Shown here one piece after another: positions 1-64,000 of a DNA stretch of 64,000 nucleotides (its first letter is position 1; each line of letters opens with the position of its first letter). A program made the translations under genes and the position numbers. Under the pieces are notes generated by a model that saw only the letters and a list, made by a program, of their open reading frames with translations, was not told the DNA's origin and made no database searches. The DNA comes from an uncultured bacterium (GTDB lineage: Bacteria > Chloroflexota > Anaerolineae > J036 > Brachytrichaceae): assembly GCA_903873965.1 (NCBI GenBank), contig CAIQQO010000347.1, positions 1 to 64,000 of the forward strand, written 5' to 3'.

Positions 1-36
1 AGGAGAAGGTCGCGGGTTCAAATCCCGTCGCCCGCT
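1..36 (+). tRNA. tRNA-Gly, 3' part only (cut by window start)
   Basis: The T-arm (stem 12-16 and 24-28 around loop TTCAAAT) and the acceptor 3' strand CGCCCGC with discriminator T36 are present. The bases before it fit the 3' side of an anticodon stem (GGAGA) and a short variable loop. Discriminator U and a GCGGGCG-type acceptor are typical of tRNA-Gly. The anticodon lies outside the window, so the amino acid is inferred. CCA is not encoded. Confidence 0.7.
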
Positions 37-40
37 TCAG

Positions 41-73
41 AAGGATGAAGGGATAAATCCTTCATCCTTTTTG
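41..73 (+). terminator. Rho-independent terminator after tRNA-Gly
   Basis: An 11-base perfect inverted repeat (AAGGATGAAGG at 41-51, CCTTCATCCTT at 59-69) has a 7-base loop and runs into a T-rich tract. It lies between the two tRNA genes, so they are probably separate transcripts or partly uncoupled. Confidence 0.75.
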
Positions 74-79
74 TTTTGC

Positions 80-152
80 GGGCCTGTAGCGCAGTTGGGA
101 GCGCGCCTCAATCGCACTGAGGAGGTCAGGGGTTCAAATCCCCTCAGGTCCA
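80..152 (+). tRNA. tRNA-Ala (anticodon CGC)
   Basis: A full 73-base cloverleaf can be drawn. Acceptor GGGCCTG (80-86) pairs with CAGGTCC (145-151), including the G3:U70 wobble that identifies alanine tRNAs, with discriminator A152. The D-stem is GCGC/GCGC. The anticodon stem CCTCA/TGAGG encloses loop ATCGCAC with anticodon CGC at 113-115. The T-arm is AGGGG/CCCCT around TTCAAAT. CCA is not encoded. Confidence 0.95.
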
Positions 153-159
153 TCCATGA

Positions 160-195
160 ACACCGACAGGGTAGATACCCTGCGGTGTTTTTTAT
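160..195 (+). terminator. Rho-independent terminator after tRNA-Ala
   Basis: Inverted repeat ACACCG...CGGTGT continues inward, past one bulged A, as CAGGGTA/TACCCTG, and is followed directly by six T residues. It ends the tRNA-Ala transcript 48 bases before the next gene. Confidence 0.75.
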
Positions 196-242
196 TAACA
201 CGGAGACGTTGGTGAATTGAGTGTTAAAGAGGGAGAGACCCA

Positions 243-1364
243 ATGCTTTGGCATGAAGTAAAATTTCAGCCCGAACAGACACAGACATTCATTGGAAGCC
301 CGGGTCTGGCGCGTCTTCCTGATGGTGTTCTGGTGGCTAGCCATGATTACTTCGGGCCGGGGTGTCCCCGTACGTGCGAAGGCGAAGAGGGCATGGTCAG
401 CATCTACCGTTCTGAAGACAATGGACAGTCGTGGGTTAATGTGACGCATGTGATGAATGCGTTCTGGTCGGCTCTTTTTTATCATCAGGGGAGTTTGTAC
501 TTGATAGGAACCAGCCAGCAATGGGGCTCGATTGTGATTCGTCGAAGTAATGATGGTGGTTTCACGTGGACACACCCCACGGACAGTCAACATGGCCTGC
601 TTTTCAAGGGAGGCGCCTTTCACAATGCACCCAATTACCATTGTGCGCCAACTCCAGTGCTTGTGCACGGCAACAGACTGTATCGCGCCTTTGAGAATTG
701 TGATCCTTTGGAATGGGGGCCTGGGTTCAAGTCACTGGTTATATCGGTTGGCAAAGACGGTGACCTGTTGGATGCAGGGAATTGGTCCATGAGCAATCAG
801 CTTGCATTTGACCCAGCCTGGCTTCCGAAGGAATGGGGCGACTTAGCGCGCCCAGGATGGCTGGAAGGTAATATGGTGACCGCGCCCAGTGGGGAACTCT
901 GGAATGTCCTGCGATTTCACGCTAACCCCGTTGTCGGCAAAGCTGCCATCGTTAAAGTACATGATGATGGCGCTCGGTTGATCTTTAACCCGACTAATGG
1001 CTTTATCGAGTTTCCAGGAGGCGCCACCAAATTCACGATCAGACGCGATCCGAAATCGCAGAAATACCTTGCTTTGGTCAATAATGTTACTGATGCGCGT
1101 CGGCCGGATCAACGCAACGTACTTTCCTTATCCATATCTACTGACCTGATGCACTGGAAGCTTGTCAAAACACTGATGGTCGATGACACCGGGTTAGGCC
1201 ATGAAGACTCTATCCACCTGACTGGATTTCAGTATGTCGAATGGCACTTTGATGGGAACGATATCATCTATTTGATTCGCGCTGCCTACCGTGGTGCCCG
1301 TAATTTCCACGATGCCAATCGCTTGATCTTTGCACGGCTGATCAACTACGCCGACTACATGTGA
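243..1364 (+). CDS. BNR/Asp-box (sialidase-fold) protein, exact function unknown
   Basis: This 373-residue protein has no signal peptide. Two Asp-boxes are visible, SEDNGQSW at residues 57-64 and SNDGGFTW at 102-109, which mark blades of the six-bladed sialidase/neuraminidase-type beta-propeller. The rest reads like a whole propeller of short Gly/Trp-rich strands. The Arg triad of true sialidases cannot be placed with confidence, so it may instead be an exo-glycosidase-like or binding propeller. A GAGGGAGAG ribosome site lies just upstream of the ATG. It sits 149 bases before a nucleoside-type ABC importer on the same strand and may be co-transcribed; a substrate link is only suggested by position. 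Confidence 0.6.
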   Translation: MLWHEVKFQPEQTQTFIGSPGLARLPDGVLVASHDYFGPGCPRTCEGEEGMVSIYRSEDNGQSWVNVTHVMNAFWSALFYHQGSLYLIGTSQQWGSIVIRRSNDGGFTWTHPTDSQHGLLFKGGAFHNAPNYHCAPTPVLVHGNRLYRAFENCDPLEWGPGFKSLVISVGKDGDLLDAGNWSMSNQLAFDPAWLPKEWGDLARPGWLEGNMVTAPSGELWNVLRFHANPVVGKAAIVKVHDDGARLIFNPTNGFIEFPGGATKFTIRRDPKSQKYLALVNNVTDARRPDQRNVLSLSISTDLMHWKLVKTLMVDDTGLGHEDSIHLTGFQYVEWHFDGNDIIYLIRAAYRGARNFHDANRLIFARLINYADYM

Positions 1365-1513
1365 GGTCCCCTATTACCGAACGGGCTGCTCAGGTTGACA
1401 TGCAAACATCCCGTCGGCCTCTTGGGTCGTTATCACAATGCAGTGGGCAAGAACGCCTGCAATGATAGAATTTGCGTGGTAACAATACGCCTTGCTTGAG
1501 GAGAAGAACAATA

Positions 1514-2653
1514 ATGCGTCAAAAAATAACAGTTTGGTTGACGACCGCGATTGCGGCGTCCATGATTCTTACAAGCTGCAGTGCTGCCACGTCGACAGTT
1601 GCACCTGCAACCACCGCCCCCGCCGCGACAGCGGCTCCTTCTGCCGCAAAAAAACTACGTGTGAAACTAGTGATTAATGGCACCCTTGGCGACAAGTCGT
1701 TTTTTGACTCTGCCAGTTTGGGCATGGATATCATTAAAAAAGAACTGGGTTATGACACGAAGATCGTTGAGTTGAGTTATGACCGCAACAAGTGGGAGCC
1801 AGGTCTTGAGGATGCCGCCGCGTCTGATGACTATGACGCCCTGGTCGCTGGTTCGCTCGATATGGGCGATTACATGAGCAAGATTGCGCCTAAGTATCCT
1901 AACAAGAAATTCTGGTTCTTCGAGGGTGACATCGACTTCGCGAGTAAACTGGGCGCAGGAAGCTGCACCAATAAGTGCTCAAATGTTTACTCGATGTACT
2001 TCAAGCAGAATGAAGGGTCATATCTAGTCGGCCTGGCCACAGGGCTGTCTCTTAAGGCAAAGGCTCTGAAAGGTATTGACAATAAGACCAAGGTCGGCGG
2101 TATCGGCGGCATGGACATTCCCGGCATCAATGACTTCTTTGTTGGTTTTAAGCAAGGTTTGAAAGATGCCGGCCTCAATCCTGATACCGATATCATCATC
2201 CAGTATGTTGGTGGTGACAATCCGTGGAACAATCCGGCCAAAGGCAAGGAAATCGCTAAGTCCATGTACCAGCAGGGTGCTGGCGTTGTATGGGGTGTAG
2301 CCGGTGGCTCTGGCATGGGCGTATTCGAGGCCGCCGTCGAAGCCAATGCTTATAGTATTGGCGTCGATTCCGACCAGTATTTTACTGTTTCTGATCCTAA
2401 GCAGAAGACGACGATTATCACGTCCATGTTGAAGAATGTGGGTGCAGGTATCGCACGCGCGGCCAAGATGGATGCGTCGGGTACACTAAAGTACGGGACC
2501 GCAGAATATCTGGGTGTTGCTGAAGATGCAGTCGGGCTGGCTAACAACGAAAACTATCAGAAACTTGTTTCGGCAGAAGTACAGGCTAAGGTTGCACAGG
2601 CTGTCAAGGATATCAAGGACGGCAAGATCAAAGTCGATACGACACTCAAATAA
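1514..2653 (+). CDS. BMP-family ABC transporter substrate-binding lipoprotein (nucleoside type)
   Basis: The protein is a 379-residue extracellular receptor of the Bmp/PnrA family (periplasmic-binding fold), whose characterised members bind nucleosides. The ATG at 1514 is chosen because it follows GAGGAGAAG and opens a lipoprotein signal peptide with lipobox LTSC (Cys22); an in-frame TTG at 1472 would add a spurious extension. An Ala/Thr/Pro linker follows the Cys, then typical motifs such as GTLGDKSFFDSA, GGMDIPGINDFFVGF and GVDSDQY near the C-terminal lobe. It is the first gene of a four-gene importer cluster (receptor, double ATPase, two permeases). Ligand identity is inferred from family and from the uridine phosphorylase and ribokinase genes elsewhere in the window. 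Confidence 0.85.
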   Translation: MRQKITVWLTTAIAASMILTSCSAATSTVAPATTAPAATAAPSAAKKLRVKLVINGTLGDKSFFDSASLGMDIIKKELGYDTKIVELSYDRNKWEPGLEDAAASDDYDALVAGSLDMGDYMSKIAPKYPNKKFWFFEGDIDFASKLGAGSCTNKCSNVYSMYFKQNEGSYLVGLATGLSLKAKALKGIDNKTKVGGIGGMDIPGINDFFVGFKQGLKDAGLNPDTDIIIQYVGGDNPWNNPAKGKEIAKSMYQQGAGVVWGVAGGSGMGVFEAAVEANAYSIGVDSDQYFTVSDPKQKTTIITSMLKNVGAGIARAAKMDASGTLKYGTAEYLGVAEDAVGLANNENYQKLVSAEVQAKVAQAVKDIKDGKIKVDTTLK

Positions 2654-2669
2654 CTTTCTGCGATCACCC

Positions 2670-2699
2670 GCCGCCCTGACAAGAATCAACCGGGGCGGC
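2670..2699 (+). other. Intercistronic hairpin after the receptor gene
   Basis: GCCGCCC (2670-2676) and GGGCGGC (2693-2699) form a 7-base GC stem with a 16-base loop and no T-run. Such hairpins after a receptor gene commonly stabilise the upstream mRNA or attenuate distal genes; that role is inferred here. Confidence 0.45.
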
Positions 2700-2784
2700 A
2701 GGTCATGTTGCAGTTAACCGACTAGCGCAACTGCTATAACGTCGGCGTTGTTGCAGGAGGCTTACGATCAGCACCCCACTGTCA

Positions 2785-4353
2785 TTGAGTAAGAATCCCC
2801 CTCTCGAAGCTTCGGCTTTGATTGAGATGCGCGATATCATCAAGATCTACCCTAATGGCGTGCGTGCCAATCGGGAAGTCCATTTCGGGATTAGGTCTGG
2901 AGAAATCCACGCGCTCGTTGGTGAAAATGGCGCCGGTAAATCCACCCTGATGAAGATTCTGTACGGGGTGGAGCGTCCGTCGTCTGGTTCGATTTTCCTA
3001 CGAGGGAAATCCGTTCATATCAACTCAGAGCATGAAGCAATCGCATTGGGAATAGGCATGGTCTTTCAGAATTTCATGCTGGTTCCTTCGTTCACTATCG
3101 CGCAGAATGTCGTGCTTGGCAGTGAACCTATGCGCGGTATGTTGCTCGACCAGCGGGCTGCGGTCAAGATCACCAATAACCTAGCCAGACAATACGGGCT
3201 CGTGGTGGATCCGACTGCCATTGTAGATAGTGTTCCTGTAGGCATGCGTCAGCGGGTTGAAATCCTTAAGGCGCTATATCGTGGCGCCGATATTCTCATC
3301 CTGGATGAACCTACTGCCGTACTGACGCCTCAGGAGACTCGCGAGCTTTTTGCCGCGATTCGCCAGTTGGTGAATGCAGGCAAGACGATTATCTTCATTT
3401 CGCACAAGCTGCGGGAAGTGATGGAGATCAGTGATCGCGTAAGTGTGATGCGGGATGGACAAATGGTTGGCACGCTTCATACCAGTGATGCGACAGAGTC
3501 GCGCCTGGCGAAGATGATGGTTGGGCGCGAGGTGTTTCTGCAGCTTGATAAACCGACTAAGGAACGTGGTGTCGCTATGCTCCAGGTGCGCCACCTGGAA
3601 TATGTCAATGAGGCTGGGCGCGAAGTCGTCCGTGGCGTGTCGTTTAATACGTATTCCGGGGAAATACTGGGGATCGCCGGTGTTGAAGGAAACGGTCAGA
3701 CTGAGCTGGTGGAAGTGCTAACTGGATTACGCAAGCCCGTGGCCGGCACAGTATCGCTTGGCGATCATTCGATTACCGGGTTGAGTGCGAGTGCGGTACG
3801 CCTGTCTGGCGTGGCGCATATTCCTGAGGACCGACTGACCAATGGTGTGGCCCTAAATGCCAGTATTGACGAGAATTTGATCGTCGACAGGTACAACAAG
3901 CCACCGTTCTCACGAGCAGGCTTTGTGTCTCATGGCGCCGTCGTGAAACACGGCGAAAAAATGATTGACCAATATGCCATTCGCGCTCCTGATGGTACAT
4001 TGCCTGTGGGTTCACTATCGGGCGGCAACATGCAGAAAGTGGTTGTGGCGCGCGAGTTATCAGCCAATCCGAAGCTACTCATTGCGGCGCAACCCACACG
4101 TGGTGTGGATATCGGTGCAACGGAGTTCATGCATCAGCAGTTGCTGAAGCAGCGGAATGAAGGCGTTGCGGTGCTGCTTGTTTCGGCCGATCTTGCTGAG
4201 GTCATGTCGTTATCGGACAGGTTGGCCGTCATGCATAACGGTCGCATTGTTGCGATAATTACCGATGTTCGAAATGTAAGTGAAGAGGAAGTGGGTTTGT
4301 TCATGCTTGGCGTAAAACAGCAAACGCAGGCGGAAATAGAGGCAAATTGGTAG
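2785..4353 (+). CDS. Nucleoside/sugar-type ABC transporter ATP-binding protein (two ABC domains)
   Basis: The protein carries two fused nucleotide-binding domains in the RbsA/NupA manner (about 522 residues). Domain 1 has an intact Walker A (GENGAGKST, residues 46-54) and Walker B (ILILDEPTAVL). Domain 2 has the degenerate Walker A usual for this family (GVEGNGQTE), signature LSGGNMQK and a Walker-B-like LLIAAQPTRGVD with Gln instead of Glu. It energises the two downstream permeases. The start is uncertain: TTG at 2785 opens the homology, but AGGAGG at 2755-2760 is 24 bases upstream, at ideal distance from in-frame ATC 2767; CTG 2779 is also possible. The end overlaps the next gene by 7 bases. 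Confidence 0.85.
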   Translation: MSKNPPLEASALIEMRDIIKIYPNGVRANREVHFGIRSGEIHALVGENGAGKSTLMKILYGVERPSSGSIFLRGKSVHINSEHEAIALGIGMVFQNFMLVPSFTIAQNVVLGSEPMRGMLLDQRAAVKITNNLARQYGLVVDPTAIVDSVPVGMRQRVEILKALYRGADILILDEPTAVLTPQETRELFAAIRQLVNAGKTIIFISHKLREVMEISDRVSVMRDGQMVGTLHTSDATESRLAKMMVGREVFLQLDKPTKERGVAMLQVRHLEYVNEAGREVVRGVSFNTYSGEILGIAGVEGNGQTELVEVLTGLRKPVAGTVSLGDHSITGLSASAVRLSGVAHIPEDRLTNGVALNASIDENLIVDRYNKPPFSRAGFVSHGAVVKHGEKMIDQYAIRAPDGTLPVGSLSGGNMQKVVVARELSANPKLLIAAQPTRGVDIGATEFMHQQLLKQRNEGVAVLLVSADLAEVMSLSDRLAVMHNGRIVAIITDVRNVSEEEVGLFMLGVKQQTQAEIEANW

Positions 4354-5480
4354 ACACTCCAGCAATCACTAACTCCGAGGCTCGTGTTCATGAACGCATG
4401 CGTATTCGCAAAGAGCGTGTGCGTGGGTCATTGATCGATCTGGTGGTCACACTGGGGACAATTGTCATCGCCCTTGTGGTGGGCTTTATCGTCACACTGG
4501 CAGTTGGGAAGCAGCCCATTGCAGCGTACACTGCCCTGTTGACCGGGCCATTAAGCCAGGTCAACCGACTTGGGAACTGGCTACAGGACGCAACGACGCT
4601 TATTTTGATCGGTTTATCGGTGTCAATTGCGTTTCAGGCACGCCAGTTTAACCTTGGGGCCGAAGGGTCGCTGCTGGTGGGTGCGATGACAGCTGCCGTA
4701 GTTGCGCTCTATGTACCGCTTCCGCCGATACTCGGAATTATCGTGCCCTTGCTGGCTGCCATGGCGGCGGGATTTCTCGTCGCTTTAATACCTGGCTGGA
4801 TGAAGGCGTATCTCAATGCCAACGAGATTGTTTCCACCTTGATGATTAACGCAATCATCGCCAATTTATACCAGTATCTGTTGATCAACTTCCTGACGCC
4901 AGAAGGTGACAACGTGCGTCGTTCCGCACTGCTGCCGGCTACCTCAGCCTTTCCCTTGTTAGCCGACATCTTCAATGCAAACCTGGGACGCGCGAATTTG
5001 GCTATTGTTGTTGTGCTAATCGTTGTGATCGCGGTGTGGATTCTCATGCGCCACACCTCTTTCGGCTACGAAATCCGGATGATCGGCGCTAATGAGAAAT
5101 TTGCTCAGTATGGCGGCATCAACACAAAGCGCGTGGTCATGCTGGCTTTCGCCATTGGCGGCGCTGTTGCTGCGATAGGCGGTGTTCATCTGGCAATGGG
5201 CGTGCACAACCGTCTCATCCTGGGCATATCCGCAGGATTGGGCTTTGAAGGCATTGTAGTCGCGATGTTAGCCCGTAATAATCCTTTGCTCGTTCCAATC
5301 ACGGGTTTGTTCTATTCTTACCTGCGCATTGGCGGCGATATTATGGAACGCACGGCGTCGGTTGGTGCCGAAATTGTCCAGGTGATTCAGGCTGTCATCA
5401 TTCTGCTTATAACAGCGCAGTTTGTGATCGAGTATGTCCGAACGCGTCGCAACCGAAGGGCTGCCGAAGCAAAGTTGTAG
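4347..5480 (+). CDS. ABC transporter permease, BPD_transp_2 type (first of pair)
   Basis: This 377-residue integral membrane protein has about eight to nine hydrophobic segments after a basic cytoplasmic N-terminus (HERMRIRKERVRG). The pattern, including FNLGAEGSLLVGA and a segment around NEIVSTLMINAI, is that of the RbsC/NupP-like permease family. The start is TTG at 4347, overlapping the ATPase stop and preceded by AGAGG; ATG at 4398 is an alternative. Tight overlap with the ATPase gene argues for translational coupling and a shared complex. Confidence 0.82.
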   Translation: MVDTPAITNSEARVHERMRIRKERVRGSLIDLVVTLGTIVIALVVGFIVTLAVGKQPIAAYTALLTGPLSQVNRLGNWLQDATTLILIGLSVSIAFQARQFNLGAEGSLLVGAMTAAVVALYVPLPPILGIIVPLLAAMAAGFLVALIPGWMKAYLNANEIVSTLMINAIIANLYQYLLINFLTPEGDNVRRSALLPATSAFPLLADIFNANLGRANLAIVVVLIVVIAVWILMRHTSFGYEIRMIGANEKFAQYGGINTKRVVMLAFAIGGAVAAIGGVHLAMGVHNRLILGISAGLGFEGIVVAMLARNNPLLVPITGLFYSYLRIGGDIMERTASVGAEIVQVIQAVIILLITAQFVIEYVRTRRNRRAAEAKL

Positions 5481-5569
5481 GACAGTCACTTCAGCCATGT
5501 CACTGATGAAACAAAATTCTCTACGGTGGACGTGCGAGTCTGCCCAGTTTAGCGTGAGGCAACATCAAG

Positions 5570-6514
5570 ATGGATAGCGCCCTAAAAGTGATTTTCAGCG
5601 CCGTATTCGTTTCCACCATTTTGCGCGTGTCCACACCGCTCATTTTGCCTGCTCTGGGTGGTTTGATCGCGGAATTAAGCGGAGCTTCGAATATCGCCCT
5701 CGAAGGCATGATGTTGACATCTGCCTGTGCTGGTGTGCTGGTCAGTGTCTACACCCACAGTGAGTGGCTGGGCTTGCTGGCCGGTATTTCGCTTGCAGAA
5801 GTGATGGCGCTCATTTTGGGCTATTTTCACCTGAAATTGAAGGCCGATATCATTCTTGTGGGACTAGCGCTCAACATTCTGGCATCGGGTGCGACGATAT
5901 TTGTTGTGTACCTTCTGACTGGCGATAAAGGTTCATCAACAAAACTGGTCAGCCTGGAAATGCCGACCATCACGATCCCCATCATCAAAGACATCCCTTT
6001 CCTGGGCGAGGTGTTGAGTGGTCAAAACCTGATCACCTATCTGGCGTTTATTGCCACAGGGCTGGTATGGTTGTTCCTCTATCGCACTCGTCTAGGTATC
6101 CATATTCGCGCCGTTGGCGAGAATCCTGATGCAGCCCGGTCCGTGGGCATCAACGTGTCAGCCATGCGTTATCTGGCGCTGATGCTAAGTGCGTTACTGG
6201 CGGCGTTGGGCGGCATTCATCTCAGTATGGGATACGTCAAGTTTTTCCAACGTGATATGACTTCTGGGCGGGGATTTATAGCATTGGCTGCCGTATACCT
6301 TGGAGCCAAGCACCCTGTTGGTACGCTGATTGCAGCCTTGGTGTTTGGTGCTGCAGATGCCTTATCTATTCAACTGGGCAACCTTAATATTCCCAGCCAG
6401 CTTGTGCAGATGATTCCCCCGGTGGTAACCGTTGTGTCGCTGATCCTCTATGCCATTGCGCGTAAACGCCGCGCTGCCATGCTTCAAAGGCGATTTCAGA
6501 AAACGAGCGTGTGA
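5570..6514 (+). CDS. ABC transporter permease, BPD_transp_2 type (second of pair)
   Basis: This 314-residue polytopic protein belongs to the same permease family as the preceding gene but is the shorter partner. It shows GASNIALEGMMLTSA near the N-terminus, GENPDAARSVGIN in the cytoplasmic loop that faces the ATPase, and a strongly hydrophobic C-terminus. BMP-type importers use such heterodimeric permeases. The ATG at 5570 follows GAGG at 5556-5559, 89 bases after the first permease. It is the last gene of the importer cluster and converges on the LysW operon. Confidence 0.83.
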   Translation: MDSALKVIFSAVFVSTILRVSTPLILPALGGLIAELSGASNIALEGMMLTSACAGVLVSVYTHSEWLGLLAGISLAEVMALILGYFHLKLKADIILVGLALNILASGATIFVVYLLTGDKGSSTKLVSLEMPTITIPIIKDIPFLGEVLSGQNLITYLAFIATGLVWLFLYRTRLGIHIRAVGENPDAARSVGINVSAMRYLALMLSALLAALGGIHLSMGYVKFFQRDMTSGRGFIALAAVYLGAKHPVGTLIAALVFGAADALSIQLGNLNIPSQLVQMIPPVVTVVSLILYAIARKRRAAMLQRRFQKTSV

Positions 6515-6574
6515 TCATAATCCACAGGCGGCTTCATGGCAGATATGTGTGACGCTGTCAAGGGTGCACAAAAA

Positions 6575-7309
6575 TCACGCATTACTGCGTGGCGCTATTT
6601 CCCAGATGCCAAACGGATTGAAGTATGGGTCATTCGGTTCATACAGAACGCAATCACGGTGAGTGAGTTGATATATCCCACCAGCGCCGTCACTCAGCGT
6701 CGAATAACCACTACGCAGCGTCAGTTGCTCGTGCACGACGGACATCAGAAAACCTCGCAGTAATTCCCCGCCATTCGCTGTATTTTGTTGAGCTGTCACC
6801 ATTGCGTCGGGCAGTCCCAGATTGTGCATGCCGCAGGAATGTACTTCACCTGACCGGCTGAACAGAGACACAAAGCTGATATAGAGTGCGCCAACGTGTG
6901 TATGACTACGTTCAGACTGTGCGAGCCAATCCCAGGCACTTAGCGCCACGCCGGCTGTTTCAACTCTGACGCCAAAACCGCCTGCGCGCAAAACGATGGC
7001 AGCCAAAGCCATAGCATCACGACCTGCATCCAGAGAGCCTCCTGGGCATACCAAATAAGCACAACCCGCATGATGTTCGATCAGATCGAGGTCAGCGTGG
7101 CTGAGCGACTGCCGGTTGGCCATTTCATAGGCGCGCCTCAATGTGGCATCCGGTTCCTGCCATGTCAGTTCAGCATCGCTGCCTGGTCCGATCAGGCGAT
7201 CGTGATTTGCATTCAAGTGATAGCCGACGCCTGACGCCGAAATCGCCTGGCCAAGTTCTTCGGGACTACGCCACGGGCCAGGAATACCCAGGATGATTTT
7301 CAAATCCAT
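6575..7309 (-). CDS. Uncharacterised protein, possibly DUF4261-like
   Basis: This 244-residue soluble protein has no signal peptide or membrane segment. The ATG at 7309 follows AAGG closely; the longer frame starting inside the previous gene is not needed. Visible features are an N-terminal GIPGPWRSPEEL, a middle THVGALYISF and a C-terminal CGMHNLGLPDAMV, a pattern that faintly recalls DUF4261. It is the last gene of the lysW-to-homocitrate-synthase operon, only 4 bases after that stop, so it is co-transcribed with lysine biosynthesis. No function can be assigned from sequence; stress or immunity-type roles of related domains are not supported by this context. Confidence 0.5.
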   Translation of the reverse strand: MDLKIILGIPGPWRSPEELGQAISASGVGYHLNANHDRLIGPGSDAELTWQEPDATLRRAYEMANRQSLSHADLDLIEHHAGCAYLVCPGGSLDAGRDAMALAAIVLRAGGFGVRVETAGVALSAWDWLAQSERSHTHVGALYISFVSLFSRSGEVHSCGMHNLGLPDAMVTAQQNTANGGELLRGFLMSVVHEQLTLRSGYSTLSDGAGGIYQLTHRDCVLYEPNDPYFNPFGIWEIAPRSNA

Positions 7310-7313
7310 CACC

Positions 7314-8648
7314 TTATTGCTTCGAGCGCAGGATGACACCGCTGGCGTGTGTGATCTCGCCTACTTCAGCTGTATGCGTGGTGTCAGTCATATTCTGTGC
7401 GATCGTACCGCGGAATTGCTCTGGGACTTTCATTGGCTTCAATCCATACTCGTCCTCTGCTATCTTCAGCAGCATGGCTGCCGGAGATGCACCGAAGGGT
7501 ATGCCATACACCTGCTGTTTGAATGACGTGGCGATACTTTTAGCGCCGCTCTCATCAATATCGAAACCGCAGATTTCCTTAAGGAAATAATGGATCACAT
7601 TCCACCCACTGAGTGGTCCAAGCAGAATTTCAGACTCAGTAACACCAAACTGATCCAGAGGATTTGCTTCATAGGTGCTGGCGTTGTTGATCATTGCCTT
7701 CTGGTGCACACCAGCGGCGTGAGTGCGGTTAGTCAAACTGACGGGTTCCTTGGAGGGCACCAGCTTACGCAGTTTGTCTGCCATGAGCACATTGATAGGA
7801 TACGACTCGCGTACGTGATAGCCATCAAGGAATTGATATTCCTTGTCCACAAAGAGGTTGAACAGCAATCCTGTCATCGACGTAATTCCAGATCGTTCGC
7901 CAATGCCAAGCAAGGTGGTGTTGACGTATCGCGTGCCTGCGCGAACTGCTTCAAGCGTGTTGATCAGTGCATACCCTCTATCGTCGTGGAAATGGCCTTC
8001 CAGGTCAACGTGCGGGTAACGCTCGCGCAGCAATTTGACGCGCCGTGATACTGCCGTTGGGGTAGCCACTCCGACCGTATCAGGTGTGCCAAAACGTGAA
8101 ACAAATGGAGCCACGGCATCATAAACACTGAAAAGATCATCTTCGCGCGTGCGAAAGGCGTCTTCACCACTGAAGCGCAGGATCAAATCGGGATAATCCC
8201 TATGGATTTCCTCGATCAACTTGGTTGCCCGCCGCGTGATTTCGCCGATATTCTGTCCATGGTTAAAATTACGCGAGGCATCAGATGTGCCCATGTACAT
8301 GTTCAGACCGTCTGCGCCAGACTTAATGGCGGCCTCTACATCTGAAGGGTGACAACGTACATGCGCCAGAAGAAAAGTGTACCCACACTGTACAACAAGC
8401 TCATCGCGGACTTCTTTGATGGCCGCCCAGTCTGATGCTTCCTGCGGGCTGACATTAGGCGCAAACAATTCGATAAACTTCACGCCATACAGAATTAGAG
8501 CGCGAACGATCTCCATTTTGTCAGCCGTGGTGTAGAAATACTTGTAGTGATCATGCAGCAACGACGTCTGTGAACCTTCGCGCAGTGTTGTGTCGATGAT
8601 CTCAAGACTTCTCGGGTTGTAATATTTAAAGGAGAAAGATACGCTCAT
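7314..8648 (-). CDS. Homocitrate synthase-like DRE-TIM metallolyase
   Basis: A DRE-TIM barrel enzyme of 444 residues, it probably condenses 2-oxoglutarate and acetyl-CoA to homocitrate, the first step of the alpha-aminoadipate route to lysine. The N-terminal IIDTTLREGSQ (residues 17-27) supplies the metal-binding Asp and catalytic Arg. The HFHDDRG segment supplies metal His residues, and GIGERSGIT is a family motif. The extended C-terminal half has HAAGVHQKA. The isopropylmalate and citramalate synthase families share the fold; homocitrate synthase is preferred because the gene sits directly after lysK. Homoaconitase and homoisocitrate dehydrogenase, needed for the next steps, are not in this window. 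Confidence 0.75.
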   Translation of the reverse strand: MSVSFSFKYYNPRSLEIIDTTLREGSQTSLLHDHYKYFYTTADKMEIVRALILYGVKFIELFAPNVSPQEASDWAAIKEVRDELVVQCGYTFLLAHVRCHPSDVEAAIKSGADGLNMYMGTSDASRNFNHGQNIGEITRRATKLIEEIHRDYPDLILRFSGEDAFRTREDDLFSVYDAVAPFVSRFGTPDTVGVATPTAVSRRVKLLRERYPHVDLEGHFHDDRGYALINTLEAVRAGTRYVNTTLLGIGERSGITSMTGLLFNLFVDKEYQFLDGYHVRESYPINVLMADKLRKLVPSKEPVSLTNRTHAAGVHQKAMINNASTYEANPLDQFGVTESEILLGPLSGWNVIHYFLKEICGFDIDESGAKSIATSFKQQVYGIPFGASPAAMLLKIAEDEYGLKPMKVPEQFRGTIAQNMTDTTHTAEVGEITHASGVILRSKQ

Positions 8649-8684
8649 AATATGTGTGGTTCCAGATGTAATTCAGACAAACCA

Positions 8685-9845
8685 TTACGGAATGGCAATT
8701 AGCTTACGGATGACATTTTCCAGAATGGCAACACTGCGCTCAAACTCGGCAATGTTGACATGTTCGTTCGGCGTATGATCCAAGATGGAGTCGCCTGGAC
8801 CGTAGGCGACGATTGGGCACTCCCAGACTGGTCCCAGTACATTCAGATCGGCTGTGCCGGTTTTCAGCTTGAGCGCGGGGCGTGCGCCGTGCGCGCGGAT
8901 GGCGTCAATGAACGCGCGCGCCAGAACGGTATCTTTTGATGATCTCCACGCAACCTCGTGTCCGCTGAATGTCAAAAGCACGGTTGCATTGGCATTCATT
9001 ATCGCGCCCATTGCGTTTTCGCGTTTCAATTCTGTCGTTGAAGTAGAGGACGATCCACGTGCTGCTCCGACTGATACTTTTTCAGTAAAAGTGGAAGCCC
9101 ACAACTCGAAGGCCTGTTGCATTGCATGCGGGCTTTTTCCCTCCGGCAGACGCAGGCTGATGGTCAATTGACAACGTTCAGACATGCCATCGTCAAACGA
9201 GTTAATGTTGCGCAATGAAGGCAAAATCTGATCGAACGTCTTAGGTTTGTCAGCGTTATAGTCGTGGGCGTAACCATCCAGCCAGTTCCACAATTTCACG
9301 GCGTTCTCAGCTATGCTAGGTCCGGGCGCGGCTGTATGGCGAGATGGTTGCTCAAAAATTGCCTCAACCAGGAGGCGGCCTTTATATCCGAGAGTGACAC
9401 CATCAGCTCCACTCGGCTCGCCGATGATGCACAGTTCGGGCTGGTACTGGGTTGCCGCGTAACGTGCACCTTTGGATGTTGCAGCTTCTTCTTCAGTGGC
9501 GCCAACAACAATGACCTGCCAGCCATCCAGAGCGTCTGCTTCGGATGCCAGACGGGCGGCAGCGAGGATGAAGGCACACAGCGGGCCTTTCGCATCGACG
9601 GCGCCACGGCCATAGAGTGAGCCGTCTTCATAACGCACCGGTACAAGCCCGTCGACAGTGTCCATGTGTCCGAGCATGACCAGTTGCCGCGGCCCGTTAC
9701 CCAGAATGCCGACAGCATTTCCTGCTGCATCGATACTTGCGCGATAACCGCACGCGGCCATCTTGTCACGCAGAAAAAAAGCTACCTCTCCTTCCTGACC
9801 ACTCAGGCTGCGGATACGAACGCACTCTTCAAGGAGTTCGATCAT
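8685..9845 (-). CDS. lysK: [LysW]-lysine / [LysW]-ornithine hydrolase
   Basis: This M20-family zinc peptidase of 386 residues releases the finished amino acid (lysine, or ornithine) from the C-terminal Glu of the carrier protein LysW. Visible metal and catalytic motifs are GHMDTVDG (metal His and Asp), [21 protein letters not shown] (catalytic Glu pair) and GEPSG. The C-terminal half has [11 protein letters not shown] and [10 protein letters not shown] with the last metal His. It starts 7 bases after the lysJ stop. Related M20 enzymes such as ArgE act on acetylated substrates, but the lysW neighbourhood makes LysK the best call. Confidence 0.85.
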
Positions 9846-9852
9846 GGATGAT

Positions 9853-11016
9853 TCAGTTCGTAGCCGCTAATACCTTGGCGACTTTCTCGATGACAATGTC
9901 CATCTGCTCATAAGTGATGATGGCAGGGGGCAGGAAGCGCAAGACATTCAGCCCGGCGGGAATGGCGAGCACGCCTTCGTTCTGCAGACCGCGGATGTAC
10001 GGGGCTGTCTTGGTCTTTAACTCGGCGCCCAGCATCAGGCCGAGGCCGCGCACTTCGCGGATAACGGGCGAATTGATTTCCTCAAGGCGCTCTTTGAAGT
10101 ACTGGCCTTTTTCTGCGGCAAGTTTTGGAATATCCAATCGCTTCATTTCCTGCAGTGACGCTATACCTGCTGCAGCTGCGAGAGGATTACCGCCAAATGT
10201 GGTACCGTGCACGCCCGGAGCCAGGTTCTTAACCGTTTTGCTGATGCCTACTGCACCCATGGGGACGCCGCCGCCGATGGCTTTGCCCATCGCCAACAAG
10301 TCGGGAACGATGCCGAAGTGCTCCAACGCGAACCACTTGCCGGTGCGCCCAAATCCTGACTGGACTTCATCAAGGATCAGCAACGCACCTCGCTCGTCAG
10401 CCAGCTGGCGCAACCCTTGCAGATACTCAATGGTTCCCGGGTGAACACCACCTTCTCCCTGAATCGGTTCAACCATGATCGCCGCGGTCTGATCATTCAC
10501 TGCTTCGCGCATGGCCTCAAGGTTGTTGTAAGGGACGTGGCTGAAGCCTGGAACCAGCGGCTTAAATGGATCGCGGTACTTGGGATCATAGGTTGCAGAG
10601 AGTGATCCCATCGTGCGCCCATGAAACGCGCGGACCGTGGCTATGATATCGGTTCGTCCAGTGCTCAATCGAGCAAACTTGAGTGCTGCCTCATTGGCTT
10701 CAGTGCCAGAACTACACAGGAAAATACGGTTAAGCTGCTGCGGCAAGATGGTATAAAGCAATTCCATGAACTGCGCGCGCTTATCGTTGTAATAGATCTC
10801 TGAGCAACTGAGCAGTGTGGCTGCTTGATCCGCGATTGCCTTCACAACAGCTTCATTGCTATAGCCCAGGGTGTTGACGCCCTGGTTGGAGGCGCAGTCG
10901 ATATAACTTCGACCGGTGTCATCCCACAGTGTGGCATCCTTGCCGCGAACGATGACGAGGTCGCGTTTTTGATAAATACCAGGCGTGTGCAGTTGTTCAA
11001 GTTCCTGAATCGACAT
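9853..11016 (-). CDS. lysJ: [LysW]-aminoadipate semialdehyde / glutamate semialdehyde aminotransferase
   Basis: This PLP-dependent class III aminotransferase has 387 residues, in the ArgD/LysJ range. It transfers an amino group from glutamate to the semialdehyde held on LysW. Key parts are SSGTEANEAALKFAR (cofactor binding), FHGRTMGSL, MVEPIQGEGGV, ILDEVQSGFGRTG and the Schiff-base lysine in MGKAIGGGVPMG, followed by HGTTFGGNPLA. It lies between lysZ and lysK with short spacing, so the LysW-linked substrate is preferred over free N-acetyl intermediates. It may serve both lysine and arginine synthesis. Confidence 0.88.
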   Translation of the reverse strand: MSIQELEQLHTPGIYQKRDLVIVRGKDATLWDDTGRSYIDCASNQGVNTLGYSNEAVVKAIADQAATLLSCSEIYYNDKRAQFMELLYTILPQQLNRIFLCSSGTEANEAALKFARLSTGRTDIIATVRAFHGRTMGSLSATYDPKYRDPFKPLVPGFSHVPYNNLEAMREAVNDQTAAIMVEPIQGEGGVHPGTIEYLQGLRQLADERGALLILDEVQSGFGRTGKWFALEHFGIVPDLLAMGKAIGGGVPMGAVGISKTVKNLAPGVHGTTFGGNPLAAAAGIASLQEMKRLDIPKLAAEKGQYFKERLEEINSPVIREVRGLGLMLGAELKTKTAPYIRGLQNEGVLAIPAGLNVLRFLPPAIITYEQMDIVIEKVAKVLAATN

Positions 11017-11049
11017 TTTCCATTCTCCTTGGATTTTTGCAATCGAATG

Positions 11050-11856
11050 CTATCTACTGATGACGGTGCCTTTGCCTGCGATGGCATTGGCGATGGGATT
11101 GGGCAGACGGGCATCAGCGAATACCACCTGCTCGACGCCTCCGGCAATGGCTTCCGTTGCGCCTAATACTTTCTTTTTCATGCGGCCTTCCGCGAATGAA
11201 AGCGCCTGCTCTAGCTCACTGTACTTGATATGTGTAATTAACGTGCTCTCATCTGGGAATTGACGCAACAGCCCAGGCACATTGGACAGAATAATCAACT
11301 GCTTCGCGCCGATGGCAGAAGCGATCATCGCAGCGGCACGGTCACCGTCGACATTGATGGCTTCACCTTCTGTGCTGCATGCAGGCGGCGTTATGACGGG
11401 TGTGTAGCCTGCTCCTGATAGTAAAGCCAGCAGCCCGGTGTTGACCTTTTCCACTTTGCCTGTGTAATCGTCACGCACCAGTATCTGGCGGCCATCCACG
11501 ATCGCGCGCACAGATGCCTTGCGCGGACCCTCCAGCAAGCGTCCGTCTATACCGCTGAGTCCAATGGCGTTGACACCGCGCTTTTGTAAGCGCTCAACGA
11601 TGCGCGTGTTCATCTTTCCGGCGTATACCATGGCAAAGATGTCAAGCGTCTCGGAGTCCGTGTACCTCGACGTATAACCCTGTGCCGAGGTCAGGATGCG
11701 CGGAGGCTTGCCTAGCCTTTCAGAGATGACATTGGTTTCATGTGAACCACCATGAACCAGAATAACCTGTGTGCCTGACTTGACCAGGGCAGCAATATCA
11801 TCGCACACGAGATCGTAGTTGATACCGGCAGAACCACCGACTTTGACGACTATCAT
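11050..11856 (-). CDS. lysZ: [LysW]-aminoadipate/glutamate kinase
   Basis: This 268-residue amino acid kinase, related to ArgB, phosphorylates the side-chain carboxylate of the LysW-bound substrate. It opens with the phosphate-binding IVVKVGGSAG and contains VILVHGGSHE, IGLSGIDGRL, INVDGDRAAAMIASAIGA and ILSNVPGLL, as expected for the family. The ATG at 11856 is chosen because AAGGA precedes it and the conserved N-terminus begins there; the frame stays open to 12012 but that extension overlaps lysY and has no family similarity. An 89-base gap separates it from lysY. Confidence 0.87.
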   Translation of the reverse strand: MIVVKVGGSAGINYDLVCDDIAALVKSGTQVILVHGGSHETNVISERLGKPPRILTSAQGYTSRYTDSETLDIFAMVYAGKMNTRIVERLQKRGVNAIGLSGIDGRLLEGPRKASVRAIVDGRQILVRDDYTGKVEKVNTGLLALLSGAGYTPVITPPACSTEGEAINVDGDRAAAMIASAIGAKQLIILSNVPGLLRQFPDESTLITHIKYSELEQALSFAEGRMKKKVLGATEAIAGGVEQVVFADARLPNPIANAIAGKGTVISR

Positions 11857-11945
11857 AATCGCATCCTTATCCAGGTTATTGGGAGCAACCACAAGACAGA
11901 GTGTTGGCATCGACAAGGTGTGCCGGCTCCATAGCTCAGCGGTCA

Positions 11946-13010
11946 CTACGGATGTAGGCCGGGAAACTCCAGCCCGGCGCGTTCCTCGAAGCCATGCATG
12001 ACGTTCATACACTGTACGGCAGAACCTGCCGCACCCTTCATCAGGTTATCAATGGCGCAAAGACAAGTCACCTTACGCCCATCATCGCTGATCGCGAATC
12101 CAACATCAGCCCAGTTGCTGCCCGAAAGTATTTTTGGTTCAGGAGCACGGAAAATGCCAGAATTTGTTTTCACGATGCGCACAAAGGGTTCACCCTTGTA
12201 GCAGTCTCTGAAGGCCTTCCAGAGGTTTTTTTCTTGGACGGGTTCGCGGGTAAAGCAATGCACCGTAGCCAGAACGCCTCGTACCATCTCGATCGATGTA
12301 GCCGACATGTGAACTGTTGCCTGTGGTGACTCTTTATCGACTACCGCAATCATCTGTTCGACTTCCGCAGCGTGTCGATGTCCGGCGGGGGCATAAGACC
12401 GCACTGCCCCGCTGCGCTCCGGATGGTGCGAGGCATCACTGGCCACAGCGCCTGCCTCACTGCTGCCGACCTTGGTGTCGCTGATGATGGGCTTGCTCAT
12501 ATCGAGTAGATTGGCTTTGACCAAAGGCATCAGAGCTAGGTTGGTAGCAGTGGCATTACAGCCGACGCCACTGGCGTAACGAGCACCCGCGAGTTGCCCC
12601 CGTGTCATTTCAGGAAGGCCATAGACGAATTTGTCTATCCACTGGGGAGCAGGATGGGCGCCGCCATACCACCGCGCGTAGGCTTTGGGATCGCGCAACC
12701 GAAAATCGGCGCTTAAGTCGATGATTGTACCGGCCAGTCCAGCCCAGCGATCGATCTGGGTTGACGCTTCACCGTGAGGTAGACACAGAAATGCAATGTC
12801 GCTTGCAGTGGCATCCTCAGGTCGGATAAACTGCAGGTTGCCTGCTGAGGTGTTGCGCAGGTTCGGGTGAACGGTGTGCGCATACTCACCCATACGTGAT
12901 CGTGACGTGATCTGCGTCACTTCCACCAACGGATGAGCATTTAAGATGCGCAGTAGTTCGCCACCGGTGTAGCCTGTACCTCCAACGATGGTGCATGATA
13001 ACTTTGCCAT
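11946..13010 (-). CDS. lysY: [LysW]-aminoadipyl/glutamyl phosphate reductase
   Basis: This 354-residue NADPH-dependent reductase of the ArgC/LysY family turns the acyl phosphate on LysW into the semialdehyde. The N-terminus has the dinucleotide fold motif IVGGTGYTGGELLR. The catalytic cysteine is in ASGVGCNATATNLAL. The C-terminal part has HRHAAEVEQ and GAAGSAVQCMNVMHGF. Its start codon overlaps the lysX stop by one base (TAATG), showing translational coupling. Substrate could be aminoadipyl or glutamyl phosphate, or both. Confidence 0.88.
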   Translation of the reverse strand: MAKLSCTIVGGTGYTGGELLRILNAHPLVEVTQITSRSRMGEYAHTVHPNLRNTSAGNLQFIRPEDATASDIAFLCLPHGEASTQIDRWAGLAGTIIDLSADFRLRDPKAYARWYGGAHPAPQWIDKFVYGLPEMTRGQLAGARYASGVGCNATATNLALMPLVKANLLDMSKPIISDTKVGSSEAGAVASDASHHPERSGAVRSYAPAGHRHAAEVEQMIAVVDKESPQATVHMSATSIEMVRGVLATVHCFTREPVQEKNLWKAFRDCYKGEPFVRIVKTNSGIFRAPEPKILSGSNWADVGFAISDDGRKVTCLCAIDNLMKGAAGSAVQCMNVMHGFEERAGLEFPGLHP

Positions 13011-13858
13011 TATGCACTCGCTACTTTCACAGCGTACTCTACGATCGCGCCGGGTATATCGACGCCGGTTGGCGCAACGCTGTTGCGGAATTCCATCGTG
13101 TGATTGATCTCATTGATCAAGAAGCCGCGTACAGTATCTTCGAGTACATCCACAGCGACGATACCACCGCCTACTGCTGTGGCTCCGGCAGAACACAACG
13201 CATCGAGTTCCGGTGTTACTGGGCAGTTTGTGGCTTTACCGCCGCGTGCTGTATTGGTGATCCAGTGTTCCGAAGTACGGTAGATCGCCGCAATGGTTTT
13301 CCCATCGACCACAAAGGCGCGGATATCGCGCATGGGTTTGTTGATGTATTCCTGAATGTAGTAGATATGTTGTTCGTAGTTGCCCAGCACATCGCGTAGT
13401 TCCAGAAAGCCTTCAGCTGCATCACGATCGTTGATTCGAGTTACCATGCGCCCCCATGATCCAACCACGGGTTTCAGAACGCAGGGATACCCCATCTCTT
13501 CGATGGCTTGTTGGGCAGAATCGACAGTGAACGCCAGCTTGGTTCGCGGTGTGGCTACGTTATGTTGCACTAGTAGTTGTGATGTCACGAACTTGTCACC
13601 GCAATTCTCAACGACATCATACGTGTTAACCGTCTTGACGCCGGCAAGCTTGAGAGTGCGCAGGATATAGCGTGCGCGGCTTTGCGACACACACCTTTCG
13701 ACGATGACATCGTATTGCTTCCACGCATCGAGAGCGTGCAAGTCAAACTTGATACCGCGGTCATCGATGACTTCACAGGGCACGTTGCGCTTGGCAAAAG
13801 CCTCGATCAGCATCTTTTCTTCGGGGCGTACGAGCGAGCAAATGATGGCTGCCTTCAT
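13010..13858 (-). CDS. lysX: [LysW]-aminoadipate ligase (LysX/ArgX, ATP-grasp)
   Basis: This 282-residue RimK-type ATP-grasp ligase attaches the amino group of aminoadipate (or glutamate) to the C-terminal glutamate of LysW. Visible elements are a Rossmann-like N-domain, the ATP-grasp core around [40 protein letters not shown] and the metal-binding end [12 protein letters not shown]. The start overlaps the lysW stop by one base. Whether it prefers aminoadipate, glutamate or both cannot be settled by eye; homocitrate synthase in the same operon favours aminoadipate. Confidence 0.88.
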
Positions 13859-14052
13859 TATTCTCCCCAGTCTTCTTCTTCAGTAGGCGCTAGCGCCAGG
13901 GTGAGTGTGCCTAGATCGACGACTTCCAGTTCAGCGCCGCAATCCGGGCAACGCACGAGCTCGTGCAATACCGGTGCACTTTTGAAAGTGATGGTACCAC
14001 CGCACTCTGGACACTCTGCTGACATTGTGTCAGCCGCATTAGCTTGAGACAT
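13858..14052 (-). CDS. lysW: Amino-group carrier protein LysW
   Basis: This small acidic carrier protein (64 residues) has two CPxCG-type zinc knuckles (CPECG and CPDCG), a central beta-rich segment and the diagnostic C-terminal EDWGE, whose last glutamate carries the growing lysine or ornithine precursor. The ATG at 14052 follows GGAGG with ideal spacing. It is the first structural gene of the operon, and its abundance would limit the whole pathway. This fits the attenuator-like leader directly upstream. Confidence 0.95.
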
Positions 14053-14086
14053 TGTTTTTTCCTCCAGTTGAACAACTAGACCGATG

Positions 14087-14125
14087 CAAAATAAAAGCTC
14101 CCGGCTATGGGACGCCTGGGAGCTT
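14087..14125 (-). terminator. Attenuator terminator upstream of lysW
   Basis: On the minus strand AAGCTCCC (14118-14125 side) and GGC pair with GCC and GGGAGCTT, giving an 11-base-pair stem with one bulged A and an 8-base loop, followed by TTTTATTTT. It lies between the leader peptide and lysW, so transcription must read through it to reach the operon. Confidence 0.75.
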
Positions 14126-14151
14126 GCCAATCATTTATCGCATGACGTACA

Positions 14152-14178
14152 AAGCTAACCAGACCCGTTACTGTCCGG
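14152..14178 (-). promoter_or_regulatory. Antiterminator and pause-hairpin segments of the lysW leader
   Basis: The segment read as GTCTGGTTAGCTT on the minus strand (14152-14164) can pair with the 5' arm of the terminator (AAGCTCCCAGGC): 5 pairs, a small internal loop, then 6 pairs including one G-U. The same segment can instead pair with CCGGAC (14173-14178) just upstream through GTCTGG. This gives the classic 1:2, 2:3, 3:4 alternative pairing of amino-acid attenuators. Pairings were found by eye; energies were not computed. Confidence 0.6.
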
Positions 14179-14226
14179 CTCACGGCCTTGCTTCTTGTCT
14201 TTGATAAAGATGCATATACTCATCAT
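14155..14226 (-). CDS. Putative lysine leader peptide of the lysW operon
   Basis: This short frame of 23 codons starts with ATGATG and ends in TAG inside the antiterminator segment. Residues 9-12 are Lys-Asp-Lys-Lys (codons AAA GAC AAG AAG at 14191-14202), a lysine cluster placed about 12 bases before the first hairpin segment. The start lies only one to four bases from the expected transcription start, so the message would be leaderless or nearly so; there is no Shine-Dalgarno site. Function as a lysyl-tRNA sensor is inferred from this architecture. It is too short for ordinary gene calling. Confidence 0.6.
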   Translation of the reverse strand: MMSICIFIKDKKQGREPDSNGSG

Positions 14227-14234
14227 CGCGGTAA

Positions 14235-14263
14235 CTAATACCACGCACCAGGCGCTCTGTCAA
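14235..14263 (-). promoter_or_regulatory. Strong sigma-70-type promoter of the lysW operon
   Basis: On the minus strand, a perfect -35 TTGACA (14258-14263) is followed after 17 bases by TATTAG (14235-14240) with an extended -10 TG one base upstream. Transcription should start near 14228, next to the leader-peptide start. Confidence 0.75.
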
Positions 14264-14373
14264 ATTAAAACCGTGTTTTCCTGTGTGTCAAGGTGTGGCA
14301 GGTCATTCCCAAGCTACTTACTGCGCCGCCCCAGGTCGAAGTGTGCCGCATGGCCATCTCAACCGGGTACGCT

Positions 14374-16716
14374 TCACGGTTTTTGATAGATAACTTTCGC
14401 CGCAATATCTCGCTCAAAGGCAGGCGCGATGATCTCTAACCGTCCATCCACAGCAGCAGCCGATTGACTTGCCACGAGATTGTCCGTTCGCGTGTCATAC
14501 CAACCAACGCGATAGGTTCCCGCTTTCATGGCTATGAGTTGCACCGTGATGTCCTTACGAGATGGGAAATTGACCTTCCAGTCGGCATCACCTGGTTTGT
14601 TGAACATCGTCGCCATACGGAATTCGGATTCGATGACGTCAACCGAAAATGAGGCGCTGCGTAACCAGACTAAGGCGACGTCTTCTTTGCCCAAGGCTGA
14701 CACTTGAACTGTGTTGGTCAGCACATCTGCCTGCCAGGGCGCAAGTAAAGACAGGTCCTGATCCGCAAGGAATTGGCTCAGTCCTTTCAAGTGATACCAG
14801 TAGTGGTTAGGCTCGATGTAATTATCCCACCACCAGTACATGGCGGCACTGGCATACCCAGTAAACGTGGCTGCCCATAGACCGTTGTGGAATTGGATAC
14901 CCTCATTGTCAAAGCGGGTTGGTTGTTCGCCAGAACCAGAATACCCAAACTCGGTAAATAGGACGGGTTTCTCCGGACTACGCGTCGTACCATTGCCCAT
15001 CTCGCGCAAGGCTTTGGGCATACTGATGCGGGGATCGTAGGCGCTATATAGATGCTGCTGCAGCATGTCAAGTTCAGGCATGGAAATGATGCGTGGGTCA
15101 TTAGCGTCTGAATAACTGATGCTGGTGAGATGATGGTACGGATCAACAGTGCGCATATAGGCTGTCATCTCTTTGAGCCACGGTCTGAGCAGATTGGGAT
15201 CAGCAAATGGCGTGAAATTGACTTCGTTCCACCATTCCCAGGCCAGCAGATTGGGTGAGTAGGCCCAGCGAGCTGCAATATAGCGTAAGCGTTGCTTGAA
15301 CAACTGGCGCGCAGTTGCGTTATCTGCAAAATCATCGGGCGTTTTGCATGGCCCACCCAGTTCTGCGTTGTACGGATTGTCAACCCATTCCGGATTCACC
15401 CGAATATTGAACGCGCCGTGGTTGATCAACACCAGAATGATGTACACGCCACGTTTTTCAGCCATCTGCATCACTTGATCGAGTAACCAGGCGCGATCGA
15501 GGCGATATCGCCCAAGACCAAGGTCTTTCCATTCGATTCCAAATGACCATGATGACATCCAGATGCGGGCAACACTAGAACCGTTTTGTTGCAAAGCATC
15601 AAACCAGCGTGCGAAATCTTTCAGGGGCTCATCGTGCCCCCATGCCAGGTTAATACCTATTGGAAAGAAGGCTTCCTTATTATCGAAAGCCAGGTAACGA
15701 GGATTTGACGGATTAACACGTACGAATCCTCGCGACACAGCGGGAAAGACGGTGAACGACATCGGTGATGACGCATGAATCCCTTGCACAAGAGTGGTCG
15801 TAAGAATAGCCGTGGCGGTCCAGTCGCCTTCTTCGGTTGGGCTAAAGCGTGCACTCCATTGTTGCGGGCCAGAAGGAACACGCCCGTCCGGAGAGAATGA
15901 CTGGTACGTGAATGCCGGTATCGTGGTTGTCATACCCGACGGAGATGCCAATTGGACTTCGATCGCTATCAGACTCGTATCGAAAGTATTACTGACAGAC
16001 AAGGTCGTGCTGATGTCAAAGTCAAGCCTGGCATACTGAAACGTTTTCGTCATGGCAGGACGCAGTTTGATGAGAGCATCGTCGGTATCATTGGCGCGAT
16101 TCGCGGTGGCTTGAGGCGCGGTTTTTGTGACGAGAATCAATTTGTCAACAAAGACACTTCCCGTGTTTACGGGCGAAAGTACCAAAACGAGTTGATGGAT
16201 TGCTTCTGCCCGTTGCAATGTTGCTGTGTACTGCCAGTCTGTCATGGATGTCCTGAATGTCGACGCCGTCAGGTCAAATTGAACAGCGTTGCTGCCCGGC
16301 TTCAGTGGGATAGGGAGACTTTCCTGCCATTGACTTCCATCGATGAATGCTATGCTCACACTCTCTGCAGCGCCATTTTCATTAAACAAGTCGAAGGCAA
16401 ACTCCTTTCCGACGGAAAGGTTGAGTGACCGATTTTGAATGAAGATTGCCCTTGACGTACTGCCTTTATCAAAGCTAAGCTGGATCGACTGGGCACCGCG
16501 CGTTGCATGGCGTGTGGATACGGTAGTACGGGTTGCGCTGCTATCGGCGAATAAAGGCCAACCACCTGCAATCCATGTTGTTGCCGTACCCTCGAAGTCA
16601 TCTATCACACCATCGAACGAAACAGTATTGCTTCCGGAGGTTTCAGGAACCGGCCCACTGCAAGCGGCTAGTACTGATACAGTGACAAGGACTAGCGTTA
16701 ACAAACGATGAATCAC
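14374..16716 (-). CDS. Lipoprotein glycoside hydrolase (DUF5060-like domain plus GH5-like barrel)
   Basis: This surface-anchored protein of 780 residues has a lipoprotein signal peptide ending in lipobox LAAC. Residues of roughly 35-200 look like a carbohydrate-binding beta-sandwich. The next block, ending near GDWTATAIL and followed by FFPIGINLAW, resembles DUF5060, which normally precedes GH5-type catalytic domains. The barrel contains EWWNEVN, where the Glu after Asn would be the acid/base, and LFTEFGYSG with the likely nucleophile Glu. The C-terminal end is a beta domain. Substrate is unknown; a beta-linked polysaccharide is likely. It is the last gene of a three-gene minus-strand group with two membrane proteins. 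Confidence 0.7.
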   Translation of the reverse strand: MIHRLLTLVLVTVSVLAACSGPVPETSGSNTVSFDGVIDDFEGTATTWIAGGWPLFADSSATRTTVSTRHATRGAQSIQLSFDKGSTSRAIFIQNRSLNLSVGKEFAFDLFNENGAAESVSIAFIDGSQWQESLPIPLKPGSNAVQFDLTASTFRTSMTDWQYTATLQRAEAIHQLVLVLSPVNTGSVFVDKLILVTKTAPQATANRANDTDDALIKLRPAMTKTFQYARLDFDISTTLSVSNTFDTSLIAIEVQLASPSGMTTTIPAFTYQSFSPDGRVPSGPQQWSARFSPTEEGDWTATAILTTTLVQGIHASSPMSFTVFPAVSRGFVRVNPSNPRYLAFDNKEAFFPIGINLAWGHDEPLKDFARWFDALQQNGSSVARIWMSSWSFGIEWKDLGLGRYRLDRAWLLDQVMQMAEKRGVYIILVLINHGAFNIRVNPEWVDNPYNAELGGPCKTPDDFADNATARQLFKQRLRYIAARWAYSPNLLAWEWWNEVNFTPFADPNLLRPWLKEMTAYMRTVDPYHHLTSISYSDANDPRIISMPELDMLQQHLYSAYDPRISMPKALREMGNGTTRSPEKPVLFTEFGYSGSGEQPTRFDNEGIQFHNGLWAATFTGYASAAMYWWWDNYIEPNHYWYHLKGLSQFLADQDLSLLAPWQADVLTNTVQVSALGKEDVALVWLRSASFSVDVIESEFRMATMFNKPGDADWKVNFPSRKDITVQLIAMKAGTYRVGWYDTRTDNLVASQSAAAVDGRLEIIAPAFERDIAAKVIYQKP

Positions 16717-16771
16717 TTTAGTATTGAGGTGTTTTTACCGACTGATCCTGCATCAGCCGTATCGCAGAGGA

Positions 16772-17590
16772 TTAATACGGTAAACCAAGTTGGTGGGTTA
16801 AGGCTGCCCTGACGATGACGATGATCATGATCTCCGTAATCGTGAAAAAGATGCCCGCAATCACAGGAAGTATTAATTGGCGCCAGTGCTCTGTTTTAGC
16901 CTCGCGTTTCATCAGAAGCATCACCAGCAGTCCATTGACGATGATAAGGAGTGTAACGACGCCTAGAGTACTGATCAGCGCAATGGGGCCATAGAGAAAA
17001 TCAGGTTGCCAGAGGACAATGGCAATTACGCTTAGCGCTATGATAACTAGTCGAATGATGTCGCGCCAGGATCCGACAGTGGACTCCTCGCTGGTCAGTT
17101 CGGGGCGCCAGATGGCCGAGTTAAATAGCGCTACGACAAAGCTGCTGAGTGTAACTCCCATAAAGGCGCCAGTTACAAGACGCAGCCAGTTCTGCGGCAT
17201 GTAGATAAAAACCTGGCCGCGCAACAAAAGCATATAGGAGTTGAACCCATCAAATGCCCAGGCCAGAAAGAAGGCAATCAGTGCCAGCGTATAGGGCCAG
17301 CGTGGAAACTGCGCCAATCGCTCACGACTGACGACGGCGTAGCTTAGCATGCCTATCAATGCCGCGCTGAACATGCCAGTATCGCGTGCACATAAGGGTA
17401 GTTGCGTGTTCGCGATAAAGAACGATCTGTCGGCGATACGATGGCATACAGCGTACCCCACCAGGTTGAGAGTCTGCAGGCTGTCTTTAGGTGCCAGCGC
17501 AGCAATGACGGCAATGGCTAGTAAAATGACCGCGGGCCATAGAACTCTGCCCCAGGGTTTTAGTGGCGCTAAACTTTTTTGACTGACCAT
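16772..17590 (-). CDS. DUF2085 family membrane protein
   Basis: This 272-residue polytopic membrane protein has about seven hydrophobic segments. The segment VCHRIADRSFFI followed by LPLCARDTGMF closely follows the DUF2085 pattern, in which a CH..P.RSF motif and a C.RDTG motif are conserved; they may bind metal, but the family is uncharacterised. Its start is 3 bases after the stop of the antiporter-like gene, so the two are coupled and their products may work together in the membrane. Confidence 0.65.
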   Translation of the reverse strand: MVSQKSLAPLKPWGRVLWPAVILLAIAVIAALAPKDSLQTLNLVGYAVCHRIADRSFFIANTQLPLCARDTGMFSAALIGMLSYAVVSRERLAQFPRWPYTLALIAFFLAWAFDGFNSYMLLLRGQVFIYMPQNWLRLVTGAFMGVTLSSFVVALFNSAIWRPELTSEESTVGSWRDIIRLVIIALSVIAIVLWQPDFLYGPIALISTLGVVTLLIIVNGLLVMLLMKREAKTEHWRQLILPVIAGIFFTITEIMIIVIVRAALTHQLGLPY

Positions 17591-17593
17591 GGT

Positions 17594-19189
17594 TTACGGC
17601 CCTCCTGGTCGCGATACGAGCACGACGACTAAGATTACAATGATCGCCCATAGTAGCGCGCCATCGCTGTCGAGGAATGTGATCACTGCATGCAATGGTG
17701 ACGACAGTCGATCGATGGCTCCTGATAGCGTGTCCTGCCACCAGCCCAGGCTCACGATGTTGCTTAACCGTTCGCGTGAAGCTGCAATGCGCACACTCCA
17801 GCGGCTTTCGGTTTGCCATAGAGCAAAGCCCATGATGCTGCTGATTATCCACACTACCCATCCCGCGATTCCCTGTGCGCCTATCTGGTCGATTAATGCG
17901 GGTGCCGTGGTAATACCTGGTGATAGGCCGAAAACAAAGATCAAGGCAGTGGGGATTACCAGAATCACTACGCGAATCATTGGGGTTGCCATGCCCAGGC
18001 GGGTTGGTTTGACTTCAGTCCATTTCCACAACCGCAGGGTGCAGTATGTGAGGAGGATGTGCGCCAGGCCAAATCCAGAGATTAATAAAACTCCGCCCAC
18101 GTTGCGGTGCGCATAGGTGGCGATTATGCCGTATCGTGCAGTGAATCCGATCGTAAGCGGCAGCCCAATCATGCACAGAAGGCCTGCCATTCGAGGAATC
18201 TGAACAAAGCGACGAAGGCGTTGTGATAGTGCTGACGCGTCGTAGTTAAGTGCTGATTCACCTAGCAACCAGGCTATGGTTGCAGCAATCATTAAGCTGC
18301 TGTGCCATGTTACTGCGGTAAGTGCGGCAATTGCCAAAGCTCCTGTCTCTACACTTGTCTGTAATCTTGTTCGATCGATCGACAGGGCACCTAATACGAG
18401 TGTTGTAATGGCTGTAAGTAGAGTAATGGCAAAAAACCAGGCATGCAACTCAGGCGCCCCAAGTGCAGGTAACTGCCAAAGGAGGAGCAGACTGGCAACG
18501 GATGCGGCTTTGTCTACCCAGTGACTGCTGCTGCTTTGATCAGATACCGCACGTATTGGCATCAGGCATAGCCGAAGCACCAATGCCCCCGCAAAGAATG
18601 GCATTAGTCGTTCAGGAATCAACGCCAGCGGTAGATATAAGCTATTCCCTGTTGCATCATAAAGTGTAATGGCAATGGCAAGCAGGGCGATCGACGCCGC
18701 GCGGAACAATGAGTCGCGCAAGATAGTTCCGGTTGGTCGTTGTTGTGCTAATCCATGCACTGCGATGGCAATATCGACCAGGCTTATTCCGACCAATAGC
18801 GTGACCATATCATTGGCAAGGACTGCCATGCACAATGCAGCGAATACCCATCCTGCAATAATCGGCGTCCAGCGACTCTCTCTTGCATCTCGATCTGAGA
18901 ATGGTGAGAGCGGCATGATTGCCGCAACTGCAATCAACACGGCAACTCCGCCTGGATAAGCTGCGAGGATTAAAGGAGTACCCGTAAATGAAACAGGCGA
19001 CCAGTTGCCGATGATCAATTCAGTTTGAACGGGTTGGAGGATGAATCCGAGCAGCAGTACTGCCAAGATCGAAAAGATGTAGACAGGTTCAGCCAGGTCG
19101 CGAAAAGATCTAAATTGTTCTGCGACCAGTGCGAGTGCGGTGCCGGTTAACGGTAACGCCATAAAGGCGATGAGCAAAAGATACGCCAC
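17594..19189 (-). CDS. Divergent NuoL/M/N-like (proton antiporter-type) membrane protein
   Basis: This very hydrophobic protein has 531 residues and about 14 membrane segments. The arrangement resembles NuoN/NuoM subunits of complex I and Mrp antiporters. In the region where the key membrane Glu is expected, the sequence reads VGISLVDIAIAV, without the canonical acid-rich ELMS motif; a Lys is present in HWVDKAASV. No other complex I gene is nearby, so it is not part of a nuo operon here. The start is GTG at 19189, because an in-frame stop lies just upstream. Function is unknown; a cation or proton path is possible but a core residue seems missing. Confidence 0.5.
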   Translation of the reverse strand: MAYLLLIAFMALPLTGTALALVAEQFRSFRDLAEPVYIFSILAVLLLGFILQPVQTELIIGNWSPVSFTGTPLILAAYPGGVAVLIAVAAIMPLSPFSDRDARESRWTPIIAGWVFAALCMAVLANDMVTLLVGISLVDIAIAVHGLAQQRPTGTILRDSLFRAASIALLAIAITLYDATGNSLYLPLALIPERLMPFFAGALVLRLCLMPIRAVSDQSSSSHWVDKAASVASLLLLWQLPALGAPELHAWFFAITLLTAITTLVLGALSIDRTRLQTSVETGALAIAALTAVTWHSSLMIAATIAWLLGESALNYDASALSQRLRRFVQIPRMAGLLCMIGLPLTIGFTARYGIIATYAHRNVGGVLLISGFGLAHILLTYCTLRLWKWTEVKPTRLGMATPMIRVVILVIPTALIFVFGLSPGITTAPALIDQIGAQGIAGWVVWIISSIMGFALWQTESRWSVRIAASRERLSNIVSLGWWQDTLSGAIDRLSSPLHAVITFLDSDGALLWAIIVILVVVLVSRPGGP

Positions 19190-19298
19190 AGCATGAGTTT
19201 ATCATGTTCGTAGTCACAGTACAGGTATTTGGCACGAAATCGTGTCGCTTCACTCGAAATATCAGGTGTATCGGATGCTGAGAGATAATGGGCGCGAT

Positions 19299-20309
19299 AT
19301 GACATCCACCCCAGCACCAGTGCCCAATGGGCAGGATACCCCCGCTACACAAAAACCAACCACTGCGCATGCCCGTTCACCGCATTGGCTGACGCGCAAG
19401 CATGCTGCGATCAGCGCCGTTCTCGGCCTTATCATGCTTGTTTTGGCAGTTGTAGCGCCTCTTGTCAGTCCGGAGGAACAGCGCGGTGAAGTTCTGATCA
19501 TTACAGTGCTTTTCGGCCTGGCAGGAGCATTAATGTTGTTTACGGCGGTGGACTCAAGCCGCCAGCGTGTGGATGCCGGGCAGGTATTTAAAGCAGGCAA
19601 ATCGCTTGGGCGCGATCCTGTAGTTGGCAAGGAAGCTGCGCGGGCATTGCTTATGCGACAACAAGAGAAAGGCAACCGCAGTCGCAAACTGGCAGGCTTT
19701 GTTTTTGGGCTGTTCTTCGGCCTGGCCGGTATGATTGCACCCTTTGTCTTGAGCGAAGGCAGTGATAACCCGGATGCGCGCTTTCTGATGATTGTCGGTT
19801 TCTCACCTGTGGCTATTTCCGGAGCATTGATGGTCATGCTTTTCGGTCGCAGTCTCTGGACAGGCGTTGAATCTAGGCAGCCTTCGACGGCGAAACCTCA
19901 AACAGCAAGCGCAATTGGCAGGAACGAAACAATCACGTCGAGTATGGCAACGGTAGGGATTATTAGTGGGATTGTTCTGTCGCTTTGTGCCGTGGCGTTG
20001 CCACTGATCAGTACTGGTGTTATGCGCAACGGTATTGGCGTCCCTGCCGCAGTTATGGGCGCGTTGGGCATGTCACTCAGCTTGATTGGCGGAGTTGTAC
20101 TGCGCAAAGAGGCTACAGCGCTGGCGTCTCACAGGCTCCAGGGCACAAACTCAACAGCACCCAGGGTACGCAGAGCGCCAGTTGCACGCATCCCGGCTAC
20201 CGCTCTGTTCCGGTTCATCGTGCCGGCAGTTATTGTCCTACTACTGGTTTTGATAATCGCTGTAATTCTCATTGTGATTGCAGCGACCATCAGCCCAATT
20301 GTGCAGTGA
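19299..20309 (+). CDS. Hypothetical membrane protein with repeated two-helix units
   Basis: This protein of about 336 residues has a Pro/Thr-rich soluble N-terminus and then about seven hydrophobic segments. The segments come in similar pairs: a helix ending in AVVAPLVSPEE, one ending in GMIAPFVLSEG and one ending in AVALPLISTGV are each followed by a GALM- or GMSL-containing helix, suggesting internal triplication. The start is set at ATG 19299; ATG 19275 is possible, and no clear ribosome site decides. It is divergent from the antiporter-like gene. No known family is recognised. Confidence 0.6.
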   Translation: MTSTPAPVPNGQDTPATQKPTTAHARSPHWLTRKHAAISAVLGLIMLVLAVVAPLVSPEEQRGEVLIITVLFGLAGALMLFTAVDSSRQRVDAGQVFKAGKSLGRDPVVGKEAARALLMRQQEKGNRSRKLAGFVFGLFFGLAGMIAPFVLSEGSDNPDARFLMIVGFSPVAISGALMVMLFGRSLWTGVESRQPSTAKPQTASAIGRNETITSSMATVGIISGIVLSLCAVALPLISTGVMRNGIGVPAAVMGALGMSLSLIGGVVLRKEATALASHRLQGTNSTAPRVRRAPVARIPATALFRFIVPAVIVLLLVLIIAVILIVIAATISPIVQ

Positions 20310-20327
20310 AATACCTGACTAAGTCAC

Positions 20328-20358
20328 CCGCCATCCCATCAAGGCGAAATGGCGGTTT
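20328..20358. terminator. Weak terminator-like hairpin between convergent genes
   Basis: CCGCCAT (20328-20334) and ATGGCGG (20349-20355) form a 7-base stem with a 14-base loop followed by TTT on the plus strand. It lies between the convergent ends of the genes at 19299 and 20765. Confidence 0.4.
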
Positions 20359-20384
20359 CATATGACGCTGGCAACGGATAATAA

Positions 20385-20765
20385 TCAGGCTTCTGCGGGC
20401 GCTGTTGCTGCATCCGCTGGTTTTGTCGCGGGCTTATCGCCCTTGGTGCGCGCATCTTCAGCAGCTTTTTCAATGCGTTCACGGGCTTCTTCTGTGATGG
20501 ACTGAGCGCGGGTGCGGGCCTCTTCGACGATACGCTCGGCTCGGCGGCGCGAATCGGCGATAGTCGCCTCGGCGCGTTCACGGGCATCTTCCATCACATC
20601 TTGAGCACGGTCGCGGAATTCTTCACTGGTCTTCGTCAGTTGCTTGCGGGTTTCCTCGCCGGATTGCGGTGCGAGTAGGAGGGCTACCGCTGCTCCTACC
20701 AGCCCGCCTATGAGTACGCCGGCAAAGAATGCGCCAATTTCTGCCCCGGTATCTTGCTGTGCCAT
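20385..20765 (-). CDS. YtxH-domain protein
   Basis: This 126-residue protein has one N-terminal glycine-rich membrane segment (AGVLIGGLVGAAVALLLAP) followed by the typical YtxH continuation QSGEETRKQL and a long, highly charged helical tail with a heptad-like ARERAE/ARTRAQ pattern. The tail should form a coiled coil on one side of the membrane. An AAGGAG site precedes the ATG. YtxH proteins are linked to general stress in Firmicutes, but the molecular role is unknown. It follows a small membrane protein gene by 28 bases. Confidence 0.75.
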   Translation of the reverse strand: MAQQDTGAEIGAFFAGVLIGGLVGAAVALLLAPQSGEETRKQLTKTSEEFRDRAQDVMEDARERAEATIADSRRRAERIVEEARTRAQSITEEARERIEKAAEDARTKGDKPATKPADAATAPAEA

Positions 20766-20793
20766 TTGAATTCTCCTTATAAAACTGAGCTAA

Positions 20794-21330
20794 CTATGGT
20801 TGTTTGCCTGTCTGGCTGCTGGATGCGCCTGAAGGCTTGGTATGTTTACTGCCGGTATTAACTTTGCCCATGATGGCCTGCCGCACGCCCTGCATCCCGG
20901 CAATGAAACTGGCAAAATCAATAGTGGGCCGAACCAGATTGTCAGTAACAAAAACAGCGGTGCCGCGAACAGTATTCACCGTATCGTTCGCGTTGGTCAA
21001 CATGGGTTTAATCTCATTACGTAGGAGCACAATCAATGATTGAAGTTGGAATATAAGCACCAGCATCAGGATACCGATCAGCATGCTGGTGAAGGCCAAT
21101 GCAATGATAAATATGTCTCTGACAATCGCGGTGCCAGTCGGGTAGTTGAATGCCAGGATAACAAGTATTGTTATCAGCGCGAAGACCAACACCACACCGC
21201 CAATCAAACCAAATAACAACTTGTAGTTTGCTTTTGTCGGTTCTGGTAATACCGGTCCGGCAGCCGTTGCTGACGCTACCGGCGTGGAAGAAATTTGTGC
21301 TGACGATGCAGCTTGTGTCTGTTGGTTCAT
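20794..21330 (-). CDS. Small membrane protein, DUF948-like arrangement
   Basis: This 178-residue protein has an Ala/Thr-rich N-terminus, two membrane segments (about residues 37-60 and 72-95) and an amphipathic stretch, LRNEIKPMLTNANDTVNTVRG, of the kind seen in DUF948 proteins, which often sit beside YtxH genes. The C-terminal 25 residues are Ser/Gly/Lys-rich. Pairing with the YtxH gene supports a shared envelope or stress role; this is inference only. Confidence 0.5.
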   Translation of the reverse strand: MNQQTQAASSAQISSTPVASATAAGPVLPEPTKANYKLLFGLIGGVVLVFALITILVILAFNYPTGTAIVRDIFIIALAFTSMLIGILMLVLIFQLQSLIVLLRNEIKPMLTNANDTVNTVRGTAVFVTDNLVRPTIDFASFIAGMQGVRQAIMGKVNTGSKHTKPSGASSSQTGKQP

Positions 21331-21380
21331 ACAGCCCGCCTCTTTTATTATAGCAAACCGTTCAGTATTACTGCCACAAC

Positions 21381-21405
21381 GAGAAAGGCGCTCATATGAG
21401 CGCCT
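21381..21405 (-). terminator. Terminator after the YugP-type protease gene
   Basis: A near-perfect palindrome, AAGGCGCTCA/TGAGCGCCTT, gives a 10-base stem followed on the minus strand by TTTCTCGTT. It lies 46 bases after the protease stop codon. Confidence 0.6.
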
Positions 21406-21450
21406 TCCCTTTTGGTATCAGGACTATATCATACGATCAGAATGGAACGG

Positions 21451-22140
21451 CTAATTGCGACGTCGCGATCCACCGCTGAGCAGCGTCACGTAATACAACA
21501 TCGTAAGTATGGACTGTAATGCCGCGGCAACGTAGGTAAGTGCAGCGGCATTCAAAACACTGCGCGCGCTTCCTAGTTCATTAGCCGCCAATATGCCACT
21601 GCTTTCCAACATGCGCATTGCGCGGCTGCTGGCATCAAATTCCACTGGCAATGTCACCAATGCGAACACTGTGGTCAAGCCGAAGGCGAGAACACCAAGC
21701 CAGGCAAGCTGGGTAATCCCAATGAATAATCCTGCAAAAAATAGAAGTGGGCCTACCCAGCCACCAATCTGAACAGCTGGTACGATGGCGCCGCGCAGTT
21801 TTAAGGGCATATATCCCTCGGCATCCTGCTGCGCGTGCCCCAGTTCGTGAGCAACGACGGCGACAGATGCAATTGAATTCTGCGACGAACTATCGGACAG
21901 GCTGATTGTTTTGTCGCGAGGGTCGTAATGGTCGGTTAACTCGCCCGCAATGCCATTGACACCGATATGAGATAGCCCATTGCTGCTCATCAGGATGTTT
22001 GCAGCTTGCAACCCATTTACATGCCGTGCTGTGGGAACTTTGGCAAACCTGCTGAAAGTGCTCCGCACATGCCACTGTGCGAGCAGCGCCAGTAGTAAAC
22101 CCGGTAATGCGTAAACCAGATACTGCGGATTGAAGAACAT
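21451..22140 (-). CDS. YugP-type zinc metallopeptidase, membrane anchored
   Basis: This 229-residue protein matches the Zn_peptidase_2 (YugP) pattern. One N-terminal membrane segment leads into a catalytic region with HELGH at residues 98-102, followed by AQQDAEGY, then two or three more membrane helices and a C-terminal one. VEFDASSRAMRML is the other conserved family motif. GGAG lies 10 bases before the ATG. Substrates are not known; the family may act in membrane protein quality control. It is divergent from the methyltransferase gene. Confidence 0.82.
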   Translation of the reverse strand: MFFNPQYLVYALPGLLLALLAQWHVRSTFSRFAKVPTARHVNGLQAANILMSSNGLSHIGVNGIAGELTDHYDPRDKTISLSDSSSQNSIASVAVVAHELGHAQQDAEGYMPLKLRGAIVPAVQIGGWVGPLLFFAGLFIGITQLAWLGVLAFGLTTVFALVTLPVEFDASSRAMRMLESSGILAANELGSARSVLNAAALTYVAAALQSILTMLYYVTLLSGGSRRRN

Positions 22141-22311
22141 TTTTTATTTACTCCATGCTGCACGATATCATTCATGATTCATGCATACAACTGCCTAAAT
22201 CATATGCACGTTGATATGAGCAGTATGAGAACTCTGCAAGAACCGGATTATAGTTAGTGCGTGTTATGCGAGACGTGCTGGCAAGACTAATCCAGCGGAG
22301 AAAGGATACCA

Positions 22312-22794
22312 ATGGCTTCTGAAAAGTTCGGTGCAAAAGGTGAGTGGTGGGTGATTGCCCAGGTTGGTCTGATTGCTATCGCGTTGGTACTGGACTACGC
22401 GTTCAGCGAGAGCTTGCCAGCTGCGGGCGTCATGCGCGCCGGCGTTACGATCCTGGGAGTGCTGTGTGTGTTGGTTGGCGCACTTCTACTGATGGGTGGC
22501 GTGTTTCGCCTGGGCAATAACCTGACCGCAGTGCCGCGTCCACTGGAGTCGGGTCAGCTTGTACAGAGTGGGGCTTACGCGGTTGTAAGGCATCCCATTT
22601 ATGCAGGCATCTTTTTTGGTATGCTGGGCATAGCGCTCTTTTTTAGTAACTGGGTCGGTATACTCTGCGCCGTCGCATTGCTGGTGTTCTTTGATCGCAA
22701 GGCGGCTCGCGAAGAAATCTGGCTGACTGAAAAGTACGCTGATTATCCCGCGTATCGACAAAAAGTGCGCAAGCTGATACCAATGATCTATTGA
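22312..22794 (+). CDS. Isoprenylcysteine/phospholipid-type membrane methyltransferase
   Basis: This 160-residue protein has four membrane segments. The C-terminal half carries the family signature RHPIYAG and a later EEIWLTEKYADYPAYRQKV, as in the ICMT/PEMT (NnrU-like) families that bind S-adenosylmethionine near that motif. Bacterial members have unknown small-molecule or lipid substrates. AAGGA lies upstream of the ATG. The next gene starts 28 bases downstream, so it may share a transcript with uridine phosphorylase, though no functional link is obvious. Confidence 0.75.
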   Translation: MASEKFGAKGEWWVIAQVGLIAIALVLDYAFSESLPAAGVMRAGVTILGVLCVLVGALLLMGGVFRLGNNLTAVPRPLESGQLVQSGAYAVVRHPIYAGIFFGMLGIALFFSNWVGILCAVALLVFFDRKAAREEIWLTEKYADYPAYRQKVRKLIPMIY

Positions 22795-22822
22795 TCACAA
22801 CTGAAGATGACTGGGTAAGAAC

Positions 22823-23605
22823 ATGGCAAAAGATGACCGTTTGTATCATATCGGTTTCGGAAAGGCTGATCTGGGGTTGCGCATGCCGGAAATCGCGATG
22901 CTGTCTGGTGATCCAAATCGGGCCAGCTTAATCGCACGCGGTTACCTCACTGATGTCAAAGTTTTGTCAGAGAATCGAGGATTGCACAGCTATTTGGGAT
23001 TGCTGCCGAATGGCCGCCCCATTCTTTCAGCTACAAGCGGCATGGGAGCGCCTTCTCTGAGTATTGTTGTAAATGAACTTGTTCAAATTGGCATCAAGGC
23101 GATCATCCGCATCGGGACGACTGGATCGATACAGGAATATATCAAAGCCGGGAGCATTGTTATCTCGCATGCCGCTCTCTGCCGCCAGGGCGCTGCCAAT
23201 GATATCGCCCCCGAAGAATACCCGGCGGTGGCAGATCCCCTACTCACCGTGGATCTCGTTCATGCAGCACGAGAGTTGACTGTGCCGTACCATATGGGCA
23301 TTACGGCCTCCGTTGATACATTCTATGAAGGGCAGGAGCGGAGTGCTTCATCGGCCAATCCGTATCTCTTGCGCCGGATACAAGGAATGACTGAGGAGTA
23401 TCGACGACTGAACGTGTTGAACTACGAAATGGAATGCGCCACGCTGTTTAAGATGGGTAGCGTCTATGGTTTTGCAGCCGCTTGTGTTTGTGGCGTCATT
23501 GCAGAACGCGCTGAAGCAGAGACAGTTGTATACGAGCAAAAAGAAGCAGCTGTGACCAATGCCATCAGGGTAGCCGTGTTGAGTGCAAGCCGATATCAGC
23601 CGTAA
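22823..23605 (+). CDS. udp: Uridine phosphorylase-type nucleoside phosphorylase
   Basis: This 260-residue enzyme probably splits uridine with phosphate to uracil and ribose-1-phosphate in the cytoplasm. GDPNRA (phosphate), ATSGMGAPS, RIGTTGSI, SVDTFYEGQER and NYEMECATLF all match the PNP/UDP family, and the last three resemble Udp more than DeoD. Length is close to the 250-260 usual for the family. Purine nucleoside or MTA phosphorylase activity cannot be fully excluded. It fits with the nucleoside-type importer at 1514-6514 and the ribokinase at 24129. Confidence 0.85.
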   Translation: MAKDDRLYHIGFGKADLGLRMPEIAMLSGDPNRASLIARGYLTDVKVLSENRGLHSYLGLLPNGRPILSATSGMGAPSLSIVVNELVQIGIKAIIRIGTTGSIQEYIKAGSIVISHAALCRQGAANDIAPEEYPAVADPLLTVDLVHAARELTVPYHMGITASVDTFYEGQERSASSANPYLLRRIQGMTEEYRRLNVLNYEMECATLFKMGSVYGFAAACVCGVIAERAEAETVVYEQKEAAVTNAIRVAVLSASRYQP

Positions 23606-23637
23606 CTCTGGGCATACCAAAGGCATGCCCAGGAGAG
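23606..23637. terminator. Hairpin between convergent udp and spoVS genes
   Basis: CTCTGGGCAT and ATGCCCAGGAGAG pair as an 8-10 base stem with a small bulge, but neither strand has a convincing U-run. It may be a weak bidirectional terminator or an mRNA end. Confidence 0.4.
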
Positions 23638-23678
23638 AAGCTTCTATATGGCGCGAGGCCGCGAAGCGGTCTATGTGC

Positions 23679-23939
23679 TTAGCGTGGTTCTATAGTTAAC
23701 TTAACAGTGGTTCTTTCTGATCCCTCGATGTCCACTTCGCCGAATGAGGGAATCAGCACCACATTAATCCCATCAAGAAGCAAGTACCCGCGAGCAATCG
23801 CAGACGCCTTAATCGCCTGGTTCACGGCTCCAGCCCCGATAGCCTGTACTTCGGCCCGGCCATGTTCACGCACGACACCCGCAATGGCGCCGGCCACTGC
23901 GGTAGAACGAGAGTTCGCTGAGACTTTGATAAGTTCCAT
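23679..23939 (-). CDS. spoVS: Stage V sporulation protein S homologue
   Basis: This 86-residue Alba-like nucleic-acid-binding protein is clearly SpoVS: it opens MELIKVSANSRSTAVAGAIA and continues with AIGAGAVNQAIKA and FGEVDIEGSERTTV, which are nearly invariant. The ATG at 23939 is chosen because GGAG is 7 bases upstream; a TTG two codons earlier is less likely. In Bacillus it affects sporulation, but SpoVS occurs widely in non-sporulating Chloroflexota and Deinococcota. No other sporulation genes are visible here. Confidence 0.93.
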   Translation of the reverse strand: MELIKVSANSRSTAVAGAIAGVVREHGRAEVQAIGAGAVNQAIKASAIARGYLLLDGINVVLIPSFGEVDIEGSERTTVKLTIEPR

Positions 23940-24070
23940 TGTCAATCTCCTGTACTGTGATGTAGTTCGCTGTATCGCACGACACTAAATGTCATGGAAT
24001 GCCATTGACTCTCGCCCCATATCTTAGCAGTAAATTCCGTCCAATCAGGGCGAAAAAACCTCAGTATTTT

Positions 24071-24104
24071 GCTCATGTTCATGAGCGTTATTTGATGCTA
24101 TATT
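24071..24104 (+). promoter_or_regulatory. Candidate operator and promoter of the ribokinase gene
   Basis: GCTCATG (24071-24077) and CATGAGC (24080-24086) form a perfect 16-base palindrome with a 2-base spacer. A -10-like TATATT lies at 24099-24104, so the palindrome overlaps the expected -35 position. It may bind a repressor. No regulator gene lies next to it. Confidence 0.45.
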
Positions 24105-24128
24105 CAATTGCGTAGGAGGACAGATTGC

Positions 24129-25079
24129 ATGATGAATCCATCTGATACACCGAGAATTGTTGTTGTTGGCAGCGCCAATATGGATTTGATTTCGCGCGTT
24201 CCGCGTCTACCCAGGCTGGGCGAAACATTGCATGGCCATTCCTTTCATCTTGTCTATGGCGGAAAGGGTGCGAACCAGGCAGTAATGGCAGCTCGACTCG
24301 GTGCTCACGTTACGATGGTATGCCGTGTTGGAAAAGATGTGTTTGGCGAGGGAATGGTGCACAATTTTCAATCCAATGGTATTCAGACCGCCTATGTGAC
24401 TGTGGATGATCACCACTCATCCGGGGTTGCGCCTATTTTTGTGGATGACAACGCAGACAATGTTATTGTCATCATCGCTGGCGCGAATGGAGCGCTTACA
24501 CCAGCTGATGTCGAAGCGGCACGGCAGACTATTACCGCAGCGAACGCCGTCGTTTGTCAGTTGGAAGTACCACTTGCCGCGACTCTTGCCGCGTTTCGGA
24601 TTGCCAAGGATTGTGGTGTCATGACGATCCTGAATCCTGCCCCTGCAGCTGATCTGTCGCCGGAGTTATTGAGACTGACTGATATATTTGCACCTAATGA
24701 AATTGAAAGCGAAATGCTAAGCGGTATGTCGGTTACCTCTCTGGAGGAAGCAGAAGCAGCAGCACACTGTTTATTGGCCAAGGGCATGCGGGCTGTTGTG
24801 ATGACGCTGGGCGAGCGTGGCGCATTGTATGTAGATAGAGATCAGGTTTTTCACGCGCCTGCCTGTAAAGTGAAGGCCGTTGACCCCACTGGCGCAGGCG
24901 ACGCATTTATTGGCGCATTGGCTGTTTATCTGTCCGAAGGCGTACCTCTGAATACTGCCCTTTCGCGTGCGAATGCTGCCGCGGCCTTGTCCGTCATGCG
25001 GATTGGTGCTCAGGCGTCATTCCCAACGCGTGATGAGGTGGGTGCGTTTCTTGGCGCACAGTCCAATCCCTTGGCATGA
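24129..25079 (+). CDS. rbsK: Ribokinase-type PfkB carbohydrate kinase
   Basis: This 316-residue PfkB-family kinase, most like ribokinase, would phosphorylate D-ribose to ribose-5-phosphate. The N-terminus has GSANMDL, then GGKGANQAV, and the C-terminal motif DPTGAGDAFIGAL carries the catalytic Asp. The ATG at 24129 follows AGGAGG at 24114-24119; a further ATG three bases on and a TTG at 24108 are less likely. Other PfkB sugars are possible, but the motif set favours ribokinase. It completes a possible route from nucleosides to ribose-5-phosphate with the nucleoside phosphorylase at 22823. Confidence 0.83.
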   Translation: MMNPSDTPRIVVVGSANMDLISRVPRLPRLGETLHGHSFHLVYGGKGANQAVMAARLGAHVTMVCRVGKDVFGEGMVHNFQSNGIQTAYVTVDDHHSSGVAPIFVDDNADNVIVIIAGANGALTPADVEAARQTITAANAVVCQLEVPLAATLAAFRIAKDCGVMTILNPAPAADLSPELLRLTDIFAPNEIESEMLSGMSVTSLEEAEAAAHCLLAKGMRAVVMTLGERGALYVDRDQVFHAPACKVKAVDPTGAGDAFIGALAVYLSEGVPLNTALSRANAAAALSVMRIGAQASFPTRDEVGAFLGAQSNPLA

Positions 25080-25085
25080 CCATGG

Positions 25086-26735
25086 CTATCTTGTCTCGCG
25101 CGGATTGAGTGCACTGAAATAGTCGTGTACATAGTCGCGCAGGTCTGATGGCACGGAACCGCTCTGGATGGCATCGTCGGCTGTTTTGGCGTACTGTGAA
25201 TACACCTGTTGATAGGGAACTGAAGACTGATTACTCGCGCCTGGATTGGCGTTGGCGTTTGGGTCAGCGACGGATTGACCCCTGTCATCGGAGAGAACCA
25301 CGTTTTGACCGGCATCGTTGACACGGCCAGGGATCATCACGCTACTGTCAGTTCCAGTGTCTTCGCCGTGCTGGTTGTTTCCTGGTCCGCTACCGTTGCC
25401 ATTATTCCCTGCTGATATATTTGCCTGACTGTTTCCAGTCCCACTCGATGCCGCTTGAGCCTGGTTTGCGGCGCCGGCGCTTTGGCTGTTGACTCCCTGC
25501 GGTTTGCCTGTGCCGTTCTGGCTGTTGGCCATCGCCGACGCATCTCGCGCCTGTTGCGTTTGCGCGGTGTCCTTTTCCTGAGCAGTCGTGCTGATCATGC
25601 GTCGCGCATTATCAAGACCTGCTTCTGACTGACTCACCTGCTGCGCTGCCGATTGTTTTTGTGCTGATTGGTTCAGCATCTGTGCAACCTGTTCCAGAGC
25701 CTTTTGGGCAGCCTGATCCTGCTGGTCGCGCAGGTTCTGTGCCGCAGCACGCAATTGCTGAGCCGTAGCCTGGTTACTGTTCTGCACACTGCGCGCCATT
25801 TGATCGAGCTGGTCGGCGATCCGCTTGCGTTCTGCGTTCGATAGAGGGTTGCCGTTATTTTTCGCAAGTGTTTCAATCTGCTCCGCAGCTTTTCGAAAAT
25901 CCCCGTTTTCCAAGGCATTAGCTAATGGATTTGTCAGAGGATCAGGAGCAAGCGACTGCCCTGCGCGTTGTAAATCGTTGCGCTGATCCTGCGCAGCCTG
26001 GTCATGCAGCGCGTCCAACTTCGATTGTGCGTCATTTAGGGCGGCAAGAGCCTGCTCAGGCGTGCTATTGGTATCACCAAGAGCTTTTTGTGCCTCATCA
26101 AGTGCCTGGACAACCTGGTTCCTCTGTTCACTGGTCAATGCTGAAGACTGCTTGATCTGTTGTTTTATCTGCTCAAGCCGCTGTATCTGCTCTTGTGCCA
26201 TCTGTTGCATTTGGGCGCGATGCGCCAGAATTTTTTGCTGGGGGTTTGGAAGCGTAATGGTAAATATCAACACCAAGGCGAGGATAAGTGATGCAACTAA
26301 GAACCTTGGCTGGATACGAAGTGGCAGTAATTCTCGAATATTGAGTTGTCTGGCAATTGCAAGGGCATCATTGCCTTGCACGCGAACCATGTACTCACTC
26401 TTCGAGTTGATAGTGCCTTCATACAATTCCAGTGCTGTGGACAATCGTTCCTTCAGGTGAAAATCCTGATCAAACCTGCGAGCCCAGATTGCCAGTGTGT
26501 TGTGTCGGGTGCGCACCCATGGCCAACCTATGGCGCTGATAAAGGCAGAAAGCGCACACACAATGGTCGATACAACCAGAGTTGCCGTATCGAAGACGGG
26601 TAGTATTCGTGCAATAACAGCCAGTATCAAACTGGCGCCGAGGCCGAAGGACAATCCAGTAAACATCCAGTACATGGAGCTCTGCAAGCGAATTCGTACA
26701 GACCATGAACGGACGATGGTCAATAGGTCATCCAT
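25086..26735 (-). CDS. Membrane-anchored Q/N-rich coiled-coil protein, function unknown
   Basis: This 549-residue protein has two membrane helices at about residues 22-70 and a third near 148-168. A long, Gln-rich coiled coil follows (about 170-380), then a low-complexity stretch rich in Gly, Asn, Ser and Gln (about 385-505). The conserved-looking C-terminus contains VPYQQVYSQYAKTADDAIQ and LRDYVHDYFSALNP. That end resembles proteins coded beside BatA/MoxR-type clusters in several phyla, though no such partner is visible here. It converges on the ribokinase gene with only 6 bases between them. Confidence 0.55.
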   Translation of the reverse strand: MDDLLTIVRSWSVRIRLQSSMYWMFTGLSFGLGASLILAVIARILPVFDTATLVVSTIVCALSAFISAIGWPWVRTRHNTLAIWARRFDQDFHLKERLSTALELYEGTINSKSEYMVRVQGNDALAIARQLNIRELLPLRIQPRFLVASLILALVLIFTITLPNPQQKILAHRAQMQQMAQEQIQRLEQIKQQIKQSSALTSEQRNQVVQALDEAQKALGDTNSTPEQALAALNDAQSKLDALHDQAAQDQRNDLQRAGQSLAPDPLTNPLANALENGDFRKAAEQIETLAKNNGNPLSNAERKRIADQLDQMARSVQNSNQATAQQLRAAAQNLRDQQDQAAQKALEQVAQMLNQSAQKQSAAQQVSQSEAGLDNARRMISTTAQEKDTAQTQQARDASAMANSQNGTGKPQGVNSQSAGAANQAQAASSGTGNSQANISAGNNGNGSGPGNNQHGEDTGTDSSVMIPGRVNDAGQNVVLSDDRGQSVADPNANANPGASNQSSVPYQQVYSQYAKTADDAIQSGSVPSDLRDYVHDYFSALNPRETR

Positions 26736-26891
26736 ATTGTGAAGTTTATCATGTGGTATTGTGTGACAAATGTTATTTGATTAATTACCAGAAACCGCTA
26801 GACTCGGTCACGCTGGGTCGCTGGTACAAAGTGTTAACTATATGAGCACCTGGGTAGTCATTCAAGAACAATGTTTGTATGGAGTAAAGAG

Positions 26892-27929
26892 ATGGATGTA
26901 AAAACGAAGTCGCGTCGTCAGTTTATGAAACTTGCGGGTATTGCCGGAATTGGATTGGGGGCAGCAGCATGTGCCGGAGTCGCACCCGCTGCTCCAGCCG
27001 TAACACCAACCCATGAAGACCATGCCGCGGCTACAACACCTGAGCCTTCTGCCACACCTGTGGATATGGATGCGATGCATGAAGCCGGTGTGAAGAAATA
27101 TCTTGACAATATCGGCAAGGATCCTGGTTTCTACGGTAATAAGCTTGAACCCAAGATGGTTGATGGCGTTAAGGAATTCACTGTTACATGTTCCGAGATT
27201 AAGTGGGATGCCGGTGGCGGCGCGATGGCCGATGCTATGGCCTATAACGGAACAGTGCCCGGACCGGAAATTCGTGTGACCGAGGGTGACAAGGTTCGTG
27301 TCGTCGTGAAGAACGATATGAAGGCTCAGAGCACCGCCGTTCACTTTCATGGTCAGGCAGTCCCGAACGCAATGGATGGCGTACCATTCGTCACACAGCC
27401 TCCCATCAAAACAGGTGAGACATTTACCTACGAATTCACGGCGAAAAACGTCGGTTCCAGCATGTATCATTCCCATCACAATGCCGCCGAGCAGGTAACA
27501 CGCGGCTTGCTGGGAGCGTTTATCGTTGACCGAAAGGACAAGTCCAAAGATCCAGCTTATGACAGTGACTACACGCTCATCCTCAATGATGGCGTCGGTG
27601 GCTTTACGCTGAATGGTAAGGGATTCCCTTACACGCAGCCGATTATTGCCAAACTGGGTGAAAAGATTCGCATTCGCTATATGAATGAGGGATTGATGAT
27701 TCACCCGATGCATTTGCATGGCCTGGAGCAACTGGTATTTGCAGCAGACGGCTGGAATCTACCTCAGCCCTACTTCTGTGACACACTGAATATTGCGCCA
27801 GGACAGCGCTGGGATGTCATCGTCACTGCACACACTCCCGGCGTCTGGGCATTCCACTGCCACATCCTGAACCACGCCGAGTCTGCCCACGGCATGTTTG
27901 GTATGGTTACTGCCATTGTCGTCAAGTGA
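26892..27929 (+). CDS. Two-domain multicopper oxidase (type 1 copper in domain 2), Tat lipoprotein
   Basis: An exported copper oxidase of 345 residues. The ATG at 26892 has GGAG 7 bases upstream and opens SRRQFMKLAG, a twin-arginine signal, followed by a lipobox-like AAAC. Cupredoxin domain 1 has HFHG and MYHSHHNA without a Cys, so it supplies only trinuclear-cluster ligands. Domain 2 has HPMHLHG and FHCHILNHAESAHGM, giving the His-Cys-His and Met of a type 1 copper site. This matches the type B two-domain arrangement of small laccases rather than nitrite reductase. Substrate is unknown; phenols or Cu(I)/metals are possible. Confidence 0.82.
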   Translation: MDVKTKSRRQFMKLAGIAGIGLGAAACAGVAPAAPAVTPTHEDHAAATTPEPSATPVDMDAMHEAGVKKYLDNIGKDPGFYGNKLEPKMVDGVKEFTVTCSEIKWDAGGGAMADAMAYNGTVPGPEIRVTEGDKVRVVVKNDMKAQSTAVHFHGQAVPNAMDGVPFVTQPPIKTGETFTYEFTAKNVGSSMYHSHHNAAEQVTRGLLGAFIVDRKDKSKDPAYDSDYTLILNDGVGGFTLNGKGFPYTQPIIAKLGEKIRIRYMNEGLMIHPMHLHGLEQLVFAADGWNLPQPYFCDTLNIAPGQRWDVIVTAHTPGVWAFHCHILNHAESAHGMFGMVTAIVVK

Positions 27930-27947
27930 TTGACTGATTACGAAAAC

Positions 27948-27979
27948 AACAGCCCGCGTGTCAACGCGGGCTGTTTTGT
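27948..27979 (+). terminator. Rho-independent terminator after the multicopper oxidase gene
   Basis: AACAGCCCGCG (27948-27958) and CGCGGGCTGTT (27965-27975) form a perfect 11-base stem with a 6-base loop, running into TTGTTT. Confidence 0.85.
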
Positions 27980-28023
27980 TTAGTCAATGAATCCTGCATA
28001 TGGTGGGATAATCCTGCCCCTAT

Positions 28024-28956
28024 ATGGATATCGTCGGCATCATCATCCTCGCTCTGATCTGGGGCGCGTCGTTTCTGTTCATAAAAATAGGGCTGAATGG
28101 CGGTATGTCACCACTTCTTGTTGCGTCGATGCGTTTAGCATTGGGCGCCACATTACTGTGGGGTGTCGTGCTCATCCGCCGCATCGTGGCCCCGGCCAGT
28201 TTCAAGAAACCTATTCCCCATGATCGCGCTACATGGGGTAAATTGCTATTTATCGGGCTTGTCAACAGCGCCATTCCATTCGCGTTAATTGCATGGGGCG
28301 AGCAGCGCATCAGTTCGGGACTGGCCTCCATCTTTAACTCGACCATGCCGCTCTTTACGGTCATTTTTGCGCATTTTTTGACGCATGATGATCGACTTAC
28401 CGTCCTCAAGGCACTTGGCGTCGGCATTGGGTTCATTGGTGTCGGTGTCACGATTGCACCCAGTGCGGGCGACCTTACCGGCGAATTACTAGGGTGCCTT
28501 GCAGTCATTGTCGCTTCCTCATCGTATGCCATTGCCACCGTATATATCAAGAAAAACCTGACTGGGGCAACAGATCCCATTGCAACCGGCGCGAGCCAGT
28601 TGATTATGGGGTTTATATGGCTTGCGCCTTTCGCGCTCATTACAGGTGCAACGGCCAACCTGTCTACTGTACCTGCAGAATCCATTCAAGCCGTGACGGT
28701 TCTGGGTATCCTTGGCACTGGTATCGCCTACTTGATCTATTATTTATTGATTCAACATGCTAAAGCATCTCAGATGTCGCTGGTGACTTATCTTCTTCCT
28801 ATAACGGCATTGGTTTATGGCGCATGGCTCCTCAGTGAGCCGGTTACGGTATACGCTCTGGTGGGTTTTGGTCTGATCGTTGCAGGCATTGTGCTGGTGA
28901 ATCGTGCAAACCAAAGGCGCTCGAAGGTATTACCTATAAAGACCACTTCCGATTAG
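28024..28956 (+). CDS. EamA/DMT-family transporter
   Basis: This 310-residue protein has ten hydrophobic segments in two similar halves, as in the drug/metabolite transporter superfamily. The N-terminal IWGASFLFIKIGL and the second-half LLGILGTGIAYLIYY-type repeat are typical EamA landmarks. It is probably an exporter of small metabolites or amino acids; the substrate cannot be predicted. It stands alone between the oxidase terminator and the mraZ promoter region. No ribosome site is evident before the ATG. Confidence 0.78.
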   Translation: MDIVGIIILALIWGASFLFIKIGLNGGMSPLLVASMRLALGATLLWGVVLIRRIVAPASFKKPIPHDRATWGKLLFIGLVNSAIPFALIAWGEQRISSGLASIFNSTMPLFTVIFAHFLTHDDRLTVLKALGVGIGFIGVGVTIAPSAGDLTGELLGCLAVIVASSSYAIATVYIKKNLTGATDPIATGASQLIMGFIWLAPFALITGATANLSTVPAESIQAVTVLGILGTGIAYLIYYLLIQHAKASQMSLVTYLLPITALVYGAWLLSEPVTVYALVGFGLIVAGIVLVNRANQRRSKVLPIKTTSD

Positions 28957-29265
28957 CGTAAAACCTGTGGCGCCAGACGGGATTATTTCCTGTGCTGTTC
29001 GAAGGCACAGCCAAACAGCTACAGTGGTGCAACCAGAATGTAATATATTGTTACGATTTACTTGGTCTTGCGCCGGTTACTGCTATATGCCTCCTCGTTT
29101 CAATCGCAACCCCCGCATCCCTTCTTCTAATAACTATCTTTGCGCAATCTAAGCTTGTTGGCTGATTGACCTTGGGTTGGTTACCGTGTCTTATTAGATT
29201 CATATTATTTTCGCAGAAAATCCAAGATGGGATATCCCAGATTTGTGTATGAAAGGTAAAAAGAC
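28957..29265. other. Intergenic stretch before the mraZ promoter
   Basis: No convincing gene is present. A short stem CTGTGC/GCACAG occurs near 28991-29012, a TTTTC-GCA-GAAAA repeat near 29207-29219 and a 12-base palindrome TGGGATATCCCA at 29228-29239, about 26 bases before the -35. The last might be a further operator. A 61-codon frame at 28967-29152 has no ribosome site or recognisable sequence. Confidence 0.4.
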
Positions 29266-29294
29266 TTGCGATATGCGCCTGATGAGAGTATCAT
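29266..29294 (+). promoter_or_regulatory. Promoter of the mraZ-ftsZ cluster
   Basis: -35-like TTGCGA (29266-29271) and -10-like TATCAT (29289-29294) are separated by 17 bases. The expected start near 29301 places the MraZ repeats directly downstream, as in other bacteria. Confidence 0.55.
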
Positions 29295-29307
29295 CAAGAT
29301 AGTTGCG

Positions 29308-29331
29308 TGGGTCAAAGTGGGTCGAAGTGGA
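29308..29331 (+). promoter_or_regulatory. MraZ operator (three TGGG-type direct repeats)
   Basis: TGGG at 29308, TGGG at 29318 and TGGA at 29328 are spaced exactly 10 bases apart, with GTGGGTCAAA and GTGGGTCGAA as near-identical units. This is the direct-repeat arrangement known to bind MraZ, so the cluster is probably autoregulated. Confidence 0.8.
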
Positions 29332-29381
29332 GCAGCGGCGACACCTAAGAATCCAGGTTGGTTTTTAGCAACTGACTAATC

Positions 29382-29810
29382 ATGTTTTTGGGAGAATTCA
29401 CACACACGCTCGATGAGAAGAGCCGCATTACCATTCCGGCGAAGTATCGCGCGGAATTGCTGGCTGGGCTTGTCATGACAACGGGTTTTGATCGCTGTAT
29501 TCTGCTTTTCTCTCAGCAAGAATTTGAACGCCTGTCAGAAAAAATGAACAGCTTGCAGTTCATCGGTCGTGAGCAGAATGCTCTGCGGCGCAGGTTTTAT
29601 TCAGATGCAAGTGATGCCATACCTGATAAACAAGGTCGCATTATTCTGCCCGAATATCTACGTAATTATGCGTCGATCACCTCAGAAATAGTGATAGCCG
29701 GTGTCGGGAGATATATCGAACTGTGGAACGGTGAAGCCTGGGACAAAGTGTGTGCGGAGATGCAAGAACTCGCTGCACAGCAGGATCTGTGGGCCAAGCT
29801 GGGTATCTGA
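29382..29810 (+). CDS. mraZ: Transcriptional regulator MraZ
   Basis: This 142-residue protein has two AbrB-like DNA-binding repeats. Repeat 1 is MFLGEFTHTLDEKSRITIPAK; repeat 2 contains DKQGRIILPEYLRNYA, each with the conserved D-x-x-x-R motif. MraZ forms a ring and represses the division and cell-wall operon through TGGG repeats, which are seen at 29308-29331 upstream of this start. It is the first gene of the cluster, directly before rsmH. Confidence 0.95.
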   Translation: MFLGEFTHTLDEKSRITIPAKYRAELLAGLVMTTGFDRCILLFSQQEFERLSEKMNSLQFIGREQNALRRRFYSDASDAIPDKQGRIILPEYLRNYASITSEIVIAGVGRYIELWNGEAWDKVCAEMQELAAQQDLWAKLGI

Positions 29811-29820
29811 TCTGCCTGAA

Positions 29821-30732
29821 ATGCATATTACTGTTCTGTTGGACGAAGTGATTACTAGCCTAAAACCGTGTGCGGGTGGCAGATACCTGGATGTGACGGT
29901 TGGTGGCGGTGGACACAGCGAAGGCTTACTGGCAGAGAGTGGCCCCAATGGGGTTGTTCTTGGCACAGATGCTGACGCGAGTGCGATTGCGCGTTCAACT
30001 GAGCGCCTGGCAGCATTTGGATCGCGCGTGATTCTGAGACAGGTGTGGATGGATCAAGTTCCTGCATTGGCCCATCAGCTTGGATTTGTGTCTCTTGATG
30101 GCATCGTGGCCGACCTGGGGCTGTCATCAAATCAGTTGGCAGATGACAAGCGCGGGTTTTCATTCATGCGTGAGGGACCTCTTGATATGCGATTTGATGC
30201 CAGCCAGGGAGTGTCGGCAGCAGACTTGATCAACCAGTCTGACACCGAAAGCCTGGTTGAGTTGCTGCAGAAATATGGTGAAGTTGATCGAGCCAGGCGT
30301 GTGGCAGAGGCAATCTGGAAAGCCAGGCCGTTGACCACAACAGTGCAGTTACGTGACGTTTTGTCAGGAATAGCGAAAAGTCGCGGCCGCATCCATCCGG
30401 CGACACAGGTTTTTCAGGCGTTACGCATTGCGGTTAATGAGGAGTTGCGGCGACTAAGTGATTCACTACCGGGCTTGGTTGACTTGTTATCACCAGGAGG
30501 CCGGCTGGCCGTCATTTCGTTTCATTCATTGGAAGACCGCATCGTCAAGCGTGCCTTTCGTGATATGTCGACCGCCGAGGATGATCAACCGGGTTTTGGT
30601 CAGCCTAAGGTCGGATATAAACCGACGTGTGTTTTGGTTAATAGAAAGCCCATCGAACCCAGTGAGGCTGAAGTCGCAGGTAATCCGAGAGCTCGCAGTG
30701 CGAAACTGAGAGTTATAGAGCGAATTCTTTGA
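29821..30732 (+). CDS. rsmH: 16S rRNA (cytosine-1402 N4) methyltransferase
   Basis: This 303-residue SAM-dependent enzyme modifies C1402 in the ribosomal P site. The ATG at 29821 opens the conserved MHITVLLDEV; the frame stays open upstream but overlaps mraZ. Motifs seen are DVTVGGGGHSEGLL (SAM binding), GIVADLGLSSNQL, RGFSFMREGPLDMRFD and AVISFHSLEDRIVKRAF near the end. It has the standard position between mraZ and ftsL. Confidence 0.95.
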   Translation: MHITVLLDEVITSLKPCAGGRYLDVTVGGGGHSEGLLAESGPNGVVLGTDADASAIARSTERLAAFGSRVILRQVWMDQVPALAHQLGFVSLDGIVADLGLSSNQLADDKRGFSFMREGPLDMRFDASQGVSAADLINQSDTESLVELLQKYGEVDRARRVAEAIWKARPLTTTVQLRDVLSGIAKSRGRIHPATQVFQALRIAVNEELRRLSDSLPGLVDLLSPGGRLAVISFHSLEDRIVKRAFRDMSTAEDDQPGFGQPKVGYKPTCVLVNRKPIEPSEAEVAGNPRARSAKLRVIERIL

Positions 30733-30812
30733 TGTACAGCCATCGCCAATGGTCATGGTTGTATGGATTAGGGGCACGGCTTTGTGTCTGCCCGATGTGA
30801 GTCTGATCGCAA

Positions 30813-31154
30813 ATGCTGAGGCAATTCCGTTATCCGACTAACCGACAGGCCCTGATGATGACCATCACCAGTGGGATCGTTTTGATCGCTATGATGATTG
30901 GCTGGCTTTCTGTGTCAACCAATACGGCTTTGCTGAATCGCAAGTTACTCCTGTACGACGAGCGTCAGGAGCAGATAGGTCAAGAGACGATGGCGATATG
31001 GACACAGATTGGTGAAGTTACTTCGCTGCAGGAGATGGATAAGCGCATCCGTGAGGCAGGCTATGCTCAGCCTCAGGCCATCGAGTTTATGGTTCCCAAA
31101 CTCGTCACATCTGCGGTGTCCTCTACACTTCAAATCGAGGGGCGAACGCAATGA
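30813..31154 (+). CDS. ftsL: FtsL/DivIC-like septum protein
   Basis: This small bitopic protein (113 residues) has one membrane helix at about residues 17-36 followed by a helical segment (LLNRKLLLYDERQEQIGQE). The remainder is a short extracytoplasmic tail. Sequence identity to FtsL is low, as always in this family; the call rests on size, topology and its place between rsmH and the division transpeptidase. Its stop overlaps the next start (ATGA). No clear ribosome site precedes the ATG. Confidence 0.7.
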   Translation: MLRQFRYPTNRQALMMTITSGIVLIAMMIGWLSVSTNTALLNRKLLLYDERQEQIGQETMAIWTQIGEVTSLQEMDKRIREAGYAQPQAIEFMVPKLVTSAVSSTLQIEGRTQ

Positions 31155-32887
31155 TTTCTACCAAGCGTCTATTGATTCTCGCCGTCATCATCATGGTGCC
31201 GGTGGTCATGGTGTTTTTGCGCAGCTCCCAGATACAGATTGTTGATGGCGCCTCCTATGTTAACCAGGCTCTAGCATTGCAAGTGAATACTTATAAGGAA
31301 AACCCTCCGCGCGGTACTATTTTTGATCGTAACGGCAATGTACTCGCGGTGAGTCAACAGACATATTTGCTTCGTATTGATGCCAGGTACATCAGCACCA
31401 CAGAAACAATCAATGCCGCGATCAAAGGTATTGCCCCGGTACTCGGACGTCCCGAAACCGAGGTTCGTAAGAAAATCGATGCCGTCGTCGCTGATTCAAA
31501 ACGGCAGACGCCTACCATGTCGGCCATGATCTATTCGGGCATCCAACCCGAGGTCGAGCTCAAACTCAGCCAGGTATTTACCAGGCTGATCCTTCTCAAC
31601 GGCGTCAAGGTCGAGTCGGTTTGGTCGCGTGTCTACCCGCAAGGAGCACTAGCCGGTTCCACCATTGGTTTCACGACTGTTGTGGACCCGTATGGTCTAG
31701 CAGGAATCGAAGGCTACTATAACCGTGAGTTAACACCCTATGTGGGGGCGCGTACCGTACGAGAACCTTACGACCTGATGGTGGTGACGCGCACCGTGCC
31801 AGCCTCTAACCTGGTGCTTGCAATCAACGCCAATCTTCAGAGCTATGTGGAAAAACGCCTGGTACAGGGCGTGGCAGAGTATAAAGCCAATGGCGGTACG
31901 ATCATTGTCATGGAAACGCGGACGGGAGCAATCCTGGCATCCGCCTCCACGCCTGGTTATGATCCAAACACCGCATTAGCGTCAGTCAACACTGAAGCTG
32001 GCAAACGGTTGCGTGACCCGGGAGTTGCTGACCTGTATGACCCTGGCTCAGTCATTAAGCTCCTAACCACGGCCGCTGGCCTAGACGCTGGAAAGATTAC
32101 GACGCGCTCAACCTATATGGACAATGGTGCGTATATCGTGGGCGGGCGGATTATTCGCAATTCCGACCTGGCTGGGCATGGACGTGTTGACATCCTTTAC
32201 TATCTGCAACACTCCTTGAATGTGGTCGCAGCTCAGATCGCTGCTGACATTGGCCCTGAAGAGTTTTACCGACGCTTTAAGTTGTTTGGCATCGGCGGCA
32301 AGAGTGGCGTGGATGTACAGGGCGAGCCCGCAGGTTTGATGCGCACACCGCTGGATGCCTCATGGTCAAAACTGGACATGGCGGAGAACAGCTTTGGGCA
32401 AAGTCTTTCAGCAACACCGCTTCAGGTATTGAACGCCATTAACGCAATTGCTAATGACGGCGTCCTGTTACAACCTTATTACGTGGAACAATGGCAGCAA
32501 CCTGATGGGCAGGTGGTTGTGAAACGTCCGGTCATGGTGCAACGCGTCATTTCGGCTGAAAGTGCTCATCAGTTAAAACTGATTGTTGCACAGGCCACGC
32601 GATCTGCAACCCCGCAGGCGATACCGAAAGGATACACCGCAGCCGGGAAGACAGGAACAGCCACATGGTATTTGCGCGGTATCCCACAGAAGACGACCAT
32701 CGTGACCTATGTTGGCTGGCTTCCGGCGCAGCAACCTTTGATCACCATTCTGACTAAATTCGACCAGCCTTTGACCGATCAATTTGCCGCAAAAACGGCT
32801 TTGCCAGTCTTCCACGATGTAGCTGAGCGCGTCGCCCAACTCATGGGAATTCCACCAGACGCTATCCTGAATCAGGAGGGCAAGTAG
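31151..32887 (+). CDS. ftsI: Class B penicillin-binding protein (FtsI/PBP2-type transpeptidase)
   Basis: This septal peptidoglycan transpeptidase has 578 residues: an N-terminal membrane anchor (about residues 6-24), a dimerisation domain opened by PPRGTIFDRNG, then the transpeptidase domain. The catalytic triad of motifs is complete: S300-V-I-K303, S355-L-N357 and K500-T-G502. There are no C-terminal PASTA repeats. It overlaps ftsL by 4 bases and is followed by murF after 7 bases. It should work with FtsW (36840) in septal wall synthesis and is the expected beta-lactam target. Confidence 0.93.
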   Translation: MISTKRLLILAVIIMVPVVMVFLRSSQIQIVDGASYVNQALALQVNTYKENPPRGTIFDRNGNVLAVSQQTYLLRIDARYISTTETINAAIKGIAPVLGRPETEVRKKIDAVVADSKRQTPTMSAMIYSGIQPEVELKLSQVFTRLILLNGVKVESVWSRVYPQGALAGSTIGFTTVVDPYGLAGIEGYYNRELTPYVGARTVREPYDLMVVTRTVPASNLVLAINANLQSYVEKRLVQGVAEYKANGGTIIVMETRTGAILASASTPGYDPNTALASVNTEAGKRLRDPGVADLYDPGSVIKLLTTAAGLDAGKITTRSTYMDNGAYIVGGRIIRNSDLAGHGRVDILYYLQHSLNVVAAQIAADIGPEEFYRRFKLFGIGGKSGVDVQGEPAGLMRTPLDASWSKLDMAENSFGQSLSATPLQVLNAINAIANDGVLLQPYYVEQWQQPDGQVVVKRPVMVQRVISAESAHQLKLIVAQATRSATPQAIPKGYTAAGKTGTATWYLRGIPQKTTIVTYVGWLPAQQPLITILTKFDQPLTDQFAAKTALPVFHDVAERVAQLMGIPPDAILNQEGK

Positions 32888-32894
32888 AGCTCAT

Positions 32895-34373
32895 ATGTTG
32901 AATCTTGCTGATGTGTTCATCAGTTTCGGTGATCCAGCTGTCAGTGGTGTGACAAACCAATTGTCCGCCCTGGCTAAAATCGCAGTTCGGCAGGTAAGCA
33001 TCGACTCCCGACAAGTGCGACGGGGCGACCTGTTTGTCGCTCTGCCCGGTGAGAAAGTAGATGGGCACCTGTATGTCGGGCATTCCTTCGGACGTGGCGC
33101 TATAGCGGCCTTGACGCATCAGGATGTCTCGCTTGAAGTGATACCCAATGCAGTTGTGGTTGACATGCGTCCGGGTTTGTTTGGCGGGTGTCTGAGCGAG
33201 TTTACCTATCATGAGGGTACGCCCCTGATCATCCGCGTGGAGAACACCTTAACGGCTTTGCAGTGCCTGGCGGCCTACTGGCGAAGCAAGTTTACGAAAC
33301 TCAAGTGTATCGGCATTACGGGAAGCGTTGGAAAAACGACAACGAAAGAATTAATCGCACAAGTGCTGGGTACTCGATTTAATGTCCTTAAAAATGAAGG
33401 CAACCAGAACAACGAGATTGGCGTGCCTTTGACTCTGTTGAACCTGCGTCCTGAGCATGAAGTTGCGGTGATAGAAATGGGCATGTACCAGCGCGGAGAG
33501 ATTGCGCTGTTCGCATCGCTGGCACAACCGCAGATCGGTGTGGTCACGATGGTCGCGCCTGTGCACCTTGAGCGCCTGGGAACCATAGAAAACATTGCGG
33601 CTGCAAAGGCCGAATTGGTTGAAGCGATTCCTGAAAATGGAATTGTTGTGCTGAATGACGACGATGATCGTGTGCGCAATATGGCCTCGCTAACACACGC
33701 GCGCGTTATCACGTACGGCCTTACTCCACGCGCCGATGTATGGGCTGACGATATCGCGAGTTTTGGGTTGGATGGCATTTCGTTTAAGTTGCATCAGGGA
33801 GATGAGGTGTTTCCCATGCGCGTGCCATTATTAGGGCGCCACAGTGTTCATACAGCCTTGCGCGCCGCTGTCGTTTCACGCGTGGAGGGACTGGGCTGGG
33901 AGCAGATTCTGGAAGGATTTCTTTTACCCGTGCCCCAGTTGCGCCTGACTGTGGCGGGTGGACCACACCAGTCATTAGTCCTCGATGATACCTACAACGC
34001 CAGCGAGGAATCTACCATTGCGGCGCTCAACCTGCTAAGTGAGATTAATGATGGCCCACATATCGCAGTGCTTGGTGATATGTTCGAACTCGGAGATGCA
34101 GAAGAGTCCGCGCACCGCAACGTTGGGTGCCGTGCTGGCCTAGTGGCGCGTGATGTAGTCGCTGTCGGTGAGCGCGCCAAGTGGATCGCGGAAGAGGCAA
34201 CCGCGTGCAGTAGCAACAAGGCCAACGTGTATCACGTTTCGGATAATGTCGCAGCTATAGCGCTGTTAAAGGACATTATTAAGGAGAAGTCGGTCATTCT
34301 CGTGAAAGGTTCGCGCGGTATGCGCATGGAAGAAGTAGTGAGTGGATTGGCGGAAATGGCAGAGCAGGTTTAA
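32895..34373 (+). CDS. murF: UDP-MurNAc-tripeptide--D-Ala-D-Ala ligase
   Basis: This 492-residue ATP-dependent Mur ligase adds D-Ala-D-Ala to the UDP-MurNAc-tripeptide. The N-terminal domain has SIDSRQVRRGDLFVAL; the central domain has the P-loop GITGSVGKTTT (about 140-150), then NEGNQNNEIGVPLTLL and MGMYQRGEIA, which separate MurF from MurE. The C-terminal domain has LDDTYNASEES and LGDMFELG. murE, which usually precedes it, is absent. Confidence 0.92.
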   Translation: MLNLADVFISFGDPAVSGVTNQLSALAKIAVRQVSIDSRQVRRGDLFVALPGEKVDGHLYVGHSFGRGAIAALTHQDVSLEVIPNAVVVDMRPGLFGGCLSEFTYHEGTPLIIRVENTLTALQCLAAYWRSKFTKLKCIGITGSVGKTTTKELIAQVLGTRFNVLKNEGNQNNEIGVPLTLLNLRPEHEVAVIEMGMYQRGEIALFASLAQPQIGVVTMVAPVHLERLGTIENIAAAKAELVEAIPENGIVVLNDDDDRVRNMASLTHARVITYGLTPRADVWADDIASFGLDGISFKLHQGDEVFPMRVPLLGRHSVHTALRAAVVSRVEGLGWEQILEGFLLPVPQLRLTVAGGPHQSLVLDDTYNASEESTIAALNLLSEINDGPHIAVLGDMFELGDAEESAHRNVGCRAGLVARDVVAVGERAKWIAEEATACSSNKANVYHVSDNVAAIALLKDIIKEKSVILVKGSRGMRMEEVVSGLAEMAEQV

Positions 34374-34381
34374 CGAAAAAT

Positions 34382-35401
34382 ATGGGACTATCTCTACTCA
34401 TGGTCAGTGTGGCGTGTCTTGTGGCAATTCTCAGCGGGCGACCGTTCATTCGCCTGCTTAAGCATTGGCGTATTGGTAAGCAGATCCGTATCGATGGGCC
34501 GTCATCACATCAGGTTAAAACCGGCACGCCCACAATGGGTGGCGTTATGTTCGTGGCGCCGGTGCTGATCATGATTACGGCCATGTACACATACACGCGG
34601 GTGGCTGCCCGAGTCGGATTTGATTTTGGCGGTGTTGTTCTTGTCGGCAAATCTCTCGTCGTGCCCATGACAGTCATGTTGCTGTATGCCATTCTCGGTG
34701 CGATAGACGACTACATGGGCGTCCGTGGCCATCGCCGTGGTGAAGGCATGCGCGGGCGATTTAAATTCGTATTACAGGTCATTATTGCCATCGTTGCGGC
34801 AGTAGTGATGAACCTGTATCTGAAGATCAGCAAGATGGGTGTCCCCGGTATACCTATGCCGATCGAACTCGGGTATCTCTGGATCCCCATTGCTGTGTTT
34901 ATCATCGTGGCTATCACCAATGCCGTCAATCTCGCAGACGGCCTTGATGGACTAGCTGCACTGATCAGTGTCGTCATGTATGTTGCCTATGCCGTTATTG
35001 CCTATAAGCAGGGGCAAGTCTTTCTAACCATGTTCTGTATGGTGACGGTTGGCGCATTGCTGGGATTTTTGTGGTTTAACGTGCACCCGGCCGCACTGTT
35101 CATGGGTGATACGGGAAGCGAGGCCTTGGGTGGCGCACTGGGCGTTGTGGCGTTGATGACAGGGCAGTGGCTGTTGTTGCCGATCATCGCCATAATTCCG
35201 ATGGCAGAAGTCATTAGCGTGATTTTGCAGGTGGGTTATTTCAAGCTGACCAAAGGTAAGCGTCTTTTCAAGATGTCGCCTATTCATCACCATTTTGAGT
35301 TACTTGGCTGGAGTGAAACACAGGTAGTGCAGCGTTTTTGGTTGATCGCTATCCTGAGTGGTCTCTTTGGCGTGGGACTGGCGCTGTTTGGCAATCCTTA
35401 A
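34382..35401 (+). CDS. mraY: Phospho-MurNAc-pentapeptide transferase
   Basis: This integral membrane enzyme of 339 residues moves phospho-MurNAc-pentapeptide onto undecaprenyl phosphate, making lipid I. About ten membrane helices are present. Catalytic regions are seen: GTPTMGGVMF, AIDDYMGVRGHR with the Asp-Asp pair, NAVNLADGLDGLA, MGDTGSEALGG and PIHHHFELLGWSE. It starts 8 bases after murF, and murD begins 9 bases after it. Confidence 0.95.
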   Translation: MGLSLLMVSVACLVAILSGRPFIRLLKHWRIGKQIRIDGPSSHQVKTGTPTMGGVMFVAPVLIMITAMYTYTRVAARVGFDFGGVVLVGKSLVVPMTVMLLYAILGAIDDYMGVRGHRRGEGMRGRFKFVLQVIIAIVAAVVMNLYLKISKMGVPGIPMPIELGYLWIPIAVFIIVAITNAVNLADGLDGLAALISVVMYVAYAVIAYKQGQVFLTMFCMVTVGALLGFLWFNVHPAALFMGDTGSEALGGALGVVALMTGQWLLLPIIAIIPMAEVISVILQVGYFKLTKGKRLFKMSPIHHHFELLGWSETQVVQRFWLIAILSGLFGVGLALFGNP

Positions 35402-35410
35402 GGCGAATTT

Positions 35411-36826
35411 ATGAACTGGTTTCACCGTCGCATTGTGATTCTGGGTATGGCGCGGCAGGGCATGGCTCTGGCGCGGTATCTTGTTGTGCAAGGTGCACAC
35501 GTGACTTTGAGCGACATGAAGCCTGCAACCGCCTTGGATGCAGAGATTCAATCCCTGAATAGTACACTGGGCGAAGGCGCCATTGCTTATGCGCTAGGGG
35601 GCCATCCGCTTTCACTGCTCGATGATTGTGACATGTTATGCCTCAGTGGTGGTGTGCCCATTGATCTGCCGATTGTTATCGAGGCACAACGGCGCGGCCA
35701 TGCAGTCAGCAATGATTCGCAGATATTCTTTGACGTCTGCCCCGCTCCGATTCTGGGTATTACCGGCTCAGCCGGCAAGACAACGACAACGAGTCTGGTG
35801 GGCGAGATGCTGCGAACTGAATATGGTCGTTGTGTCGCTTGTGACCCAGTGGCGCAGGGAGCGAACCATGTTTGGGTGGGCGGCAATATCGGCAATCCAC
35901 TGATAGCTGACCTTCATCGTATTGCAGTTGATGACTGTGTTGTACTTGAACTGTCATCATTTCAACTGGAGCAGATGACACGCAGTCCTCACATTGCCTG
36001 CATCACGAACATTACGCCCAACCATCTGGATCGGCATGGCAACATGGAGGCCTACATTGCTGCCAAGCACCACATTGTTGACTTCCAGTCCAACCATGAC
36101 TGGGCTGTGCTGTGCGCCGATAACCCGATCACTGCAGCGATGGAAACCGCTGCGCGAAAGATTTACTACACACTGAATGATGAGCCAGAGGGAGACGGCG
36201 CCTGGCGAACAGCATCTGGTGATTTGCGTCTCCGCATCGCGGCGATCAGTATCGATGCTACTTTGTGTAACACATCCGAGTTGTTATTGATGGGTGATCA
36301 CAATGTGTTGAACGTTCTGGCAGCGAGTGCACTCAGCGCGCTCGCTGGCGCTTCGGTGGAGTCGATTCGAGCCGTGGCAACCACTTTCCGTGGCGTATCG
36401 CATCGACTGCAATTGGTACGCGAATGGAATGGGGTTCGATACTATGACGATTCAATTGCCACTGCGCCGGAGCGTTTAATGGCTGCACTGCGCTGCTTCA
36501 ACCGCCCAGTGATTCTTCTGTGTGGTGGACGAGATAAGCACTTGCCATGGGCTGACGCCGTTGAACTGATGTCTCGGACCTGCCGACACGCAATTTTGTT
36601 TGGCGAAATGGCGGATATGGTGACTGAGGAAATAGATAGGCAACATGCTGCGGTGTCATCAAAAATGTGCACTAGTCTTGAAGACGCCGTTCTCGCGGCG
36701 CAACGTCTCGCATTACCTGGTGATGTTGTTCTGTTATCACCGGGTGGGACGAGTTTTGATGCGTTTAAGGACTTCGCAGAACGTGGCGATGTGTTTGTGC
36801 AATTGGTTAACCGACTTGGTGAGTAA
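35411..36826 (+). CDS. murD: UDP-MurNAc-L-alanine--D-glutamate ligase
   Basis: This Mur ligase of 471 residues adds D-Glu to UDP-MurNAc-L-Ala in the cytoplasm. An N-terminal Rossmann domain (VILGMARQGMALARYL) is followed by the P-loop GITGSAGKTTTTSLV and then GGNIGNPLI, LELSSFQLE, ITNITPNHLDRHG, and in the last domain GVRYYDDSIATAPE and LLCGGRDKH. These are MurD hallmarks. AAGGCG lies upstream of the ATG. It sits in standard order between mraY and ftsW. Confidence 0.94.
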   Translation: MNWFHRRIVILGMARQGMALARYLVVQGAHVTLSDMKPATALDAEIQSLNSTLGEGAIAYALGGHPLSLLDDCDMLCLSGGVPIDLPIVIEAQRRGHAVSNDSQIFFDVCPAPILGITGSAGKTTTTSLVGEMLRTEYGRCVACDPVAQGANHVWVGGNIGNPLIADLHRIAVDDCVVLELSSFQLEQMTRSPHIACITNITPNHLDRHGNMEAYIAAKHHIVDFQSNHDWAVLCADNPITAAMETAARKIYYTLNDEPEGDGAWRTASGDLRLRIAAISIDATLCNTSELLLMGDHNVLNVLAASALSALAGASVESIRAVATTFRGVSHRLQLVREWNGVRYYDDSIATAPERLMAALRCFNRPVILLCGGRDKHLPWADAVELMSRTCRHAILFGEMADMVTEEIDRQHAAVSSKMCTSLEDAVLAAQRLALPGDVVLLSPGGTSFDAFKDFAERGDVFVQLVNRLGE

Positions 36827-36839
36827 CGGAGATTAGTCA

Positions 36840-38273
36840 ATGGCAGTTATACAACCTGTTCGAATAAATCCTGGCCTTAGGTCTTCACTTTCAAACCTGG
36901 CTAAACCTTTGCAGGAGATCGAGCCGCAATCGACTGACTGGATTTTGATCAGCGTAGTTGGAGTACTGTTCGTTATTGGTCAGCTGATGGCCTATAGCAC
37001 TACTTTCTATTGGTCGATGAGCCAGGAAGGTAACCCGTACAGCATTTACCTCAAGCAACTGGGATATGGCGTGGGCGGCCTGGTTCTTTTTGTCATTTTC
37101 AGCCGGATTGATTATGGCCGCTGGAATCGTACTGCATTGACTGCAATAGCCATTATTGCCATAGCGTTGATTGCCGTTCTACTGGTGGGTACTGACACAT
37201 TCGGCGCGCGCCGTAGTCTCTTTGGCGGATCACTGCAACCCAGTGAACCAGCGAAGATCATCATACTCATGTACGGTGCGGCATGGCTGGCCTCGCGTCG
37301 TAAGCAGGTGACGAGTATTACAGTCGGTTTGTTGCCTTTTGTGATCATCATAGGCTCGATGGTGGCGTTAATCGCTGCAGAACCCGATATCAGCACAAGC
37401 CTCATCATTCTGCTGGCGGCATCCGCAATGTTCTTCATGGCTGGCGCAAGTCTTGTCCAGATTGTATTAACAGGCGGCGCTGCCGCGGGTGTGGCTTATT
37501 TCATGGTGACGGTCTTTCAGCACGTTTCCAACCGTTTGTCGGGCTGCGCTAATGGATGCGAGAATGTTTTCCAGATCAATCGCGCACTCATCGCCATCGG
37601 CAGTGGTGGCCTCTTCGGTTCTGGAATGGGATTGAGTTACCAGAAGTTTGGCTTCCTGCCTATGTCGCATACAGATAGTGTCATTGCCGTGGTGGCCGAG
37701 GAAATGGGTCTGCTGGGCGTGGCGCTGGTGCTGGCGTTGTTTGCGATCATGGCATACCGCGCATTGCGAATTGCCCAGCGAGCGGATACGACATTCGGCG
37801 CGTTCTGGGCTGTGGGTTTGATTACCTGGATCATGATGCAGGCAGTACTCAATTTCCTGGCAAACAACGCAATCATTCCTCTGCCCGGAGTGCCTGTGCC
37901 CTTTATCAGCTATGGAGGTTCATCATTGATATCTGTCCTCGTTGCCTCCGGCATTCTAGTCAGCATTTCGAGAGGCACGAGGTTTATATCCAAAAGTAGC
38001 GAGGATCAGGATGACGAAGAGGAAAAGTCCCGTGGAGGAAATGCTGAGAAAGTTGCGAGTAGTGATATCCGCCGGCGGAACAGCGGGACACGTACTACCC
38101 GCACTAACCGTTCTGGGCGCAGTGAAGACGCGAGTACTACCGAATACATCGGGCGCGATGTCAAATTCAAGCCTAGGCTCGGGCGCGGATCAGATACTAC
38201 AGGAGCTGGAGGTGCTATTCGTTGGAGAAACGGAAGGTATGGAACGGGAACTCGTAACACGCGAGGGCGTTAG
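36840..38273 (+). CDS. ftsW: Septal glycosyltransferase FtsW with long basic tail
   Basis: This SEDS-family polytopic protein polymerises lipid II at the septum. Ten membrane segments end near residue 380 after PLPGVPVPFISYGGSS, the family's best motif; QPSEPAKIIILMYGAAWLA is another. The ATG at 36840 has GGAG 8 bases upstream. The frame then continues for about 88 codons of Arg/Ser/Thr/Gly-rich, low-complexity tail (about residues 390-477) that overlaps murG by 263 bases in another frame. The tail resembles out-of-frame reading of murG and has no family counterpart that I recognise, so either the overlap is genuine or a disrupted stop has extended FtsW. Confidence 0.92.
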   Translation: MAVIQPVRINPGLRSSLSNLAKPLQEIEPQSTDWILISVVGVLFVIGQLMAYSTTFYWSMSQEGNPYSIYLKQLGYGVGGLVLFVIFSRIDYGRWNRTALTAIAIIAIALIAVLLVGTDTFGARRSLFGGSLQPSEPAKIIILMYGAAWLASRRKQVTSITVGLLPFVIIIGSMVALIAAEPDISTSLIILLAASAMFFMAGASLVQIVLTGGAAAGVAYFMVTVFQHVSNRLSGCANGCENVFQINRALIAIGSGGLFGSGMGLSYQKFGFLPMSHTDSVIAVVAEEMGLLGVALVLALFAIMAYRALRIAQRADTTFGAFWAVGLITWIMMQAVLNFLANNAIIPLPGVPVPFISYGGSSLISVLVASGILVSISRGTRFISKSSEDQDDEEEKSRGGNAEKVASSDIRRRNSGTRTTRTNRSGRSEDASTTEYIGRDVKFKPRLGRGSDTTGAGGAIRWRNGRYGTGTRNTRGR

Positions 38274-39231
38274 GTTCGAAAGCATACAGGCTGGCGCCAT
38301 GCACGGTGTTGGTGTGACACGTATGTTACGCGGCTTTAGCAAAATGATCGCTGGCATAGCCGGCGCTTTTGCTATTCTGGGTAAGTTCAAACCGGATGTC
38401 GTATTTCTCACCGGCGGTTTTGTCGGTGTGCCAGTCAGTCTTGCCGCATGGCTACGTCGTATTCCCGCGGTGGTCTACCTGCCGGATATCGAGCCCGGAT
38501 TGGCGCTAAAGGTGATGGCGCGCCTGGCTACTAGAGTCGCGACAACCGCGGATGCGTCAGCACAATTTATTGCGCGTGGCAAAATGGTTGTAACGGGTTA
38601 TCCGGTACGAGATCGGTTCATGCATACTTCACGCGATATTGCGCGCGCCCATTTTGGCATTGCTTCCGATGCGAAGGTATTGCTTGTTGTCGGCGGCAGC
38701 AAGGGTGCACTCAGTATCAATCGTGCCATTACATCGAACCTGATGGTGTTACTCGGAGACGCTGGCATTAGCGTTATTCACGTTACAGGCACACGCGATT
38801 GGGAAGAAATACGCGCCGTACGTGAAGCGCTACCAGAGTCATTGCGCCAACGCTACATGGCATTCGCCTACCTTCATGAGGAAATGGCCGACGCCATGGC
38901 GGCAGCCGATCTGGCCGTCTGTCGCTCTGGCGCATCTGCACTGGGTGAACTGCCGTATCTGGGATTACCCGCAATTCTGGTGCCGTATCCATATGCATGG
39001 CGATACCAGAAAGTCAACGCGCAGTATCTGGTTGATCGTGGCGCAGCGGTCATTCTCGAGGACGCAAAACTCGGCACAGATTTGGCGCTGGCTGTGACGC
39101 GGTTATTCGCGGATCAAGCCGGTCTGGCCGTAATGAAGCGCTCTCTACTCAGTATGAGTGGTCGTAATGGCGCAGGTGAGATTGCTCAGCTGTTGATTGC
39201 CGTGGGAACACGAACGAGGGCGACGGCATGA
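38011..39231 (+). CDS. murG: UDP-GlcNAc--lipid I N-acetylglucosaminyltransferase
   Basis: This GT-B glycosyltransferase, about 406 residues, makes lipid II at the inner membrane face. The N-domain starts VVISAGGTAGHVLPALTV, with an unusual inserted stretch of about 30 residues before LEVLFVGETEGME. Later motifs are FLTGGFVGVPV, VVGGSKGALSINRAI and the sugar-binding CRSGASALGELPYLG. The start at 38011 has AGGATCAGG upstream; ATG 38041 is also possible. Either way the first 77-87 codons lie inside ftsW in the +1 frame. Confidence 0.92.
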   Translation: MTKRKSPVEEMLRKLRVVISAGGTAGHVLPALTVLGAVKTRVLPNTSGAMSNSSLGSGADQILQELEVLFVGETEGMERELVTREGVRFESIQAGAMHGVGVTRMLRGFSKMIAGIAGAFAILGKFKPDVVFLTGGFVGVPVSLAAWLRRIPAVVYLPDIEPGLALKVMARLATRVATTADASAQFIARGKMVVTGYPVRDRFMHTSRDIARAHFGIASDAKVLLVVGGSKGALSINRAITSNLMVLLGDAGISVIHVTGTRDWEEIRAVREALPESLRQRYMAFAYLHEEMADAMAAADLAVCRSGASALGELPYLGLPAILVPYPYAWRYQKVNAQYLVDRGAAVILEDAKLGTDLALAVTRLFADQAGLAVMKRSLLSMSGRNGAGEIAQLLIAVGTRTRATA

Positions 39232-39277
39232 ACATATGTTACATGGTTGCACTGGAATGCTGGACTACAGGTGAAGC

Positions 39278-39832
39278 ATGATCAATGCCAATCTGGTATT
39301 CATCATGTTTGTCATCATCTTCGGGCTGATAGGCGCCATGCGAGGATGGGTTCGCGAGATCATTGTTACCGCCAGTCTTGTGTTGGCATTGTTTGTTCTG
39401 AATCAGTTGGGTGACAAGTGGAATACCGTGATTCAAGGGCTCTCAGCAGCAAAAACGACAGAGGCGTGGCTGTTGCGAACACTGCCACTTTTTTTGATCG
39501 CTTTCTTTGGTTATCTAGGCCCGGCAGTCGTGCGTAGTCGGTTTGATCAAAATGCACGTGGGAAGATTGAGCAGGGCATTCTGGCGTTCATCATCGGCGC
39601 GATCAACGGTTACATTATTTTCAGCACAGTAGCCTTCATCGCTTGGCGTGCTGGATTGCTGGAGAGCCCACCTCCGCCCGGACCGAATCAGTCGCCATTG
39701 TTTTCAGCACCACTTGGTGGTTGGAGTGAGTTGTTTTTCCTTAAAAACGCAGCTATATCGGTCTTATCGGGAACCACACTGGTAGTGGTTTTGATTGCTG
39801 TTTTCCTATTTGTTATCGTGGTCATTGTGTGA
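39278..39832 (+). CDS. CvpA-like membrane protein
   Basis: This 184-residue protein has five hydrophobic segments. The opening, a helix ending in GLIGAMRGWVREIIV, has the Arg-Gly pattern of CvpA/colicin V production family proteins, and a second motif, KIEQGILAFIIGAINGYII, matches the family's later helix. It lies inside the cell-wall cluster between murG and murC. Its role is unknown, although in this position it may assist envelope synthesis. AGGTGA precedes the ATG. Confidence 0.65.
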   Translation: MINANLVFIMFVIIFGLIGAMRGWVREIIVTASLVLALFVLNQLGDKWNTVIQGLSAAKTTEAWLLRTLPLFLIAFFGYLGPAVVRSRFDQNARGKIEQGILAFIIGAINGYIIFSTVAFIAWRAGLLESPPPPGPNQSPLFSAPLGGWSELFFLKNAAISVLSGTTLVVVLIAVFLFVIVVIV

Positions 39833-39842
39833 GTTAGCGACT

Positions 39843-41234
39843 ATGAAAGTACATATTATGGGTATAGGTGGCGCCGGTATGAGCGCCATTGCACGCGTGA
39901 TGCATGCGCGCGGCATCACTGTAACAGGTGATGATCGTATGCACTCGCCTGTTCTCGATATGTTACAGGCTGAGGGTATACAGACGTATGTTGGGCATGA
40001 CCCCGCCCATCTGGAAGGTATTGACATTGTCGCCCCCTCTTCTGCGATATCGAAATCTGAACCCGAACTCTTAGCGGCGCACCAATTGGGCATCCCTGTG
40101 TGGCATCGTGGTGATGTACTAAACATGCTGATGCAGGATCGCAGTGATGGGCAGCCCACGATTGGTATAGCAATCGCAGGTACTCACGGCAAGAGCACGA
40201 CAACCGGCATGATCGCTACGATTCTGGAAGATGCTGGACTAAATCCATCCTACATTATTGGCGCGACGCCAGCTTCATTGGGCGCCAATGCCCGCGCCGG
40301 TAGTGGCGAAGCATTCGTGGTCGAGGCTGATGAGTATGACCGCACATTCCTGCATCTGGAACCCAGAATAGCAGTGATCACCAATATTGACTTTGATCAC
40401 CCGGATATTTATAAGGACCTGAACGATACGATCGATACTTTTGCCCAGTTCGCAAGAAGTGTGCCTGCTCATGGTGCGCTCATAGTGTGCGCTGATGATA
40501 GCGGTGTGGTGGAGATGCTCCGTCGTTCCGTACCGCTTAGTGCACCCGTACTTGACTATGGCATGACGCGCGGCGCATGGCGTTGCACAAACCCGCGTCC
40601 TAATCCGATGGGTGGTATCGAATTTACTGTCTCGCAACACAATGGACAGTCTTCGAGTGTGTCTCTGCGCGTACCTGGAGTGCACAACGTGCTTAACGCA
40701 ACAGCAGCATTAATGGCTGCGGATGCGCTTGGGGTGCCCTTGGAACAGGCCATTGCCGCGTTGGGCAGGTACAGTGGTGCAGGCAGGCGATTTGAATTGC
40801 GAGGTGAACGCCGCGGTGTGCGGATATTTGATGACTACGCTCATCACCCGACGGAAATTAAAGCCACGTTGAGTGCTGCACGTATGCGCTTCCCGGTGGG
40901 CAATATCTGGGCCATCTGGCAACCGCATACCTTTAGTCGCACGATCGCGCTGATGGATCAGTTTGCGACCGCTTTTGCTGATGCTGATCGTGTCATTGTG
41001 CTGCCCATCTACGCTGCACGTGAACATGCTGAGGATTTTGGCTTCGCTGCCACTGCGTTAAATTCGATTGAGCTTTCGCGGCGCATCAAGCACAAGCAAG
41101 CGCGGAGTGCAGCCACAATGGGCGATGCGTTGGGCATGCTGGTATCGCAAGTTCGACCGGGTGATATTGTGATCACGTTGAGTGCAGGCGATGGCAATAT
41201 GGTAGGGGAGCGCTTGATCGAGATGCTGCGATGA
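39843..41234 (+). CDS. murC: UDP-N-acetylmuramate--L-alanine ligase
   Basis: This Mur ligase of 463 residues starts the peptide stem by adding L-Ala to UDP-MurNAc. It opens KVHIMGIGGAGMSAIA, has the P-loop IAGTHGKSTTTGMI, then VVEADEYDRTFLHL, ITNIDFDHPDIY, and in the last domain FDDYAHHPTEIKATL and WQPHTFSRT. The ATG at 39843 begins the conserved sequence; an upstream in-frame extension lies inside the CvpA-like gene. It overlaps murB by 4 bases. Confidence 0.94.
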   Translation: MKVHIMGIGGAGMSAIARVMHARGITVTGDDRMHSPVLDMLQAEGIQTYVGHDPAHLEGIDIVAPSSAISKSEPELLAAHQLGIPVWHRGDVLNMLMQDRSDGQPTIGIAIAGTHGKSTTTGMIATILEDAGLNPSYIIGATPASLGANARAGSGEAFVVEADEYDRTFLHLEPRIAVITNIDFDHPDIYKDLNDTIDTFAQFARSVPAHGALIVCADDSGVVEMLRRSVPLSAPVLDYGMTRGAWRCTNPRPNPMGGIEFTVSQHNGQSSSVSLRVPGVHNVLNATAALMAADALGVPLEQAIAALGRYSGAGRRFELRGERRGVRIFDDYAHHPTEIKATLSAARMRFPVGNIWAIWQPHTFSRTIALMDQFATAFADADRVIVLPIYAAREHAEDFGFAATALNSIELSRRIKHKQARSAATMGDALGMLVSQVRPGDIVITLSAGDGNMVGERLIEMLR

Positions 41235-42175
41235 CGACCATGGATATATTGACCTTGATGAAAGATCGCGCCCGGCGCAATGAGTTGCTGGCCAGGCATA
41301 CGACAGCCCGTATTGGCGGTCCGGCAGATCTTTTGATTGAGGCGCGCACAATTGACGAACTCATTGCACTGGCTCAACGGGCTGATGACATTGGCATGAC
41401 ATATACCGTTCTGGGTGGCGGCGCTAACGTGCTTGTCAGTGATCGCGGTATTCGAGGCCTTGTGATCATCAACCGTTCAAAGGAAGTGAAATACACCGTC
41501 CGTGATATTTCGGCGCATCTTGAGGTTGATTCTGGCGTTGTGTTGGCGACCCTGGCGCGTGATTGTATTGAGCGCGGTTTGATGGGATTCGAGTGGGCTA
41601 TTGGTATTCCTGGTACCATCGGCGGCGCTGTGGTAGGCAATGCCGGTGCACACGGCGTTGAAACGAGCACCAATCTGAATATGGTCAAAGTGATGCGGCG
41701 AGGCTTTGCTCCGGAATATTGGACGCCGCGCCAATTGGCCTTTAGTTACCGCAAGAGTGCACTGAAACAATACGCTGCTACTGAGCGACCGATTGTGTTG
41801 GTGGCACTGTTTGATTTAAAGCGGGATCACCGAACTAACCTGGAACGGCGCGCCGCTGAATACATTGCCAAACGGAAGACGTCTCAACCACCTGGAGCAA
41901 CCATGGGCAGTATGTTTAAGAATCCACCTGGCGACTATGCAGGACGCTTAATCGAAGCTGCAGGTTTGAAGGGAACTGTACATGGTGGTGCGATGGTATC
42001 GCCGGTTCATGCGAACTTCTTCGTCAATGTTAATGGTAATGCGACAGCTCATGACTTCAAGGCGTTGATTGATCAGGCGCAAACGGCAGTATCTGAGCAG
42101 TTCAATATCAACCTTGAGTTGGAGATTGAGCTGCTGGGCGAATGGGATGTGACCACTACCAAAATTGGAGCTTAA
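41231..42175 (+). CDS. murB: UDP-N-acetylenolpyruvoylglucosamine reductase
   Basis: This FAD-dependent enzyme of 314 residues reduces UDP-GlcNAc-enolpyruvate to UDP-MurNAc. Motifs: HTTARIGGPAD, GGGANVLVSD, GLMGFEWAIGIPGTIGGAV, AFSYRKSAL, GSMFKNPPGDYAG (catalytic Ser/Cys region) and HANFFVNV. It lacks the extra loop of type I enzymes and fits the shorter type II form. It overlaps murC by ATGA and lies directly before ddl. Confidence 0.94.
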   Translation: MTTMDILTLMKDRARRNELLARHTTARIGGPADLLIEARTIDELIALAQRADDIGMTYTVLGGGANVLVSDRGIRGLVIINRSKEVKYTVRDISAHLEVDSGVVLATLARDCIERGLMGFEWAIGIPGTIGGAVVGNAGAHGVETSTNLNMVKVMRRGFAPEYWTPRQLAFSYRKSALKQYAATERPIVLVALFDLKRDHRTNLERRAAEYIAKRKTSQPPGATMGSMFKNPPGDYAGRLIEAAGLKGTVHGGAMVSPVHANFFVNVNGNATAHDFKALIDQAQTAVSEQFNINLELEIELLGEWDVTTTKIGA

Positions 42176-42176
42176 T

Positions 42177-43199
<1,023 letters not shown>

Positions 43200-43249
43200 T
43201 TATTTACCGGAATTTGCCGATACCGACTGGTGTAAAGCAGCAGTGACGA

Positions 43250-43255
43250 TATAAT
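43250..43255 (+). promoter_or_regulatory. Candidate -10 element before ftsQ
   Basis: A perfect TATAAT occurs in the AT-rich 93-base gap between ddl and ftsQ. No good -35 lies 17 bases upstream, so a separate ftsQAZ promoter is possible but weakly supported. Confidence 0.35.
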
Positions 43256-43292
43256 TGATTTCTATATATTCTAATTAGTATCTCATAATCAT

Positions 43293-44111
43293 ATGGAGCA
43301 GCGATACCGACCTAAGCGCAACACTAGATCTCGATCGAGATTTGATGTGGTAACCAATAGCCTGCAGGCAAGAAATGCTTTGCTGGTATCGGGCGGGAAT
43401 GGCTCGGGTACGGTTCTAGCGAAAATACTGGGTATTTGCGTGCTAATGGCGGCGCTGGTGGCCGTGTGTGCAGTCTGGTTCTTTGGCGAAGACCTCCGAA
43501 TACATGTAATCGAAGTTCGGAATAACCAGGATGTGCCCAAGCTGCAGATTATTGGCGCAAGCGCATTGATGAAGGAGCACATTCTATCTGCAGATTTGAA
43601 CGCTGCTGCTCATCGAATCGAAGCATTGCCCGGCGTCAAGGCGGCGCAAATCAGTTGCACATGGAAAGCGGGCTGCGAAGTCCTGGTGCAGCCATCCATC
43701 GGCATTGCCATGTGGCAGAGCGCAACAGACAGTACCAATAGGGTGTGGACAGATGAGCAGGGCAGAGCACAGAAAGCTCTTGGCGATACCCCTGTCAAAC
43801 TGAATATCAAGGTCGAGGATGGCAGCATGCCAGTGCTTGGGGTGCCAATAAGCGACAGTCTTGCGCGCGCACTCAAAGAGCTGTTAGTCTTTCAGCCCAA
43901 GGTGATACGTTACACCTATTCTAGTCAATATGGACTGATGTTTATTGATGCGCGCGGATGGAAGGCAAGGCTGGGCGTTGCGGAGCACGATGGCGCTATG
44001 CAAGATAAGCTGGTGTTATTGAAACAGATAGGCGATCAACTGGCTGCAAAGAATACGGCAGCCAAGGTGGTTGATGTGCGTTTTGTTGAGGCGCCTTTTT
44101 ACGAGAAGTGA
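43293..44111 (+). CDS. ftsQ: Cell division protein FtsQ/DivIB
   Basis: This 272-residue bitopic division protein has a basic N-terminus (RPKRNTRSRSRF), one membrane helix at about residues 46-68 and an extracytoplasmic POTRA-like region (VIEVRNNQDVP...LPGVKAAQISC). The sequence is divergent, as usual, and the call is supported by topology and by lying directly before ftsA. Two Cys flank the end of the POTRA domain and could form a disulfide. Its stop overlaps a GTG of the ftsA frame. Confidence 0.8.
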   Translation: MEQRYRPKRNTRSRSRFDVVTNSLQARNALLVSGGNGSGTVLAKILGICVLMAALVAVCAVWFFGEDLRIHVIEVRNNQDVPKLQIIGASALMKEHILSADLNAAAHRIEALPGVKAAQISCTWKAGCEVLVQPSIGIAMWQSATDSTNRVWTDEQGRAQKALGDTPVKLNIKVEDGSMPVLGVPISDSLARALKELLVFQPKVIRYTYSSQYGLMFIDARGWKARLGVAEHDGAMQDKLVLLKQIGDQLAAKNTAAKVVDVRFVEAPFYEK

Positions 44112-44113
44112 TA

Positions 44114-45370
44114 ATGGCAGAACCAAGGGTACTCACCACAATTGATGTAGGCAGTTCCAAAATCGTGGCGCTGGTCGGCGAAGCCGGCGCTGAGTTCGGC
44201 ACGGGTCGTCCTGGCGAATTCAGTGTAATCGGCGTCGGTGTCGTACCGTCGCGGGGCGTTAAGCGTGGACAGATCATTAATGTTAATGAGGCCACCTCCG
44301 CCATCCGCGAGGCTATTGATGGAGCTGAGCATTCTGCTGCCACTAAGGTGACCAGCGCTATTGTCAGTATCTCGGGAAATCATATTACTTCACAGAATAG
44401 CCAGGGCGCAGTGCCGATTAGCCGTGGTGATCAGGGCGTCAGCAGCGAAGATATTAACCACAGCCTGGAGGCCGCGCAGGCCATCACTGTGCCCAACAAC
44501 CGTGAGATTATTCACGTCATCCCGCGGCATTTTCGAGTCGACGAAGCTGATGGTGTGCGTAATCCAATGGGCATGCTGGGTTTCCGACTTGAGGTACAAG
44601 CGCACATTATCACAGGCGCTACAACCGCGATCCACAATCTGCTGAAGTGCTGTAGTCAGGCTCAAGTGGATGTATCCGAACTTGTGCTGGGACCACTCGC
44701 ATCGGCCGAAGCGGTTTTAACTTCGACAGAGCGTGAGATGGGCGCCATCGTCGTGGATATTGGCAGTGGCACCACTGATGTAGCAGTTTTTATTGATGGT
44801 GCAGTATGGCATACATCCTGTATTGAGGTGGGTGGTTCCCATTTCACGAATGATCTTGCCGTGTGCCTGCGTCTACCGCTTGAGACGGCGGAGCAAGTGA
44901 AGATCATGAATGGCCATTGCAGTGTTCAAGACCTGCCTTCAGACCAGCCTTTTGTTGTAGCTGGTTTTGGGGACGAACAAAATGTCAGTGTTCAACGGCG
45001 CGATATTGCAGAGATTCTGCAGGCCCGCGCTGAAGAGTTATTCGGCATGATTATGCGGGAGGTGAAACATAGTGGGTATGACGGCATGCTTCCAGCAGGG
45101 CTGGTCGTTACCGGCGGCGGTTCGCTGTTGCCCGGTATGCGTGATGTGGCCAGGCAAGTTACCGGACTTCCTGTGCGCACGGCTCAGCCCCGAGATTTGC
45201 AGGGATTGGTTGATACTTTGCACTCGCCCGCATATTCCACCGGTGTTGGTCTCTTGAAGTGGGGTATGCATGATGTTGTGGCGCGCCCAAGCAAGCGACG
45301 CCGACCGTCAATTGGTGTTGGTATTAATCTGGGTGGTTGGTTGCGCAATTTGCTGCCCCGGTATACATGA
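44114..45370 (+). CDS. ftsA: Cell division actin-like protein FtsA
   Basis: This actin-fold ATPase of 418 residues anchors FtsZ at the membrane. The phosphate-1 motif is TTIDVGSSKIVALVGE; the SHS2-like 1C domain follows (GVVPSRGVKRGQIIN); phosphate-2 is IVVDIGSGTTDVAVF; and VVTGGGSLLPGM is the adenosine motif. A C-terminal amphipathic, basic stretch (LGGWLRNLLPRYT) should bind the membrane. The ATG at 44114 follows GAGAAG; GTG 44108 is an alternative. Confidence 0.93.
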   Translation: MAEPRVLTTIDVGSSKIVALVGEAGAEFGTGRPGEFSVIGVGVVPSRGVKRGQIINVNEATSAIREAIDGAEHSAATKVTSAIVSISGNHITSQNSQGAVPISRGDQGVSSEDINHSLEAAQAITVPNNREIIHVIPRHFRVDEADGVRNPMGMLGFRLEVQAHIITGATTAIHNLLKCCSQAQVDVSELVLGPLASAEAVLTSTEREMGAIVVDIGSGTTDVAVFIDGAVWHTSCIEVGGSHFTNDLAVCLRLPLETAEQVKIMNGHCSVQDLPSDQPFVVAGFGDEQNVSVQRRDIAEILQARAEELFGMIMREVKHSGYDGMLPAGLVVTGGGSLLPGMRDVARQVTGLPVRTAQPRDLQGLVDTLHSPAYSTGVGLLKWGMHDVVARPSKRRRPSIGVGINLGGWLRNLLPRYT

Positions 45371-45446
45371 GTGAATTAGCTCAGGTGGTCTCAGCCATTT
45401 GCCCTATTGTCGATGTACAAATAACGAAATAAGATGCTTAAGCCAG

Positions 45447-45452
45447 TATAAT
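45447..45452 (+). promoter_or_regulatory. Candidate -10 element before ftsZ
   Basis: TATAAT lies in the 172-base gap between ftsA and ftsZ, about 90 bases before the start. The -35 region is poor. It may allow extra ftsZ transcription, which is common in bacteria. Confidence 0.35.
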
Positions 45453-45542
45453 TAATTTGACTTCGCAAATGCTTCCACTGCAATTTCGTAACTCTCCGCA
45501 GGTAGAATTTCAGAGGTTATTTTCATGATCGAGGAGTCTATG

Positions 45543-46721
45543 ATGGATACATTTCTGGATACACAGTCGGTTCGTGCCGAATCACCGGCGCAAATCAAAG
45601 TCGTCGGTGTAGGTGGTGGTGGTCAGAGTGCTGTCAACCGCATGATTTCTGAAGGTCTGGCAGGCGTTGAGTTTATTACGGTGAATACCGACCAGCAGGC
45701 GCTGATGCTCAGCCACGCGCCAGTACGCGTGCGGGTAGGCGATAAAGTGACCCGCGGTCTTGGCGCCGGCGGTAATCCTGAACTGGGTGAGAAAGCTGCA
45801 GAGGAGTCGTCGGATGAGCTTTACAGCATCATCAAAGGCGCCGACATGGTGTTCATCACCTGCGGTATGGGCGGTGGCACGGGCACGGGGGCTGCGCCGA
45901 TTATTGCGCGCATTTCTAAGGAGCTTGGTGCTTTAACCATTGGTGTGGTGACACGCCCATTCTCGTTTGAAGGTACGCCCCGAATGCGGGCTGCTGAAGC
46001 CGGCATTGAGAAGCTTAAAGAGCACGTCGATACTCTGATTGTTATTCCCAACGATCGTTTGCTGGATATCGTTGACAAGAAGGCTACTCTGCAACAGTCT
46101 TTTCGCACGGCCGATGATGTATTACGCCAGGGTATCCAGGGTATCAGCGAGATTATTACGGTTCCAGGCTTGATCAACCTTGACTTTGCTGATGTTCGCA
46201 CGATCATGTCGGAGGGTGGAGCTGCTCTGATGGCCGTTGGCTCTGCTTCAGGCGAGGGGCGCGCGCGCACTGCGGCAGAACAGGCGATTACATCTAATCT
46301 TCTGGATGTCACCATTGATGGTGCGCGTGGTATTCTGTTCAACATTACCGGCGGTCCAGATATGAGCCTGTTTGAGGTTCATGAGGCGGCTACGCTGATT
46401 AAGACTGCTGCGCATCCGGACTGCAACGTCATATTCGGTGCTGTCATCGATGAGTCTATGAAGGAGCAAATACGTATTACGGTTGTTGCTACGGGCTTCG
46501 ACCAGACTGCGGCTGCGCCCCGTCGCCCGGTTCGTTCACAGCAAACTACCACCACCACCACTACTACTTCTGCTGCTACGCCGCGACCTATCGGTCGGAC
46601 CAGCCCCAAAGTTGAACGTGATGTGACGGAGCCGGTGCCTGTTCAAACGCCTGCGCGCCAGCAACCAGTTGATCCGGATAATCTGGAATTGCCCTCCTTC
46701 CTGCGCCGTCCTCGCCAGTAG
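45543..46721 (+). CDS. ftsZ: Tubulin-like division GTPase FtsZ
   Basis: This cytoplasmic GTPase of about 392 residues polymerises into the Z-ring. GTP-binding and catalytic motifs are intact: [14 protein letters not shown], the tubulin signature [12 protein letters not shown] and [11 protein letters not shown] with the T7-loop Asp. A Thr-rich linker (about residues 330-370) leads to the conserved C-terminal peptide [11 protein letters not shown], the site for FtsA binding. The start is one of three: ATG 45525 (with GAGG upstream), 45540 or 45543 (GAGGAG 6 bases upstream). A terminator follows. Confidence 0.96.
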
Positions 46722-46736
46722 TATATGGTGAAGTGG

Positions 46737-46774
46737 GATGGGCGAGTGAAGTATCCGCACTTGCCCATCTTTTA
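46737..46774 (+). terminator. Terminator of the division cluster after ftsZ
   Basis: GATGGGCGAGTG (46737-46748) pairs with CACTTGCCCATC (46758-46769): 12 pairs with one G-U, a 9-base loop, then TTTT. It lies 15 bases after the ftsZ stop. Confidence 0.85.
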
Positions 46775-46843
46775 TCCCAACGGGCTATATAGCGACCCGA
46801 TGTGGTCGCCAGACTTGTCAGCGTTTCATCCTGGTTAGAATAA

Positions 46844-46910
46844 GGGTGTCTTCTGCAGACGCCCCGCGAGTGTCCTCGTTTTTATCGTAAAAGTTGAGCC
46901 TTTCAACTCG
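46844..46910. other. Cluster of short hairpins between ftsZ and nrdR
   Basis: Three short stems occur in a row: GGGTGTC/GACGCCC (46844-46864), CGAG/CTCG followed by TTTTT (46867-46883), and a GTTGA/TCAAC stem just after. They could be a second terminator or part of a small RNA; no promoter upstream is evident. The rest of 46775-46932 shows nothing. Confidence 0.35.
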
Positions 46911-46932
46911 AGCATTTTTAATCTTTGACCGA

Positions 46933-46961
46933 TTGACAAAGCCATACTCAGCGCATACAAT
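46933..46961 (+). promoter_or_regulatory. Promoter of the nrdR-nrdJ transcript
   Basis: A perfect -35 TTGACA (46933-46938), 17-base spacer and -10 TACAAT (46956-46961) give one of the best promoters in the window. Transcription should start near 46968, just before the two NrdR boxes. Confidence 0.8.
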
Positions 46962-46973
46962 CTGTGTCCCATG

Positions 46974-47022
46974 AGGCCATATGTTGGGCTATGCGAAATG
47001 AATACCACCATATATGGTGGTA
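46974..47022 (+). promoter_or_regulatory. Tandem NrdR boxes
   Basis: The downstream box lies within a perfect 20-base palindrome at 47003-47022, whose core CACCATATATGGTG follows the NrdR consensus (CAC-N-ATATAT-N-GTG). A weaker box, AGGCCATATGTTGGGC, lies at 46974-46989. The two centres are exactly 31 bases apart, three helical turns, the usual NrdR spacing. Binding would block the promoter start region. Confidence 0.75.
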
Positions 47023-47050
47023 ATTATGGTATGAAGGTGAAAGCGCTAGT

Positions 47051-47503
47051 ATGAAATGTCCCTCCTGCGGATCAAGCAGTACTCATGTTATTGATACTGT
47101 TCGCGAGCCTAATGATGGTATACGTCGCCGTCGCCAGTGTAAATCGTGTGAAAAACGATTTAGCACCGTTGAGCGGATTGTGGAAACCATGCCATTGGTT
47201 GTCAAGCGGGGTGGACGTAGAGAAGCTTTTGACCGTGACAAAATACTAATGGGTGTACGAACCGCTTGTGCCAAACGCCCGGTGTCAGCAGATGACATCG
47301 ATCGATTGGTGGATCAGGTGGAAGCGCAGGTTCTCGCATTCAACAAAGCCGAAGTATCCGCGCGAGACGTAGGGGATTTGGTGCTAAACACATTGCGTGG
47401 CGTTGATGAGGTTGCCTATATTCGTTATGCAAGTGTGTATCTCCACCTGAAAGATTTGGAAAGTGTAAAACGTGAAATAGAAAAACTGTTGGCGGAACGC
47501 TAA
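47051..47503 (+). CDS. nrdR: Transcriptional repressor NrdR
   Basis: This 150-residue regulator of ribonucleotide reductase has an N-terminal zinc ribbon (MKCPSCGSSSTHVIDTV...CKSCEKRF) and an ATP-cone from about residue 50 (VVKRGGRREAFDRDKI), which senses ATP/dATP. It lies between its own putative boxes and the reductase gene nrdJ, so it probably represses both when dNTP levels are high. Length and motifs are standard. Confidence 0.95.
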   Translation: MKCPSCGSSSTHVIDTVREPNDGIRRRRQCKSCEKRFSTVERIVETMPLVVKRGGRREAFDRDKILMGVRTACAKRPVSADDIDRLVDQVEAQVLAFNKAEVSARDVGDLVLNTLRGVDEVAYIRYASVYLHLKDLESVKREIEKLLAER

Positions 47504-47597
47504 CAGTAAGTAAGGGGCTGGTCAGGTTGTAGACATGGCGTGCATGAGTCATCATGCCCGTCATAGGTGCTGCCTGTCCAGTGCTAATGAGGAGACT

Positions 47598-50500
47598 ATG
47601 AAAGTCAGACGACGATTTACCCAGGCAGGATCAAGTGCTTATGCGTCTATCGAATTTGCCAAACGAAGTTCAGTGATCCGCAATCCTGATGGGTCTACCG
47701 TTTTCGAGATGCACGATATCGATGTGCCGGCAGGCTGGTCACAGGTTGCGGTAGATATTCTCGCGCAAAAATATTTCCGCAGAGCTGGTGTGCCGGATGA
47801 GACGAAGCCATGTCCTGAAGATGCCATACCGGAATGGCTTCAGCCAAGCGTGCCGCAGGAGAATGCCAAATGGGTTGGCGAACATGATTCCCGCCAGGTA
47901 TTTCACCGCATGGCCGGAACATGGACCTACTGGGGCTACAAGTATAAATACTTTGATACGGAAGGAGATGCACGCGCTTTCTACGATGAGTTGTGCTACA
48001 TGCTCGCCCGACAGATGTCAGCTCCTAACTCGCCGCAGTGGTTTAACACAGGATTGAACTGGGCGTACGGCATTACGGGTCCGTCGCAGGGACATTACTA
48101 TGTGGATGGGCATAGTGGTGAGTTGATCCGTGCAACAGATGCCTACACGCATCCTACACCGCACGCCTGTTTCATCCAGTCCGTTGCGGATGACCTGGTG
48201 AATGAAGGCGGCATCATGGATCTGTGGGTGCGTGAAGCGCGCATCTTCAAATATGGCAGCGGTACAGGCAGTAACTTCTCTTCGCTGCGCGGTGAAGGCG
48301 AACCTTTGAGTGGGGGAGGTAAGTCGTCTGGACTCATGTCATTTTTGAAGATCGGCGATCGTGCCGCCGGTGCTATCAAGTCCGGTGGGACAACGCGCCG
48401 TGCTGCCAAGATGGTCATACTGGACATGGATCATCCGGATATTGAATTGTTCATCGATTGGAAAGTGGTCGAGGAACAGAAGGTCGCTTCCATTGTTGCA
48501 GGATCAAAGATCAACAATAAATACCTGAACGCGATCATTCGCGCCTGTCAAAGCACAGCTGATCCTGCTGTCCGCTTTGACCGCAAGAAGAATAAGGCGC
48601 TGGCGCAGGCGATTCAGGCTGCGCGCATTGCATTCATACCGACCAACTATATCGAGCGCGTCATCCAATTGGCCGAGCAAGGCTATACCAGTATTCTGTT
48701 CCCCGAATACGATACCGACTGGACCTCTGAAGCGTACGCGACTGTCAGTGGGCAGAACTCTAATAACTCAATTCGAGTGACCAACCAGTTTATGCGGGCA
48801 GCGGAGAATAACGATGACTGGCACCTGTATTGGCGCACTGAAAAGGAAAAGGCATTGCGCGCCAGGCGCGAACCAAAACCGCGCAAGACTCTTAAGGCGG
48901 GTGAATTGATGAAACGGGTTGCCTATGCTGCATGGGCCAGTGCAGACCCGGGCATTCAATATCACACGACGGTGAATGAATGGCACACGTGCCCGGTTGA
49001 CGGCCCGATCAATGGGTCAAATCCATGTTCTGAATATATGTTCCTTGACGATACCGCATGCAACCTCGCCAGCCTGAACCTGCTTACGTTCTATGATGAG
49101 GCAACAGGCCGTTTTGACATCGAGGCTTTTCGCCATGCTTCACGGCTATGGACTATTATGCTTGAGATCAGTGTCTTGATGGCGCAGTTCCCAAGCCAGA
49201 ACATCGCACGTCTGTCGTATGAATATCGCACACTGGGTCTTGGCTATGCCAACCTGGGAACCCTCTTGATGGTGCAGGGCATTCCATATGACTCACCCGA
49301 AGGGCGCGCCATATGTGGCGCGCTTACCGCCACCCTGCATTGCACGGCCTATGCCACTTCCGCAGAGTTGGCGCAACTTCTGGGAACATTCCCGGCATAC
49401 GAGCGCAACAGGGAGCACATGCTGCGTGTGATGCGTAATCACCGTCGTGCTGCCTATAACGCCCCGCATGATGAGTACGAAGGACTGTCAATTACGCCCA
49501 TGGGGATTGATCCCGAGTATTGCCCATCAGACTTATTGAAAGCTGCCCGGGATTCTGCCGATATGATGCTGTCACTCGGTGAGAAACATGGGTATCGCAA
49601 TGCACAGGTAACCGTCATAGCACCAACAGGTACGATCGGTCTGTTAATGGATTGTGACACAACCGGAATCGAACCCGATTTCTCACTCGTCAAGTTTAAG
49701 AAACTGGCTGGTGGTGGATACTTTAAGATCATCAATCAGTCGTTGCCTCCCGCCCTGCGCCGCCTGGGTTACAACGAAGCGCAGACTGAAGACGTTGTTC
49801 GCTATGCGAAAGGCAGTGGATCACTTGTCGGTTGTCCGTATATCAACGCGCAGACACTGGCGACCAAAAAATTTGATGATGAGGTGCTATCCAAGATTGA
49901 AGCCGCATTGCCCGGCGCATTCGAGATTCAGTTTGTCTTCAACAAATGGACGCTGGGTGAAGAATTCTGCAAGCGCGAACTTGGCCTCAGCGATGCACAA
50001 CTCAGTGATCCGAGGTTCAGCATTCTGCAGGCACTCGGCTTTACTAGGGCGCAGATTCAGTCGGCCAATGACTATGTGTGCGGCACCATGACGATTGAAG
50101 GCGCTCCTCATCTTAAGGTTGAGCACTATGTGGTTTTTGATTGCGCCAACAAGTGTGGCAAATATGGAAAGCGCTACATTCAGGCCAATGCACATATCTA
50201 CATGATGGCAGTGGCGCAGCCGTTCCTATCGGGCGCCATATCCAAAACCATCAACCTGCCCGCCGAAGCCACGGTTGAAGATGTTCAGCATGCTTATACC
50301 TTGTCATGGCAGGTGGGAACCAAGGCTATTGCGCTCTACCGAGATGGCTCGAAGCTGTCCCAGCCGTTGAACACAGGAAGTGATGAAACGGATGTCAATG
50401 AGGCAACTGGCAATGATGGCGATGCTGTTGCGGAGGCAAAATCTTCAGCCGAGAAGATCGCCGAAAGGGTGGTGGTGCGTTATCTGGCCCGACGACGGCG

Positions 50501-51212
50501 CCTGCCCAATAAACGCTATGGTTATACGCAAAAAGCCAAGATCGCCGGCCATAATGTGTATCTGAGAACTGGCGAATACCCTGATGGTTCACTCGGTGAG
50601 ATTTTCATCGATATGCACAAGGAGGGCGCTGGTTTCCGCAGCCTGATGAACTGCTTTGCCATTGCAGTGTCACTGGGTCTGCAGCATGGCGTTCCGCTGG
50701 ACGAGTTTGTCGATGCATTTGTCTGGACTAAGTTTGACCCAAGCGGTATGGTGCAGGGCAATGACCACATTAAGATGTCTAGTTCTGTGATCGACTACAT
50801 CTTCCGTGAGTTGGCTATCAACTATCTTGGCCGTGCTGATCTTTCACATGGCGATGATCAACGTGCAGAGGTGGCGCCTGAGCCGGAATACGAAAGCGAA
50901 GAGGAGATTGCTGTCGACACGATGTCAGAGCCAGTAGTGACGCCGTCACGCGAGCATGTGCCGTCTAACCACAGCAATGGCCATGGCAGTGTTCAGAATG
51001 GCCAAGCCGGGTTGGCGGCAGCGACCATTGCGCCGGCAGCCATCAAGATCTCGGCAGGCGTACAACAGATGTCAGATGTGGAGAAGGCACGCCAGGCGCG
51101 TTTGAAAGGGTACGTGGGGGATCCATGCCCCGAGTGTGGATCGTGGACGCTCGTTCGTAATGGTACCTGTCTGAAGTGTGAAACTTGCGGCAGTACGACG
51201 GGCTGCTCGTAG
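47598..51212 (+). CDS. nrdJ: Class II (adenosylcobalamin-dependent) ribonucleotide reductase
   Basis: This large enzyme of 1204 residues reduces ribonucleotides to deoxyribonucleotides without needing oxygen. The active-site motif NPCSEYMF (about 475-482) carries the radical Cys and Glu, the second half has [16 protein letters not shown] (about 675), and no NrdB-type subunit gene is near. A TSCPD-like domain (about 970-1080, with [17 protein letters not shown]) and a C-terminal zinc-ribbon-like CPECG...CLKCETCG tail with redox cysteines follow, as in the long NrdJ form. The ATG at 47598 has GAGGAG upstream; an upstream extension from 47535 is not needed. Confidence 0.95.
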
Positions 51213-51226
51213 AGAGTGTGTGACCT

Positions 51227-52420
51227 ATGAGTGTGATACCACCGCAACGTCCCGCATCAAAGACTGATTTGCGCCCTTACTTGGATCAGGACCTGAGTTG
51301 GCTGACGAACGAGGTGCGCACTGATCCCGACGTTGCGCCGGATATTATCGAGGCCTTTGCTGAACGAGTTCAATCTCTGCAACGGCAGAGTGATGAGCTG
51401 CGTGCCGAAAATGCATTGCTTAAGCGCACCGGTGGCCAGCAGACCACCATGGAGCAGGTGCAACGTCTGAAGGCCAATCTGCGCGACATCCGAAACCTGG
51501 CAGTGCGTAAGGGTCTGGATCGCGATGTCATTTCGATGGTTAGTTTTACGGGGCAGGCTGTCCAATTGGCGGCTCCTGCACCCATGGAGCAGACTTTAGC
51601 GGTGGAGATGACCGCACAGGACGAAGGGATTCAGTCGATCAAACCGGTCTACCTATCTAGTGGCACCTGGTTTGGGTCCATGATTGTTGTCACTTCCCAT
51701 GTGCGGCTTGCGCTGGTGAACGGATTGAGCCTTCGCTACAGTGAAAGCCTCAATTGGAAGGACGCGCGCTCGATAGCCGGGCTGGACCTGGCGCGCGCCG
51801 AACGGATCGAGGCCATCTGTTCTTTGGATGAGTTGCGCCCACCTCATCATATGATCCTTGTAACGCGTCAGGGTTGGGCGCGGGTGATGTCGTGGTCGCA
51901 TGTCGAGACGATAGCATTATCTGGCCAATCCATGACGCTTCCGGGCACGGGTGATACACCTGTCTGGATTGGCACATGCGATACGGATGGCGATCTGTTC
52001 CTGTTGACGCGCAATGGGCGCTGGACGCGTTTTCCGATTGCCATGATCCCTTCAATCGGTTGCAGTGGCATCACACTTGAACAAGGTGATGATGTTATCT
52101 GTGCTGTTGTTCTTGCCAAACACAACTCCGGTAGTGCGCTGTGGTTTGTCGGCGCAGATGGGACTGTGTTTGCGGTTGCTACAGACGGATTGGCTGCGCA
52201 CAAGAAGCCGGGTGCAAAGTCAACAGCCATTGCAAAGAAGTACATCGGGCTGGCTTGCTTTGTCATCACTACCCGCAAGAGCGAGTTAGCCGTTATGCTG
52301 TCCAACTCAGGCGACCTGCATGTTGTCAGCATGAAAGGATTGCCTATCGCGCCCAAACCATCGGATGCGCAACCTCTGCAAGTCACAGGTCAGAGGCTGG
52401 TCGCAGCCGCCTTGTTGTAA
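51227..52420 (+). CDS. Stand-alone GyrA C-terminal-like beta-propeller protein with coiled coil
   Basis: This 397-residue protein has an N-terminal charged, helical segment with a coiled coil (about residues 45-95) and then four or five repeats like those of the DNA gyrase A/ParC C-terminal propeller: MILVTRQGWARVM, LFLLTRNGRWTRFP, LWFVGADGTVFAV and LAVMLSNSGDLHVV. No breakage-reunion domain and no clear gyrase box (QRRGGKG) are present. It follows nrdJ by 14 bases, so it is co-transcribed with it. It might wrap DNA or modulate topoisomerase, but this is inference; a generic propeller remains possible. Confidence 0.55.
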   Translation: MSVIPPQRPASKTDLRPYLDQDLSWLTNEVRTDPDVAPDIIEAFAERVQSLQRQSDELRAENALLKRTGGQQTTMEQVQRLKANLRDIRNLAVRKGLDRDVISMVSFTGQAVQLAAPAPMEQTLAVEMTAQDEGIQSIKPVYLSSGTWFGSMIVVTSHVRLALVNGLSLRYSESLNWKDARSIAGLDLARAERIEAICSLDELRPPHHMILVTRQGWARVMSWSHVETIALSGQSMTLPGTGDTPVWIGTCDTDGDLFLLTRNGRWTRFPIAMIPSIGCSGITLEQGDDVICAVVLAKHNSGSALWFVGADGTVFAVATDGLAAHKKPGAKSTAIAKKYIGLACFVITTRKSELAVMLSNSGDLHVVSMKGLPIAPKPSDAQPLQVTGQRLVAAALL

Positions 52421-52437
52421 CCCTGGAGTCAAGCAAG

Positions 52438-53844
52438 ATGCAGATTGGGATTGACTTTGGAACCACCAATACGGTTGTGGCCATGATCGGCAACGATGGC
52501 GCTCCCGTAGTTCTGCCGCTTGACCCCGCGGCGCCGGAGAGTGGCACGTTGCGAACCTTGCTGTATGTTGAGCGTGATGGCATGATCCATATTGGCAGTG
52601 AGGCTGTCGAGTTGCATCGAGAGCAGAATGTGGGTCGGCTACCGCGATTTGCTAAAGCCTGGGTTGGCGTCATCGATATCGAATTGGGTGATGCTGTCGT
52701 CAAAGGGTATGAGATCAAGGGTGGTGCCATGTCGGTGGAGGTGTTTGCTGATGTTGATGCCGATGCCCCCGGCCGATTGATGCACTCACTTAAAGGGCCA
52801 CTGGCCACCGAGTATACGGGCACGAAAATCTTTGATCGCGAATACACGCTTGAAGAGTTGATTGCTGAGTTTCTTGTGCGCGTTCGTAAAAGGATTCAGG
52901 ATCTGACCGGCAACGAGGCCTGCGAGGCTGTGTTTGGGCGTCCAGTTGTTTTTGCGGGTGCGCGTCATGATGCTGATAATGTGCGCGCCCAGGAAAGGTT
53001 GCGGCACGCAGCTGAAATCGCTGGTTTTACGCGAGTGGCTTTTGAACAAGAGCCCATTGCTGCTGGTTTAGCGTTTGGCGCCAGCCAGGCGCCATGGGCA
53101 ACCGCGGATTCTGTAGCGCATTCGTATGCTGATGGTGCTCATGCCATGGTGTTTGACTTCGGCGGCGGCACGCTCGATATTGCCGTTTTGCGTATGTATG
53201 CTGATGGCTCACAGGCAGTTCTTGCGACAGGTGGCGTGGCGATTGCAGGTGATCATTTTGATCAACTAATATTCCGCCGCGCGATTCTTCCTTGGTTGGG
53301 CGAGCGTGTGAAGTGGGGGCCACAGCGCCTGGATATGCCCACTCACCTGCTTGATGCCTTGGGTGACTGGCAGGATGTGCTGTCTCTGTGCAATGCGCCG
53401 ACACTGGCTTTTCTTCGGCAAGTTCAGGCCGAATGCACCAGTCCGATCCGCATCCTGGCCCTGGAAGATTTTATCTTCAAGGGTTACGCTTTTGATCTGT
53501 ACTCGCGCGTTGAGCAGTGCAAGCGCGAACTATCGGATCGGCGTTTTGCGCTGACCGGTTTTGACAAGGAAGCCATCTCCATCTGGCAACCGGTAACGCG
53601 CCGGCAATTCGAATCGTATATTGCGCGGGATGGTCGAGATATCAAAGAGATGGTTCTTGATACAGTGGCCCGAGCTGGTTTGAGTGCAGAACAAATTGAC
53701 TTCGTGATTCGCACAGGCGGTTCCTCATCTATCCCCTACTTTGTCGACATGCTCGGTGGTATGTTTTCCCGTGCGCACCTGACAGAGTCAGATTTATTCA
53801 CCAGCGTAGCCAGTGGATTGGCTTTACGTGCTGCGCAACTCTAG
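52438..53844 (+). CDS. Hsp70-family (YegD-like) chaperone relative
   Basis: This 468-residue actin/Hsp70-fold ATPase has the phosphate-1 loop IGIDFGTTNTVVA, the phosphate-2 VFDFGGGTLDIAVL and the C-terminal adenosine motif RTGGSSSIPYFVDML. The substrate-binding domain of DnaK is missing, as in YegD-type proteins. The ATG at 52438, with GGAG upstream, opens the conserved domain; the frame reads open from 52141, but that part overlaps the previous gene. It follows the propeller gene by 17 bases and precedes pepF by 41. Its client is unknown. Confidence 0.82.
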   Translation: MQIGIDFGTTNTVVAMIGNDGAPVVLPLDPAAPESGTLRTLLYVERDGMIHIGSEAVELHREQNVGRLPRFAKAWVGVIDIELGDAVVKGYEIKGGAMSVEVFADVDADAPGRLMHSLKGPLATEYTGTKIFDREYTLEELIAEFLVRVRKRIQDLTGNEACEAVFGRPVVFAGARHDADNVRAQERLRHAAEIAGFTRVAFEQEPIAAGLAFGASQAPWATADSVAHSYADGAHAMVFDFGGGTLDIAVLRMYADGSQAVLATGGVAIAGDHFDQLIFRRAILPWLGERVKWGPQRLDMPTHLLDALGDWQDVLSLCNAPTLAFLRQVQAECTSPIRILALEDFIFKGYAFDLYSRVEQCKRELSDRRFALTGFDKEAISIWQPVTRRQFESYIARDGRDIKEMVLDTVARAGLSAEQIDFVIRTGGSSSIPYFVDMLGGMFSRAHLTESDLFTSVASGLALRAAQL

Positions 53845-53885
53845 TGCAGCGTTGCTGATCGCTGGAGCAGGTTAAAATCCAGCCC

Positions 53886-55730
53886 ATGGAATTTCAACCT
53901 TTCGCTTCTGGCGTCGCTGACGCTGCTACGTCCGGCACTGCGAAAAGTGCCGCAGGCGTCGACTGGGACTTAAGCGTTTTCTTCAATAGCCCTCTGGATC
54001 CACGCATTGATGACGCTCTGAAGGAGTGCGCCGTGCGTGTTGATGCCTTTGAGGCTACCTATCGCGGTGCACTCAAAGTGTCTGGCGGACCATCGGTTGA
54101 ACTGTTATTGACAGCGCTTCGGGAATCCGAAAATCTTCAGTCAACCCTTGTCCAGATCAGCGCCTATTCCTCACTGTTGTACGCGGCAGATACAACTAAG
54201 GATTCCCATCGCTCACTGGTTCAACGCGTTGAAGAAGCCATGACAGCCCTGCGTAACAAAATGCTTTTCTTTGATCTGGAATGGCTCGAAGTGGCTGACG
54301 CCGACGCCGAGAGGTTGATTCAACATCCATCACTTGCCAACTATAGCCACTACTTAAGAAGTGAGAGACGCTTCAAGCCGCATGCACTCAGCGAGCCTGA
54401 AGAAAAGCTGATGAACGACATGAACATGACCGGGATCAGCGCCTGGCAGAAACTCTTCACGGAAGTTACCTCGTCTCTGCGTTATAAGGTTGAGAAGGAT
54501 GGCGAGGTTAAGGAACTGAATCAGGGGCAGGTGCTGGCCTTGTTGCGCGATCCCGATCGTGAGTTGCGCCGGCGCGCGTTTGACTCTTTGTATTCCACCC
54601 TACAGTCAAATGGCCAGGTGCTGTCGTTTATCTATGACACACGTTTCCAGGATCACCTGGTCAGCAATCGGCTGCGCCACTATACCGATCCCATGGCCCC
54701 GCGACATCTGGCCAACGAAATTGACGGCGCCGCAGTAAAAGCGATGATGACAGCCGTAGAGCGCAATTACCCTCTGGCACAGCGTTACTTCAAGATGAAG
54801 TCAAAGCTCATGGGATTGCCCGGCCTGGAATTGTTCGATCAATATGCGCCCTTGTTTGATGCAAAGGAGTCCTACAGTTACGACGCAGCCCGGGGCGTGA
54901 TTTTACGGGCATTGCAGCGGTTTTCACCGGAATTCGAAACGATTGCAGCGCGTTTTTACAACGAAAACTGGATTGATGCTGATCCGCGCACGGGCAAACG
55001 GGGTGGGGCGTTCTGTGCGGGTATTGCGCCTGAAGTCCATCCATACATCTTGTGCAGTTTTAACGACGACATGCGCGATGTCATGACGGTAGCGCACGAA
55101 TTGGGTCATGGCATTCACTTCTATTTGAGCGCACAGCAGTCTTTGTTTAATTACTATATGAGCCTGCCTGTGGCGGAAACGGCCAGTGTGTTCTCGGAGA
55201 TGTTGGTATTCGATGACTTGCTGACGCAACTAGCAGACCCGCGAAAGCGTTTGGCTTTGATCTGCGGAAAACTGGAAGACAGCTTCGCCACAGTGTTTCG
55301 GCAGACTGTATTGACGCGATTTGAGGAAGCCGTTTATGCAGCGCGGGCCAATGGCCGATTGAGCGCAGAAGCGATTGGCAAAATCTGGATTGAAGCGAAT
55401 GCTCCTTACTACGGTGATGCAGTGCAACTAACAAAGGGCTACGAATGGGGCTGGTCCTATATCCCACATTTTATCAACACGCCATTCTATTGTTATGCCT
55501 ATTCATTCGGTGAATTGCTGGTACTTGCCTTATACGGCAAGTACCGCAGAGAAGGCCAACCTTTTGTGCCCAAATATCGCGCCTTGCTGGAATCTGGTGG
55601 CAGCCTGTCTCCTAGAGACCAGATGGCCGCAATCGGTATCGATATTCATGACGCGGCATTCTGGCAGGTTGGATTTGATGAGTTGGAGCGCCTTGTCGTC
55701 GAAGCCGAAAAGCTAGCGCAGAATGCTTGA
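53886..55730 (+). CDS. pepF: Oligoendopeptidase F
   Basis: This cytoplasmic zinc peptidase (614 residues) of the M3B family cuts short peptides. The active site is H404-E-L-G-H408 within VAHELGHGIHFYLS, and downstream VAETASVFSEML holds the third zinc ligand Glu. Length matches the family (about 600). It precedes the oligopeptide transporter gene cluster, whose promoter overlaps its stop codon. It probably degrades imported peptides. Confidence 0.92.
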   Translation: MEFQPFASGVADAATSGTAKSAAGVDWDLSVFFNSPLDPRIDDALKECAVRVDAFEATYRGALKVSGGPSVELLLTALRESENLQSTLVQISAYSSLLYAADTTKDSHRSLVQRVEEAMTALRNKMLFFDLEWLEVADADAERLIQHPSLANYSHYLRSERRFKPHALSEPEEKLMNDMNMTGISAWQKLFTEVTSSLRYKVEKDGEVKELNQGQVLALLRDPDRELRRRAFDSLYSTLQSNGQVLSFIYDTRFQDHLVSNRLRHYTDPMAPRHLANEIDGAAVKAMMTAVERNYPLAQRYFKMKSKLMGLPGLELFDQYAPLFDAKESYSYDAARGVILRALQRFSPEFETIAARFYNENWIDADPRTGKRGGAFCAGIAPEVHPYILCSFNDDMRDVMTVAHELGHGIHFYLSAQQSLFNYYMSLPVAETASVFSEMLVFDDLLTQLADPRKRLALICGKLEDSFATVFRQTVLTRFEEAVYAARANGRLSAEAIGKIWIEANAPYYGDAVQLTKGYEWGWSYIPHFINTPFYCYAYSFGELLVLALYGKYRREGQPFVPKYRALLESGGSLSPRDQMAAIGIDIHDAAFWQVGFDELERLVVEAEKLAQNA

Positions 55731-55755
55731 CAATATTGCATCGAATGTTGATAAT
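55727..55755 (+). promoter_or_regulatory. Promoter of the oligopeptide transporter operon
   Basis: -35 TTGACA (55727-55732), which contains the pepF stop codon, is followed after 17 bases by GATAAT (55750-55755). Transcription near 55762 leaves an mRNA leader of about 210 bases with a TTACTT-CGAA-AAGTAA hairpin. No protein is recognised in the leader. Confidence 0.75.
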
Positions 55756-55971
55756 CATGCACAATTACTCGGAGCCTTCGACGGTGGCACCTGGTACTAT
55801 CATGAGATTACTTCGAAAAGTAACACACTGTTATGATTCCGTTACTAGTCAACATGGATCATGTATGGAGGTGTATCGACTAAAGTAATACCTTACTTCA
55901 CACAGAAAAAGCACACTACGGTTGCATCGAGAGTCCTTTCAAATGAGTTTTTCCTTAAGGAGGAAGAAGAA

Positions 55972-57975
55972 ATGTCAGACAAGAAGTTGTGGCGTATTGC
56001 TAGTGTCCTAGCCGCCGGAAGCATGATCTTGGCCGCCTGCGGAAATGCGACACCTGTCATCCAGACTGTTGTTGTTAAAGAAACATCCGCGGCTATTAAA
56101 GAAACGTCTATCGTCGTACAGACAAAAGAAGTTTCGGTCGAAAAGACAGTTCAAGTGCAGGTAACTGCGCAGCCGAAGGCCGATTGGTCTACACCGCATC
56201 CAATCCTGAGTGATCTTAAGGTCCGTCAGGCATTGGCCACTTGTGTTAACCGCGATGACCTGATTTCATCAGTTTATCCCACGTTATCTGCCGAAGATAA
56301 AGCCAAACTACGCATGAATACGTTCATCGTAAAAGGCACTAAGTTCTATGACTCCAATGCCATTGATTACACCTATGACATCACGGCTGCAGGCAAGTTG
56401 CTTGATGATGCTGGGTGGACAATCCCCAAAAATGGTGGATTCCGCGAAAATGCTAATGGTGACCGACTAACTCTGAAGTTCCTCACCACAAATGCATCGT
56501 TCCGCCAGACTTGGAGCGCGGTCATGATCAAGCAACTGGAAAAGTGCGGCGTGCAGCTCGCAGCTTCCTATGTTGCCGGCGCTGCGTATCTCTTCTCGCC
56601 ACAGACTGGTCTGCGCCGCCGCGACTTTGAACTCTCGGCGTATGCGTGGGTTGGTCAGCCTGATCCAGGCGGTGAAACGCTTTATGCTTGTAACCAGGTC
56701 CCATTGCCAACCAATGGCTGGGCTGGTCAGAACTACATGGGTTGGTGCAACCAGGCAGCCAGCACTGCCATTCGATTGGCTAACAATACGCTGGATGAGA
56801 ATGAGCGCAAGAAGCAGTATGCCATTGTGCAGGAAGAATTCGCCAAGGATATGGTGAGTTTGCCTTTGTTCCAGCGCGCAGAAGCTGCGGCATATAACAA
56901 GAACCTCAAGGGTATCAAGTTCGATGCAACGCAGTACTATCCCGCCAGCGTGACAGACTGGGAATTGCCCGGCAAGGACACCGTTGTTCTCGGGTTGTCA
57001 CAGGAACCGTCATCACTGTTCGGCCTGGTTGAAGATTCCTACGCAACATCGCTCGTTAACCAGTTCCTTTTCAGCCAGGATATCACTGGGTACAACTATG
57101 ACTACCAGGGTCCAGGCATGGTTGATCAGAAGCTGCCGAAAATAGACAATGGTGGCGCCAAGCTGGTTGAAGTTGCCGTCAAAGATGGCGACAAGCTTGT
57201 CAACTCAACCGGCGACATTGGCACCTTCAAGGGTGGCAAACTGTTGGACGGCGATGGAAAAGAGTTGACTGCAAAGGTCAAGAACTTGAAGGGCGAGGAA
57301 ATCGACCTGAAAGAAGGCGTCATGATGCCGCAGCTCGCTGTCACATTTAAGTTTGTGCCGCGCACATGGTCAGATGGTCAGGCAGTCAGCAAGGCCGATT
57401 ACCAGTTGGGCTACAAACTCACCTGCGACCACACTTCGGGCGCAGTGAGTTACGATACATGCGACCGAACTTCGAAGGTAGACTTCGCGACGGACACTTC
57501 ATACACCATCACGTACGTGCCCGGCTACACCCCGCCGTTGTATTACGCGACGCCCCTGTTCGGTGCGTATCCGGCGCACCGCGTGATTGAGTCTGAAGGC
57601 CCGTACAAGGGTAAGACGCTTGCTGATGTAGAGCCGAAAGACTTCGGCACACTCAAGGAAATCCTTGAGACGCCGCTAGGCGATGGCCCCTACATCCTGA
57701 CGAAGTGGGATAAGCAGCAGCGCATGGTTCTGACTGCTAACCCGAAGTACTGGGGACCTCAACCCAAAGTGAAGAACCTCATCATTCAGTTCTTTGCTGA
57801 AAGCCAGGGCGCCATTGCGGCTATGCTGCAAGGTACAGTCGACATCATTGGTGGTGAAACACTGCCAGGACCTGATAAGTCCATCCATGATGCGGCTGCG
57901 GCTGGCAAGTTGAACGAAGTTGTGATACCAAGTGCTACCTGGGAGCATCTGGACATTAACCTCTTTGTAAAGTAG
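55972..57975 (+). CDS. Oligopeptide-binding lipoprotein with circularly permuted domain order
   Basis: This family-5 (OppA/DppA-type) extracellular receptor has 667 residues. AAGGAGG precedes the ATG and a lipoprotein signal ends in LAAC (Cys23), then a Thr/Val/Lys linker. Residues about 71-333 match what is normally the C-terminal half: DLKVRQALATCVNRDDL, LLDDAGW, GQNYMGWCN and PLFQRAEAAAYNKNLKG. Residues about 334-667 match the normal N-terminal half: VVLGLSQEPSSL, WSDGQAVSKADYQLGY, GDGPYILTKWD, and end at SATWEHLDINLFVK, which in normal members leads directly into the VRQA block. The gene is intact and directly precedes matching permeases. It is probably functional, but the order is most unusual. 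Confidence 0.85.
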   Translation: MSDKKLWRIASVLAAGSMILAACGNATPVIQTVVVKETSAAIKETSIVVQTKEVSVEKTVQVQVTAQPKADWSTPHPILSDLKVRQALATCVNRDDLISSVYPTLSAEDKAKLRMNTFIVKGTKFYDSNAIDYTYDITAAGKLLDDAGWTIPKNGGFRENANGDRLTLKFLTTNASFRQTWSAVMIKQLEKCGVQLAASYVAGAAYLFSPQTGLRRRDFELSAYAWVGQPDPGGETLYACNQVPLPTNGWAGQNYMGWCNQAASTAIRLANNTLDENERKKQYAIVQEEFAKDMVSLPLFQRAEAAAYNKNLKGIKFDATQYYPASVTDWELPGKDTVVLGLSQEPSSLFGLVEDSYATSLVNQFLFSQDITGYNYDYQGPGMVDQKLPKIDNGGAKLVEVAVKDGDKLVNSTGDIGTFKGGKLLDGDGKELTAKVKNLKGEEIDLKEGVMMPQLAVTFKFVPRTWSDGQAVSKADYQLGYKLTCDHTSGAVSYDTCDRTSKVDFATDTSYTITYVPGYTPPLYYATPLFGAYPAHRVIESEGPYKGKTLADVEPKDFGTLKEILETPLGDGPYILTKWDKQQRMVLTANPKYWGPQPKVKNLIIQFFAESQGAIAAMLQGTVDIIGGETLPGPDKSIHDAAAAGKLNEVVIPSATWEHLDINLFVK

Positions 57976-57982
57976 CTTCCGC

Positions 57983-58020
57983 AAGCATAGAGGAGCGTCG
58001 CATGGCGCTCCTCTATGCTT
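57983..58020 (+). other. Strong hairpin after the receptor gene
   Basis: AAGCATAGAGGAGCG (57983-57997) and CGCTCCTCTATGCTT (58006-58020) form a perfect 15-base stem with an 8-base loop. No T-run follows, so it is better seen as an mRNA-stabilising or partial-attenuation hairpin that raises receptor levels over the permeases. Confidence 0.65.
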
Positions 58021-58043
58021 CATCCAAGTAACATTGACCTTGG

Positions 58044-58117
58044 GCACAAAGTAAAACGGTCGCCTTATTTTCTATCCTCAATAAGGTGCAAGCATGGATA
58101 GGATTGATACTTTGTGC
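58044..58117 (+). other. Structured intergenic segment with alternative stems
   Basis: A 10-base inverted repeat (GCACAAAGTA at 58044-58053, TACTTTGTGC at 58108-58117) encloses CCTTATT/AATAAGG (58063-58086). A competing pair, TCTATCC (58071-58077) with GGATAGG (58096-58102), cannot form at the same time. It could be an RNA switch or simply AT-rich repeats. Confidence 0.4.
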
Positions 58118-58184
58118 AGAATTTCTTAAATATAAGGTCGTTCATTTAAGTCATGGATTGTCCATATTGCCAGGTTTGTAATAC

Positions 58185-59378
58185 ATGGTGACCTATCTCG
58201 TTCGCAGGCTCTTCCAGATGGTCTTTGTGCTGTTGGTTGTGACCTTTGTTTCGTATACTCTGTTCTACGTGGCTCCAGGTGGGCCTTTAGCAGCAATTGG
58301 ACAACTGCAAGGTGCAAAGGGTGGGAAAATCCGCGAAGAGGACCTTGTGCGCGTGATGCAGCAGTATGAATTGGACCTATATCATGTGCCACGATTCCTG
58401 CGCTGGATTATTGGTGAGCCACGGGGTCCCATCACTATTTTCGGGCAAGAGATTTTAGGCGCACTTGAAATTGGTTGCTTAAAAGAAGGCCAGGCGCAAA
58501 GGGTTTATCCAGACGGACGTGTAGAAACCACAAATTGCGTCAAACCTGTCTATCTTAAAGACCTCGTAGGTCGCACTACAACGCTGGGTATCCTGCGCTT
58601 TGATTTCGGACGATCACAACAAATATCACGCGGTATGCCAGTGATGGATCTGCTTGGGACACGAATTGTGCCAACACTGGTTCTCATGGGTATATCAGAA
58701 TTGTTGGCATTGCTTATTGCCGTGCCCATTGGCATATATTCAGCAGTTAAACAATACTCGCGCTTTGACTATTTTATTACCACGGTAACTTTTGTTGGTT
58801 CTGCAATGCCCACCTTATTTTTAGGGGTCATGGCAATACTCGTGTTTGGCTTGCTGTTTAAAGATATTGGACTACCATTTCTGCCTGCTCAAGGCGCTAC
58901 CTCAAATGTAGAGATCGCTGTCCCCTTGTTTGGGATGATCACACCTGAATCTATCGGGGATAAGTTATGGCATCTGGCAATGCCTGTCGGTGTACTGACT
59001 TTTGTTAACCTGGCAGGTTGGAGCCGGTTCATTCGTTCAAGTATGCTTGAGGTACTGCGACAGGACTATATTCGTACGGCCAGGTCAAAAGGGCTTGAAG
59101 AGACAACCGTTATCCTGAAGCATGCCCTCCGTAACGCACTCATTCCCTTTGTGACCCTGGTGGTTACACTGATCCCTGCAGTATTCGGAGGCGCCATTAT
59201 TACTGAGTCGGTCTTTAGCTGGCCAGGCATGGGAAGGCTATACATTGAGGCATTGAACCTTAGCGATTATCCAGTAGCTATGGCGACCTTAATGATATCG
59301 ACATTTCTAACCCTCTTTGCATTCCTCCTTTCTGATTTACTCTATCCAATTGTCGATCCGCGAATTCGACTCAACTAA
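58185..59378 (+). CDS. Oligopeptide ABC transporter permease (OppB/DppB type)
   Basis: This 397-residue BPD_transp_1 permease has an N-terminal membrane segment (VTYLVRRLFQMVF), a long extracytoplasmic loop of about 110 residues, then five more helices. The ATPase-docking loop reads EVLRQDYIRTARSKGLEE, the family's EAA motif. The C-terminal FSWPGMGRLYIEAL and LLYPIVDPRIRLN are typical. The loop is longer than in E. coli OppB but common in Chloroflexota-type transporters. The next gene begins 22 bases on. Confidence 0.88.
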   Translation: MVTYLVRRLFQMVFVLLVVTFVSYTLFYVAPGGPLAAIGQLQGAKGGKIREEDLVRVMQQYELDLYHVPRFLRWIIGEPRGPITIFGQEILGALEIGCLKEGQAQRVYPDGRVETTNCVKPVYLKDLVGRTTTLGILRFDFGRSQQISRGMPVMDLLGTRIVPTLVLMGISELLALLIAVPIGIYSAVKQYSRFDYFITTVTFVGSAMPTLFLGVMAILVFGLLFKDIGLPFLPAQGATSNVEIAVPLFGMITPESIGDKLWHLAMPVGVLTFVNLAGWSRFIRSSMLEVLRQDYIRTARSKGLEETTVILKHALRNALIPFVTLVVTLIPAVFGGAIITESVFSWPGMGRLYIEALNLSDYPVAMATLMISTFLTLFAFLLSDLLYPIVDPRIRLN

Positions 59379-59400
59379 AGATCCGTCGAAAAACAAAAAC

Positions 59401-60378
59401 ATGACGAAACCAGTGTCGATTGTGAAATCAGAAAGTCAATGGAGCATCGTATTTCGACGTTTTCGCAAACATCGAATGGCGATGATTTCACTGGTCATCC
59501 TCGCAGTTCTATTTGCTGCGTCGATATTGGCGCCAGTCATAGCGCCATTCGGACGCGATGATATTGATGTCAGTAATATAGCGCGCTTTGCGCCGCCCAT
59601 GTCCGTTGACGCAGGCAATGGGCGCCTGCATATTCTTGGGACAGATCATCTAGGTCGGGATTTGTTTACACGACTTCTTTATGCAGCGAGAGTCACGCTA
59701 TCCGTTGCATTTACCGTTGCGACGCTTGGGTCTGTCATCGGTATCACTTTTGGAACGTTAGCCGGATATTACCGCGGCATCATAGATACCATACTGATGC
59801 GTTTCCTGGATTTCTGGGCCAATCTACCTGACTTTCCTATACTGTTGATTGTGGCATCGATTATGGTGCGCGATGATAAACTACTTCCAATACCACCCTT
59901 TATCGTGTCGTTTATGGGTAACATCATGTTGCTCGCTGATCGCGAGGCGCGACTAGTGGTGGTTGTCATCGTAGTGCTGACAGTCTTTGGCTGGGTGGGA
60001 TCAGCTCGACTCATGCGAGGCATGGTGCTTTCCGTTCGCGAGCGCGATTTCATCGAATCGTCACGAGCACTCGGGGCGAACAATGTTCGTATTATGGCGA
60101 AACACATTGTTCCGAATGCTTTTCCACCTCTCATTGTGTCTTACACATTAGGACTCGCCGGCGCACTAACTTTGGAAACAGCTTTAAGCTTTCTTGGCTT
60201 AGGTGTTCAGCCGCCAACGCCAACATGGGGAAATATGCTTTCTTTTTCGACCGGATATATGCTTGAGCAACCGTTCTTGCCATTGATTCCCGGTTTCCCT
60301 GTATTACTCTGTTCACTGGCTTTTAATTTCATCGGTGATGGACTGCGCGATGCATTGGATCCACGGTTGAAGATGTAA
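59401..60378 (+). CDS. Oligopeptide ABC transporter permease (OppC/DppC type)
   Basis: This 325-residue permease partners the OppB-type protein. The OppC N-terminal signature FRRFRKHRMAMISLVIL leads into the first helix, then LGTDHLGRDLFTRLLYAARVTL, and the EAA loop is SVRERDFIESSRALGANN. It ends AFNFIGDGLRDALDPRLKM, as usual. The start at ATG 59401 is chosen by homology; no good ribosome site is seen, and the open frame further upstream overlaps the previous gene. Confidence 0.88.
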   Translation: MTKPVSIVKSESQWSIVFRRFRKHRMAMISLVILAVLFAASILAPVIAPFGRDDIDVSNIARFAPPMSVDAGNGRLHILGTDHLGRDLFTRLLYAARVTLSVAFTVATLGSVIGITFGTLAGYYRGIIDTILMRFLDFWANLPDFPILLIVASIMVRDDKLLPIPPFIVSFMGNIMLLADREARLVVVVIVVLTVFGWVGSARLMRGMVLSVRERDFIESSRALGANNVRIMAKHIVPNAFPPLIVSYTLGLAGALTLETALSFLGLGVQPPTPTWGNMLSFSTGYMLEQPFLPLIPGFPVLLCSLAFNFIGDGLRDALDPRLKM

Positions 60379-60405
60379 ATGTCCCATGAGGTCACAAGAA
60401 ACTTT

Positions 60406-60419
60406 ATGAAGCGCTTCAT
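60406..60419 (+). other. Palindrome in the gap before the ATPase genes
   Basis: ATGAAGCGCTTCAT is a 14-base perfect palindrome in the 160-base gap between oppC- and oppD-type genes. Further on, TTGAGC (60470-60475) and TATATT (60495-60500), 19 bases apart, may be a weak internal promoter. Confidence 0.3.
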
Positions 60420-60538
60420 CTGGAAAAACCGCGTTATACTCAACCCCTATGCTAGGCTGTGTGTGTCGGTTGAGCACACTGTTCTAATTTTGCTTATATT
60501 AAGGCACATTGATCGAAACTTAACTCGAGGAGAACTAA

Positions 60539-61582
60539 ATGGGTGCTAATGTGAAGGCCGATTCACCCTCTATTGCCGGCTCCAATGCGAGCGGCTCAGC
60601 CAAGGATGAAAATCTGCTTGATATTCAAGGGCTAAAGACGTACTTCTATACAGAAGATGGAGTCGTTAAAGCTGTTGATGGCGTTGATCTGCAAGTAAAG
60701 CGCGGTGAGACGCTCGGTATCGTGGGTGAATCCGGCTGTGGAAAGAGTGTTACGTCTCTTTCTGTCATGCGATTGATCGGCGCTCCCGGAAAAGTTATCG
60801 CCGGCAAGATTAACTTTGACGGTAAAAACCTGCTTGCGATGACTGAAAGCCAGATGACGAAGATTCGCGGCAATCGCATCTCGATGATTTTTCAGCAACC
60901 GACAACCTGCCTCAATCCTGTCTTTAAGATTGGCGACCAGGTTTCCGAGGTGTTGAACATTCACCAGAGCCTTGGGAAAGAAGCAGGCATGAAGCGCTCA
61001 ATCGAGTTGCTGCGCATGGTGGGCATCCCTGAGCCCCAGAAACGCATTAATTCCTATCCGCATGAGATATCAGGCGGCCAGGCACAGCGTGTGATGATAG
61101 CGATGGCTTTGGCGTGCGCTCCCGAACTCTTGATTGCTGATGAGCCGACAACAGCGCTCGATGTGACCATTCAGGCGCAGATTCTTGACCTGATGCGTGA
61201 CCTGAGATCCAAGACCGGTACCTCTATCATGCTGATTACGCATGACATGGGTGTTATCGCCGAAATGGCTGACCGCGTGGTTGTGATGTATGCCGGCCAG
61301 ATCGTAGAACAGGCTGATGTAAAAACACTGTTTGCGCATCCCATGCATCCCTACACACAAGGTCTGCTGGGATCGATTCCCGTTCTTGGCACCGTGCGCG
61401 AGCGCCTCGATGTCATTCCCGGATCGGTGCCAAATCTGTTGAACCCACCGCCCGGTTGCCGGTTTGAACCGCGTTGCCAGGCCTGTGAAGGTGCCATGCG
61501 CGAGCGGTGCCGTGTAGAGGTTCCGCGGTTGCTTGAGGTCGAGCCTGGTCACTTTGTGCGCAGTTGGCTATACGACAAATAA
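60539..61582 (+). CDS. Oligopeptide ABC transporter ATP-binding protein (OppD/DppD type)
   Basis: This 347-residue ATPase energises peptide import. Walker [11 protein letters not shown]-loop [12 protein letters not shown], signature [15 protein letters not shown], Walker [14 protein letters not shown] and switch His [11 protein letters not shown] are present. The C-terminal oligopeptide-transporter extension has [14 protein letters not shown]...RCRVE, a Cys-rich motif that in some homologues binds an Fe-S cluster. GAGGAG precedes the ATG. It is followed by its OppF-type partner. Confidence 0.9.
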
Positions 61583-61644
61583 CCCCTGTTTTAGCGAGTG
61601 CATAACAGAATCTATCAAACAGAGTTTGGCTGGAGAATAACGAT

Positions 61645-62691
61645 ATGACGATGACTTCGGAGATCAAGGCTAATCCCCAGAATTCCACTTTACGAAGTGA
61701 TGATCTTCTGCAGGTGAAGGATCTCGTAAAACACTTTCCGATTAAAGGCGGCATCCTGCAGCGGACGGTTGCGCAGGTTCAGGCTGTCAGTGGTGTTTCC
61801 TTTACTGTTAAAAAAGGTGAAACACTGGGTTTAGTGGGTGAGTCTGGTTGCGGCAAGACGACAGTAGGCCGCACGTTGTTGCGATTAACCCCGGCGACAA
61901 GCGGCAGTGTCATTTTTGGCGGCAAGGATATCTTTACGCTGAACAACGCTGAAATGAAGAATATTCGCCGCGATATGCAGATCATCTTCCAGGACCCGTA
62001 CTCTTCGCTTGATCCACGTATGCCTATCGGCGAGAGTGTGGGAGAAGGGTTGCTCGTTCATGGCGAACGTGACACAAAAAAGCGCAATGATATCGTCATG
62101 GCTATGCTCAAGAAAGTGGGTCTTGAGGATTATCATGCTCGTCGATATCCGCATGAGTTCTCGGGCGGTCAGCGCCAGCGTATTGGTATCGCGCGCGCTC
62201 TCGCTTTGCAGCCGAAGTTTATCGTATGCGATGAACCTGTATCAGCGCTTGACGTTTCGATTCAGTCACAGGTGCTCAACCTGCTGAAGGATCTGCAGCG
62301 CGAATTCGGCCTGACCTACCTTTTCATCGCGCACAACCTGGGCGTAGTTGAACACATCAGTGACCGCGTTGGCGTCATGTACCTGGGCAAGATGGTTGAA
62401 CTGACAGATCGCGAATCTGTATTTCGTGATCCGTTACATCCGTATACGAAAGCATTGCTTTCTGCCATACCGATACCCAATCCCACCATCCATCGCGAAC
62501 GCATCATCCTGCAGGGTGATGTTCCAAGCCCGATCAACCCTCCCAGCGGTTGTAACTTCCACCCCCGCTGCCCGTGGGCGATTGATAAGTGCAAGGTCGA
62601 GGTACCTCTGCTTGAGGAGCTTCGCCCAGGCCATCAGGTTGCCTGCTGGGTCGCCAAACAGCGCGTTGAGGACGAGAAGCAACTTCGGTAA
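61645..62691 (+). CDS. Oligopeptide ABC transporter ATP-binding protein (OppF/DppF type)
   Basis: This 348-residue ATPase completes the importer. It opens [17 protein letters not shown], the OppF feature, then Walker [29 protein letters not shown], signature [15 protein letters not shown], Walker [14 protein letters not shown] and [11 protein letters not shown]. The Cys-containing extension [20 protein letters not shown] follows. GGAG lies upstream of the ATG. A terminator lies after it. Confidence 0.9.
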
Positions 62692-62720
62692 GAGAGAAGA
62701 AAGCCAGATATCAGAGGTTG

Positions 62721-62752
62721 GAGGTCAGATAAGACTTCTGACCTCTTGTTTC
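62721..62752. terminator. Terminator between the transporter operon and the M20 gene
   Basis: GAGGTCAGA (62721-62729) and TCTGACCTC (62737-62745) form a 9-base perfect stem with a 7-base loop, followed by TTGTTTC on the plus strand. It separates two convergent genes. Confidence 0.65.
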
Positions 62753-62760
62753 TGACCTTC

Positions 62761-64000
62761 CTATAGCTCAGCCAAGAATCGTATACTTGCCTCAATGCCT
62801 TTTTCGTAACAAGCAATGGCAAAGTGTTCATCGGGGGCATGCAGGTTGTCACCTGGCAGGCCATAGCCCAGCAACACAATTGGTTTGCCAAGCACTTCCT
62901 GCAAGTCATTGACAATAGGAATAGACCCACCTTCAAGCGTGTAAATCGGTGGATTGCCGTACGTAGCCTGAGCTGCGCGAGCGGCAGCTTGGACCTGCGG
63001 TGCTTGTCGATCGATCAGGGTACCCCTGGTGCCGTTCTGTAGTAGCGTAAAAGCCAGTGTAACGCCTATGGGTGCTGCTTGTTGCATCGCCTGTACAACT
63101 GCATCGTAAATTGCTGTGGGATTCTGATTTGGCACGAGCCTGCAACTGATCTTGGCATGTGCCACTGCCGGCAGCACTGTTTTTGCGCCTGATCCGGTGT
63201 AGCCGCTCCACAAACCGTTGACTTCCAGCGTGGGACGCGCGCCCATGCGTTCTGGCACATTGAAACCAGGCTCGCCAAATACGGTCTGTGCGCCTGTTTC
63301 GTCGCAAATAGAGGTATCGTTCAGCGGGATTCGCGCAATTTCTGCGCGCTCCTCGGCGTCGAGTGGGCGTACATCATCGTAGAATCCCGGGACAGAGATA
63401 ACGCCATGTTCGTTTTTTAACTTGGCCAGGATTTGCGCCAGAGCCATGGCGGGATTTTGTACATTACCACCGTACGTGCCGGAGTGTAAATCGTGCGCTG
63501 CACAACGGGCTTCCACTTCGAAGTACAACAGTCCGCGCAATCCGTAAAGCAATGTGGGCTGGTCGGGCGACAGTAGCGCGGAGTCGCTGATCATCACTAC
63601 ATCGCACGCGAGCATCGTCCCGTTTGCTGAAACAAAAGCCCCAATATTCGGGCCGCCGATCTCTTCCTCGCCTTCAATCAGAAACTTGATCGAAACGGGC
63701 AGGCTGCCTGCGCTTTGCAGATAGGCTTCGACTGCCTTGACGTGTGCCATATGCTGACCTTTGTTGTCGCTTGATCCGCGTGCAAAGATGGCGCCATCCC
63801 GAATGACCGGTGCGAAAGGGCTGCTGTGCCACAATTCGAAAGGATCGGCAGGTTGTACATCGTAATGACCATAAACCAGTACAGTAGGTGCGGCGGGATC
63901 GGGATGACGCCATTCGGCATAGACGATGGGGTGACCGCCTGTTTCCATCACGCTGGCAGTCAGCCCAATACTTTGCATGTGCCGACATAGCCAGTTCGCT
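62761..64000 (-). CDS. M20-family dipeptidase, 5' end beyond the window
   Basis: About 413 residues of an M20 zinc peptidase are present, as the frame is still open at the window edge (read ANWLCRHMQSIGL at the end, matching the family's helix before the first strand). Metal and catalytic motifs: GHYDVQPADP, RGSSDNKGQHMAHV, IEGEEEIGGPN, LHSGTYGGNVQNP and, near the end, EGGSIPIVNDL. That set matches the ArgE/DapE-like, Xaa-His/carnosinase-type dipeptidases of about 455 residues, so about 40-50 residues are missing. It may hydrolyse imported dipeptides. ATG 63978 is internal. Confidence 0.85.
   Translation of the reverse strand, partial: ANWLCRHMQSIGLTASVMETGGHPIVYAEWRHPDPAAPTVLVYGHYDVQPADPFELWHSSPFAPVIRDGAIFARGSSDNKGQHMAHVKAVEAYLQSAGSLPVSIKFLIEGEEEIGGPNIGAFVSANGTMLACDVVMISDSALLSPDQPTLLYGLRGLLYFEVEARCAAHDLHSGTYGGNVQNPAMALAQILAKLKNEHGVISVPGFYDDVRPLDAEERAEIARIPLNDTSICDETGAQTVFGEPGFNVPERMGARPTLEVNGLWSGYTGSGAKTVLPAVAHAKISCRLVPNQNPTAIYDAVVQAMQQAAPIGVTLAFTLLQNGTRGTLIDRQAPQVQAAARAAQATYGNPPIYTLEGGSIPIVNDLQEVLGKPIVLLGYGLPGDNLHAPDEHFAIACYEKGIEASIRFLAEL

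Follow-up and report, generated by a model that had tools for sequence, protein, structure and literature searches.

Gene content of the locus

The window (the whole stretch of DNA analysed here, 64,000 nt in length) contains an Opp/Dpp-type importer operon, comprising a receptor, two permeases and two oligo_HPY ATPases. The receptor is encoded by one uninterrupted open reading frame on the plus strand and is a lipoprotein of 667 aa. The features of the locus, given as window coordinates and strand, are the following:

53886..55730 (+), M3-family oligoendopeptidase (pepF-like), the upstream neighbour; TIGR02290, 642.7 bits, above the cut-off
55727..55755 (+), promoter-like TTGACA-17-GATAAT where pepF ends; agrees with the consensus at 11 of 12 positions
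55957..55963 (+), ribosome-binding site AAGGAGG (Shine-Dalgarno), ahead of the ATG at 55972; from the sequence
55972..57975 (+), permuted family-5 substrate-binding lipoprotein; family profiles, circular-order matches and doubled-homologue alignment
55972..56037 (+), lipoprotein signal peptide, aa 1-22, with lipobox LAA-Cys23; from the sequence
56038..56193 (+), aa 23-74: Cys23, which carries the lipid anchor, then a low-complexity tether; disorder predicted for most of it
56194..56940 (+), aa 75-323: half that is C-terminal in ordinary members, made up of lobe 2 (domain III) and the C-terminal segment of lobe 1; structural match
56857..56898 (+), aa 296-309: strand that probably forms the second crossover between the lobes; model strand 274-287, mapped via the 1dpe range
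56941..56979 (+), aa 324-336: junction (SVTDWELPGKD) at which the native C-terminus meets the native N-terminus; comparison with unpermuted L149
56980..57972 (+), aa 337-667: half that is N-terminal in ordinary members (lobe 1); N-half model compared with DppA and AppA
57910..57957 (+), first crossover (hinge) strand, now C-terminal, aa 647-662, ...TWEHLDINL; full-model strand 625-640
58185..59378 (+), OppB-type permease (perm1); PF00528, best NCBIfam match Opp4B
58275..58640 (+), periplasmic stretch between TM1 and TM2 of perm1, enlarged to ~122 aa and comprising the scoop region and a two-Cys insertion
59401..60378 (+), OppC-type permease (perm2); PF12911 and PF00528, probable start at 59401 inferred from the sequence
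60539..61582 (+), OppD-type ATPase; PF00005 and PF08352
61645..62691 (+), OppF-type ATPase; PF00005 and PF08352

A preliminary description of this DNA, made from its letters alone, had placed both blocks of the receptor behind a single lipoprotein signal with a ribosome-binding site, and the reading frame, start codon and LAAC lipobox bear this out. The lipobox pattern is present in 129 of the 139 open reading frames of the family. The tether spans ~50 residues (family median 43 aa), and mature residues 1-37 have a pLDDT below 50 in the AlphaFold2 model. The normal promoter that had also been claimed fares less well: the site is there and close to consensus, but one such site was found where shuffled sequences lead one to expect 2.4, so that it constitutes weak evidence.

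Order of the two halves

As had been proposed, the window protein is a family-5 (Cluster C, OppA/DppA type) receptor in which the half that is normally C-terminal stands ahead of the one that is normally N-terminal. The match to PF00496 (SBP_bac_5), with 136.9 bits against a gathering score of 32.4, falls in two separate stretches, the better of which aligns residues 465-662 with profile positions 28-206. Residues 77-321, in turn, match the C-terminal part of the Opp4A and NikA models (Opp4A 312-547 of 556). In a phmmer comparison with Thermus thermophilus OppA (2d5w), residues 334-401 align with 4-74, 571-665 with 210-311 and 79-314 with 322-562, and these ranges imply a circular order of the halves. 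The window protein was also aligned locally to 30 unpermuted homologues, each taken singly and doubled. Doubling raised the median score from 274.5 to 469.5 (ratio 1.48-1.92), whereas the ratio was 1.00 in the unpermuted-versus-unpermuted and permuted-versus-permuted controls, and shuffled doubled sequences scored at most 53. A collinear alignment to ordinary family-5 proteins was looked for in the same comparison and not found. Across profiles, phmmer and doubled alignment, the standard N-to-C order of the halves was not recovered, identifying the protein as a permuted variant derived from the family. The join, previously placed near position 56970, lies at approximately aa 324-336 (56941-56979). 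Standard annotation masks this topology, given that profile searches return an ordinary SBP_bac_5 match.

Predicted structure and topology

Venus-flytrap receptors are clamps made of two lobes, and two strands connect these lobes in Cluster C. In published structures, domain III forms one contiguous segment (AliD 297-582, PMC11192437; EppA 303-530, PMC7312458), which in EppA is linked to lobe 1 by strands 295-302 and 531-538 (PMC7312458). An AlphaFold2 model of the whole mature window protein, built with 48 family members, reached a pLDDT of 90.0 and a pTM of 0.85. Its C-half (mature residues 50-300) matches 2d5w 311-570 (Z 24.7, 2.1 Å over 231 residues), and mature residues 53-311 superpose on DppA (1dpe) 272-507. 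Comparison of the whole model follows sequence order and covers only residues ~51-315, and the N-half was therefore folded and searched alone. This model (pLDDT 92.3) matches DppA (1dpp) 1-263 over its residues 6-326 (Z 20.0) and AppA (1xoc) 19-312 over residues 3-330 (Z 22.2, 244 residues, 2.3 Å). Each half is thus predicted to fold as its DppA, 2d5w or AppA counterpart, and the structural matches listed for the whole model and for the N-half are all of the family-5 type. Together, the two halves cover DppA almost fully, with the cut between residues 263 and 272.

The positions of the matched ranges place the cut in the loop after the first lobe-to-lobe crossover, which would leave one covalent crossover rather than two and would shift the lipid anchor from lobe 1 to lobe 2. 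A break in the loop past the first hinge strand would bring domain III first and lobe 1 second, with the old C-terminus passing through a short linker into the old N-terminus. The halves would then rebuild the usual bilobed clamp, in which the first hinge strand is bound non-covalently. This clamp geometry is inferred from the pTM, the range mapping and the behaviour of the strands: the last strand (mature residues 625-640) is modelled with confidence in the whole protein and with low confidence in the N-half folded alone, a pattern that would be expected if the second hinge strand holds the first. Compared to ordinary Cluster C receptors of the SBP_bac_5 family (OppA, DppA, AppA and 2d5w), with which it shares both lobes, lipoprotein export, the Opp operon and the Pfam family, the window protein thus differs in its permuted halves and, by prediction, in its single covalent crossover and its anchor on lobe 2.

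Operon, partner permease and ligand

The preliminary description had pointed to matching permeases, and the OppB-type and OppC-type genes do lie downstream of the receptor. In 81 of 93 loci (a set in which some genomes were sampled twice), perm1 is the next gene downstream, mostly followed by perm2 and two ATPases. The perm1 proteins of permuted and unpermuted systems differ in the distance that separates TM1 from TM2, which measures 111-127 residues in 77 of 78 permuted systems (219 in the other one) versus 56-80 residues in 19 of 20 unpermuted systems (117 in the remaining one). The split in the permease tree matches that between permuted and unpermuted systems. The insertion adjoins the region equivalent to the scoop motif of DppB, which, in Escherichia coli DppABCDF, is located between TM1 and TM2 and enters the receptor cleft (PMC12136057). 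That transporter shares its architecture with the window system, although its receptor has the normal order and its permease a much shorter TM1-TM2 region. Two cysteines are found in the insertion of the window perm1 (58275-58640) and of the permuted systems listed with it; the insertion is possibly a small disulfide-bonded domain.

The enlarged periplasmic region of perm1 may be adapted to the permuted receptor. However, because receptor and permease are inherited together, the link between them is an association and not proof of co-adaptation, and joint inheritance means that it counts as few evolutionary events. In three genus-mates of the window genome (G001-G003), an unpermuted receptor is paired with a related permease. 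In one of them (G002; L135, C531, at a contig end), the unpermuted receptor follows pepF and has a signal peptide nearly identical to that of the window protein, which suggests that signal and tether modules are exchanged between receptor genes. It is conceivable, albeit on balance doubtful, that the receptor, anchored through lobe 2 and with one covalent crossover to close on, docks on a permease in which the TM1-TM2 region has gained ~45 residues to hold or release it, amounting to a distinct receptor-translocator coupling within the Opp superfamily. If so, the permuted receptor would work with a geometry different from that of ordinary Opp receptors.

As to the substrate, we adopt oligopeptide import as a working model, because the closest solved relatives (2d5w and AppA) bind oligopeptides and a peptidase is encoded nearby, the M3 oligoendopeptidase gene being located upstream of the window operon and of four related loci. 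Under this model, the receptor would bind oligopeptides through lobe closure and hand them to its permease pair. The amino terminus of the peptide is faced, in some Opp/Dpp proteins, by an Asp located three positions past a Trp. In the permuted family, this position is mostly occupied by Gln or Glu, so that other ligands are possible; furthermore, nickel, sugars and opines, besides peptides, are ligands of Cluster C relatives with solved structures. Import of a non-peptide ligand, such as oligosaccharides or metal chelates, is accordingly an alternative to be taken seriously, even if somewhat less probable in view of the oligopeptide-binding relatives and the neighbouring peptidase. It concerns the ligand only and is compatible with the permutation.

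Phylogeny and origin of the permutation

For phylogenetic analysis, 103 permuted and 52 unpermuted sequences were aligned by half and rotated to one register. In FastTree phylogenies built from the full rotated alignment and from each half, C and N, a single branch parts all permuted from all unpermuted sequences, with support of 1.0, 0.998 and 1.0, respectively, and in a maximum-likelihood tree of 88 rows (IQ-TREE, PMSF) the corresponding SH-aLRT value is 100, with one change of state. Given one strongly supported branch in each tree, the simplest reading of these sequence data is a single ancestral permutation in Chloroflexota.

The nearest unpermuted sequence, L149 (genome G052), is a contig-edge fragment that runs ...TWEHLDFNLNVPSATNKDKQNLSEPHFALGDVRVRQAI...EVTWNVAEWDLPGQ-stop. 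Whereas L149 ends at EVTWNVAEWDLPGQ, in the window protein WELPGKD continues straight into DTVVLGLSQEP; the stretch ending TWEHLDINLFVK forms the C-terminus, and HPILSDLKVRQAL comes after the tether. Comparison of these ends implies that the loop linking the first hinge strand to domain III was deleted by the cut and that a few residues bridge the native termini. A search for a full-length unpermuted member of the L149 type revealed none further in the one genome from the order of L149.

Every duplication route uses two copies of the gene, and the halves may therefore stem from non-identical copies, in the extreme from different subfamilies, which would make the window protein a chimera of two receptor paralogues. 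We consider this improbable: the trees of both halves put the permuted clade beside the same Chloroflexota subfamily, and L149 joins both ends collinearly. In the scenario that we favour, an ancestral unpermuted Chloroflexota receptor gene would have been permuted once, most likely through tandem duplication followed by fusion of the copies and elimination of their outer halves. Nine loci encode an unpermuted receptor of this broad family directly upstream of the permuted gene and two encode one downstream of the operon, an arrangement that fits tandem duplication. Fused N-C-N-C intermediates were searched for within single open reading frames and none was found. The origin by tandem duplication suggested in the preliminary description is thus plausible from the adjacent genes, but its predicted intermediate was not recovered.

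One further receptor with the C-then-N order (L133:94-1611, G022:C272) has halves resembling Mycobacterium tuberculosis OppA (Rv1280c), preceded by a signal and tether of the kind found in the permuted family. Either an artefact or an independent permutation may account for it; the same assembly contains another contig that is chimeric at its end (L026), and L133 was not counted as a second permutation event.

Distribution and conservation

The permuted order is not unique to the window genome and defines an old, conserved clade of Chloroflexota. Searches of related genomes recovered it in more than 100 loci, including 103 distinct open reading frames, all from Chloroflexota. Per half, full-length relatives are mostly 36-62% identical to the window protein. 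Among the carriers are the isolates Chloroflexus islandicus, Oscillochloris, Chloroploca and Viridilinea, the complete chromosome CP059258.1 and single-contig genomes (G023, G053, G056, G212, G227, G256 and G418). Occurrence beyond Chloroflexota was assessed in one pattern scan of 84,980 species, in which all loci listed (at least 80) were from Chloroflexota. Within an even sample of 400 Chloroflexota genomes, 43 encode a permuted receptor at E <= 1e-60, chiefly in two families (f58 and f94) of a class other than that of the window, together with scattered families of the window's class. Nearly all members end six residues past the WEHxD motif, a count in which most entries scored as unmatched read WEHAD and were missed by the pattern. 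For close pairs, dN/dS amounts to 0.053-0.104 overall and lies in the same range in the C-half and the N-half.

The gene is interrupted in three genomes, by a frameshift at the join (G013, L134:4550-6749), a split within the N-half (G325, L204:5303-7343) and an in-frame TGA (G009, L017), which may reflect sequencing error or real loss. In two additional loci (L131:2152-3747 and L132:2262-3695), the N-half is mostly missing and lobe 2 leads directly into TWEHIDFNL and a C-terminal extension similar to that of certain Chloroflexus paralogues (L107:5755-8220 and L111:5603-8185). These paralogues are orphans with an extension of ~160 aa, for which no adjacent permeases and no clear lipobox were found, raising the question of whether permuted proteins have left transport to become sensors or surface proteins. 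For the main clade, window protein included, such a role is very improbable, as its genes are operonic with Opp-type permeases and ATPases.

Gene decay, against which the preliminary description had argued, is ruled out by the dN/dS values and the family-wide conservation. Assembly artefact, that is, two tandem receptor genes collapsed or mis-joined in a fragmented genome (75% complete, 497 contigs), has next to no chance of being correct despite the chimeric contig end in the related assembly G022, because the same order, join and C-terminus recur in independent assemblies, isolates and single-contig chromosomes, across more than 100 loci with 31-62% identity per half to the window protein. 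Sequence, phylogeny, predicted structure, synteny and selection all favour permutation over decay or misassembly. Taken as a whole, the window protein is very likely a functional, circularly permuted Cluster C lipoprotein that serves as the receptor of an Opp-type ABC importer and was permuted once, most probably via tandem duplication.

Relation to known receptors and implications

In the literature searched, we found no report of a permuted OppA-type (Cluster C) receptor or of one from Chloroflexota, and solute, periplasmic and ABC-transporter proteins go unmentioned in the main text of the CIRPIN preprint (PMC12667903). The preliminary description knew of no permuted OppA-type receptor, in agreement with this search of Cluster C; in Cluster B, a permuted receptor has been described. 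TpMglB-2 (Tp0684) of Treponema pallidum is a permuted, lipid-anchored glucose receptor with demonstrated ligand binding and conformational change, for which the authors put forward the designation 'Type Ic / Cluster Bc' along with the idea of an adaptation to tethering (PMC4990184). Both are naturally permuted, lipid-anchored receptors of ABC importers and bilobed (the window protein by range mapping), and the Chloroflexota clade is the Cluster C counterpart of TpMglB-2. The cuts differ, however: in TpMglB-2 the N lobe itself is cut and a fourth crossover arises, whereas in the window clade the cut is predicted to lie beside the hinge and to remove one. Pneumococcal AliC (PMC11192437), by contrast, is a domain-swapped dimer of two chains with normal order, unlike the gene-level permutation described here.

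A clade of receptors that, by predicted topology, retain one covalent strand would provide a natural test of whether closure needs both strands, and an anchor on the other lobe would likewise test how receptor orientation couples to the permease. Given that the clade is present in cultured Chloroflexales, it is open to direct study.
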